Positions 1-39,504 of a DNA stretch of 39,504 bases are shown piece by piece (positions within the stretch are counted from its first letter, which is position 1; every line of letters begins with the position of its first letter). Position numbers and translations under genes: made by a program. The notes beneath the pieces are model-generated. The model was not told the origin of the DNA, made no database searches, and saw only the letters and a program-made list of their open reading frames with translations. The DNA comes from Motilimonas sp. E26 (GTDB lineage Bacteria; Pseudomonadota; Gammaproteobacteria; Enterobacterales; CBDFNC01). The stretch spans positions 1 to 39,504 of the forward strand of contig NZ_JAIBHJ010000034.1 of assembly GCF_021278025.1 (NCBI RefSeq). The letters run 5' to 3'.

Positions 1-55
1 AGCGCCGATGGTAGTGTGGGGTTTCCCCATGTGAGAGTAGGACACCGCCAAGCGC
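1..55 (+). rRNA. rrf: 5S ribosomal RNA, 3' end (partial)
   Basis: The first bases match the conserved 3' half of gammaproteobacterial 5S rRNA: CGCCGATGGTAGTGTGGGG, then CCCCATG and GAGAGTAGG. The 5' part lies outside the window, so this is the distal end of an rRNA operon reading rightward. The exact 3' end is estimated by comparison with E. coli 5S rRNA. A strong terminator follows about 25 bases later. Confidence 0.93.
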
Positions 56-80
56 CAAATAAGCTCATAGTGAGCAGCAG

Positions 81-111
81 AAAGCCCGATTCGAAAGAGT
101 CGGGCTTTTTT
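81..111 (+). terminator. Rho-independent terminator of the rRNA operon
   Basis: The arms AAAGCCCGATTC (81-92) and GAGTCGGGCTTT (97-108) form a 12-bp stem with one T-G wobble, closed by a GAAA (GNRA) tetraloop and followed by a T tract. It lies directly after the 5S rRNA. Confidence 0.9.
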
Positions 112-229
112 ACGTTTGAAGAAAAGTAAACGCCAATATTTATCTATTTATTCCTTTTAAATACTGCATAAATTTCACACTCACCTGCTAGGCTATTGTT
201 ATCAATAGAGACCTAAGGTGGTGAATATA

Positions 230-1141
230 ATGACAGTATCAAGAATACAATTAGGCAGTAAGGGACCTGAATTTTCGCGATTTGTGGCAGGCTTTTGGCG
301 GGCGCTGGACTGGAATAAGTCTGATCAAGACATGCTGACGTTTATCGAGCAGAATATAGAGCTGGGTATTACAACGATGGATCATGCTGATATCTACGGC
401 CAATATCAGTGTGAAGTTGCGTTTGGAAGGGCATTGAAGTTAAATCCAGGACTTAGGAGTAAGATTGAATTAGTTTCCAAGTGTGGCATAAAGCCCGCTT
501 TTGATTGTACTCCCGAGCGATATGTAAATCACTATGACACTACCCTGCAGCATATCTTATATTCAGTCGACCAGTCTTTACAGAACTTGGGGACGGAGCA
601 GCTGGATTTATTACTGATCCATCGACCCGATCCTTTAATGAATGCTGACGAAGTTAGCAAAGCGTTCGAAAAACTAAAACAGAATGGGAAGGTAAAGCAC
701 TTTGGTGTTTCGAATTTTAGCGCAACGCAATTTAGCCTGCTGCAGTCGCGGCTAAATTTTGATTTAGTAACTAACCAAATCGAAATATCGCCTTTAAACA
801 TGCAATCGCTACATGATGGTGCATTAGACTATTGCCAACAACATAATATTACCCCGATGGCTTGGTCTTGTTTGGCAGGTGGGGATATTTTTACCGCTCA
901 GACTGAACAAGCTATCAGATTGCGTGAGGTATTGGTAAATATATCGAAAGAGTTGGGGGCGGATAATATGGATCAAGTGATATATGCTTGGCTGTTAGCA
1001 TTACCGGTTCCCGTTTTACCGATCATTGGCTCGGGCCGTATTGAACGTTCCCGCACTACCGTGTTGTCAGAACAACTTCAGTTAGACCGTCAGCAATGGT
1101 TTAGTATTTGGCAAGCTTCGATGGGGCATTCAGTCCCCTAA
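230..1141 (+). CDS. Aldo/keto reductase, YdhF-like oxidoreductase
   Basis: Predicted cytoplasmic NADPH-dependent aldo/keto reductase; the physiological substrate cannot be read from sequence. The family tetrad is visible: Asp and Tyr in MDHADIYGQY, Lys in LVSKCG and His in LLLIHRPDP. The strand/helix alternation and length (303 aa from the chosen start) fit the TIM-barrel family, and the closest relative I recall is E. coli YdhF. The frame is open from a GTG at 218, but the ATG at 230 sits 6-8 bases behind an AAGGTGG-type ribosome binding site, so I chose it. The gene stands alone between the rRNA terminator and a hairpin shared with the converging DUF3802-like gene. Confidence 0.87.
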   Translation: MTVSRIQLGSKGPEFSRFVAGFWRALDWNKSDQDMLTFIEQNIELGITTMDHADIYGQYQCEVAFGRALKLNPGLRSKIELVSKCGIKPAFDCTPERYVNHYDTTLQHILYSVDQSLQNLGTEQLDLLLIHRPDPLMNADEVSKAFEKLKQNGKVKHFGVSNFSATQFSLLQSRLNFDLVTNQIEISPLNMQSLHDGALDYCQQHNITPMAWSCLAGGDIFTAQTEQAIRLREVLVNISKELGADNMDQVIYAWLLALPVPVLPIIGSGRIERSRTTVLSEQLQLDRQQWFSIWQASMGHSVP

Positions 1142-1149
1142 GGACACTT

Positions 1150-1182
1150 TTGATTGAAGCGTAGATATAACGCTTCAATCAA
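1150..1182. terminator. Bidirectional terminator-like hairpin between converging genes
   Basis: TTGATTGAAGCG (1150-1161) and CGCTTCAATCAA (1171-1182) form a perfect 12-bp stem with a 9-base loop. It lies after the aldo/keto reductase and overlaps the stop codon of the converging gene (1175-1177). T tracts are short on both sides, so termination efficiency is uncertain. Confidence 0.6.
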
Positions 1183-1519
1183 ACTTAGTTAGCTCAGTGT
1201 CAAACAAGTTTTTGATCAAGCCAATGAATTCCGTTAAAAATTCTTTTTGTTCCGGGGTTGGTGCTTGGTGCCAAACGGTAGAAAGGACTTCTTCTAAATC
1301 ATGTACGATAGCATCCGTTTCTCGAACGACTTCAAAACGGTGGGTGCTGTCGAGGTGCTCGTGTTGGATACACACCCTCATTACATTTTCAGCGATAAGG
1401 TCTGAGACATATTCAGCAACAGAATCTTCTTGAGTTGCGCAACCTTTGCTTTCAAACAAGGCAAGATTGTTAGTCAAAAAATGTATAAGTTGAATATAAC
1501 CTTCGCTGTCTATAACCAT
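1175..1519 (-). CDS. DUF3802-like protein
   Basis: A 114-aa acidic, helix-rich soluble protein with no signal peptide or membrane segment. The opening (MVIDSEGYIQLIHFL), the central VVRETDAIVHDLEEVLS segment and the C-terminal EFIGLIKNLFD segment resemble the DUF3802 family of Shewanella and Vibrio as I remember it. The function of that family is unknown. The ATG at 1519 is preceded by GAGAG six bases upstream. Its leader carries a large imperfect inverted repeat (1552-1595). It converges on the aldo/keto reductase and shares a hairpin with it. Confidence 0.7.
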   Translation of the reverse strand: MVIDSEGYIQLIHFLTNNLALFESKGCATQEDSVAEYVSDLIAENVMRVCIQHEHLDSTHRFEVVRETDAIVHDLEEVLSTVWHQAPTPEQKEFLTEFIGLIKNLFDTELTKFD

Positions 1520-1551
1520 AATTTGCTCTCAACATTGCCTATGATAAACAT

Positions 1552-1595
1552 GTACTAGCATGATGCGCTTGATTCGAGTTACATCATGCTTGTAC
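1552..1595. repeat. Inverted repeat in the leader of the DUF3802-like gene
   Basis: GTACTAGCATGATG (1552-1565) is matched by CATCATGCTTGTAC (1582-1595): 13 of 14 positions pair, with a 16-base spacer. It lies 33-76 bases upstream of the start at 1519, so it could be an operator or a leader hairpin. A possible minus-strand -10 (TATACT, 1613-1618) just upstream would place it in the transcript. Confidence 0.5.
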
Positions 1596-1692
1596 TGGTG
1601 ATTTTATAGTTAAGTATAGATACATTCCATGTCTTAATCCGCGTTGATTGATATCAATTGGATGGAAAGCACACTTTGTATATCTGAGGCAT

Positions 1693-1716
1693 AAAAAAAC
1701 CGTCGCAAGGACGGTT
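1693..1716 (-). terminator. Terminator of deaD
   Basis: On the minus strand AACCGTC and GACGGTT pair around a five-base loop and are followed by seven T residues. It lies 26 bases after the deaD stop codon. Confidence 0.82.
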
Positions 1717-1741
1717 ATTGAATCAACGTAACAGCGACTAA

Positions 1742-3466
1742 TTAGTCTTTACGAGTATCACGTTTTTTTGGTGCGCGACGACGAGGCTTGTTAAATGTAC
1801 CTGCATCATCAACCTTATGCATTTTGATTTGCTGAGAGCAAATGTACACTTTTTGGAAGTGTTTCAGTAAGTCGGCCGGCATATCTTGTGGTAACTGTAC
1901 CGTTGAGTGATCGTCATGTAAGACGATATCACCGATAAAGCGGCTGTTCATATTTCCTTCGTTAGCAATGGCACCAACGATGTTTTTAACTTGTACGCCA
2001 TGTTCACGACCTACTTCAATACGGAAGGTGTCGAGTGGTACATCAGGGCGACGGCGTTCACCGCGCTCTGGACGTTCGCCACGAGGACTACGCTCACGAC
2101 GAGGGCGATCTTCACGACCACTACTAAAACGTTCACGAGATGGCTCTTCAGGTGGTAGTTGGAATGGCTTATCTTTCTGTGCCATATAAAGTAACGCAGC
2201 GGCCATACTCTCTTTGCTAAGCTCTAGTTCAGCAGACATTTGTTCCACTAGCTGGTTATAGAACTCCATACTCTCAGCTTCGATAACTTTTTGGATATCA
2301 GTTTGGAATGATTCGATGCGTTTTTGTGTTACTTCATCACGGGTAGGTAATGACATCATAGTGATCGGCTGACGTGTTGCGCGCTCGATGGCACTAAGCA
2401 AACGACGCTCACGTGGGGCCACGAACAAAATGGCTTTACCTGTACGCCCTGCACGACCAGTACGACCAATACGGTGAACATATGACTCAGTATCGGTAGG
2501 AATATCGTAGTTAACAACTAAGCTGATTCGCTCAACATCAAGACCACGAGCGGCGACATCGGTCGCAACAAGAATATCCAATGTGCCTTCTTTCAAGCGC
2601 GAAACGGTACGCTCACGCAACACTTGGTTCATATCACCATTTAGTGCCGAGCTGCGGTAGCCGCGTGCTTCTAATTTTTCTGCTAGTTCCACTGTTGCCG
2701 TTTTGGTACGAGCAAAGATGATCACGCCATCAAACTCTTCTGTTTCCAACATTCGAGTAAGTGCGTCTAGCTTGTTTACACCACTTACCATCCAAGCTTT
2801 CTGCTCGATATTTTCTACGGTAGATGTTTTTGCCTTGATCTTGATCTCAGTTGGCGTACGCATGTAACGCTTGGTAATGCGACGAATTTGATCTGGCATC
2901 GTAGCAGAGAATAGCGCTGTTTGGCGCTCTGATGGTGTTTCAGCCATGATGGTTTCAACATCATCGATAAAGCCCATACGCAGCATCTCGTCTGCTTCAT
3001 CTAATACCATGGCTTTTAGTTCAGACAAATCTAATGTGCCACGCTTAAGGTGATCCATGATACGACCTGGTGTACCAACAACAACCTGTGCACCGCGCTT
3101 AAGTGATTTGAACTGCAGGCTATAGTTTTGGCCACCATAAATTGGTAACACATGGAAATTTGGTAGGTAACGTGAATAAGCTTGGAAAGCTTCAGCTACT
3201 TGAATAGCTAGTTCGCGTGTGGGGGCAAGTACTAAAACTTGTGGTTTATTACTTTTAAGATCGATTCTCGCAAGTAATGGTAGTGCAAATGCGGCGGTTT
3301 TACCGGTGCCGGTTTGCGCCATACCTAACACGTCCGCTCCGTCCAGTAACAATGGAATACACTGAGCCTGAATAGGAGAAGGAGTTTCATAGCCGAGTTC
3401 TACCAAGGCTCTCAAGATAGGTTCAGGAAGGTGTAATTCATTAAATGAAGGAGTTTCTATGGACAT
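1742..3466 (-). CDS. deaD: DEAD-box ATP-dependent RNA helicase DeaD/CsdA
   Basis: A 574-aa helicase that in E. coli unwinds RNA during 50S subunit assembly and mRNA decay at low temperature. Visible motifs are the Q motif (PSPIQ, 29-33), Walker A AQTGTGKT (50-57), PTREL (82-86), TPGR (132-135), DEAD (156-159), SAT (about 188) and, in the second RecA domain, ARGLD and HRIGRTGR. The linker holds an RS/RG-rich stretch, followed by the DbpA-type RNA-binding domain (FRIEVGREHGVQVKNIVGAI) and a basic tail. The alignment to E. coli DeaD is nearly colinear; it is shorter because the RGG-rich tail is short. The ATG at 3466 has GAGGT just upstream. The gene is monocistronic, with its own terminator. 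Confidence 0.96.
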   Translation of the reverse strand: MSIETPSFNELHLPEPILRALVELGYETPSPIQAQCIPLLLDGADVLGMAQTGTGKTAAFALPLLARIDLKSNKPQVLVLAPTRELAIQVAEAFQAYSRYLPNFHVLPIYGGQNYSLQFKSLKRGAQVVVGTPGRIMDHLKRGTLDLSELKAMVLDEADEMLRMGFIDDVETIMAETPSERQTALFSATMPDQIRRITKRYMRTPTEIKIKAKTSTVENIEQKAWMVSGVNKLDALTRMLETEEFDGVIIFARTKTATVELAEKLEARGYRSSALNGDMNQVLRERTVSRLKEGTLDILVATDVAARGLDVERISLVVNYDIPTDTESYVHRIGRTGRAGRTGKAILFVAPRERRLLSAIERATRQPITMMSLPTRDEVTQKRIESFQTDIQKVIEAESMEFYNQLVEQMSAELELSKESMAAALLYMAQKDKPFQLPPEEPSRERFSSGREDRPRRERSPRGERPERGERRRPDVPLDTFRIEVGREHGVQVKNIVGAIANEGNMNSRFIGDIVLHDDHSTVQLPQDMPADLLKHFQKVYICSQQIKMHKVDDAGTFNKPRRRAPKKRDTRKD

Positions 3467-3967
3467 GTAACCTCTGATGCGAGTGGGTAATTGAAAAAGC
3501 GCGGTATTATATGATAAATGGTCACGAAACGCTCGATATTTATGCTGTGGCTCACAAAAAAAATGAAAAAAGGTTGGTTTTTATGGCTGTTTTCCTCAAA
3601 AACAACGAAAACAGAGTGCCAAATTAGCCGTTTCATCTCTTTGTCACATACACCGTCCCGTATAAATGATAAAGCAGAGTGTAAACTATTTTTACGTTCT
3701 TGGCTGTTTTTTGAGCAATTATTCTTATCTATCTTTTGTCATTTCTCTTATTTAGTGTCGTTAGTTGGCCTTATTTGTAATGGGATGTATCAATACTAGC
3801 TTTAAGCGGTTTTTTGTTGCCAAGTTGTGATGATAATGTGATGTTTATTGAAAGCTTGGTAATGTGCTGTCGGCTTGGGTTTGTGGTTGATTAATATCTT
3901 GATAGAGTTGCCTCTGTAATACCTAGCAAGGATGCTTAGGTTTGTTATTACTGAAAAGGATTTCAGC
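3467..3967. other. Divergent intergenic region deaD / membrane protein, no gene seen
   Basis: About 500 AT-rich bases. Facing left is a TATAAT -10 on the minus strand (3506-3511) with a poor -35, which would give deaD a short leader. A longer cold-shock-type leader is possible but cannot be shown. Open frames here have no ribosome binding site or recognisable family. Confidence 0.5.
3506..3511 (-). promoter_or_regulatory. Candidate -10 element of deaD
   Basis: A perfect TATAAT on the minus strand about 40 bases upstream of the deaD start. No good -35 is present at 16-18 bases, so this is tentative. Confidence 0.35.
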
Positions 3968-4552
3968 ATGAAAATTGTACTACTGTATGCTCATATACTG
4001 AGCTTAGCAGCGGCCATTGGCGCCATGATAATGACCGAACTGCTTATTTCACGTCGCTTTCGTAATTTTAGTTATGATTTATTTGAAGTTATTCAGTTAG
4101 CCCATCGCACCATAAATTGGTCTTTGGCTGTGCTTTGGCTATCGGGTATTGGTTTTTTGCTGCAGGGTTATAGTGAAGATCCTGCATATATCATGAACCA
4201 AAAAGTCTGGGTCAAGGTATTAGTGGTCGCATTAGTGACACTTAATGGCTATTTTATTTCTCGTCGCGTTTTGCCAAATATTAGAGGCTTGTGTGAAGGA
4301 AACCTTTTGGCTAACAGTGTTGAGCAAGCGCTATTATTCCGCGTGTCTATTTCTATCTCACTAGCCGGTTGGCTTATTGCTGTGTTTTTTGGTCTTGCTA
4401 AATTCCTTAGTTATCAAGCTAACTTTTTTGAGCTGTTAGGTGCGTACCTAGGATTAACGGTTATATTCTTTTGTGGTAGTTTTTGCTTGCCGAATAGTCC
4501 ACTAACTCAAGTACCGACTAAATCAGATGAAGGTGATCTGCTCAAGAACTAA
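3968..4552 (+). CDS. Small polytopic inner-membrane protein, unknown function
   Basis: 194 aa with about four to five hydrophobic helices: an N-terminal segment IVLLYAHILSLAAAIGAMI, one around SLAVLWLSGIGFLL, one around VWVKVLVVALVTLNGYFI, one around SISLAGWLIAVFFG and one near LGAYLGLTVIFFCGS. The C-terminus is polar. A His in the first helix and a KVWVK motif recall small membrane proteins of the CopD/DUF2214 type, but I cannot assign a family. The frame opens at 3932, but the ATG at 3968 has GAAAAGGA seven bases upstream and starts directly with the first helix. It stands alone between deaD and the UPF0149-like gene. Confidence 0.72.
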   Translation: MKIVLLYAHILSLAAAIGAMIMTELLISRRFRNFSYDLFEVIQLAHRTINWSLAVLWLSGIGFLLQGYSEDPAYIMNQKVWVKVLVVALVTLNGYFISRRVLPNIRGLCEGNLLANSVEQALLFRVSISISLAGWLIAVFFGLAKFLSYQANFFELLGAYLGLTVIFFCGSFCLPNSPLTQVPTKSDEGDLLKN

Positions 4553-4659
4553 GCATGAGTGAATCGCATCGCGATCAGGCTCTCATATCTTATGGATAGT
4601 GTTGGGCCTTATCTCTGCTTGCTTTATTATCGAATCAGTTGAATGAATAAGGACTTCTC

Positions 4660-5286
4660 ATGTCGTACAGCACATCTTCGTTAATTAAAGCCATTAATCA
4701 TCCTGCTTTGGTTGATAAAGTAATGGGGCCGACACAAGCGCAGGGCTTTACCTTTGCCATTGTTAGTGCGCCAGCGTTAATTCCCACCAAAGACTGGTGG
4801 CCAATGTTATTTGTCGATCAAAAAATTAGTGCAGAGATTGCACCTGAAGTGCGAGATGCTTTTTTACAAGAGATCATGGTTTACTTTAAGCATGCCGTTG
4901 ATGAGTTAAAGGCTCCTGAGGGCTTTACCTTCCCTGATGTGTGTGACTGTAAAGATAATAATGCGAATGTTGAGTTAATGGCATTTTGTGCTGGTTTCTT
5001 ACAAGGCTATCACTGGCTTTCAGACCTATGGCAAGATCGTTTATCCAATTTGGATGATGAATCGAAGTCTTTAGTATCGCAAACTTTACTGGGCTCAATG
5101 GTTTTATCCGGCCACCCGCAGTTACCAGCCATGTTGAAAGATACACCTAAAGACCAGCTCCCTGTGGTTGATGATGTCTATGCCGACATGCCAAAAACCT
5201 TAACTATTTTTGCCACCTTTGGTCGTCGTATTGCTGCAGCAGAGACAATCGCAGAGCTAAAGAAGGCCGAAGCCCCTAAGGCTTAA
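4660..5286 (+). CDS. UPF0149/YecA-YgfB-like protein
   Basis: A 208-aa soluble, mostly helical protein. The layout (two N-terminal amphipathic helices, a WWPMLF segment, then FCAGFLQGYHWL followed by an acidic stretch) resembles the UPF0149/YecA/YgfB family. The CAGFLQGY piece corresponds to the family's conserved WCxGFLxG-type motif. There is no C-terminal SEC-C zinc motif of the kind found in YecA. Family function is unclear; YgfB has been linked to regulation in Pseudomonas. The ATG at 4660 follows AAGGACTTCTC. A strong terminator closes this single gene. Confidence 0.7.
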   Translation: MSYSTSSLIKAINHPALVDKVMGPTQAQGFTFAIVSAPALIPTKDWWPMLFVDQKISAEIAPEVRDAFLQEIMVYFKHAVDELKAPEGFTFPDVCDCKDNNANVELMAFCAGFLQGYHWLSDLWQDRLSNLDDESKSLVSQTLLGSMVLSGHPQLPAMLKDTPKDQLPVVDDVYADMPKTLTIFATFGRRIAAAETIAELKKAEAPKA

Positions 5287-5311
5287 CTTTCTATTAACGC
5301 TTAAGTTTGAT

Positions 5312-5334
5312 AAAGGCACGCAAGTGCCTTTTTT
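5312..5334 (+). terminator. Rho-independent terminator of the UPF0149-like gene
   Basis: AAAGGCAC / GTGCCTTT with a GCAA tetraloop, ending in six T residues. It lies between two converging genes; the LysR stop codon is just to its right. Confidence 0.88.
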
Positions 5335-5338
5335 CATT

Positions 5339-6250
5339 TCAAGTTTTTTGACAAATATCGAGTATTGCTTGTTTAAGCCAGTTGATCGCTGCATCGTGGC
5401 TGGTTAGCGGGTGTTGAGCTATTTCATAGGAGACATTAATTTCGTCAGTGCCTAATGTCAGTTGCTTAATAGGGTAGAGTTGACATAACTGGTCGGCAAC
5501 CATTTTCGGCACCATGACTAAGTAGTTTCCACCCATGAGTAAGCCCGGCACTGCTGCAAACGTGGGCACTTGTGCTGCAATCTTTCGCGTTAATTGGCGT
5601 TGTGCAAAATATTGATCTATCAATTGCTGTGAATGGCCCCAGCTTGACGTATAAATATGCGGTAAGCTGACTAATTCCTTCGCTGATATTTCACCTTGTT
5701 TTTTCGTTGTGAAATTACTCGATGACAAGCAAGATAAGGGGTTAGAAAGTAAGTGTGTCTTTACTAATTTCGGGCTTAAGTGGCCGCTGCCAGCAAAACC
5801 TATTACTAAATCAATGGCTTTTCGTTCAAGCTCTTTCTCGTAGTCACTATTAGTTAATTCAAATATATCTAATCTAAGATGCGAACCAAATTCGCCCAAA
5901 TATTGAATAAGTGGTGCAATATAGGTGTGCTCGATGGCTCCTCCTACCGCCAGTCGAAAATGCTTGGCATTTTGTGTTGGATCGAAACTGGCTTGGCTAT
6001 TGACGCCTTGCTGAATTAATAGCAATGCCTGTTGGATCGCAGGGGCCATCAACAAAGCCTTTTCGGTGGGTTGCATCTCTCTTCCTACCTGCACAAATAA
6101 AGGATCGTCCAGTTGGTTACGTAACCTTGCTAGGGCGTGACTAACGGTGGATTGGGATAAATGTAACTTTTGCGCAGCCTGAGTGACGTTTCGATGCTGA
6201 ATCAACACATTGAATACCCGCAGTAGGTTGAGGTCGAGCTTGCTATACAT
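5339..6250 (-). CDS. LysR-family transcriptional regulator
   Basis: A 303-aa LysR-type regulator. The N-terminal winged helix-turn-helix is clear: LDLNLLRVFNVLIQHRNVTQ, then LHLSQSTVSHALARLRNQLDDPLF. A two-lobed effector-binding domain occupies the rest. The frame extends upstream to 6286, but the family normally starts a few residues before LDLNLL, so I use the ATG at 6250 (MYSKLDLN), which has a weak GTGGAA upstream; starts at 6265 and 6286 remain possible. It is divergent from the EamA transporter with about 100 bases between the genes, so the transporter is its probable target. The inducer is unknown. Confidence 0.88.
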   Translation of the reverse strand: MYSKLDLNLLRVFNVLIQHRNVTQAAQKLHLSQSTVSHALARLRNQLDDPLFVQVGREMQPTEKALLMAPAIQQALLLIQQGVNSQASFDPTQNAKHFRLAVGGAIEHTYIAPLIQYLGEFGSHLRLDIFELTNSDYEKELERKAIDLVIGFAGSGHLSPKLVKTHLLSNPLSCLSSSNFTTKKQGEISAKELVSLPHIYTSSWGHSQQLIDQYFAQRQLTRKIAAQVPTFAAVPGLLMGGNYLVMVPKMVADQLCQLYPIKQLTLGTDEINVSYEIAQHPLTSHDAAINWLKQAILDICQKT

Positions 6251-6355
6251 ATTAATATTCCACATGCCTTTATGTTGATAATTCATTTTATGAATACATC
6301 GGTGGTTATTACAATATGCAGAACTAAATGTTTATCAATCAATAAAGAGTAAGCA

Positions 6356-7255
6356 ATGAGAAGTTACATGTATTTATTAGGCATTGGTCTGCTATGGGGG
6401 TCGCAATTTATTTTTATGCACCAAGCGCTGATTGCTTTCCCGCCGCTGGTCGTGGCTGCAAGTCGTGCGTTATGCGGCTTTGTCACCTTAGTGCTGGTGT
6501 GTCGAATTTTAGGGCTCAAAAGTGAAAAGTTTAATTGGCTTGTCTATATGTCGATAGCTTTGCTTGATGCAACTTTACCCTTTGTGCTGGTTGCTTGGGG
6601 TCAGCAGTATGTTGATAGTGCAGTGGCTGCGGTTACTATGGGTACCATACCGTTTATGACCTTATTGTTAGCACCCTTGGTGTTAAAATCTGAAAAAATT
6701 TCCCTATGGGGGATGATCAGCGTGGCACTGGGTTTTGCCGGTATCGTTGTTTTATTTGCTCCTCAGCTCGCGGAAGCGTCGAGTTTATTGTGGCCAATAC
6801 TCGCTATTTTATTCGGTGCCGCTTGTTTTGCGTTGGGTATGTTAATGATCAAACGGTTTGCCAGTGAGGCGCCGTTGTTGGTGGCGCGCAATATATTGGC
6901 ATGTGCGGCACTGCAGTTAAGTGTGTTGGCACTAGTAACACAAGATTTTGGTGCGATTGTGCCAGAAACCAACGCTATCTTGTCTTTGTTGACGCTAGGG
7001 ATATTCTGTACTGGTTTAGTGTATTTTCTATTTATGGCACTGATTCAGTTGAGCGGGCCAACTTTTGCTTCCTTTAGTAACTATTTAGTGCCTTTGTTTG
7101 GGATGTTGCTGGGGGCGTTGTGGTTAAACGAACAGATTAGCCATACCACTCTTATTGCATTAGTGATTATTCTTGGTTCGGTGGCGCTAAATCAATGGGC
7201 GAGTCAACGCGATAAAAAGCGTATTGAATTAGAAAGTGCGTGCCAAGTGAGCTAA
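6356..7255 (+). CDS. EamA/DMT-superfamily transporter
   Basis: A 299-aa inner-membrane protein with about ten hydrophobic helices arranged as two EamA repeats. The start MYLLGIGLLWGSQFIFMHQAL, the PLVVAASRALCGF segment and the second-repeat GPTFASFSNYLVPLFGMLLG segment are typical of drug/metabolite exporters. The substrate cannot be inferred. A purine-rich AAAGAGTAAG precedes the ATG at 6356. It is divergently paired with a LysR regulator, a common arrangement for effector-controlled export. A terminator follows at 7305. Confidence 0.9.
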   Translation: MRSYMYLLGIGLLWGSQFIFMHQALIAFPPLVVAASRALCGFVTLVLVCRILGLKSEKFNWLVYMSIALLDATLPFVLVAWGQQYVDSAVAAVTMGTIPFMTLLLAPLVLKSEKISLWGMISVALGFAGIVVLFAPQLAEASSLLWPILAILFGAACFALGMLMIKRFASEAPLLVARNILACAALQLSVLALVTQDFGAIVPETNAILSLLTLGIFCTGLVYFLFMALIQLSGPTFASFSNYLVPLFGMLLGALWLNEQISHTTLIALVIILGSVALNQWASQRDKKRIELESACQVS

Positions 7256-7304
7256 CCGCTATTATGTAACGTGGTGCCTTTCGTACCTGATATTTTAATT
7301 GCAC

Positions 7305-7330
7305 AAGCCAACACTCAGTGTTGGCTTTTT
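7305..7330 (+). terminator. Terminator of the EamA transporter gene
   Basis: AAGCCAACAC (7305-7314) and GTGTTGGCTT (7318-7327) form a perfect 10-bp stem with a 3-base loop, followed by T residues. Confidence 0.87.
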
Positions 7331-7414
7331 GTTGCTACTTAATTTGCTGAAGTCATGCATTTGTAAGGTGTTTAAGTATAATAGCTCACTGAATTCAACA
7401 TTCGGTTACAACAA

Positions 7415-7543
7415 ATGAAGTACCACCAACGCAAGTATAAAGTGAGTAAGCGAATTAAGCGGCGTTTGATGGTGCGTTATCTGCGATTTAATACCATCAA
7501 AGAGCAAGAAAAGAACGAGTCAGCCAGTAACTGTCATGATTAA
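7415..7543 (+). CDS. Possible 42-aa basic small protein
   Basis: ATG to TAA, 42 codons. The product starts MKYHQRKYKVSKRIKRRLMV and ends in a polar, Asn/Glu-rich tail; the first 25 residues are about half Lys/Arg. A TATAAT (7377-7382) lies 33 bases upstream. I see no clear ribosome binding site and recognise no family. The strong bias for basic residues across a complete frame is the only reason to list it, so treat it as a candidate. Confidence 0.33.
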   Translation: MKYHQRKYKVSKRIKRRLMVRYLRFNTIKEQEKNESASNCHD

Positions 7544-7617
7544 TTCCCGCTATTTCAGACAATAAGCTTGTTAATGTAGCGCGTTGTTACGGATGAATGA
7601 TAAAGGAGTAAAGCAGT

Positions 7618-8019
7618 ATGAGTCAGCCATTTCGCCTGCCGTTTAAAGTGCGTGATTACGAATGTGATATGCAAGGTATCGTTAACAATGGGGTGTACTT
7701 TAATTATCTCGAACATGCTCGCCATGAATTTTTGTTGCAGCAAGGCGTAAACTTTGCCGAACTGACTCAAGAAGGTATCCATCTTGTAGTGGTAAAGGCG
7801 GAGCTAGACTATAAAACTTCGTTAACCAGTGGCGATGAGTTCTACATTCAAGTTGAACCTGAGCGGCCAAGTAAAGTCCGCTTTGCTTTTCGCCAAACAG
7901 TGGTAAGACTAAGTGATAATAAAACGGTATTGACCGCATTGATCACAGGTACTTCACTCAATAAGTCCGGTCGTCCTTATATCCATCCAAAGGTTGATTG
8001 CATATTTCCTCGCTCATAA
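7618..8019 (+). CDS. Acyl-CoA thioesterase, YbgC/4HBT family
   Basis: A 133-aa single hot-dog domain. The 4-hydroxybenzoyl-CoA thioesterase signature is present: an Asp in YECDMQGIVNN, followed by YFNYLEHARHEFL. In this family the Asp in the DxxGIV motif is catalytic. It probably hydrolyses a short or aromatic acyl-CoA in the cytoplasm; it is not near tol-pal genes, so it is not obviously ybgC itself. The ATG has a strong AAGGAG about 9 bases upstream. The stop codon overlaps the converging glycosyltransferase gene by 6 bases. Confidence 0.85.
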   Translation: MSQPFRLPFKVRDYECDMQGIVNNGVYFNYLEHARHEFLLQQGVNFAELTQEGIHLVVVKAELDYKTSLTSGDEFYIQVEPERPSKVRFAFRQTVVRLSDNKTVLTALITGTSLNKSGRPYIHPKVDCIFPRS

Positions 8020-9099
8020 GGATATAAGGTGCAGCGCAGCTTGCGTGGCACCTGACTGCCATTGTCCTGTGTTTGTATTTTCTGCTTGCATCACTTGATC
8101 GACTAATAAACTAAAGCTTGGCGTGGCAAGTTGCTCTGGTGCTATCTCGGCACAACTTATATGCTGTGCTAAGAAGTGATTGAGGTAAGGTGTTTCCGGC
8201 CAGTCTGGACGGGTTAAGGTTATCGCTTTGGTTTGCGCTAATGCTAGTTCGGTATAGGTGCCGTAGCCCGGTTTGGTGATCACCACATCGACACTAAAGA
8301 CTAAATCGAGAAAGGGTAAACGGGTATCGGTAAAGTGATGCATATCTGGTCGCCCTGCTGGTGGCGTTTGATCGACCAGCCATACCCAACCTGATTTTTG
8401 CGGCCATTGGCTTAAGTCTATCGGCACTCTTAACCCACCTAGAGCAATTAAGCCAATTTGCGTATCTGAGCTTAGTGCTAGCTTTTCATTTAAACGGGAA
8501 CGCTGGTTTTGTCCTGATTGGCAAATCGGGCCGATTTCTATCTCTTTGGTTGATTTCGGATTTGGTACATGGGGCTCAGGCTTTAATGCAACACGAACAC
8601 TTGCATAAGCATTATCCATTAATGGTATCAACTGACCAGATAACGTGGGCTCTTTGCTGTAATGGGACAAGATTTGCGACCAATTAAATGGGCAAATGCT
8701 CACACTGGGTATTGCTAAATTAGCCGCTGCTGCTAGGGTGATGGGTGAAATGTTACTCACCACTAAATCTGGCTTTAGTGAAGCGAGTAATGCTTGCTCA
8801 GCCGCTACTTTTTCTGGCCACCCTTGCAATAATTGTTGGTATTGCTCTTCGCTTCGTTTGAGATCGATAGAGATGGCAGAATGCATGACCATGCCAAAGT
8901 CGGAGCCAACTGCTATTAACTCAAATTGCGCAGCTAATCGCGGCTTAAAGTAGCTTATCGGAATAGTTGAAAGGATCGTAATCTTAGTTTCGGGGGCGAT
9001 CTTCTGCAACTCAGAGATCACTGCGCAACTAATTGCTCCGTGGCCAAAGCCATGATGGGTAATAGAAAAACAGATATGCTTGGGTTTATTGTTGGCCAT
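8014..9099 (-). CDS. Putative GT-B-fold glycosyltransferase
   Basis: About 362 aa, resembling MurG/UGT-type (GT28/GT1-like) transferases. It has a glycine-rich N-terminal loop in ITHHGFGHGAISC, alternating strands and helices, and a C-terminal donor-site region where VVITKPGYGTYTELAL matches the conserved KPGxGT element. Donor and acceptor are unknown. The frame extends to 9231, but the ATG at 9099 (MANNKPKHICF) has AGGGTG nine bases upstream and begins just before the first strand, so I chose it; 9108 is an alternative. No envelope-biosynthesis cluster surrounds it. It diverges from the YeeZ-like gene with 68 bases between starts. Confidence 0.75.
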   Translation of the reverse strand: MANNKPKHICFSITHHGFGHGAISCAVISELQKIAPETKITILSTIPISYFKPRLAAQFELIAVGSDFGMVMHSAISIDLKRSEEQYQQLLQGWPEKVAAEQALLASLKPDLVVSNISPITLAAAANLAIPSVSICPFNWSQILSHYSKEPTLSGQLIPLMDNAYASVRVALKPEPHVPNPKSTKEIEIGPICQSGQNQRSRLNEKLALSSDTQIGLIALGGLRVPIDLSQWPQKSGWVWLVDQTPPAGRPDMHHFTDTRLPFLDLVFSVDVVITKPGYGTYTELALAQTKAITLTRPDWPETPYLNHFLAQHISCAEIAPEQLATPSFSLLVDQVMQAENTNTGQWQSGATQAALHLISL

Positions 9100-9167
9100 G
9101 GTTAACATCACCCTAGAAATAATATTATGGTGACTATACCCAACTTTGTCGTTACTAAGGAAGTGAA

Positions 9168-9980
9168 ATGAACAAAGCGAAAATTGCGATTTTTGGTTGT
9201 GGCTGGCTGGGCGAGCCATTAGCGTTCGCACTACAGGCGCAAGGTTGGCCGGTCAGTGTATGTCGCCGCGATACTGAGCAAGTCGATCGCTTAGTGCTGT
9301 CAGGCTTAGATGCTCATGTTATTAAGGTCACTGCGAGCCAAGTAATAGGTGATGTGGGTGCTTGGTGCGCTCAGGCTGAAGTCGTCATTGTGATGTTACC
9401 GCCACGCAGTAAGTCGCAAACGCCAGACATCTATCAACAACAAATAAACCAGCTAGTGATAGCATTACAGTCTCAGCACGTTAAAAAAGTGATATTTATC
9501 AGCACTACAGGTGTTTATGCTCAAGGTGATCACTTACTAACTGAAACAAGTCCGTTAAAACAAGGCTCTGTGTTAGTCGATGCTGAGAAAAAAATGCAAG
9601 CCGCTTTTTCCAGCATTATTTTACGCTTTTCTGGATTGGTAGATAAGAATAGAACACCTGCACGCTTTTTAGCGGGTAAACAGCTAGAAGCTGGCCTAAC
9701 GCCTACCAACCTGATCCATCAGGCAGATTGCATTGCCGTGATCAGTCAGTTATTAGCGCAAGACTGGCAGCCGGATATCTATAATGTTAGTACCGAAAAT
9801 GGCCTTGCCCGTGCTGACTTTTACATTGCGGCAACTGCTCATGCTGGATTGATCCCGCCAGTGTTTACTAATGCAAACAGCCAGCCAAAGCGGAGCGTTT
9901 CGAGCCAAAAAATCTTACAATACCTGAATTATCAATTTCAGTACCCAAACATTCTTACGTGGTTAACCAATGAAACCTGA
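9168..9980 (+). CDS. YeeZ-like NAD(P)-binding epimerase/dehydratase-family protein
   Basis: A 270-aa atypical SDR. The dinucleotide-binding motif is at the very start (IFGCGWLGEPLA), followed by IVMLPPRS and IFISTTGVYAQ, where the second holds the family's Ser/Thr-x-Tyr-like element without a classic YxxxK. It resembles E. coli YeeZ, whose reaction is unknown. AAGGAAG precedes the ATG. Its last 11 bases overlap the start of the RibD-type deaminase, so the two are almost certainly co-transcribed and translationally coupled. Confidence 0.82.
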   Translation: MNKAKIAIFGCGWLGEPLAFALQAQGWPVSVCRRDTEQVDRLVLSGLDAHVIKVTASQVIGDVGAWCAQAEVVIVMLPPRSKSQTPDIYQQQINQLVIALQSQHVKKVIFISTTGVYAQGDHLLTETSPLKQGSVLVDAEKKMQAAFSSIILRFSGLVDKNRTPARFLAGKQLEAGLTPTNLIHQADCIAVISQLLAQDWQPDIYNVSTENGLARADFYIAATAHAGLIPPVFTNANSQPKRSVSSQKILQYLNYQFQYPNILTWLTNET

Positions 9981-10410
9981 ACAAATAGACTTTTTTATGC
10001 AGCAGGCTATCGAACAAGGCAAGCTAGCTTTACCAGCTTGTCGCCCTAATCCGCCAGTGGGCTGTATTGCAGTTAAAGATGGCGTGATCATTGCCAAAGG
10101 CCATACCCAACCGCCAGGCAACATGCATGCCGAGGCGATGGTGTTGGCGCAGTTGGATAACTTGCAGGGAGTGAGCTTGTTTGTCACCTTAGAGCCATGT
10201 TCATTTGTTGGGCGCACACCATCTTGCGCAAAAACCATGGTGGCTCGTGGCGTTGAACAGGTTTATGTGGGGTTGATTGATAGCCATATTAAAAACCAAG
10301 GGCGAGGCATTCAGATTTTACGTGATGCTGGTGTACGGGTTGAAGTTGGGGTGTTGAAAGCGCAGTTAGAGCAAGAATTAGGCCCCTACCTCTTAACTAA
10401 TGAAGCCTAA
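9970..10410 (+). CDS. Stand-alone RibD-type pyrimidine deaminase
   Basis: 146 aa matching only the N-terminal deaminase domain of RibD. The zinc site is complete: HAE in NMHAEAMVLAQ and two Cys in TLEPCSFVGRTPSCAKT. The RPNPPVG and GRGIQILRDAG pieces also match RibD. E. coli RibD continues for about 220 more residues with a reductase domain; here the frame stops after the deaminase, and no reductase fragment follows in the next 240 bases. It could perform the deamination step of riboflavin synthesis or act on another nucleotide-like amine. It overlaps the YeeZ-like gene, not a rib operon, which argues for a specialised role. Confidence 0.8.
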   Translation: MKPEQIDFFMQQAIEQGKLALPACRPNPPVGCIAVKDGVIIAKGHTQPPGNMHAEAMVLAQLDNLQGVSLFVTLEPCSFVGRTPSCAKTMVARGVEQVYVGLIDSHIKNQGRGIQILRDAGVRVEVGVLKAQLEQELGPYLLTNEA

Positions 10411-10655
10411 GGGATTGCTTGTTCCGAATTCTAGATAAACGAAACAATCTGTTTTCCAGCAAAAATGCGGTCAATATATTCCTACACGTTTTACGTTTTC
10501 ATTCCTTAAAATCACCACCCGCTCTATTGTTTGCAGCCTATTTCAGTAAAGCTGAAGTGAATAAACTCAGCTTTGCTTAAGCCTATCACTAGTAGACAAG
10601 GTGCATTTTCTATCCAGAATTTGGATGAATTAATGTGTTCTTACTTTGGCTGGCG

Positions 10656-11045
10656 TTAAAACATATTGCCTTTATTGGCTTTGGTCAGGCGATAACGTAT
10701 TAGTTGCTCGTTAAACCAATCTTGGCTTGATTGGTGGCTTTGCTTGTTACAGGTGAGCAGGATTGGCTCACCCGTTAACATATCGCGTGCGGTGGCGAGA
10801 CGAATAAAGTCTTCGGTGTTTTGAATGTCTTGCTGGTAAGTTTTGAATTGCTTTTTAAACAGCTTTTTACTGTCTAAGCTAGATAACTGCGTATCACCTT
10901 GCTGTATTTGGCATTTATTCTTATCAAAGATCAGTAATAGCTGGGTTACTTCTTGCTTTAATGGGCTGCTTTGGGCGGCAATTTGGAAGCTAGCAACTAC
11001 AGAGAACACGGCCAGAACAGCGATTGAAGAGCTAAAATAATTCAT
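10656..11045 (-). CDS. Small secreted protein, DUF5329-like
   Basis: 129 aa with a likely signal peptide (MNYFSSSIAVLAVFSVVASF, cleavage near AAQS). The mature part has Cys in DKNKCQIQQGD and in ILLTCNK. The run FKTYQQDIQNTEDFIRLA, then TGEPILLTC, resembles the DUF5329 pattern as I remember it, a periplasmic family of unknown function. The two Cys could form a disulphide. No strong ribosome binding site is visible before the ATG at 11045. Confidence 0.6.
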   Translation of the reverse strand: MNYFSSSIAVLAVFSVVASFQIAAQSSPLKQEVTQLLLIFDKNKCQIQQGDTQLSSLDSKKLFKKQFKTYQQDIQNTEDFIRLATARDMLTGEPILLTCNKQSHQSSQDWFNEQLIRYRLTKANKGNMF

Positions 11046-11195
11046 AATAAGGGCTAAGCTGCATCAAGGTGATTAATGGGCGGCGATTATACTGAAAAGG
11101 TTACCAGATGCGAGGGGTGAGAGGAGAAAAACCCTAACGCTGTATAAAGAAGGCTTAGAAGAAAGTATTGAGTTAGATCAATATTGAAGCATAAA

Positions 11196-11230
11196 ACCGA
11201 AACCAAGGCATTGGTGCACTTGGTTTCGGT
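11196..11230 (-). terminator. Terminator of the cold-shock protein gene
   Basis: ACCGAAACCAAG (11196-11207) and CTTGGTTTCGGT (11219-11230) form a perfect 12-bp stem with an inner GCA/TGC extension. On the minus strand it is followed by TTTTAT. It starts 9 bases after the cold-shock gene stop. Confidence 0.82.
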
Positions 11231-11238
11231 CAGAATAT

Positions 11239-11448
11239 TTAGAGCAGGGTAACGTTTTCTGCTTGTGGGCCTTTTTGGCCTTGAACAACTTCCATCATTA
11301 CTTTTTGGCCTTCAACTAGGGTCTTACGACCGCCAGCGTTAATGGCACTGAAGTGAACAAACACATCTTTACCACCTTCACGCTCGATAAAACCAAAACC
11401 TTTCTCGTCATTGAACCACTTAACGGTACCTGCAACTTGATCTGACAT
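11239..11448 (-). CDS. CspA-family cold-shock protein
   Basis: A 69-aa single cold-shock domain that binds single-stranded RNA/DNA and acts as an RNA chaperone. RNP1 (KGFGFI) and RNP2 (VFVHFS) are intact, and the [14 protein letters not shown] run is typical. Length matches CspA/CspE. Which paralogue it is, and whether it is cold-induced, cannot be decided. AAGAGAG lies five bases before the ATG. It is monocistronic with a strong terminator. Confidence 0.95.
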
Positions 11449-11793
11449 ATTTCTCTCTTACTTAACTTTTGTTACTTACATAACATTAAATTTTACCAGC
11501 GGGGGCTGGCGAACTATCAAAGCCATGTTTAAGCACTCAAGCGAGTTAAGGTATGGGTTACAGCTTATACCACAGCAAACGGCGCAGAGTTAACTTGTAT
11601 AAGGTCATGTCGGCCTTAGTCAAACAAGGCAAGTTAAGCTTATACCATGGAATATGAAGGCACAATTTTTTAGCCGTGATATTTGGTGATCTAGGTCTGA
11701 CCGTGATTGATTTTATATTTATTTTTTTGCTCTTGCCATTATGTTGGTTTTTTAGCAGGTAAGTCCCGATAGGATTTTACGTCGTTATAAAGG

Positions 11794-11804
11794 TGTAAGA
11801 GATC
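11794..11804 (+). promoter_or_regulatory. Possible UvrY/VarA half-site upstream of csrB
   Basis: TGTAAGAGATC matches the left half of the E. coli UvrY inverted repeat (TGTGAGAGATCTCTTACA) with one difference. The right half is poor. It lies about 195 bases upstream of the proposed csrB start, similar to the upstream position used in enterics. Confidence 0.4.
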
Positions 11805-11980
11805 GGCCATGAGTTGCGTGGTAAAGCGCCCGAAGATACTTTGATTATTTCGCTTTTGTTGTGAACAAAACACTATAACTTAACTTTAAGTTACTGTTTT
11901 TAAATTACTATACTTTATTTTGAATAATTTGTGAGGACTTGATTAGTTCTAAAGTAGGTATTTTCCCCTATTGGATCACG

Positions 11981-11986
11981 TATATT
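11981..11986 (+). promoter_or_regulatory. Candidate -10 of csrB
   Basis: TATATT just before the GACGTAGGGA that begins the GGA-rich RNA. No good -35 is visible at 17 bases, which fits an activator-dependent promoter but is not proof of one. Confidence 0.4.
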
Positions 11987-11990
11987 TAAT

Positions 11991-12396
11991 GACGTAGGGA
12001 CGCAGCAGGAATCGAACAGGATGTTTGATTAGATGTTACCAAGGAGCTGTCACTATCAACTCAAGGACAGAGTCGGTGCTAAACAGGATGTTAGGCAACC
12101 AATGGAAGGTATAAGGAAGCACGCAGGGATAGCGTAATGGTTAGCTTAGGATGGTTGACCGTCAAGGATGAAAAAGGAGATCACAGCAGGATGCTGTAAT
12201 GGACACCTCCAGGAAGGAGAGTAGGACAAATCAGGATGATTTGTTAGTTAGGATGACATAGGGACGACTCAAGGATTGAGGTAAGGAAGCCTTGGAAAGG
12301 CATAAGTCAGGGAGCGCAGGGAGCACTTGGTTCATCAAGGAATGGTGAAGTGACTACGGCCCGATACGAACGTAAGTTTGTATCGGGCCTTCTTTC
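11991..12396 (+). ncRNA. csrB: CsrB-family CsrA-sequestering RNA
   Basis: This roughly 405-base non-coding gene has 26 GGA triplets in about 360 bases, most as AGGA or CAGGAT. Several sit in loops of short hairpins: AATCGAAC-AGGAT-GTTTGATT, ACAGC-AGGAT-GCTGT, ACAAATC-AGGAT-GATTTGT and CTCA-AGGAT-TGAG. Such hairpins bind CsrA dimers in E. coli CsrB, titrating the protein away from mRNA leaders. The beginning (GACGTAGGGA) and an internal GGACACCTCCAGGA also resemble E. coli CsrB. It ends in a strong terminator (12358-12396). The 5' end is estimated from the motif start and a TATATT -10. It is expected to be activated by the BarA/UvrY-type two-component system. Confidence 0.9.
12358..12396 (+). 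terminator. Terminator of csrB
   Basis: GGCCCGATACGAAC (12358-12371) and GTTTGTATCGGGCC (12376-12389) form a 14-bp stem with one G-T wobble, closed by a GTAA (GNRA) tetraloop and followed by TTCTTTC. Confidence 0.9.
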
Positions 12397-12591
12397 TTCT
12401 GAGCACTAAGTCTTGTTTATAAGTTAGCTGCCAAATGAATTAGTTTGTTCCATAAGCGACATAGTGGTATTACTACAATGCCTTTCCTGGAGCTTGCAAA
12501 AAGTGCAGTGAATATGTCCTATATGCGCTTTGTGTTTTCATCGCTGAAAACGAAATTGGGCCGTTGCGCTCGGCCTAAACAAAGCCGAAGG

Positions 12592-12849
12592 TTAAGTGAG
12601 CACTAATAAGCCGTTAAATTCAACAGCCGAATCGGGCGTGAGCTCAAAGTGAGTTTGCCAGCCGCCGCAATGTACCGACAAGATACTCATGTTAGTTTGG
12701 TGCTGTAGTGCAATATGTTGCGCTTGTACCTGCAACACTATGCTATTGGTATGAGTTTTTAGTTGGATTTTATCTTGCTCAAGTAAATGAGCCGTAAAAA
12801 ACTCGCCGCTGGTCAAACGTCCCTCTGCCAGTAATGCTAAATCAGCCAC
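12592..12849 (-). CDS. Hypothetical 85-aa protein downstream of topB
   Basis: Starts with GTG at 12849 behind a good AAAGGGG eight bases upstream, 15 bases after the topB stop, so it is very likely co-transcribed with topB. The product is soluble and probably beta-rich (KIQLKTHTNSIVLQVQAQHI, then GGWQTHFEL). I recognise no family. The operon link suggests, but does not show, a role near DNA topology. Confidence 0.65.
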   Translation of the reverse strand: MADLALLAEGRLTSGEFFTAHLLEQDKIQLKTHTNSIVLQVQAQHIALQHQTNMSILSVHCGGWQTHFELTPDSAVEFNGLLVLT

Positions 12850-12864
12850 TGTTTATCCCCTTTA

Positions 12865-14811
12865 TTAGTTGTTGGATTTAAGCTTAGTGCGGCTTGGCTT
12901 TTTTGCTGTATTGGTTTTACGTTTGTATTGTCGAAATGGTTTTTTCTTAGGCGCAACATCTTTTAACTGGCTTAATGCTGAGGCAGGCATGTGTTTAGCT
13001 TGCTCGATAAGCTGATTTAGCTGGTTCAGTAATTGATCCATAAAGTGCTGATAGCTGGCCTCTTTTTGGCATATTTTTTCGAGTTGATATTCCCAGTGTG
13101 CAGTCATGTCGGGACGAGTTGAGGTTTCAGGCAAGCTTAAAATTAACGCCTTACCCACCACTGTGGCCGCGATTTGTTTGCCGCTACGCTGTAAAAAGCC
13201 ACGTTTAAATAACAGCTCGATAATGCTGGCTCGGGTTGCTTCTGTACCTAAGCCATCAGTGTCTTTTAAAATTTTCCTTAAATCTGCATCGATGACGTAG
13301 CGGCCAATTCCCGTCATTGCAGCCAGTAGAGTGGCATCGGTAAAATGCTCTGGTGGTTGAGTATTTTTTTCCACGAGCTCGCCGTGATCGCAAGTGAGTA
13401 TTTTGCCTACTTTGACTATAGGTAAGCTGACTTCTGCTTGTTGTTTCGGTTTGCTTAATAATTGCTTCCAGCCCAAATTTAGCGTTGCTTTGGTTTTAGC
13501 GCAAAATTGGCCACCTTTAATATCTAACATAATGGTTTGATTTTGATATTCAAAATCAGGGAAAAACTGTGCTAAGTATTGCAGCGAAATTAACTCGTAA
13601 AGCTTACGCTCGCTGGCGCCGAGTTTATCTGCATTATAGGTTTTTAGGGTCGGGATAATGGCATGATGGGCGGTGACTTTTTTATCGTTCCAGCAGCGAC
13701 TTTTTTGCAGCCAATTGGCTTGCTGGATAAGGGGTTGTAGTGGCGGTAAATTTTGCAGCAATACTTGACCAATGGCACTGGCTTGTTTGAATTGGTCGGC
13801 AGGCAAATGACGACAGTCAGAGCGCGGGTAGGTGATGAGTTTGTATTCTTCATACAGCTTTTGACAGCTTGAAAGTACTTGGCTGGCACTCATCCCAAAA
13901 CGTTTGGCCGCTTCTATTTGCAAGCTGGATAAACTAAAGGGTAACGGCGCCGCTTGGCGTTTCTTCTCTTGCTTGTTGCTAAGTACTTTTGCTGGTTGCT
14001 GGTGGATCTTCTCCACCACTTTTTCCGCTAATCCTTTTACCAGTACGCGGCCTTGGTCGTCTTGGTAGGGTAAACAAGCCTCACTGGGCAGCCACTTGGC
14101 TGTAAAGGTTTCATTATTGTTGGTTTGCACGTGAGCCAGCACCTCATAAAAAGGCTTGCTGACAAAGTTTTCAATCTCTAAATCACGTCGCACCACTAGC
14201 CCAAGTAAAGGAGTTTGCACGCGGCCAACAGAAAGCACACCGTGGTAGCCAGCTTGTTGTCCTTGAATGGTGTAGGCTCGGGTCATATTCATGCCGTAGA
14301 GCCAGTCGGCGCGACTGCGTGCCAGTGCTGAGATAGAAAGTGAGATGAAATCTTGATTACTGCGTAAGTTGGCGAGGGCCTGTTTCACTGCGCTAGGATT
14401 TAAATCATTGATTAAACAACGCTGAACTTGTTGGCGTTTGGTTTGGCTAATGCCGGCATGATTGATCACCTCATCTACTAGCAGTTGTCCCTCGCGATCA
14501 GGATCGCCTGCGTGCACGATTTGACTGGCCTTTTTTATTAGTTTTTTTAGGATACTTAGTTGTTTAACAGTGCCTTTTTTTGCTTTTAGTTGCCAATCGT
14601 TCGGCGCGATAGGCAAGTGCTCTAAGCGCCACTTTTTATATTGCTCACCGTAGTGGTCAGGCTCAGCTTGCTCGAGTAAATGGCCAATACACCAAGAAAT
14701 ACAATCACCATTAGGCAGGGTGATCATGCCCTCGGCTTTTTGCTGTGGCTTGGGCATGACTTCGGCAATGGCACGGGCTAAGCTAGGTTTTTCGGCAATA
14801 TAGAGTTTCAC
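12865..14811 (-). CDS. topB: DNA topoisomerase III
   Basis: A type IA topoisomerase of about 648 aa that decatenates DNA and resolves recombination and replication intermediates with RecQ-type helicases. Visible are the Toprim start (LYIAEKPSLARAIAEVMPKP), the acidic HAGDPDREGQLL motif, SVGRVQTPLLG and the active-site region LITYPRSDC. The frame extends to a TTG at 14832, but starting at the GTG at 14811 puts the catalytic Tyr at residue 328, as in E. coli TopB, so I prefer it although its ribosome binding site is weak. The C-terminus is a Lys/Arg-rich tail. A small gene follows in the same direction. Confidence 0.95.
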   Translation of the reverse strand: MKLYIAEKPSLARAIAEVMPKPQQKAEGMITLPNGDCISWCIGHLLEQAEPDHYGEQYKKWRLEHLPIAPNDWQLKAKKGTVKQLSILKKLIKKASQIVHAGDPDREGQLLVDEVINHAGISQTKRQQVQRCLINDLNPSAVKQALANLRSNQDFISLSISALARSRADWLYGMNMTRAYTIQGQQAGYHGVLSVGRVQTPLLGLVVRRDLEIENFVSKPFYEVLAHVQTNNNETFTAKWLPSEACLPYQDDQGRVLVKGLAEKVVEKIHQQPAKVLSNKQEKKRQAAPLPFSLSSLQIEAAKRFGMSASQVLSSCQKLYEEYKLITYPRSDCRHLPADQFKQASAIGQVLLQNLPPLQPLIQQANWLQKSRCWNDKKVTAHHAIIPTLKTYNADKLGASERKLYELISLQYLAQFFPDFEYQNQTIMLDIKGGQFCAKTKATLNLGWKQLLSKPKQQAEVSLPIVKVGKILTCDHGELVEKNTQPPEHFTDATLLAAMTGIGRYVIDADLRKILKDTDGLGTEATRASIIELLFKRGFLQRSGKQIAATVVGKALILSLPETSTRPDMTAHWEYQLEKICQKEASYQHFMDQLLNQLNQLIEQAKHMPASALSQLKDVAPKKKPFRQYKRKTNTAKKPSRTKLKSNN

Positions 14812-14909
14812 GGCGTTAATATAACTGTTCAAATATACAGTTATGTTAACTGCTTTATCTCAATTGTGCCACAGGCCTGCGTGATAACCTTAAAGCTGCT
14901 GTGTGAAGA

Positions 14910-16274
14910 TTAAGCAAAACACAGTTTTGACCAACGGGTCAGGCCTGTAGTCACACTGCCAAAGTGATCGCCAGCAACCAGTTTAGTTGCAGGGTATTCT
15001 TGTTGTAAAAATTGGGTAATAGCAGGCGATTTCGCGCTACCACCGGTAATAAAGATCACGTCGGGTTGAGTCTGCGCCTGCTGCAAGGTTTCATCGATCA
15101 GCGCCTTGATACGAGTGAGTAATGGGCTACTGGCTTGCGCTAGGATGGTTTGTGACAATTCACGGCCTAAGCCGGATTCAATATAGCCAAGATCGGCAAA
15201 GTGCTGCGTTAACTCTGACAACTGCTTTTTCGATTGTTCAGCGGTATTCACTAATTGGTAGCTTTGCTTGTGTTGTTGCACATGGAGCAGACGAGCAATT
15301 TGTTCGGGTACGCAGCTGTCTTTACGTAACTCCTTCAGTGCTAATAAATTGTCGCGGCTATAAAAACGAGTTTGGCTACCTACATCATTGATAGCCACTG
15401 CATCAAATAGTGCTTTAGATGGCATTGGTTTGCCTGTGGTGAGCTCAGAATCCAGGCCAAACAAAGGCATTAACCCGCGCAGGGCAAAATTAATATCAAA
15501 ATCGTTGCCACCAATCCGCTCACCAGAATGACCCAGAATCTGCGCTTGGCGATCAAGTAGCTGGTTGTAGCTAGGCCCCATTTCCATTAATGAAATGTCA
15601 GTGGTTCCTCCGCCAATATCGATCACAAGTACTTTTTGATCTTGGTTTAACTCTGCTTCAAAAGCAAAGCCGGCGGCAATAGGTTCAAATTGGAATTCAA
15701 TGTCTTTAAACCCTGCTTTCAAGCCCGCTTGGGTCAGTATTTTCAATGCTTGTTGGTTGCTTTGTTCACCACGTAAACCTTGAAAGTTAACCGGACGGCC
15801 AATCACGGTTTGGGTAATGTCTTGCTGCAGTTGCTGCTCAGCTTGTTGCTTGATATGGCAGAACATAGCGGTGACAATATCTTCAAATAATGCGAGCTGA
15901 ATACTGCTAACACCAGTGGCACCTAAAAAGGATTTAGGTGACTTTATGTAATATCCTTCTTCTGGCTCTTCTAAATAACGCTGTAGTGCCGCGTTGCCAA
16001 AATGTAGATCGGTGTCGATGCCATCAAGTTTAAGCTCTTGTTGAATGCGTTTCCCAGCCAAAATGGCGGGCCCTCGTTGTTTTAACCAGTCTGTTTTTAA
16101 ACTGGAATCAGGCAGGGCTTGTGCTAACCAAGCGACGATTGTTTCGCGTTCAGGAGCATATAAAGTTGAAGGGAGTAAGGTATCTTGTTCACCTAAGGTA
16201 ATGAGTTTAGGTTGCCCTTGTTCAAACGCACCAATGGCACAATTTGACGTACCGTAATCAAAGCCTACAAACAT
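14910..16274 (-). CDS. yegD: Hsp70-family chaperone-like protein YegD
   Basis: A 454-aa actin/Hsp70-type ATPase domain without a full substrate-binding domain, colinear with E. coli YegD (450 aa). Phosphate 1 is FVGFDYGTSNCAIG, the YegD-specific YYIKSPKSFLGA and VIGRPVNFQGL runs are present, phosphate 2 is VLVIDIGGGTTDISL, and the adenosine loop is FITGGSAKSPAI. A protein-folding role is presumed. GAGGTGATG precedes the ATG. It lies upstream of topB in the same direction with about 100 bases between, so it may be a separate unit. Confidence 0.94.
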   Translation of the reverse strand: MFVGFDYGTSNCAIGAFEQGQPKLITLGEQDTLLPSTLYAPERETIVAWLAQALPDSSLKTDWLKQRGPAILAGKRIQQELKLDGIDTDLHFGNAALQRYLEEPEEGYYIKSPKSFLGATGVSSIQLALFEDIVTAMFCHIKQQAEQQLQQDITQTVIGRPVNFQGLRGEQSNQQALKILTQAGLKAGFKDIEFQFEPIAAGFAFEAELNQDQKVLVIDIGGGTTDISLMEMGPSYNQLLDRQAQILGHSGERIGGNDFDINFALRGLMPLFGLDSELTTGKPMPSKALFDAVAINDVGSQTRFYSRDNLLALKELRKDSCVPEQIARLLHVQQHKQSYQLVNTAEQSKKQLSELTQHFADLGYIESGLGRELSQTILAQASSPLLTRIKALIDETLQQAQTQPDVIFITGGSAKSPAITQFLQQEYPATKLVAGDHFGSVTTGLTRWSKLCFA

Positions 16275-16646
16275 AACATCACCTCAGAACAAAATGGGGG
16301 GCGCATGCTACCTTATGGCTGTGAGGATGAAAAGAATTGCTGCGATTGGTTTTTAGTTTCAGTTTGGTTGTTTAGTTTCAATTTAGTTTGGCTTTATGCT
16401 GAATTTTCGATTTAAAAATAGTGGCTTATTCTGCACTTCACGGTAGCTCTAGCACAATTTTTTATACTGAAAAAAAACCTTACCTTATTGGGTCTAGCGC
16501 AATATTAAAGGTCTTGCTTTATGTTTACACTTACGGCTACTGGACGATAAATGAGCGAAAGTTGCCTAATGTAATGTTGGTGAGGAAGGGCGAGTTTATT
16601 AATTACGTCAATTTCGCCATTTTCGCCATTTTTATTGACTTGAAGT

Positions 16647-16661
16647 TGTAATTTCACAACA
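16647..16661 (+). promoter_or_regulatory. Candidate HexR operator upstream of pykF
   Basis: TGTAATTTCACAACA matches 12 of 15 positions of the HexR consensus TGTARTWWWATTACA. In Shewanella and related genera HexR controls central carbon genes including pyruvate kinase. The site lies 10 bases upstream of the candidate -10, so it overlaps the probable -35. Confidence 0.4.
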
Positions 16662-16670
16662 AAATTCGAG

Positions 16671-16676
16671 TACAAT
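16671..16676 (+). promoter_or_regulatory. Candidate -10 of pykF
   Basis: TACAAT, about 110 bases before the start codon. The best -35 options (GTAATT at 17 bases, TTGTAA at 19) are weak and lie inside the candidate HexR box. Confidence 0.4.
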
Positions 16677-16785
16677 TCAGTTTCTAAAATTTATCGCCGC
16701 ATCGTCTATTGGGATGTTCCCTTGGCATGCATGGAATGCAAGTTTTGTTTTTACAATGACGCAGAGCGTCTCTCGGAGAGAAAAA

Positions 16786-18204
16786 GTGAGAAAAACTAAG
16801 ATTGTTTGTACTATCGGTCCTAAATCTGAATCTAAAGAAATGCTAACTAAGCTAGTTGCTAACGGCATGAACGTGATGAGACTTAATTTCTCACACGGTG
16901 ATTTCGATGAGCATGGCGGTCGTATCAACACTATCCGTGAAGTATCTGAAATTACAGGTAAGAAAGTTGCAATCTTACTGGATACTAAAGGTCCTGAAAT
17001 TCGCACAATTAAACTTGAAGGCGGTAACGATGTAGCACTAGTTGCAGGTCAAGAGTTTTCTCTAACGACTGACGCAAGCGTAGTGGGTAACAACAAAATT
17101 GTAGCTGTTACTTACCCTGGTCTAACTAAAGACCTAAGTGTTGGTAATACTGTATTACTTGATGACGGTCTGATCGCACTTAAAGTGACAGCGATTACTG
17201 ATACTGAAGTTAAATGTGAAGTGCAAAACAACGGTGAGCTAGGCGAAAACAAAGGCGTTAACCTTCCTGGTGTAAGCGTGAAGCTTCCTGCACTATCTGA
17301 AAAAGATAAAGCGGACCTAGTATTTGGTTGTCAACAAGGTGTTGATTTCATCGCTGCTTCTTTCATCCGTAAAGTAGAAGATGTGCAAGAAATCCGTGAA
17401 CTTTTAGCTGCTAACGGTGGCGAGAACATTCAAATTATCTCTAAAATCGAAAACCAAGAAGGTGTTGATAACTTCGACGCTATCTTAGAAGCATCTGACG
17501 GTATCATGGTTGCTCGTGGTGACCTAGGTGTTGAAATCGCAGTTGATGAAGTAATCTTCGCGCAAAAAATGATGATTGAGAAATGTAACCTAGCACGTAA
17601 GCCAGTTATTACAGCTACACAAATGCTTGACTCAATGATCAAAAACCCACGTCCAACGCGCGCAGAAGCGGGTGATGTTGCTAACGCAATCATCGATGGT
17701 ACCGATGCGGTAATGCTTTCTGGTGAAAGTGCGAAGGGTAAATACCCTGCAGAATCAGTAGATATCATGGCAACTATCTGTAACAGCACAGATGAGCGCA
17801 TGGAATCTCGCGTTGAAGCATATAAGCAAGATGCAGATGCGAAAAGCATCACTCAAGCGGTATGTCGCGGTGCAGTTAAAACAGCAGAGCAATTAGACTC
17901 ACGTCTAATCGTTGTTGCTACTGAAGGCGGCAAGTCTGCTCGTTCAGTACGTAAATTCTTCCCTAAAGCGCCTATTCTTGCGATTACTACTAACGCAAAA
18001 ACAGCTCAACAGTTATGTTTAAGCAAAGGTGTAACGCCAGTTGTGGTTGACAAAATGGATAACACTGACTGTTTCTACCAGCTAGGTATGAAACTAGCGA
18101 AAGAGTTAGACCTAGCGAAAGCGGGCGACAACATTGTAATGGTATCGGGTGCACTTGTTGATTCAGGTACAACCAATACTTCTTCTGTTCACGTGATTAA
18201 ATAA
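16786..18204 (+). CDS. pykF: Pyruvate kinase I (PykF type)
   Basis: Converts phosphoenolpyruvate and ADP to pyruvate and ATP. The 472 aa are colinear with E. coli PykF (470): [65 protein letters not shown] and [10 protein letters not shown] are all present. The C-terminal domain has [18 protein letters not shown], the fructose-1,6-bisphosphate region of type I enzymes. The frame is open from an ATG at 16714, but the GTG at 16786 follows GGAGAG by five bases and aligns with the E. coli start. Single gene with its own terminator; HexR control is suspected. Codon use looks like that of a highly expressed gene. Confidence 0.96.
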
Positions 18205-18223
18205 TCACCCACAGAAGCCTAAG

Positions 18224-18247
18224 AAACCCGGTTCGCCGGGTTTTTTT
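18224..18247 (+). terminator. Terminator of pykF
   Basis: AAACCCGG / CCGGGTTT with a TTCG tetraloop and seven T residues, 20 bases after the stop codon. Confidence 0.93.
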
Positions 18248-18326
18248 ATATCTGTAATACCTGCCTTTAATTACTAGCTATGTTATCGTTTAGGTCCTTT
18301 AATACTTGGTGGACAAGGCTAGTAGC

Positions 18327-19064
18327 ATGAGTACGTTTTTCAGCATTAACTTCAATAAAATTGCCTTATTGCGTAATTCCCGTGGACGAGATTATCCAAG
18401 CGTGGCCGAGTTTGCTCGCCAAGGCTTGGCATTAGGTATTAATGGCCTTACTTTACATCCTAGGCCCGATCAGCGTCATGCGCGTTACTCGGACGTTTAT
18501 GAATTAAAGCAAGTGGCGGCAGAATTTAGTGGTGCCGAGTTAAACATTGAAGGTTACCCATGTGATGAATTTATGCAGGTGGTGTTGGACGCTAAACCAC
18601 ATCAGTGTACGTTAGTGCCCGATGATCCTAACCAAATCACCTCTGATCACGGTTGGAACTTACATCAAGATTTTGAATTAGTGAAAAGTGTGGTGGCTAA
18701 ATTAACCGCGGCGGGGATCCGTAGCAGTATTTTTATGGATCCGGTCGCAGCAGATATGGAACTAGCCAAAGCGACGGGCGCCGATCGTATCGAACTTTAT
18801 ACCGAGTCTTACGCGCAAGCATTTGCTACCGAACAGCAAGATGCAGTGCTGGCTCAATTTGCTGAGGCGACCAAAGCGGCACAAGCGTTGGGGCTTGAAG
18901 TTAATGCTGGTCATGATCTTAGCTTAGAGAATTTGGATTTATTCTTAACTATTCCTGACATTAAAGAAGTGTCTATTGGTCATGCGCTGGTGGTTGAATC
19001 GTTGCAGCAAGGCTATGAGCGAACAGTAAAAGCTTACGTTGATATTTGTAAATCGAGTGCCTAG
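18327..19064 (+). CDS. pdxJ: PdxJ-family pyridoxine 5'-phosphate synthase, Bacteroidetes-like subtype
   Basis: PdxJ condenses 3-amino-1-hydroxyacetone phosphate with deoxyxylulose phosphate to make pyridoxine 5'-phosphate. The 245-aa TIM barrel keeps INFNKIALLRNSRGRDYP, GLTLHPRPDQRH, the catalytic Glu in NIEGYP and the His in VNAGHDLS. The details (SDHGWN, DRIELYTESYA, HPRPDQRH) match the Bacteroidetes form better than the E. coli form as I recall both. The gene is alone, not beside recO/acpS as the usual gammaproteobacterial pdxJ is, so it may be a second copy or a replacement. The ATG at 18327 has AAGG upstream; TTG/GTG at 18306-18309 are less likely. Confidence 0.88.
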   Translation: MSTFFSINFNKIALLRNSRGRDYPSVAEFARQGLALGINGLTLHPRPDQRHARYSDVYELKQVAAEFSGAELNIEGYPCDEFMQVVLDAKPHQCTLVPDDPNQITSDHGWNLHQDFELVKSVVAKLTAAGIRSSIFMDPVAADMELAKATGADRIELYTESYAQAFATEQQDAVLAQFAEATKAAQALGLEVNAGHDLSLENLDLFLTIPDIKEVSIGHALVVESLQQGYERTVKAYVDICKSSA

Positions 19065-19123
19065 CTGACAACATTATAAATACTGCAGTTAAAGTGTTGA
19101 TTATTAATAAAATAGGAGTTGAT

Positions 19124-19609
19124 GTGAAAAAAATAGTGTTACTTATGTGCTTGTCCGGTTTGTTTGCCAGTTTTTATAGTGTGGCAGAAAAGCGTTCTGT
19201 TGGGCCTGTTGAATACATTAAAGTGACAGAACTCGAAAATTTTAAATTCCTCACGCGGGTTGATACCGGCGCTAATACTACTTCTATTCATGCCTTTGAT
19301 ATTAAAGTTAACAATGATGCAGGGAAAATGAAGGACAATGTAGGTAAAACGGTTACCTTCACCACCATGAATGAAAAAAAAGAGTTTCGTACCCATCAAG
19401 CTGAAATTGTTGATGTAGTGACGATACGTAATGCAATTGCCAAGGAGCAACGCTACCAAGTTGAGTTATCATTGAGCTGGCGTGGTGAATCGAAAAAGGT
19501 ATTGGTTAACCTAAGCGATCGCAAAAAAATGTCCTATAAACTACTGATTGGTCGCAACTGGCTTAAGGGTGATTATGTAGTTGATGTTGAAGTGCAGCCC
19601 GAAGAGTAA
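19124..19609 (+). CDS. Exported retropepsin-like / putative ATP-dependent zinc protease family protein (PF05618)
   Basis: 161 aa with a signal peptide (VKKIVLLMCLSGLFASFY, cleavage near VAEK). The family core is visible: TRVDTGANTTSIHA, a DTGA-type Asp motif like that of retropepsins, and LIGRNWLKGDYVVD near the end. The family is annotated as putative ATP-dependent zinc protease, but the motif argues for an aspartic-protease fold; activity here is unproven. The frame opens at 19094, but the GTG at 19124 has TAGGAG seven bases upstream and starts directly at the signal peptide. Next to pdxJ, with no obvious functional link. Confidence 0.8.
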   Translation: MKKIVLLMCLSGLFASFYSVAEKRSVGPVEYIKVTELENFKFLTRVDTGANTTSIHAFDIKVNNDAGKMKDNVGKTVTFTTMNEKKEFRTHQAEIVDVVTIRNAIAKEQRYQVELSLSWRGESKKVLVNLSDRKKMSYKLLIGRNWLKGDYVVDVEVQPEE

Positions 19610-19681
19610 TGTAGCTACCCTATCCGTATGCGGTGTGTGAGCTCTGCGTTGGCACACCTTATTTTATTCATTTCAATTTTA

Positions 19682-19933
19682 ATGGGATTGCACTTGAAAC
19701 GCTATACCCCTCCCGTTTTACTATTACTGGGTTTGTTTATTTCCTTTTATTTCTTTTCTCCGAGTGAGGATGGCTCTGGAAGTTTACTTGCTGTTGCTAT
19801 TTGTGTGGCCGCTGCAGTGATTGCCTTAGTGATGAGCCTTGTTAATAAACAGAGCTGGTGGTTAATAATCAGCGCATTAATGCTGGTTTTATTACCTGTT
19901 ATCTCTGTTTATATCTCTACTAGTCTATTATGA
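19682..19933 (+). CDS. Small hydrophobic membrane protein, unknown
   Basis: About 83 aa with three hydrophobic stretches: PPVLLLLGLFISFYFF, LLAVAICVAAAVIALVMSL and WWLIISALMLVLLPVISVYI. The frame is open from an ATG at 19628, but neither ATG has a convincing ribosome binding site; a TTG at 19694 (KRYTPPV) follows GGGA at a good distance and may be the true start. No family recognised. Same direction as the preceding gene, about 70 bases downstream. Confidence 0.5.
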   Translation: MGLHLKRYTPPVLLLLGLFISFYFFSPSEDGSGSLLAVAICVAAAVIALVMSLVNKQSWWLIISALMLVLLPVISVYISTSLL

Positions 19934-20069
19934 GGGATTTGAAGTCAAATAATTATCAATAATGTGAAAATTCAGCTTTATCGTATTGCTCATTTTTTGT
20001 ACTGGGTTAAAATAACGCCATAAATACAATAACGTAACCCCTACTTTGGGGATAAAATGGGCTACAAAC

Positions 20070-20702
20070 ATGGAACAGGACAAATCCTACGCTGTCCTGA
20101 ACTCGGAAGAGATGGATTTTCTTTCCGAGCTAATGTTAGAAAAACCACTGGAGCAGGGCGATCAAAGTTTAAGCTTTGGAGTTGTTTCTGATCAGCAAGG
20201 TTTTTTAAAGCAATTAGGGACAGCAAATACATTGCAAGTGGTGGCTAGATATGGCCAGCACCATTTCGTTTTTCCTCTCGAAATTACTGAAAATGAGCTA
20301 GGGTTGCCGCATTTGAGCTTCGCTACGCCAGACATTTATGAAGCGGGTCAGCAACTTCGTTACTGGCGCGCTCCTGTACAAGGTATTTTTTTGGTTTCAC
20401 CTTCAGGAGACAGGCTTCCTTTTGCCATAAAAGATTTATCCGTATCGGGTCTATCTCTGGGGTTAACGGAGGTAAATCAACATGTCCCATTGCAGCTAGA
20501 ACAACACAGCTTACTGTTACCTGATGGCTCAAAAATTGATTTAGCCGGTCAAGTAAATCGTTTTGTTGATCAACAAACGGTGGCCTATGAGCTCAATCAA
20601 GATGAGATGGAGTCGGCGGTGTTACGTGACTATTTGTTCCAAATTCACCGTGATCAGCATCCTGAAATAAGCAAGGAAATTATTCGTTACCGTGCAGCTT
20701 AG
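20070..20702 (+). CDS. PilZ-domain protein, YcgR-like layout
   Basis: 210 aa. An N-terminal YcgR-like beta domain (FGVVSDQQGFLKQLG, then HHFVFPLEI) is followed by a PilZ domain with IKDLSVSGLSLGL, the D/NxSxxG half of the c-di-GMP site. The preceding RxxxR half appears as LRYWR, so the first Arg is replaced and binding may be lost or altered. The frame opens with TTG at 20046; the ATG at 20070 (MEQDKSY) is more natural. PilZ proteins of this type modulate flagellar or surface behaviour. No motility gene is adjacent; a HIT gene follows after 50 bases. Confidence 0.8.
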   Translation: MEQDKSYAVLNSEEMDFLSELMLEKPLEQGDQSLSFGVVSDQQGFLKQLGTANTLQVVARYGQHHFVFPLEITENELGLPHLSFATPDIYEAGQQLRYWRAPVQGIFLVSPSGDRLPFAIKDLSVSGLSLGLTEVNQHVPLQLEQHSLLLPDGSKIDLAGQVNRFVDQQTVAYELNQDEMESAVLRDYLFQIHRDQHPEISKEIIRYRAA

Positions 20703-20752
20703 CTAAGCTTAAGGTAAGCTGTTGGTTTTATGGCTAACGGTCAAAACAGCTT

Positions 20753-21175
20753 ATGCAAAATTTCAAACTCGACTCACGATTAGCTCAAGATTGTGAATTC
20801 ATCGCTGAGTCGCCACAAAGTGTGCTGTTGCTGTCAAAAAATGCAGCCTATCCATGGTTTATCTTAGTTCCTAAAACCATTTACATAGAGTTATACCAAT
20901 TAGATTTGGCATTGCAACAGCAGCTGTTAAAGCAAATTAATCAGGTTAGTCAGTTTATGCAGGCAGAGTTTGCACCTGATAAGCTCAACGTTGCTGCTAT
21001 TGGTAATGTGGTCAAACAGTTGCACATTCATTTGGTCGCTCGTTTTGAAGTTGATCCCAGCTGGCCTGGTGTGGTGTGGGGGGCGAGTGCAAACCAGGCC
21101 TATTCGGTGCAGCAATTAGCCTCTATAAAGCAAGCGGCTAAACAAGTATTGGGGGCTGTATTTACGTTTGAGTAA
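20753..21175 (+). CDS. HIT-family protein
   Basis: A 140-aa histidine-triad superfamily member, probably a nucleotide-binding hydrolase or transferase. The motif region is GNVVKQLHIHLVAR: the central catalytic His (H91) and the next His (H93) are present, while the first position is Gln, as usual for this proteobacterial subfamily. YPWFILVP and DPSWPGVVWG are also characteristic. The substrate is unknown. It lies 50 bases after the PilZ gene in the same direction and ends 11 bases from the converging gene. Confidence 0.86.
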   Translation: MQNFKLDSRLAQDCEFIAESPQSVLLLSKNAAYPWFILVPKTIYIELYQLDLALQQQLLKQINQVSQFMQAEFAPDKLNVAAIGNVVKQLHIHLVARFEVDPSWPGVVWGASANQAYSVQQLASIKQAAKQVLGAVFTFE

Positions 21176-21186
21176 TAGAAGATAAG

Positions 21187-21804
21187 CTATTTAGACTTGT
21201 GAGATTTCAGTTGTAATATGTAGTTGATTGCCTCGCCCAACTTGAGATAACGAGCAAGATCTTCTTTGCTGTAGCGGGTTGCCATGGACGCGAGGTTTTT
21301 ACGCTGTTTTATAAAACGTGACACCTGTAATTTATTAAATCCCCCCACTTGATAAAGCAGTGCCAGTAAATGTTCTGCTTGCTCATCTTCCAGACATAAT
21401 TTTTCACCGTACTGCTCTGGTTCAAATGCGACGATCTCTTGTCGATAATGGCTAATTGCATTCTGTTCTTTGAGGTAGTCCAACCATTGCTCTATGTATA
21501 GAGGTTTCGTTCCTGCGAGTAGATTAAAGAATCCTGCTGAGTCACTACGACATTGTGTGAGTAGTATAATGGCAAAGTTATCATCATTGGCTGAGAATTT
21601 TACACTGCCTAATTGTGTGGGATGTAATGATTGCACTGTGATGGTGGCGTGTTGGCCTGTATTACCATGGCATTCAAAGATATGCATATGACCTCCTAAG
21701 TCAGTGACTATAGTGGCTATTCCTGCAAGAGAAGTAAAGTGAATGCCTGGTATTGAGCGAGTATCTTTTAGGTGTTCATGGCGATTAACGAGTATTGATT
21801 GCAC
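21187..21804 (-). CDS. Hypothetical protein, 205 aa
   Basis: A soluble protein with no signal or membrane segment. The N-terminal half looks beta-rich (GIHFTSLAGIATIVTDLGGHMHIFECHG). The C-terminal half is helical with a basic stretch (FNKLQVSRFIKQRKNLASMA) and ends Lys-rich. I do not recognise the family. The start is a GTG at 21804 without a clear ribosome binding site, so a shorter form is possible. It converges on the HIT gene and diverges from the DAACS symporter. Confidence 0.6.
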   Translation of the reverse strand: MQSILVNRHEHLKDTRSIPGIHFTSLAGIATIVTDLGGHMHIFECHGNTGQHATITVQSLHPTQLGSVKFSANDDNFAIILLTQCRSDSAGFFNLLAGTKPLYIEQWLDYLKEQNAISHYRQEIVAFEPEQYGEKLCLEDEQAEHLLALLYQVGGFNKLQVSRFIKQRKNLASMATRYSKEDLARYLKLGEAINYILQLKSHKSK

Positions 21805-22016
21805 TTTAATCGAGTTGATTTTCCGCCGAAGTAATCAGTAGTGTTTTTATTTAGTGATAAGTTTTTATTTATTGTTATTTTTTAGTTAATTTTTCTGTTT
21901 TTTGATCTGCATTGGTGATTATGAACTTCAAAGTGTGTATTTTACGCTGGTAAATAGTATGGCAGGATGACTGCGCAGCTAAATAATAATTAAGCCCTAA
22001 CGAATAGAGGTGCATA

Positions 22017-23291
22017 GTGCAAACACAAAAAAAAGGATTGCTATCTAATATAGGTATGCAGGTTGTTATAGCCATGATCATTGGTGCTGCGGTTGGCGCG
22101 ATGATGGGTGAGAGTGCGGCAGTATTTGCACCCCTCGGCGCTGTATTTATTCACTTAATCAAAATGTTGGTTATCCCCTTAGTCGCTGTCGCCATTATTT
22201 CAGGCGCCGCCAGCTTAGGTAATAGTCCTGCAGCTGGAAAAATTGGCATCACTACCTTTGCCTTCTTTATGCTGACTTCTGCAGCTGCCGTTGGTTTGGC
22301 TATTCTAATGGGCGAGATGTTTCGTCCTGGGGTTGGCGTTGATTTAACGTCAATGCAGAGTATGTTTTCTAATGAATACGCAGATAAAGGCTCGGTTCCA
22401 GGTTTTGTTGAAACTATTTTAGGGATGATCCCAACCAATGTGTTTCAGTCTCTTGGTGAAGCTAATATTCTGCAAATCTTAGTGTTCTGTTTATTTCTTG
22501 GTATAGGTCTATCGAAAATTGATAAGGCGCGATTCGAACCAATTAAAAACATACTAGATGGGCTAGTTGACGCGTTTGTTTGGATGATCAACATTGTAAT
22601 GTATTTAGCTCCGATTGGTGTATTTGGCTTGATGGCTGAAGCAGTAGGTACATTTGGCTTTGATGTCTTAGGCGTTGTAATGAAGCTATTTGTTGTTTAT
22701 GTGGCGGCTATTCTCATTTTTGGTTTTGGTTTTTATCCTTTACTGATCAAGTCCTTGTCGAATGTGCCTGTTAAGCGTTTCCTTTCCGCAATGAAACGCC
22801 CTCAAGCAGTGGCGTTGTCGACAGCATCTTCAATGGCAACTTTGCCTGTGACCTTAGACACGGTAGAAAAGGAGCTAAACGTCTCTAACTCAACGGCGGC
22901 TTTTGTGTTGCCGCTAGGCGCGACGATTAACATGAGTGGTAACGCTATTTACTATGGCTTAGTAGCGGTATTTTTTGCTCAGGTGTTCAATGTTGATCTG
23001 AGTTTAGGTGCTTACATTGCCATTATTTTAACCGCAACAATTGGCGCTATTGGTCAAGCGGGTGTACCTGGGCCGTCTTTCTTGGTTGTTGCAGTGTTAT
23101 TGGCGGCAGGTATTCCGATTGAAGGTTTACCGCTGTTATTCGCACTCGATCGTATTTTTGACATGATCCGTACCGCACTCAATATCACAGGTGATGCAGC
23201 ATGTGCCGTTATCGTTGAAAAATACAACCCAAATAGTCAGCAAGAGCTTGATACTGAAAGCTCAGTGGCGACCAAGCAGCAGCTTAGCTAG
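22017..23291 (+). CDS. Dicarboxylate/amino acid:cation symporter (DAACS family)
   Basis: A 424-aa secondary transporter of the GltP/GltPh fold. HP1 carries STASSMATLP, TM7 carries ATINMSGNAIYYG, HP2 carries GQAGVPGPSF, and TM8 carries LDRIFDMIRTALNITGD with the Asp, Arg and Asn that contact substrate in GltPh. TM7 normally reads NMDGT; here the Asp that helps bind sodium is Ser, and HP2 has Pro-Ser where glycines are usual. Uptake of a dicarboxylate or amino acid with cation is likely, but coupling may differ. The GTG start at 22017 has AGAGG seven bases upstream. The gene is closed by three tandem terminators. Confidence 0.9.
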   Translation: MQTQKKGLLSNIGMQVVIAMIIGAAVGAMMGESAAVFAPLGAVFIHLIKMLVIPLVAVAIISGAASLGNSPAAGKIGITTFAFFMLTSAAAVGLAILMGEMFRPGVGVDLTSMQSMFSNEYADKGSVPGFVETILGMIPTNVFQSLGEANILQILVFCLFLGIGLSKIDKARFEPIKNILDGLVDAFVWMINIVMYLAPIGVFGLMAEAVGTFGFDVLGVVMKLFVVYVAAILIFGFGFYPLLIKSLSNVPVKRFLSAMKRPQAVALSTASSMATLPVTLDTVEKELNVSNSTAAFVLPLGATINMSGNAIYYGLVAVFFAQVFNVDLSLGAYIAIILTATIGAIGQAGVPGPSFLVVAVLLAAGIPIEGLPLLFALDRIFDMIRTALNITGDAACAVIVEKYNPNSQQELDTESSVATKQQLS

Positions 23292-23331
23292 ATTACTTAA
23301 GTTAGCCTATTCTTAGGTTTAAATTTATTTT

Positions 23332-23417
23332 AAGGCCAGTCACACTGGCCTTTTTAGTTTCAAGGCCAGTCATACTGGCCTTTTTTAGTTTCAAGGCCAG
23401 TCATACTGGCCTTTTTT
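23332..23417 (+). terminator. Three tandem near-identical terminators
   Basis: AAGGCCAGT-CAY-ACTGGCCTT occurs at 23332-23352, 23362-23382 and 23393-23413, each followed by T residues and joined by TAGTTTC. Spacing is 30 and 31 bases. This is a triplicated intrinsic terminator after the DAACS symporter. Confidence 0.92.
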
Positions 23418-23480
23418 ATACCTCATTTTATTCACTCTACTAATATTTAGGTTGTCAGGCTGCCGAAAAGGACGTTGAAC

Positions 23481-24092
23481 ATGAAAGCTATATTGAGCTT
23501 GTTGTTATGGGGTATTTTACTAAAGCCTAGCTTTGCTGGGATGATAGAAATTGAATATGATCCACAAGCTAGGTTGTTGGATGAGTATAAACAAGTGAAC
23601 ACTCATGATGTTGTTGCAGATTTAACGGCAGATCTGGAGCCGGACCCTTTTATTATTGGTAATGCCTCGCGAGGTGAAGAGGAGCTTTTATCATTTAATA
23701 CTTCTGCTGAGAATGTTATTACAATGCCAGAAACTGTTGTTAGTTATCAAGACCTTGACTTAATCAAGCATCTTTTTGGTGCTAATAAACAACTGATAAA
23801 AGTAGAATATTTAAAATTTAAACAAGACATTACTGAATATATCGGCTTATCAGCACAAGCAAAAATCACTACTGCAGCGGTGTACGATGAAGTTCTTATT
23901 TCTGAGCCATTGAACGCGGTTAATTTTCAGCATGAAAGAATTGATAGCTCGATTCAATTTGAAGAACCTGTTTGGTATATCAAATGGTTTAAAGCAGCCT
24001 ATAAATGGTTAACGTCTCCGGAAAATCTTATCATTTTACTCATTTCTCTCAGTGTGGCTGTGTTACTAAAAAGACGCTTTTGGGCACAGTGA
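23481..24092 (+). CDS. Exported protein with C-terminal membrane anchor, unknown
   Basis: 203 aa with a signal peptide (MKAILSLLLWGILLKPSFAG), an acidic extracytoplasmic region rich in Glu and Asp, a Trp-rich stretch (VWYIKWFKAAYKWL), then SPENLIILLISLSVAVLL followed by KRRF and a short tail. The last part resembles sorting tails (hydrophobic helix plus basic cluster), but a true PEP or GlyGly motif is missing. The ATG at 23481 has AAAAGGA upstream; a TTG at 23475 also keeps the frame. No family recognised. It stands alone between the triple terminator and a long AT-rich gap. Confidence 0.66.
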   Translation: MKAILSLLLWGILLKPSFAGMIEIEYDPQARLLDEYKQVNTHDVVADLTADLEPDPFIIGNASRGEEELLSFNTSAENVITMPETVVSYQDLDLIKHLFGANKQLIKVEYLKFKQDITEYIGLSAQAKITTAAVYDEVLISEPLNAVNFQHERIDSSIQFEEPVWYIKWFKAAYKWLTSPENLIILLISLSVAVLLKRRFWAQ

Positions 24093-24508
24093 AACACTAT
24101 CAATAAATTTAAATGATTCAATGCATTACCTGCTAATTTTGGGGGAGATTTTGCACTTTAACTAATACTGGCTTTTTGCTCATTGTAAGTAGCTACTAAT
24201 TAAGTGTTTTTAAATCATCACGGAATTGGATTTATATGTTTATCGAATGTAGATACAAGCAAAAATTATATTAAGTAAATAATAAAATAAACAAGAAGTT
24301 GTCAAATAGAGCTTAATTATGATTAATAATTAACCGTGCGAATTAACAAATTTGTATCAAAGTGCACTATTTTATTACTGTTAGGTAATCGTTATGACTG
24401 TTATTTGTTGGATGAGCATATTTGACGAATAGTAGCATTTTATTTTAAAGCTTTTGACTGCATTACTTGTTCGCTTGTAGCTTGTAATCGGTTAAGAGGG
24501 AGCTTGTT
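24093..24508. other. AT-rich intergenic region, no gene seen
   Basis: About 415 very AT-rich bases between two unrecognised genes. I see no tRNA, no GGA-rich RNA, no strong hairpin with a T tract and no frame with a good ribosome binding site until 24509. Confidence 0.5.
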
Positions 24509-24691
24509 ATGACTATTGTGGATAAATATGTTCGTGAAATTCAAGGTGGAAATTTACACAAAGCCACAGAATTAATGTTAGATATTATCGCATCTGATCC
24601 GTCTGGGAAGACAAAACGGAGTTTAGATCAGAAGTTTGCTGTTGCAATCAACCATCGTCGTGAAAGGTTACAAGACTACCAGCTGAAGTAA
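24509..24691 (+). CDS. Small hypothetical protein, 60 aa
   Basis: A complete small frame with GAGGGAGC seven bases before the ATG. The product is soluble and probably helical, with an acidic N-terminal half (KATELMLDIIASDP) and a basic C-terminal half (NHRRERLQDYQLK). I recognise no family. It ends about 20 bases before a hairpin that mainly serves asd on the other strand. Confidence 0.62.
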   Translation: MTIVDKYVREIQGGNLHKATELMLDIIASDPSGKTKRSLDQKFAVAINHRRERLQDYQLK

Positions 24692-24712
24692 TTGGTTTTT
24701 GACGGTAATAAA

Positions 24713-24733
24713 AAGGGCCGGTAATCGGCCCTT
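24713..24733 (-). terminator. Terminator of asd (possibly bidirectional)
   Basis: AAGGGCCG / CGGCCCTT with a 5-base loop. On the minus strand it is followed by TTTTTATT, so it fits asd. On the plus strand the T tract is poor, but the hairpin also lies right after the 60-aa gene. Confidence 0.8.
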
Positions 24734-24754
24734 GGTTATTTATGGTTATGCCAA

Positions 24755-25867
24755 CTAGGCAGCTAACAAGATACGTAGCATACGGCGTAATGGCTCTGCC
24801 GCACCCCATAGTAGCTGGTCGCCTACCGTAAATGCGCTGATGTATTCAGGCCCCATGGTAAGTTTACGAATACGACCAACAGGAACGCTTAAAGTGCCTG
24901 TTACTTTCGCAGGGGTTAGTTCTTGTGCGCTGATAGCACGATCGTTAGGGATCACTTTTACCCAATCATTGTGGCTCGCTAAGATGTTTTCGATTTCTTC
25001 AACCGAAATATCTTTGGTTAGTTTCAATGTGATAGCTTGAGAGTGACAACGCATTGCACCAATACGAACACAAATACCATCAACTGGAATTTGGTTATCG
25101 CTGCGGCCTAGAATTTTGTTAGCTTCAACTTGAGCTTTCCATTCTTCTTTACTTTGGCCCGAAGGTAGCGGTACATCAATCCATGGGATCAAGCTACCTG
25201 CTAGTGGGGCGCCAAACTGTTCCGTTGGGAAGTCGTCGCTACGGATAGTCTCAGCAACTTTACGGTCAATGTCTAAAATAGCAGAAGCGGGATCGGCTAG
25301 CTCGGCAGCAACACTGTCTTTGATCGCGCCCATTTGGCTGATTAGTTCACGCATATTACGCGCACCGGCGCCTGAAGCTGCTTGATAAGTATGTGGCGTC
25401 GCCCATTCAACTAGGCCTTTTTCAAATAAGCCGCCGAGTGCCATTAACATTAGCGAAACGGTGCAGTTCCCGCCAACATAGGTTTTTACACCATCTTTTA
25501 GGCCTTGCTGAATCACGTCACTATTAACCGGATCAAGTACGATAATACTGTCTTCTGCCATGCGTAATGAAGACGCGGCATCGATCCAGTAACCATCCCA
25601 ACCACTTTCACGCAGTTTAGGGTAAACTTCTTTGGTGTAGTCGCCGCCTTGACAAGTTAAGATCACGTCCATTTCTGCTAGTGCTTCAATTGAGAAAGCA
25701 TCTTGCAGAGTCGTGCTGGTCTTGCCAATATCTGGAGAAGGTAAACCAACCTGAGAGGTGGTGAAGAAAGTCGATTCAATTAAATCAAAATCTTTCTCTT
25801 CAGACATACGTTGCATGAGGACAGAGCCCACCATACCGCGCCAACCAACTAGACCTACTTTTTTCAT
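24755..25867 (-). CDS. asd: Aspartate-semialdehyde dehydrogenase
   Basis: Reduces aspartyl phosphate to aspartate semialdehyde with NADPH, feeding lysine/diaminopimelate, threonine and methionine synthesis. The 370 aa are colinear with E. coli Asd: [17 protein letters not shown] (nucleotide binding), the catalytic Cys135 in [21 protein letters not shown] and His275 in RCHSQA. AAGGAAG precedes the ATG at 25867. Single gene with its own terminator; no riboswitch is visible in the short leader. Confidence 0.97.
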
Positions 25868-26073
25868 GGCGTTTCTACTTCCTTAATTTAACGAAACGGA
25901 ATTAATGAACCGAAACCAATGTATTTTTGGATAGGTTATTAATAGATAGAAACTCAATTTATCATTTTAGACGTCTGTAAGGCTAGATTTTTTTCAGAAA
26001 AGGGAAAAAGTACAGATAAATATATGGGGTATGAATTTAATGCAGGATAATATTTTAGATAAGAAAAGGAATA

Positions 26074-26166
26074 TGGCGGTGAAGGAGGGATTTGAACCCT
26101 CGATGGGGCTACAAACCCCATACTCCCTTAGCAGGGGAGCGCCTTCGGCCACTCGGCCACCTCACC
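26074..26166 (-). tRNA. tRNA-Ser (GCT)
   Basis: The minus strand gives GGTGAGG...CCTTCACCGCCA with encoded CCA. Anticodon arm CTCCC-CTGCTAA-GGGAG, anticodon GCT. It has a long variable arm, as class II tRNAs do. Last gene of the seven-tRNA operon. Confidence 0.94.
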
Positions 26167-26180
26167 GGTATTCGGGAATA

Positions 26181-26264
26181 TGGTGGGGGGGGACGGATTC
26201 GAACCATCGAAGCTTTCGCGGCAGATTTACAATCTGCTCCCTTTGGCCACTCGGGAACCCCCCC
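26181..26264 (-). tRNA. tRNA-Tyr (GTA)
   Basis: The minus strand starts with seven G (acceptor GGGGGGG) and ends CCCCCCCACCA. Anticodon arm GCAGATTGTAAATCTGC gives GTA. A variable arm of class II type is present. The all-G:C acceptor stem is notable. Confidence 0.94.
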
Positions 26265-26304
26265 AAGAACTTTTAACTTATTAGCGATGCTAATTAGTTG
26301 AATG

Positions 26305-26379
26305 TGGCAGGGATATGAGGATTTGAACCTCAGAATGCCGAGATCAAAACCCGGTGCCTTACCGCTTGGCGATATCCCT
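26305..26379 (-). tRNA. tRNA-Gln (TTG)
   Basis: Acceptor AGGGATA pairs with TATCCCT, then GCCA. Anticodon arm CCGGG-TTTTGAT-CTCGG gives TTG. Sequence is close to E. coli tRNA-Gln. Confidence 0.93.
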
Positions 26380-26490
26380 GTTGTAGTGTTTTATCGAGTT
26401 GACTCTCGCGGTTGAGGATAACATGTTAAAGGAGCCGAACCCTATAACGGTTATCTAACCTAACTATTTAAAGAGTGCTAACTCTGAATA

Positions 26491-26581
<91 letters not shown>

Positions 26582-26600
26582 GTAATTCTCTAAATTGTAA

Positions 26601-26685
26601 TGGTGCGGAAGGAGAGACTTGAACTCTCACACCTTACGGCACTAGAACCTAAATCTAGCGTGTCTACCAATTTCACCACTTCCGC
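26601..26685 (-). tRNA. tRNA-Leu (TAG)
   Basis: Acceptor GCGGAAG / CTTCCGC, then ACCA. Anticodon arm CTAGATTTAGGTTCTAG gives TAG. A class II variable arm is present. Confidence 0.94.
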
Positions 26686-26726
26686 ATCATATTAGATTGC
26701 TGATCTCAATATCAACATTCTAAATT

Positions 26727-26802
26727 TGGCTCCTCCTGCTGGGATTGAACCAGCGACCTGCGGATTAACAGTCCGTCGCTCTACCAGCTGAGCTAAGGAG
26801 GA
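26727..26802 (-). tRNA. tRNA-Asn (GTT)
   Basis: Acceptor TCCTCCT / AGGAGGA, then GCCA. Anticodon loop within CGGACTGTTAATCCG gives GTT. Encoded CCA. Confidence 0.94.
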
Positions 26803-26806
26803 ATAG

Positions 26807-26883
<77 letters not shown>

Positions 26884-26977
26884 ACTGTTGCTTACGTATT
26901 TTATCTCTTCAGATTTCTCTGTTCGGAAGTTTTAACTAGAAGGCGTTGTAAGCTCCGCCGTGTCTCCGATGGCGCAC

Positions 26978-27006
26978 ATTATTAGGATTTCGCTGGTCTT
27001 TGTCAA
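26978..27006 (-). promoter_or_regulatory. Promoter of the tRNA operon with GC-rich discriminator
   Basis: On the minus strand TTGACA, a 17-base spacer, AATAAT, then GTGCGCC. The consensus -35, optimal spacing and GC-rich discriminator are the features of stable-RNA promoters under ppGpp control. It lies about 95 bases before tRNA-Pro. Confidence 0.78.
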
Positions 27007-27274
27007 CACTCTGCAATAATTTATTTCTATATTAAAAACATGGGCTTAGCTTAATTGGTTGAAAAACAAGCTAACTTTTTTGTTTTTTTTAGTTCGTTTG
27101 CTGAAAAAAAGACCAGTTTGGGTATGGAAATTGTCCACTCAGGCTGATTTTTTTTGCCTTAAGGTGAGGTTTTTCTTCGAGAGCCGCAATATTTCACACC
27201 GAAACCGGAAAAATTAGCGAATACAGGCTAGTCAAATGAGGCACTCAACTAGAAATTTGTCATAGATCGACAAC

Positions 27275-27303
27275 TTGGCGTGATTAACTTTAGTTAATAT
27301 ACT
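27275..27303 (+). promoter_or_regulatory. Promoter of the HDOD gene with a palindrome between -35 and -10
   Basis: TTGGCG (27275-27280), a 17-base spacer, TATACT (27298-27303). The spacer contains ATTAACT-TT-AGTTAAT (27283-27298), a perfect 7-2-7 inverted repeat. This is where a repressor would block polymerase. Confidence 0.65.
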
Positions 27304-27406
27304 AGGGGCGAATTGACCCTGTGTGATGTTTTGCAACGCGGTCACGAACCTTTATCTTTTTTATTCTATTCTTATTTTATCTACCTTAGGGACCCAACTC
27401 GACATT

Positions 27407-28609
27407 ATGAGCTCAGTAAAAATGGCAGACACCCAGAGTATCGCTAATCGGATTAGCGCCAAATTTGAGCATTTTCTCGTTGGGAAAAATTATATTCTAG
27501 GTGATGATGACTTTAATGATGGTCTTGAATTGGAGTTATTAGAAAAACAAGAAGAGAAAGAATCCACTGAATCAGGTTGGAGTAAGCGCATCCTGCTTGA
27601 TGTTGAAAAGGCAAGAGTGGAAAAAGAAGCGGCAGCAAAGCGCCAACGTGAAAAAGCGCTGCAGGTCGCTTCCAATTATTTTAATAAACGCCTCATTAAT
27701 GACATGCTACAACAACTATCGGAGCCTGACCGGGTAATGACTCACCTATTGCGCGTGCATGCTTCGACCACTGATTTGTTATTAGCACTTACTTTACCTT
27801 TTCCGCGTTTATCGTTGATCGCGAGCATGTTAGAGCAAAACCCAGAACTAAAGCGTCGTCTTTTATACCTCGTTGGTAGCCATAGTTTTATGGAACTATT
27901 AAACCGTAAGCCACGAGTGGTTAAAGATGCGCAGGCTGCTGTCGGTTTGTTAGGAATTGAAATTTTAAAGCAAATTGTTCCAGCTATGGTATTTAAGTAC
28001 CGAGTAAAGATGAATAATACGGTGATCCCAGGGTTAGGGAAAAAGCTTTGGCGGCACATGCTAACAACTAGCTTAGCCACGACTTATGTACTTGAGCAGC
28101 AAGGATATAAACGGCCTGCTGAAGGTATGATGTTAGGCGGTTTGTTGCATTTAGGTCATATGGCCTGTTTACATCAGTTTTTGCGCTCGTTTGATGAAAC
28201 CATGGTCGAGTGCCTAAATGAGGCGCGACAAAAAGGAGACAAAAAATTCCATGACCTGCTATTTGACGTGGAGGCTGATCCACGAATTTTAGAAAAATTT
28301 CTCGCTGAGAAAGCCCTTGAAATCAGCTTATCTTTAGCAAAACATAGTTTTCAGGAAGGTGCTCCACAATTAATAAGTGCCTTGCAGGAGGAAGTTGATG
28401 ATCATAATTACAATGTACGTGGCACGTTAGGTAAAGCGTTATTTAGTGGCTTACGTTTTTCAGTGTTTGAGCAGCTTCGCGCGGCGAAAAACTTTTCTCA
28501 AGACGAATTAGTACCTTGGCGAGAATATGCGCAAATTTCCGCGTCACAGTTTAAAGAGATGCATCAAAAATCCCTTTACCGGATTGATTATTCCTCATTT
28601 AGTAGTTAA
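27407..28609 (+). CDS. HDOD-domain protein
   Basis: About 400 aa. The N-terminal third has a charged helical region (LLEKQEEKESTESGW, then VEKARVEKEAAAKRQREKAL). The rest matches HDOD domains, inactive relatives of HD phosphohydrolases used in signalling: LLALTLPFPRLSLIASMLEQ, SHSFMELLN, AVGLLGIEILKQIVPAMV and MLGGLLHLGHMACL, with the metal-binding HD pair not intact. The frame opens at 27323, but that stretch looks like untranslated leader, so I use the ATG at 27407 (MSSVKMADT); 27422 is an alternative. Single gene. Partners are unknown. Confidence 0.78.
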   Translation: MSSVKMADTQSIANRISAKFEHFLVGKNYILGDDDFNDGLELELLEKQEEKESTESGWSKRILLDVEKARVEKEAAAKRQREKALQVASNYFNKRLINDMLQQLSEPDRVMTHLLRVHASTTDLLLALTLPFPRLSLIASMLEQNPELKRRLLYLVGSHSFMELLNRKPRVVKDAQAAVGLLGIEILKQIVPAMVFKYRVKMNNTVIPGLGKKLWRHMLTTSLATTYVLEQQGYKRPAEGMMLGGLLHLGHMACLHQFLRSFDETMVECLNEARQKGDKKFHDLLFDVEADPRILEKFLAEKALEISLSLAKHSFQEGAPQLISALQEEVDDHNYNVRGTLGKALFSGLRFSVFEQLRAAKNFSQDELVPWREYAQISASQFKEMHQKSLYRIDYSSFSS

Positions 28610-28663
28610 ATCGGCCGACGTTGGATTGAATAAAAATTGTGCTGATTGCGCTATCAGATAGCC

Positions 28664-28701
28664 CCCTCCTAGGTTAATATTCATTTAGTCGTCTAGGAGG
28701 G
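28664..28701 (+). promoter_or_regulatory. Inverted repeat masking the ribosome binding site of the LacI-family gene
   Basis: CCCTCCTAG (28664-28672) and CTAGGAGGG (28693-28701) are a perfect 9-bp inverted repeat with a 20-base loop. The right arm is the Shine-Dalgarno sequence for the ATG at 28705. It could be an RNA hairpin that limits translation or a protein-binding site. Confidence 0.6.
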
Positions 28702-28704
28702 ACT

Positions 28705-29727
28705 ATGTCTCAAGGAAAAAAACGGAAAAATAGTGGTCGCGTCACATTGGCTGATGTAGCTAAGCTAGCCGGTGTAGGTTCAATGACTGTGTCGCGGGCT
28801 TTGCGTACCCCTGACCTCGTTTCAACAGGCTTGCGTGAAAAAATAGATGCCGCTGTTGCACAACTCGGTTACTTGCCCAATAAAGCTGCTGGCGCTTTGG
28901 CTTCATCTCAGTCAGATATTATTGCGGTGATCCTGCCGTCTTTAACCGAATTTGCCACCAATGAAATCGTTTTAGCCTTAAAAGGGGTACTGGAGCCAGC
29001 GGGGTACCAACTTATTTTTACCGCGTCAAACTACGATTCGCAAGAAGAGGAAAAGCAAGTGCGAGCGTTATTGCAGCATTCGCCTGCAGCCTTGATTCTA
29101 CCTGGTACTGCACACACCTCTCAAACCCTTAAATACATTGAAAACATGAGCTTGCCAGTTGTTGAGCTGTCGGCTTTAACTCTTACCCCGGTGCATATCA
29201 ATGTGGGCATTGATCATCATGCCTCGGCTTATCAGCTGACAAAATTTTTGTATATGAAAGGCTATCGGCAGATTGGTTTCATTGGCGCGCACACTAATTT
29301 TGGACGCTTTGCAATGCGACTAGCGGGTTGGCAAAAGGCCATGATAGATCATGATATGGCGAGTCATCGTTTGGTGTTAGGGTTATCTGAGGTGAGCTTT
29401 TCGGTGGGGGCTGAGTTGCTTATGGACACCTTGGCACGCTGGCCTGATTTAGATGCTGTGATATGTGGTCATAGTGAAATAGCGGCGGGCTTGATATTAG
29501 AGGCTAACAAACAAGGGGTTAAAATCCCTGAGCAACTTGCCATTGCAACATTTGAAGATCCTAATTTGTGCAATACCTTGCAGCCCAGTTTAACCACTGT
29601 TGATATTCCTTATGCTGAAGTTGGTCGAGAAGCTGCGGAAGCGTTATTGCAGGCTCTTATTACTGGTAACCGCGATAAAGTGGTGAAAAGTTTAGGTTTT
29701 AGAGTTAAAACTCGAGCAAGCACTTAG
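28705..29727 (+). CDS. LacI-family regulator, GntR (gluconate)-like
   Basis: 340 aa. The helix-turn-helix VTLADVAKLAGVGSMTVSRA is followed by the hinge YLPNKAAGALAS and a periplasmic-binding-protein-like effector domain. Runs such as AVILPSLTEF, IENMSLPVVEL and FEDPNLCNTLQPSLTTVDIP match the E. coli gluconate repressor GntR more than LacI or PurR, but no gluconate genes are in the window, so the target is unknown. TAGGAGGG lies just before the ATG and inside a perfect inverted repeat (28664-28701). A CTGAT/ATCAG pair at 28642-28657 could be an operator. Confidence 0.86.
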   Translation: MSQGKKRKNSGRVTLADVAKLAGVGSMTVSRALRTPDLVSTGLREKIDAAVAQLGYLPNKAAGALASSQSDIIAVILPSLTEFATNEIVLALKGVLEPAGYQLIFTASNYDSQEEEKQVRALLQHSPAALILPGTAHTSQTLKYIENMSLPVVELSALTLTPVHINVGIDHHASAYQLTKFLYMKGYRQIGFIGAHTNFGRFAMRLAGWQKAMIDHDMASHRLVLGLSEVSFSVGAELLMDTLARWPDLDAVICGHSEIAAGLILEANKQGVKIPEQLAIATFEDPNLCNTLQPSLTTVDIPYAEVGREAAEALLQALITGNRDKVVKSLGFRVKTRAST

Positions 29728-29746
29728 TTTTCTAGCTGCGTAAAAA

Positions 29747-29768
29747 AAGCAGGCCAGCAGGCCTGCTT
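29747..29768 (-). terminator. Minus-oriented hairpin with T tract, no assigned gene
   Basis: AAGCAGGCC / GGCCTGCTT with an AGCA loop, a perfect 9-bp stem. The T tract (seven T) is on the minus strand, although the nearest gene (lacI family) reads plus. Confidence 0.6.
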
Positions 29769-29877
29769 AACCAACTGGGATGTGTTGGAAAGAATCATAC
29801 TTTTTAAATAATCACTAAAGGTTATTAGGCTTATGTGATTGTAAAAAGAAAACATAAATAGAATATCACTTGGTTCA

Positions 29878-29905
29878 TACAATCAACAGGTTGTATCGTT
29901 TTTTT
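29878..29905 (+). terminator. Probable terminator of the LacI-family gene
   Basis: TACAATC / GGTTGTA with an AACA loop and one T-G wobble, then TCG and seven T residues. It is 150 bases after the stop codon. Confidence 0.6.
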
Positions 29906-30107
29906 AGGTATTAACTTATAGTTGATTTCACTGAATTAACACTAGCTCCCTATTTTAAAAAGGTATCTTCATTCGCCTTGGCCGACTGGAGGGGGAAATA
30001 TATAACAGTTTGGTAGTTTTTTATTACGGCAAAGGTGTAACTTGCTAAGCTGATATTAAAGAAAATTATCGCTTTAACCAGTGAAGTGATAAGAATGAGG
30101 AAGTTAT

Positions 30108-31031
30108 ATGAGTCAGTCATCTACATTATCTTTTCTTGCTTGGCCTATCGCTGCAGTTAGTACGATTTTAGCGGGTGTGGGGTTTTACCTCTACTCAGAT
30201 GCGATCACTGTTGCAGAAAAAGCGACCCGTCAGGCTCAAGCTTCACGACAAATAGAAAAAGCCAGCTTAACCAAACAAAGTGATTTACAGCGTCAATTGA
30301 ACACGGCTATTTATGATTTTGAACAGCGCCAACAAACGTTTAGTGAACTACAACAGCAATTGACCCAGCTGCAGTTGAAAACCGACCAGCAGCAAAAAGA
30401 ATGGCAAGCCAAGCAAGAACAATGGCTGGCTAAACTGGCGGAAGCAGAAATGAAAGATGCGGCTTTGTTACAAGGGCAATTGCAGATAGAAGCCTTAACC
30501 AATGAGATTAATGCACTCAATGAACAGCTTGTTTCTGCACAAACCAGCCTAGAGCAAGCTGGGCCGAATGTTGATGTCATGCAATTGCAGCAACAGTTTG
30601 AACAATTAATGACAGAGAACCAAGAGCTTAAGGCAAATTTAGATTCGCAAGTTGCGGATAAAGCACAGCTTAGTATGACCTTAGCTGATGCTCGTAATGA
30701 AATCCTGCGTCTGGATCAGCAAATCCAACTGGCCGATGCCAGGATTAATGAGTTGAGTATGACGTTGGAGCTTGAACCAAGTGCCAACGCGCCAGCAAAA
30801 ATGGAAGTAAAAGTCGATTCGCCAGCGGTTGTGATACCGAGTAATGAAGATACTGTTTCTGCAACGGAGGCGCCGCCAGCAAAAACTGAACCTGTTGCCG
30901 TGAGCGTTGAACCCTCAGCTGAGGTGACTGATGCTGCCAGCGAACTTGACACTCCTGCTTTAGATGACGTTGTTGCTGCACCTGAAGTCGCACAGCCCGA
31001 GCCTGAAGCGACCAAGGTTGAGGCAAACTAA
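30108..31031 (+). CDS. Membrane-anchored coiled-coil protein, unknown
   Basis: 307 aa with one N-terminal membrane helix (about residues 8-29, FLAWPIAAVSTILAGVGFYL), then a long Gln/Glu/Leu-rich coiled coil (about 40-215) and an acidic Pro/Ala/Glu/Val tail. GAGGAAG precedes the ATG. The layout recalls structural or tethering envelope proteins, but I recognise no family. Coiled-coil and low-complexity parts make any similarity search unreliable. It lies downstream of ntrC, converging on it. Confidence 0.72.
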   Translation: MSQSSTLSFLAWPIAAVSTILAGVGFYLYSDAITVAEKATRQAQASRQIEKASLTKQSDLQRQLNTAIYDFEQRQQTFSELQQQLTQLQLKTDQQQKEWQAKQEQWLAKLAEAEMKDAALLQGQLQIEALTNEINALNEQLVSAQTSLEQAGPNVDVMQLQQQFEQLMTENQELKANLDSQVADKAQLSMTLADARNEILRLDQQIQLADARINELSMTLELEPSANAPAKMEVKVDSPAVVIPSNEDTVSATEAPPAKTEPVAVSVEPSAEVTDAASELDTPALDDVVAAPEVAQPEPEATKVEAN

Positions 31032-31216
31032 ATAACCTCCGTTATGCTTCAGTCTGACACCGCCAGATAAAGTATGTGTTACGACAAAATTTCGTTTTCA
31101 GGGATGAAGATGTAAAGTGTTCAGAGGCATATTTACAGCGTTTGCGCAGGAAAATATACTATTTTGGCTCGTAATAAGCTCAAGTAAAACCTAGGCAAGT
31201 CTTCAATACCCATGGT

Positions 31217-32629
31217 TTAGCTATTGATGTCTAATTCTTTGAGCTTGCGTGTTAGGGTGTTTCTGCCCCAGCCTAGCAAACGAGCTGCTTCTTGTTTGTG
31301 ACCGTGAGTATGGGTCAGCGCAGCAGTGAGCATGATGCGTTCAACTTCTGGCACTGTGTTGGCTAATATGTCTACTTGGCCTGCTAATAGCTGCTGCTCA
31401 GTCCATTGCTGTAGTTGTTGTTGCCAACTTTGTGCTATCGCCTCGCTTTGTTCTACTCCTTTTTTTGCTTGTACCAACTCTGGTGGCAAGTCACTTAGTA
31501 GCACCTCTTGACCACTGGCCATCACAGTCAACCAACGGCATACGTTCTCTAATTGACGCACATTACCTGGCCAGTTTAAGCTTGCTAAATAGTCTTTGAC
31601 CTTGGGATGCAATGACTTTACTTCGACCGCGAGTTCTTTTGCCGCTAAGTGCAAAAAATGGTTGGCTAATTTAACGATGTCTTCACGACGCTCGTTTAAT
31701 GACGGAATGTGAATACGGATCACATTGAGGCGATGGAATAAATCTTCACGAAAATCGCCTGCTGCCACTTTTTTTTCTAAGTCTTGGTGGGTTGCTGCAA
31801 TGATCCGGACATCCACTTTGACCGATGCATGGCCGCCAACACGATAAAACTGCCCGTCTGCAAGCACACGTAATAATCGGGTTTGAATGTCTAATGGCAT
31901 ATCACCAATTTCATCCAAAAATAAGGTTCCGCCATTGGCTTGTTCGAAACGTCCTTGACGCACCGCATTTGCCCCTGTAAATGCGCCTTTCTCATGACCG
32001 AACAGCTCTGATTCAATCAAGTCTTTAGGAATTGCTGCCATGTTTAACGCAATAAACGGATTTTCTTTGCGCGGGCTATGTTTATGTAGCGCGTGAGCAA
32101 CAAGTTCTTTACCCGTACCTGATTGACCATTAATAAGCACACTAATGCTTGAGCGTGATAATCGGCCAATGGCGCGAAACACTTCCTGCATGGCGGGCGC
32201 TTCGCCGATGATTTCGGGGGCGGGTGACATGGGGGCTTGCGGCGCCTTTTTCGCACTATTTTCTTTCGCGTGGGTTAAGGCTCGCTCTACCAAAGCAACG
32301 GATTCATCAATATCAAAGGGTTTTGGTAAATATTCAAATGCCCCTGATTGATAGGCATTGACTGCACTGTCGAGATCAGAGTGGGCTGTCATGATCACTA
32401 CGGGAATATCAGGAAATTCTTGCTGTACTTTCTGCAGCAAGGTAATGCCGTCTATACCCGGCATGCGAATGTCAGAGATGATCACATCGGGTTGTGTCAG
32501 CGAAAGTTGTTGCCACATCAGCTCACCATCGGCAAAGCTCTGGGTTTTGATACCTGAAGGCGCGAGGGCTTTTTCTAATACCCAACGAATAGAGCTGTCG
32601 TCATCGACGATCCAGACTTTATTGGTCAT
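31217..32629 (-). CDS. ntrC: Nitrogen regulator NtrC (sigma-54 activator)
   Basis: A 470-aa response regulator that, when phosphorylated by NtrB, activates sigma-54 promoters such as glnA. The receiver domain has the acidic pocket VDDD and phospho-acceptor Asp53 in IISDIRMPG. The AAA+ domain has Walker A NGQSGTGKELVAHAL, the sigma-54 contact loop GAFTGA and LFLDEIGDMP. A Fis-type helix-turn-helix is at the end (KQEAARLLGWGRNTLTRKLK). Walker A reads GQSGTGKE where GESGTGKE is usual. It starts 4 bases after the ntrB stop, so the two are one operon. Colinear with E. coli NtrC. Confidence 0.97.
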   Translation of the reverse strand: MTNKVWIVDDDSSIRWVLEKALAPSGIKTQSFADGELMWQQLSLTQPDVIISDIRMPGIDGITLLQKVQQEFPDIPVVIMTAHSDLDSAVNAYQSGAFEYLPKPFDIDESVALVERALTHAKENSAKKAPQAPMSPAPEIIGEAPAMQEVFRAIGRLSRSSISVLINGQSGTGKELVAHALHKHSPRKENPFIALNMAAIPKDLIESELFGHEKGAFTGANAVRQGRFEQANGGTLFLDEIGDMPLDIQTRLLRVLADGQFYRVGGHASVKVDVRIIAATHQDLEKKVAAGDFREDLFHRLNVIRIHIPSLNERREDIVKLANHFLHLAAKELAVEVKSLHPKVKDYLASLNWPGNVRQLENVCRWLTVMASGQEVLLSDLPPELVQAKKGVEQSEAIAQSWQQQLQQWTEQQLLAGQVDILANTVPEVERIMLTAALTHTHGHKQEAARLLGWGRNTLTRKLKELDINS

Positions 32630-32633
32630 CTTA

Positions 32634-33689
32634 TTATTTCCTTAAAGGCAATTGAATGATGAACTCGGTGTGCGTTGGCCAGCTATTACACTCAATGCGT
32701 CCTTTGTGCTGATTAATCAAGTTTTGCGCAATCGACAAGCCTAAGCCAGTGCCGCCTTCGCGACCTGTGACCATAGGGTAAAATAAGGTGTCTTTCAGTT
32801 CGTTAGGAATACCGGGTCCGTTATCAATAATGCGAATCTCCGCGGCTAAACGAAAGCGTTGACCATGAATCGTGACTTGAAATACGGTGCGGGTAATGAT
32901 CTTTATTTCGCCATTTTCGGTTTCAGCAAGGGCTTGCACCGCATTTTGTAATATGTTCAAAAACGCTTGCTGCATTTGCTCTTGCTGCATTTCAAAGTCA
33001 GGGATACTGGGATCGTAATCCACCTTGATCTTAACGTTGTCGCCTTTGGTTAACTCGACTAAACGGCGGACTTTTTCTAACACGCTGTGAATATTATGAA
33101 TTTCTTGCTGACCGGGACACTGTGGTCCGAGTAAGCGATCAACTAAATTACGTAATCGGTCGGCTTGTTCAATGATGATTTCGGTAAATTCTTTTAACTC
33201 TGCTGAAGGCAGCTGTTTCTCTAATAGTTGTGCCGCACCACGAAGGCCGCCCAACGGATTTTTTATTTCATGAGCTAAGCCGCGAACCAGCTCTTTTGCG
33301 GCTTGTTGTTGCGCATGTTGATAAATTTCTTGGCTTATTTTTTTTTGCTGGTCGATTTGGCGCATTTCGACCAAGGCATACACAAAGCCTGACTGATAAA
33401 AGGGGGTTGCCGTTAGTTCGACTAACACAGCCTGCCCGTCAATCACTAAAGTCACCTCATTGTCGGTAAAGCCATGACCTGAATGCAGGGTCTTTTGGAT
33501 CAGCTCAAAATTTAATGAGGTATGTTCAAGCAGCTGATCAAAGCGTAAACCTGTTAAGCGTTTAATGCTTTGCGCCAGCAATTGTTCTGCCGCTGGGTTG
33601 GCATAGGTGATTTGCAGCGTTTCATCGAGTAAAAAAACGGCAGAAACTAAGTGCTCTAAAAGCGCTTCGGCTTGTTGACTGGATTGCAA
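32634..33689 (-). CDS. ntrB: Nitrogen sensor kinase/phosphatase NtrB
   Basis: A 351-aa cytoplasmic histidine kinase that phosphorylates or dephosphorylates NtrC under PII control. An N-terminal PAS domain (FLLDETLQITYANPAAEQLL) precedes the phospho-acceptor His140 in GLAHEIKNPLGGLRGAAQLL. The ATP-binding boxes are NILQNAVQAL (N), IDNGPGIP (G1) and GGTGLGLSIA (G2). The start is an unusual TTG at 33689, supported by AAAGGTGAG five bases upstream. Its leader carries an NtrC box, so NtrC autoregulation is likely. Confidence 0.96.
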   Translation of the reverse strand: MQSSQQAEALLEHLVSAVFLLDETLQITYANPAAEQLLAQSIKRLTGLRFDQLLEHTSLNFELIQKTLHSGHGFTDNEVTLVIDGQAVLVELTATPFYQSGFVYALVEMRQIDQQKKISQEIYQHAQQQAAKELVRGLAHEIKNPLGGLRGAAQLLEKQLPSAELKEFTEIIIEQADRLRNLVDRLLGPQCPGQQEIHNIHSVLEKVRRLVELTKGDNVKIKVDYDPSIPDFEMQQEQMQQAFLNILQNAVQALAETENGEIKIITRTVFQVTIHGQRFRLAAEIRIIDNGPGIPNELKDTLFYPMVTGREGGTGLGLSIAQNLINQHKGRIECNSWPTHTEFIIQLPLRK

Positions 33690-33693
33690 TGGC

Positions 33694-33778
33694 TCACCTT
33701 TTTTGTCTTTGCATCATTTTGGTGCGTTAGCTTAGGGCAAGCTCAGCTACACACCAGAATACAAAGACGAAAAGGTGA
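33694..33778. repeat. Long imperfect inverted repeat around the ntrB leader
   Basis: TCACCTTTTTTGTCTTTG (33694-33711) and CAAAGACGAAAAGGTGA (33762-33778) pair over 9 plus 7 bases with a small internal loop. The left arm includes the ntrB ribosome binding site; the NtrC box starts at its end and runs into the spacer. Confidence 0.55.
33710..33725. promoter_or_regulatory. NtrC-binding site in the ntrB leader
   Basis: TGCATC-ATTT-TGGTGC closely matches the NtrC consensus TGCACC-N4-TGGTGC. It lies 20-36 bases upstream of the ntrB start. In E. coli a comparable site represses glnL (ntrB) transcription. Confidence 0.65.
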
Positions 33779-33789
33779 TGTAGATCGAG

Positions 33790-34308
33790 CTAGCGTGATG
33801 CGCGGCGTAAATGTACGGTTATGATTTCAGATGATGCAATTATCTTGCCGTTTTTATCAATAAGTTGAACTTGTAAGCTGTGACTACCGCGATCGATATT
33901 CGTCGCTAGTAATGTGGTGGATTGATGCTTTTCACCAACTGGGGTACCGTCGATCAGTAACTGTAAGGTTTGGCCATCTTCAAAAGCTGGGGTGACATTG
34001 GTCACTACGCTAATATTACCCGTGTTATCAATAATCGTACTGTCGTGTTCAGGTGAGGTAATGCTAGCTTGATACTTGGTGTTAGACTTTGCAGCGACAG
34101 GTAAAGGTTTGGCACTGGTGATACTAGTGGGAGGAGCTGGAATTTTATGACTAGGTGAGATATTGATACGCACTTTTTCCGCACCATTTACTTTTTTGTC
34201 GGAATAGTGGGTGACACCATCTTTGTCAACCCAACGATACACAGTGTCGGTTTCGTTCGCTTGCAACGTTAAAGTATAAAAACTGAGTATTAGAAGTAAG
34301 TATTTCAT
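33790..34308 (-). CDS. DUF4124-domain secreted protein
   Basis: 172 aa with a signal peptide (MKYLLLILSFYTLTLQA). The mature N-terminus is a DUF4124 module (TVYRWVDKDGVTHYSDKK), followed by a Pro/Ser-rich linker and an Ig-like beta region (VTPAFEDGQTLQLLIDGTPV). The function is unknown. The frame opens at 34380, but the ATG at 34308 has AAAGGATG six bases upstream and starts the signal peptide. It lies between glnA and ntrB in the same direction, a gene order I recall from Shewanella-type genomes. Confidence 0.82.
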   Translation of the reverse strand: MKYLLLILSFYTLTLQANETDTVYRWVDKDGVTHYSDKKVNGAEKVRINISPSHKIPAPPTSITSAKPLPVAAKSNTKYQASITSPEHDSTIIDNTGNISVVTNVTPAFEDGQTLQLLIDGTPVGEKHQSTTLLATNIDRGSHSLQVQLIDKNGKIIASSEIITVHLRRASR

Positions 34309-34396
34309 TATTGCATCCTTTCTGCTTAACGCTGAGTTTGTCCTATGCGCAAAAATAAGGCAAGTAAGCAGCTGATACAAATGTGACTAATACAAA

Positions 34397-34420
34397 AAAA
34401 CCCGCTAAAAAGCGGGTTTT
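34397..34420 (-). terminator. Terminator of glnA
   Basis: AAAACCCGCT / AGCGGGTTTT with a 4-base loop. On the minus strand TTTTTTTG follows. It separates glnA from the DUF4124 gene, so read-through into ntrBC is limited. Confidence 0.9.
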
Positions 34421-34441
34421 TATTCAACTTAATACTGTCTC

Positions 34442-35851
34442 TTATACAGAGTAGTAAAGTTGGTATTCTAGTGGGTGTACTTCCATGTTAACACGCTCGT
34501 GCTCAGCGCCTTTAAGGCCGATGTAAGCATCGATGAAGTCATCAGAGAATACGCCGCCAGCAGTTAAGAACTCACGATCTTTATCAAGTGCAGCTAGTGC
34601 CTCTTTTAGTGAGTAAGCAACTTGTGGAATGGCTAGTGCTTCTTCAGCTGGTAGATCGTAAAGATCTTTATCCATTGCATCGCCAGGGTGGATTTTGTTT
34701 TTGATACCGTCAAGGCCAGCCATTAGTAGCGCAGAGAACGCTAAGTATGGGTTAGCTGTTGGATCAGGGAAACGTACTTCAATACGACGTGCGCGTGGTG
34801 AAGGTACTACTGGGATACGGATTGATGCTGAGCGGTTACGTGCAGAGTATGCAAGCATTACAGGTGCTTCAAAGCCTGGGACTAGACGCTTGTACGAGTT
34901 AGTAGAAGCGTTAGTGAAAGCGTTGATAGCGCGTGCGTGCTTGATAATACCACCGATGTAGTAAAGAGCCATTTCAGACAGGCCGCCATATAGGTCACCT
35001 GCGAAAAGGTTTTTACCGTCTTTTTGTAGAGACTGGTGCACGTGCATGCCGCTACCGTTGTCACCAACAAGTGGCTTAGGCATAAAAGTAGCTGTTTTTC
35101 CGTAAGCGTGCGCTACGTTATGAACAACATACTTGTAGATTTGGATTTCGTCAGCTTTAGATACTAAAGTGTTGAAACGACAAGCAATTTCGTTTTGGCC
35201 AGCAGTTGCAACTTCATGGTGATGCGCTTCAACAACTAGGCCCATTTCTTCCATGATTAAACACATAGCGCTGCGGATGTCGTGTGAAGAGTCAACAGGT
35301 GCTACTGGGAAGTAACCGCCTTTAACGCCTGGACGGTGACCTGTGTTGCCGTCTTCGTATTCTTTACCCGTGTTCCATGCTGCTTCTTTGTCGTCTACTT
35401 TGTAGAAAACATTACCCATTTCTGTACCGAAACGTACGTCATCAAATAGGAAGAATTCTGGCTCTGGACCCACTAATACTTCTTCAGCAATGCCTTCGCT
35501 ACGCATGAAGTCTTCAGCACGACGAGCGATAGAGCGAGGGTCACGGTCGTAACCTTGCATTGTGTCTGGTTCTAGGATGTCACAACGAATGTTAAGCGTA
35601 GTTTCGTCAGTGAATGGGTCGATAACAGCAGTAGATGCGTCAGGCATCATTACCATGTCAGACTTCTCGATGCCTTTCCAACCAGCGATTGAAGAGCCGT
35701 CGAACATTTTACCTTCAGTAAAGAAGTCTTCGTTTACTTGATGGTGAGGGATAGAGATATGTTGCTCTTTTCCTCGTGTATCAGTGAAACGTAAATCTAC
35801 GAATTTAACATCATGCTCTTTGATTAGAGCTAATACGCTTTCTGCGGACAT
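34442..35851 (-). CDS. glnA: Glutamine synthetase, type I
   Basis: Makes glutamine from glutamate, ammonia and ATP; the main ammonia-assimilating enzyme. The 469-aa type I-beta protein has [15 protein letters not shown], the [10 protein letters not shown] motif, [20 protein letters not shown] and [29 protein letters not shown] carries the Tyr (about residue 397) that is adenylylated in enterics. GGAGG lies nine bases before the ATG. It has a sigma-54 promoter about 60 bases upstream and NtrC boxes further out, so it is induced on nitrogen limitation. Confidence 0.98.
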
Positions 35852-35922
35852 GCTTTATAACCTCCGGTGTCATCAATAATGATGGCTTGTAGTAAATAGA
35901 CAAACTAACTGGTTTTGCTTAA

Positions 35923-35938
35923 TGCTAAAAGCGTGCCA
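35923..35938 (-). promoter_or_regulatory. Sigma-54 promoter of glnA
   Basis: The minus strand reads TGGCACGCTTTTAGCA. GG and GC are exactly 10 bases apart, and the element matches TGGCACG-N4-TTGCA with one difference. The start site would be near 35912, giving a leader of about 60 bases. Confidence 0.88.
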
Positions 35939-35961
35939 AATTTGTCATCCCTTGCAAATCA

Positions 35962-35985
35962 GGCTTTAAGGTGACCTTTAAAGCC
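35962..35985. repeat. Near-perfect palindrome between the glnA promoter and the NtrC boxes
   Basis: GGCTTTAAGGT and ACCTTTAAAGCC pair across 24 bases with one bulged A. Its position (about -50 to -73 relative to the sigma-54 start) suggests a regulator site or a DNA-bending region. No known consensus recognised. Confidence 0.5.
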
Positions 35986-36001
35986 CATCTTAAATGATTT
36001 T

Positions 36002-36017
36002 TGCTCCAAAATGGTGC
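36002..36017. promoter_or_regulatory. NtrC-binding site 1 for glnA
   Basis: TGCTCC-AAAA-TGGTGC matches the consensus TGCACC-N4-TGGTGC with one difference. It is about 98 bases upstream of the sigma-54 start, the expected enhancer distance. Confidence 0.8.
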
Positions 36018-36022
36018 GTTGC

Positions 36023-36039
36023 TGGATCTTTGTGGTGCA
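36023..36039. promoter_or_regulatory. NtrC-binding site 2 for glnA (weaker)
   Basis: TGGATC-TTTG-TGGTGCA has a perfect right half and a poor left half. Its centre is 21 bases from site 1, two helical turns, so NtrC dimers could cooperate on one face of the DNA. Confidence 0.55.
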
Positions 36040-36457
36040 ACATGACCTCACCGCGCATTTGGGCTTGTTATTAATAACAGATGGTGCTCGGTTGAGCAAT
36101 TCAGACCCCTTTAGTTAAGCAGTAAATGGTTAAATAAATATGTAATGACGATTTATCTTAGAAATTTGGCATAAATCGCTGGCTGCCATACCTAGGGTGG
36201 TAATAGTGGTGGAAATGGTTATTGGCCCAGTAAATAAGGGCTACTTTTACTGCACTTGGCTAAACTGTGCTGATAAAAGGGATTTAAAAAGTGGCTTTCT
36301 TCTGCAGTGACGGCTAATTTATTCGCTGAAATGTCCGTTAATCCCTCTATTTTTTGCTTTGTTATGAAATGTGATCGCATTAAAACTATTTTATTTGACA
36401 ATTGATCTATACAATAACGCCGAAATTTTATCCAAACCAATTTTGAGGCACTAAGCT

Positions 36458-38281
36458 GTGTTAGAAAAATTAAGAAATATCGCAATCATTGCGCACGTTG
36501 ACCATGGTAAGACTACTCTGGTTGATAAATTGCTTCAACAATCTGGCACTGTAGTGAGCCGTGGCGACGCTGAAGAGCGTGTAATGGACTCTAACGATCT
36601 TGAAAAAGAGCGTGGTATTACCATCCTAGCTAAAAACACTGCTATCGAATGGCATGATTACCACATCAACATCGTAGATACTCCTGGACACGCCGACTTC
36701 GGTGGTGAAGTAGAGCGTATCTTGTCTATGGTTGACTCAGTTTTACTACTGGTTGATGCAGCTGATGGCCCAATGCCTCAAACTCGTTTTGTAACGCAAA
36801 AAGCATTTGCTCAAGGTCTTAAGCCTATTGTTGTTATCAACAAAGTAGATAAGCCAAGTGCTCGTCCTGACTGGGTTGTTGATCAAGTGTTCGATCTATT
36901 CGATAACTTAGGCGCGACAGACGATCAGTTAGATTTTAAAATTGTATACGCATCAGCACTGAACGGTTTCGCCACTCTAGATATTGATGAGCCTTCAGAT
37001 AACATGGAACCTTTGTTCCAAGCTATCGTTGATAATGTATCTGCACCGGATGCTGACCCTGAAGGTCCATTCCAAATGCAAATTTCTCAACTTGATTACA
37101 ACTCATACGTGGGTGTTATTGGTGTTGGTCGTGTTGCTCGCGGTAAAGTGAAAGTAAATCAGCAAGTAACGGTTATTGGTGCCGACGGTAAGACTCGTAA
37201 CGGTAAAGTAGGTCAAGTTTTAGGTTATCTTGGCCTTGAGCGCCATGATGTTGAAGAAGCGAAAGCTGGCGACATTATTGCGGTATCTGGTTTAGGTGAG
37301 CTGAAAATTTCTGACACTATTTGTGACCAGAACAACGTTGAAGCCCTACCAGCCCTGTCTGTGGATGAGCCAACAGTTACGGTAACCTTCCAAGTAAACA
37401 ACTCGCCGTTTGCTGGTAAAGAAGGTAAATACGTAACTTCACGTAACATCCTTGAGCGTTTAAACAAAGAGTTAGTCCATAACGTTGCGCTTCGCGTTGA
37501 AGAAACCGATGATCCGGATAAATTCCGCGTATCAGGCCGTGGTGAACTTCACCTAGGCATTCTAATCGAAAACATGCGTCGTGAAGGCTACGAGTTAGCA
37601 GTTTCACGTCCAGAAGTTATTACGCGTACTGTTGATGGTGAGCTACAAGAACCATACGAGACTGTAACGATCGATGTTGAAGAAGAGCATCAAGGCTCTA
37701 TTATGGAGCAAATTGGCTTACGTAAAGGTGAGTTAACCAATATGTCTCCAGATGGTAAAGGTCGTATCCGTATGGACTTCCTGATCCCGAGTCGTGGCTT
37801 AATTGGTTTCCAAACTGAATTTATGACATTAACGTCAGGCTCAGGTTTGATTTACCATACTTTTGATCACTATGGCCCGCACAAAGGTGGCATGATTGGT
37901 CAACGTAAGAATGGTGTACTCATTGCTAATGCAACGGGTAAAGCATTGACCAACGCCTTGTTTAACTTACAAGAGCGTGGTCGCATGATGGTTGAGCACG
38001 GCACTGAAGTTTACGAAGGCATGGTTATCGGTATTCATAGTCGCGACAACGACTTAACTGTTAACGCTCTAAAAGGTAAGCAGCTAACTAACGTTCGTGC
38101 ATCTGGTACTGATGAAGCGCAAGTGTTAACGCCAGCAATCAAGATGACGTTAGAGCAAGCGATGGAGTTCATTGATAACGATGAGCTAGTAGAAGTGACG
38201 CCTGAGTCAATTCGTATTCGTAAGCGTTACCTGACTGAAAACGAGCGTAAGCGTATGTCTCGTGCTCCGAAAGATGCATAA
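36458..38281 (+). CDS. typA: Ribosome-associated GTPase TypA/BipA
   Basis: A 607-aa translational GTPase of the EF-G/LepA type that assists 50S assembly and stress growth. G1 is [16 protein letters not shown]2 is [10 protein letters not shown]3 is [13 protein letters not shown] and G4 is VINKVDKP. Domains III and V carry [21 protein letters not shown] and the C-terminal domain has [15 protein letters not shown]. Colinear with E. coli BipA. The GTG start at 36458 has a GAGG about 11 bases upstream, rather far. It diverges from glnA, as in E. coli. A strong terminator follows. Confidence 0.97.
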
Positions 38282-38307
38282 CTAACACTCAGCGTTAGTG
38301 TTAACTG

Positions 38308-38336
38308 AAAACCGACTTTGTTAAGTCGGTTTTTTT
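38308..38336 (+). terminator. Terminator of typA
   Basis: AAAACCGACTT / AAGTCGGTTTT, an 11-bp stem with a TGTT loop, and T residues. A second small hairpin (AACACT/AGTGTT, 38284-38302) precedes it. Confidence 0.92.
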
Positions 38337-38390
38337 ATGCCTGCAATTTGGTTTGTTTAAAGAGATATTCCGTTGAAGTTGCAATTATAT

Positions 38391-38411
38391 CGGCCTCAAA
38401 GAGGCCGTTTT
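38391..38411. terminator. Hairpin between converging typA and pbpG
   Basis: CGGCCTC / GAGGCCG with an AAA loop and TTTT on the plus strand. On the minus strand the following sequence is AT-rich without a T tract, so it may be a weak terminator for pbpG. Confidence 0.5.
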
Positions 38412-38431
38412 AGGATTAGACTAAAGCGAAA

Positions 38432-39319
38432 TTAGCCTGCTGTTAATTGCGCTAATTGTAGGCGTTGATATTGTTTTGCTGAATCGCTAATCTTGCCGCT
38501 ATCACCCGTCTCTAGCCATTTTTTAATGCGACCTGCATCGCCAACGGGGGTGCGTTTACCGTAAGAATTTAGCATCACCATTACCATTTGCTTGCCTTTC
38601 AGCTTAGTGACCATGACTAAACAGCGACCTGCTTCATTAAGATAGCCTGTTTTGCTTAGGCCTACCTGCCACTTATTACCGCGTACAAGCACGTTCGTAT
38701 TGGTATAACCAAGTACATATTTGGGTTTGCTAAAGTTTGCTGTGTGGGTGGCTGTGGTACTGTATTGTCGGATGAGAGGGTAGCTATAAGCTGCCGTTAC
38801 TAGTCGACTTAAATCCCGCGCAGTGGATTGATTAAGAGGTGACAAGCCGGTTGCCTCAACAAACTGTGAGTGCTCCATACCTAGAAGTTTTGCTTTGGTA
38901 TTCATGGCCTTAACAAAGGCGGTATAACCGCCTGGATAGGTGGCACCGAGTGCCGCAGCGGCTAAGTTTTCTGACGACATTAATGCAAGGTGAATCGCTT
39001 CACCGCGGCTGATTTGCGAGCCGGTTCGGATCCTAGAGTGGCCATATTCAATGAGTGCACGATGCGCTTTGGTGAAGGTTATTTTTTCCTTTAACGATTG
39101 GCCAGAATCTAAAATTACCATGACGGTCATTAATTTGGTTATTGAAGCAATGGGCATTAAGGTGTCAGCATTTTTGGCGGCGATAGTTTTGCCCGTTTTG
39201 TAATCGGATACATAGGCACTTACCGAGGCTAATTGCAATTTGCTTGGATTCGGTGCAGCGTGAGCCGAGAATGAGAACAACGAGAATAAGCTTAAGCCGA
39301 CAAACAGATATCGAAACAC
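38432..39319 (-). CDS. pbpG: D-alanyl-D-alanine endopeptidase, PBP7
   Basis: A 295-aa periplasmic low-molecular-weight penicillin-binding protein that cuts peptide cross-links in peptidoglycan. The signal peptide is MFRYLFVGLSLFSLFSFSAHA. Active-site motifs are SITK (SxxK), SEN in MSSENLAAAALG (SxN) and KTG in SKTGYLNEAG. Length and order fit E. coli PbpG. The start codon is GTG at 39319 with AGGGGCG seven bases upstream. It converges on typA. Confidence 0.94.
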   Translation of the reverse strand: MFRYLFVGLSLFSLFSFSAHAAPNPSKLQLASVSAYVSDYKTGKTIAAKNADTLMPIASITKLMTVMVILDSGQSLKEKITFTKAHRALIEYGHSRIRTGSQISRGEAIHLALMSSENLAAAALGATYPGGYTAFVKAMNTKAKLLGMEHSQFVEATGLSPLNQSTARDLSRLVTAAYSYPLIRQYSTTATHTANFSKPKYVLGYTNTNVLVRGNKWQVGLSKTGYLNEAGRCLVMVTKLKGKQMVMVMLNSYGKRTPVGDAGRIKKWLETGDSGKISDSAKQYQRLQLAQLTAG

Positions 39320-39504
39320 GGTGTGCGCCCCTAGATTAGTAAAAAGCTGAGCTTTTCATACTTCCTAGGGGCTGACAAGCGCTAGCCTGCCTTTACTTAT
39401 ATTATTTCGTTACTAGAAGGATCTACATTTCTAGGGCGTGTTGATCTTTCGCGATGGATTTTTGAGCAGCATGGTAAAGGGTTATAATTTGCTTCGCCAA
39501 AAGT

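Follow-up and report, generated by a model that had tools for sequence, protein, structure and literature searches.

Positions 11991-12396 of the window (the whole stretch of 39,504 nucleotides that was analysed, from Motilimonas sp. E26) almost certainly encode a CsrB-type small RNA. We read this gene, with high confidence, as one of four CsrB siblings of the genome, activated by UvrY, whose RNA acts as a sponge for many CsrA dimers and has probably gained its extra length by duplication of a module. The sequence, the family match, the predicted structure, the UvrY-type box and the copies were observed; from them we infer transcription, control by UvrY and binding of CsrA, and from alignments alone the duplication. 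In many Gammaproteobacteria, carbon metabolism, motility and the formation of biofilms are under the control of the Csr system. The CsrB family and its mechanism of CsrA sequestration are already known. By its kind, the window gene is an ordinary member of this family; its mode of length evolution is unusual.

Identity and genomic context of the gene

A direct count in 11991-12396 (406 nt) gives 26 GGA motifs, the number reported in the original prediction. Dinucleotide shuffles of these positions (n = 1000) contained 14.6 GGA on average and 24 at most, and the richest other 406-nt window of the 39.5 kb (both strands, steps of 10) contained 13. The predicted fold has an energy of -124.9 kcal/mol (z -4.8), a stability reached by 0 of 100 shuffles. 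GGA is present in 12 of the 13 predicted MFE hairpin loops (closing pair counted), so that the earlier figure of at least five motifs in loops was too low. The mean unpaired probability is predicted to be 0.81 for GGA versus 0.42 for all triplets, and it exceeds 0.7 for 18 of the 26 motifs. No ORF of at least 50 aa, the sizes covered by the listing, overlaps 11991-12396, in agreement with the claimed lack of a coding frame.

The Rfam CsrB model RF00018 (gathering score of 71 bits), proposed as a check together with the original prediction, matches 12102-12400 over its full length (1-356) with 80.9 bits and an E-value of 3.9e-20. This match above the cut-off, the 26 GGA and the 14-bp terminator uphold the CsrB identity first suggested. 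It had also been stated that such RNAs are often missed in annotation; this finds no support here, since a standard Rfam scan detects the window gene. The likely gene exceeds the model in length and extends about 110 nt upstream of the match, with 6 of the 26 GGA in this part. An intergenic stretch without function, rich in GGA by chance, is an explanation of negligible probability: the GGA count is above those of all 1000 shuffles and of all the other windows scanned, and the comparative evidence (Rfam match, covariation and conserved promoter islands) contradicts it.

The 4.6-Mb genome contains four CsrB genes, all above the RF00018 cut-off, among which the window copy has the third score. 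A single csrA match is also present, in a 60-aa frame and with 89.6 bits, as is a UvrY relative that shares 74% identity with the query; the ORF that follows this relative is presumably uvrC. A distant blastn of 11900-12420 against the plasmid collection gave no match. In the single genome of M. pumila (G003), RF00018 exceeds its cut-off seven times, and two of these CsrB matches form a tandem with a distance of about 350 nt. No description of a Csr RNA of Motilimonas was found in the literature searched, which was represented by partial texts. PMC13182010 tabulates Motilimonas sp. E26, and its main text has no mention of csr, ncRNA or small RNA.

The gene was originally located in the gap between a cold-shock gene and topB. 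Both neighbours are indeed present (Table 1), the type IA topoisomerase gene being the one that we take to be topB (93% identical to M. cestriensis), but an 85-aa ORF intervenes before topB. M. cestriensis has a counterpart of this ORF with 91% identity (over 77 aa) and M. eburnea one with 48%, and the search of M. pumila loci at E 1e-5 detected none. The cold-shock (csp) gene is found at all 3 counterpart loci (M. cestriensis MKS20, M. eburnea YH6 and M. pumila PLHSC7-2) versus none of 12 other csrB loci (flanks of about 2-3 kb; L036 left out). Elsewhere in the window, a cluster of seven tRNA genes occupies 26077-26883 on the minus strand.

Table 1. Coordinates of the CsrB-type gene, its parts and its neighbours in the window.
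Feature	Positions	Strand	Basis or remark
Cold-shock-domain protein, 69 aa	11239-11448	-	Pfam
UvrY/GacA-type box TGTAAGAGATCGGCCATG	11794-11811	+	Begins 187 nt upstream of -10; pattern match, ortholog alignment, published site form
Conserved promoter element GTAGGTATTTTCCC	11954-11967	+	Just upstream of -10; nearly identical in 4 orthologs
-10-like hexamer TATATT	11981-11986	+	Sequence; ortholog -10-like hexamers aligned
CsrB-type sRNA gene	11991-12399	+	RF00018 match, 26 GGA, fold; putative start, end at the T tract of the terminator
5' segment, GGA-rich	11991-12069	+	No blastn match in three Motilimonas orthologs
Module copy 1, GGA-loop hairpins	12070-12138	+	Aligns to 37-104 of sibling G000:C84; 0/500 GGA-keeping shuffles as good
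Module copy 2, canonical block of copy 1	12146-12204	+	Aligns to G000:C84 50-108, M. eburnea C55 49-107 and M. pumila C52 49-109; 0/500 shuffles as good for each
Hairpin CTCC-AGGAA-GGAG	12207-12219	+	In the conserved 3' half; pairing in 96.1% of cells (19 Motilimonas copies); 0 pairs changed on both sides
Hairpin ACAAATC-AGGAT-GATTTGT	12226-12244	+	In the conserved 3' half; pairing in 100% of cells (19 copies); 3/7 pairs changed on both sides
Intrinsic terminator	12358-12399	+	14-bp stem 12358-12389, 4-nt loop, T-rich tail TTCTTTCTTC
85-aa ORF between the RNA and topB	12592-12849	-	No Pfam match
Type IA topoisomerase	12865-14832	-	Pfam

Promoter region, UvrY-type box and conserved helices

The 17-nt sequence TGTAAGAGATCGGCCAT of the UvrY-type box is found at 11794-11810. 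The pattern TGTRNGANATNNRCYAT was derived from the upstream regions of Motilimonas csrB genes. It occurs 5 times in the window genome, 4 of these upstream of the four csrB genes, and its backwards-read control occurs once; as the pattern was drawn from csrB sites, this genome scan tests specificity only. Around the fifth box (G000:C9:77152-77168, minus strand), an Rfam scan of 3.1 kb gave nothing at E-values up to 0.1, and therefore no fifth csrB was found there; this box is possibly a further UvrY target or due to chance. In the four genes of the window genome, the box precedes the -10 by 175-199 nt, and in 18 of 19 copies from four Motilimonas species by 174-199 nt. For the 19th copy (M. pumila C117c), it falls outside the scanned stretch and is visible in the upstream sequence and in the ortholog alignment.

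The distance between the box and the -10 is 187 nt in the three measured orthologs of the window locus, versus 197-199 or 174-175 nt in the other 15 copies. Moreover, the inferred whole transcripts of the three siblings in the window genome contain 15, 20 and 13 GGA, versus 26 in the window copy. Both observations would fit a specialised sibling that shares the sponge mechanism and differs from the other three CsrB RNAs in its input or its capacity. We consider this alternative possible, with the balance leaning against it: in the available parts of PMC6262261, the csrB copies of V. tasmaniensis are described as differently regulated, but also as mostly redundant.

Because TATATT at 11981-11986 aligns with the -10-like hexamers of three orthologs, the start of the sRNA may be placed at about 11991-11994, in accordance with the 5' end guessed in the original prediction. 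A sigma-70 consensus scan scored no -35/-10 pair at this proposed start, and the consensus promoter scan gave 3 promoter-like matches versus 2.8 expected by chance. Stretches resembling GGTTTTCCC or GGAAAACCC are found upstream of other csrB copies. At the other end of the gene, the 14-bp terminator predicted earlier was recovered as a stem of 14 pairs followed by the T-rich tail (Table 1).

Eight helices were read from the 3' half of the window gene and followed in 19 aligned copies of the four Motilimonas species. They are paired in 91.2% of 811 cells, and 17 of their 45 pairs changed on both sides; the controls with slid partners reached at most 46.6% of cells and 9 pairs. Among five covariation measures, four were reached by 0 of 500 shuffles, and further pair types were reached by 362 of 500. 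The helices were read from the window sequence itself, and the structure is therefore favoured over the slid controls. Within this predicted structure, support is good for the terminator and for the hairpin at 12226-12244. It is weaker for the other helices, because the terminator accounts for 11 of the 17 pairs that changed on both sides (11 of its 14 pairs), helix 4 is paired in 66.1% of cells and the structure comes from one sequence. In the window copy, helix 6 also contains a C-A mismatch.

Divergence of the 5' half and probable duplication of a hairpin module

The orthologs at the csp-flanked locus of the four species measure 371, 406, 474 and 641 nt, with 27, 26, 26 and 38 GGA, respectively. 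The M. cestriensis counterpart contains an 85-nt unit in 2.1 copies, and that of M. pumila a 54-nt tandem repeat in 3.3 copies (L046, 2391-2569). The latter is taken as an ortholog on the basis of the neighbouring csp gene (85.5% identical) and of its promoter; a tree built from the 3' part separates the M. pumila copy, on a long branch, from the other three, and this placement is weakly supported.

The three sibling csrB genes of the window genome are 95.8-97.2% identical to their M. cestriensis orthologs, with a length difference of 0-1 nt. The window copy measures 406 nt versus 371 nt for its M. cestriensis ortholog. The 3' part is 93.5% identical between the two, and the 5' parts (146 nt in the window, 112 nt in M. 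cestriensis) are only 52.5% identical, in the range of 100 shuffles (mean 49.5%, maximum 54.9%). Such a 5' half, next to three well conserved siblings, could suggest a decaying copy, which as one of four has lost its constraint, drifts and no longer matters. Its Rfam score below those of two siblings and the presence of GGA in just 7 of the 14 predicted hairpin loops of the M. pumila ortholog point in the same direction. This decay is nevertheless very improbable: the box, the -10-like hexamer (weakest in M. pumila) and the terminator are retained in all four species, the orthologs are still rich in GGA (26-38 each) and the 3' part has kept its high identity to M. cestriensis.

The window copy was compared with five sibling CsrB: G000:C84, G000:C30, G000:C32, M. 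eburnea C55 and M. pumila C52. A module duplication is suggested because two adjoining stretches resemble one canonical CsrB block. Both stretches fall on a single block clearly for 2 of the 5 siblings, C84 and C55; on C55, copy 1 is delimited as 12065-12132 and aligns to 34-96, with 0 of 500 GGA-keeping shuffles as good. G000:C32 places both stretches on one block weakly, shuffles being as good in 1 and 14 cases of 500. With G000:C30, copy 2 pairs with 25-92, and 11991-12056 pairs with the start of the sibling, resembling its first 67 nt (score of 20; best of 500 shuffles 19). For M. pumila C52, a single wide match pairs 11996-12096 with 5-101, in addition to the match of copy 2. When aligned directly with each other, the two stretches show a weak similarity (score of 18, 1 of 1000 shuffles as good). 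TRF detected no tandem repeat in the window gene, and the duplication is seen by alignment to the siblings alone. The extra length of the window copy is probably an old duplication of a module of about 60-70 nt made of GGA hairpins.

Repeat-array relatives, known systems and significance

Moritella has a CsrB gene in the form of a tandem array, with up to 12.6 copies of a unit of 51 nt. Array-type matches were found in 9 of 11 Moritella genomes (none in 2 draft genomes among the 11), and tandem repeats of about 50-52 nt were confirmed in loci of all 9. The array loci L130, L131 and L136-L143 belong to the genomes G004, G050 and G070-G076, and RF00018 exceeds its cut-off in all five array loci scanned (L130, L131, L136, L142 and L143), twice in L142. 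The 11 complete copies, those with both ends found, come from 8 of the 10 loci, L136 and L139 having given none by the patterns used. They measure 337-851 nt with 22-62 GGA, and the box is always 197 nt before the -10; this count leaves out two terminators for which the stretch contained no -10 and, in L142, one GGA island out of two. The number of units varies between copies within one Moritella genome. An origin of the array by assembly error alone is unlikely, because five of the nine genomes (G004, G050, G070, G075 and G076) are assembled in 1-3 contigs. In L130 and L131, the two loci where adjacency was examined, we take the ORF adjoining the array to be DEAD-box helicase-like. Shorter arrays with units of 50-57 nt are present in L144 (Photobacterium iliopiscarium), L027 and L023/L133. 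Within the limits of the literature listings searched, no published repeat-array CsrB gene was found.

E. coli CsrB has 366 nt and 22 putative sites (PMC3856055). The window RNA is similar in its GGA in hairpin loops, its terminator, its far-upstream UvrY-type box and its end-to-end match to the Rfam model, and differs in being about 40 nt longer, with 26 GGA and a probable duplicated module. The UvrY site of E. coli csrB, TGTGAGAGATCTCTTACA, is an inverted repeat centred at -183/-182 (PMC4682653), whereas the centre of the window box would be near -190 from the inferred start. The published csrB and csrC sites share the form of the window box, which resembles the less symmetric csrC form, represented in Salmonella by TGTGAGACATTGACCATT (PMC4682653). 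V. tasmaniensis also has several sibling genes in one genome, csrB1-4, with one recent duplicate (PMC6262261); in contrast, the probable window duplication is inside one gene, and a change of array length is not described in the available parts of that paper. Pseudoalteromonas fuliginea Pf1, Pf2 and Pf3, with 25, 21 and 9 GGA, are likewise GGA-bearing Csr sRNAs of a marine gammaproteobacterium, and were tested experimentally (PMC11882849), whereas the window RNA is a predicted one.

Phosphorylated UvrY would bind the box near 11802 and switch on transcription from about 11993. The resulting RNA of about 405 nt, as modelled, would expose up to 26 GGA sites, mostly in hairpin loops, and stop at the terminator at 12358-12389. 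CsrB-family RNAs bind many CsrA dimers and thereby free the mRNAs controlled by CsrA (PMC3856055, PMC11882849). By analogy, the window RNA would bind many CsrA dimers, so that these mRNAs would be released when BarA-UvrY is active. More modules would mean more CsrA held per transcript.

In the window copy and the genes nearest to it, length changes through the gain or loss of putative CsrA-binding hairpins, which is less familiar for the family. We tentatively propose, close to an even chance though just short of it, that some CsrB loci are accordion genes. In such genes the promoter and the 3' half would be fixed, and an array of 50-85-nt GGA-hairpin modules would expand and contract by tandem duplication, setting the CsrA capacity. 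This proposal is based on the one probable old duplication in the window, on the 371-641 nt of the Motilimonas orthologs and on the VNTR-like arrays of Moritella (51-nt units in as many as 12.6 copies, with 62 GGA and 851 nt). These genes provide a natural series, in which each RNA has from 22 to 62 GGA in Moritella and from 26 to 38 at the window locus of Motilimonas. With this series one can ask what effect the number of CsrA sites in a sponge RNA has on regulation, and whether selection acts on that number. If the proposal is true and array length varies between strains, the array would set the action of a global regulator in a heritable way.
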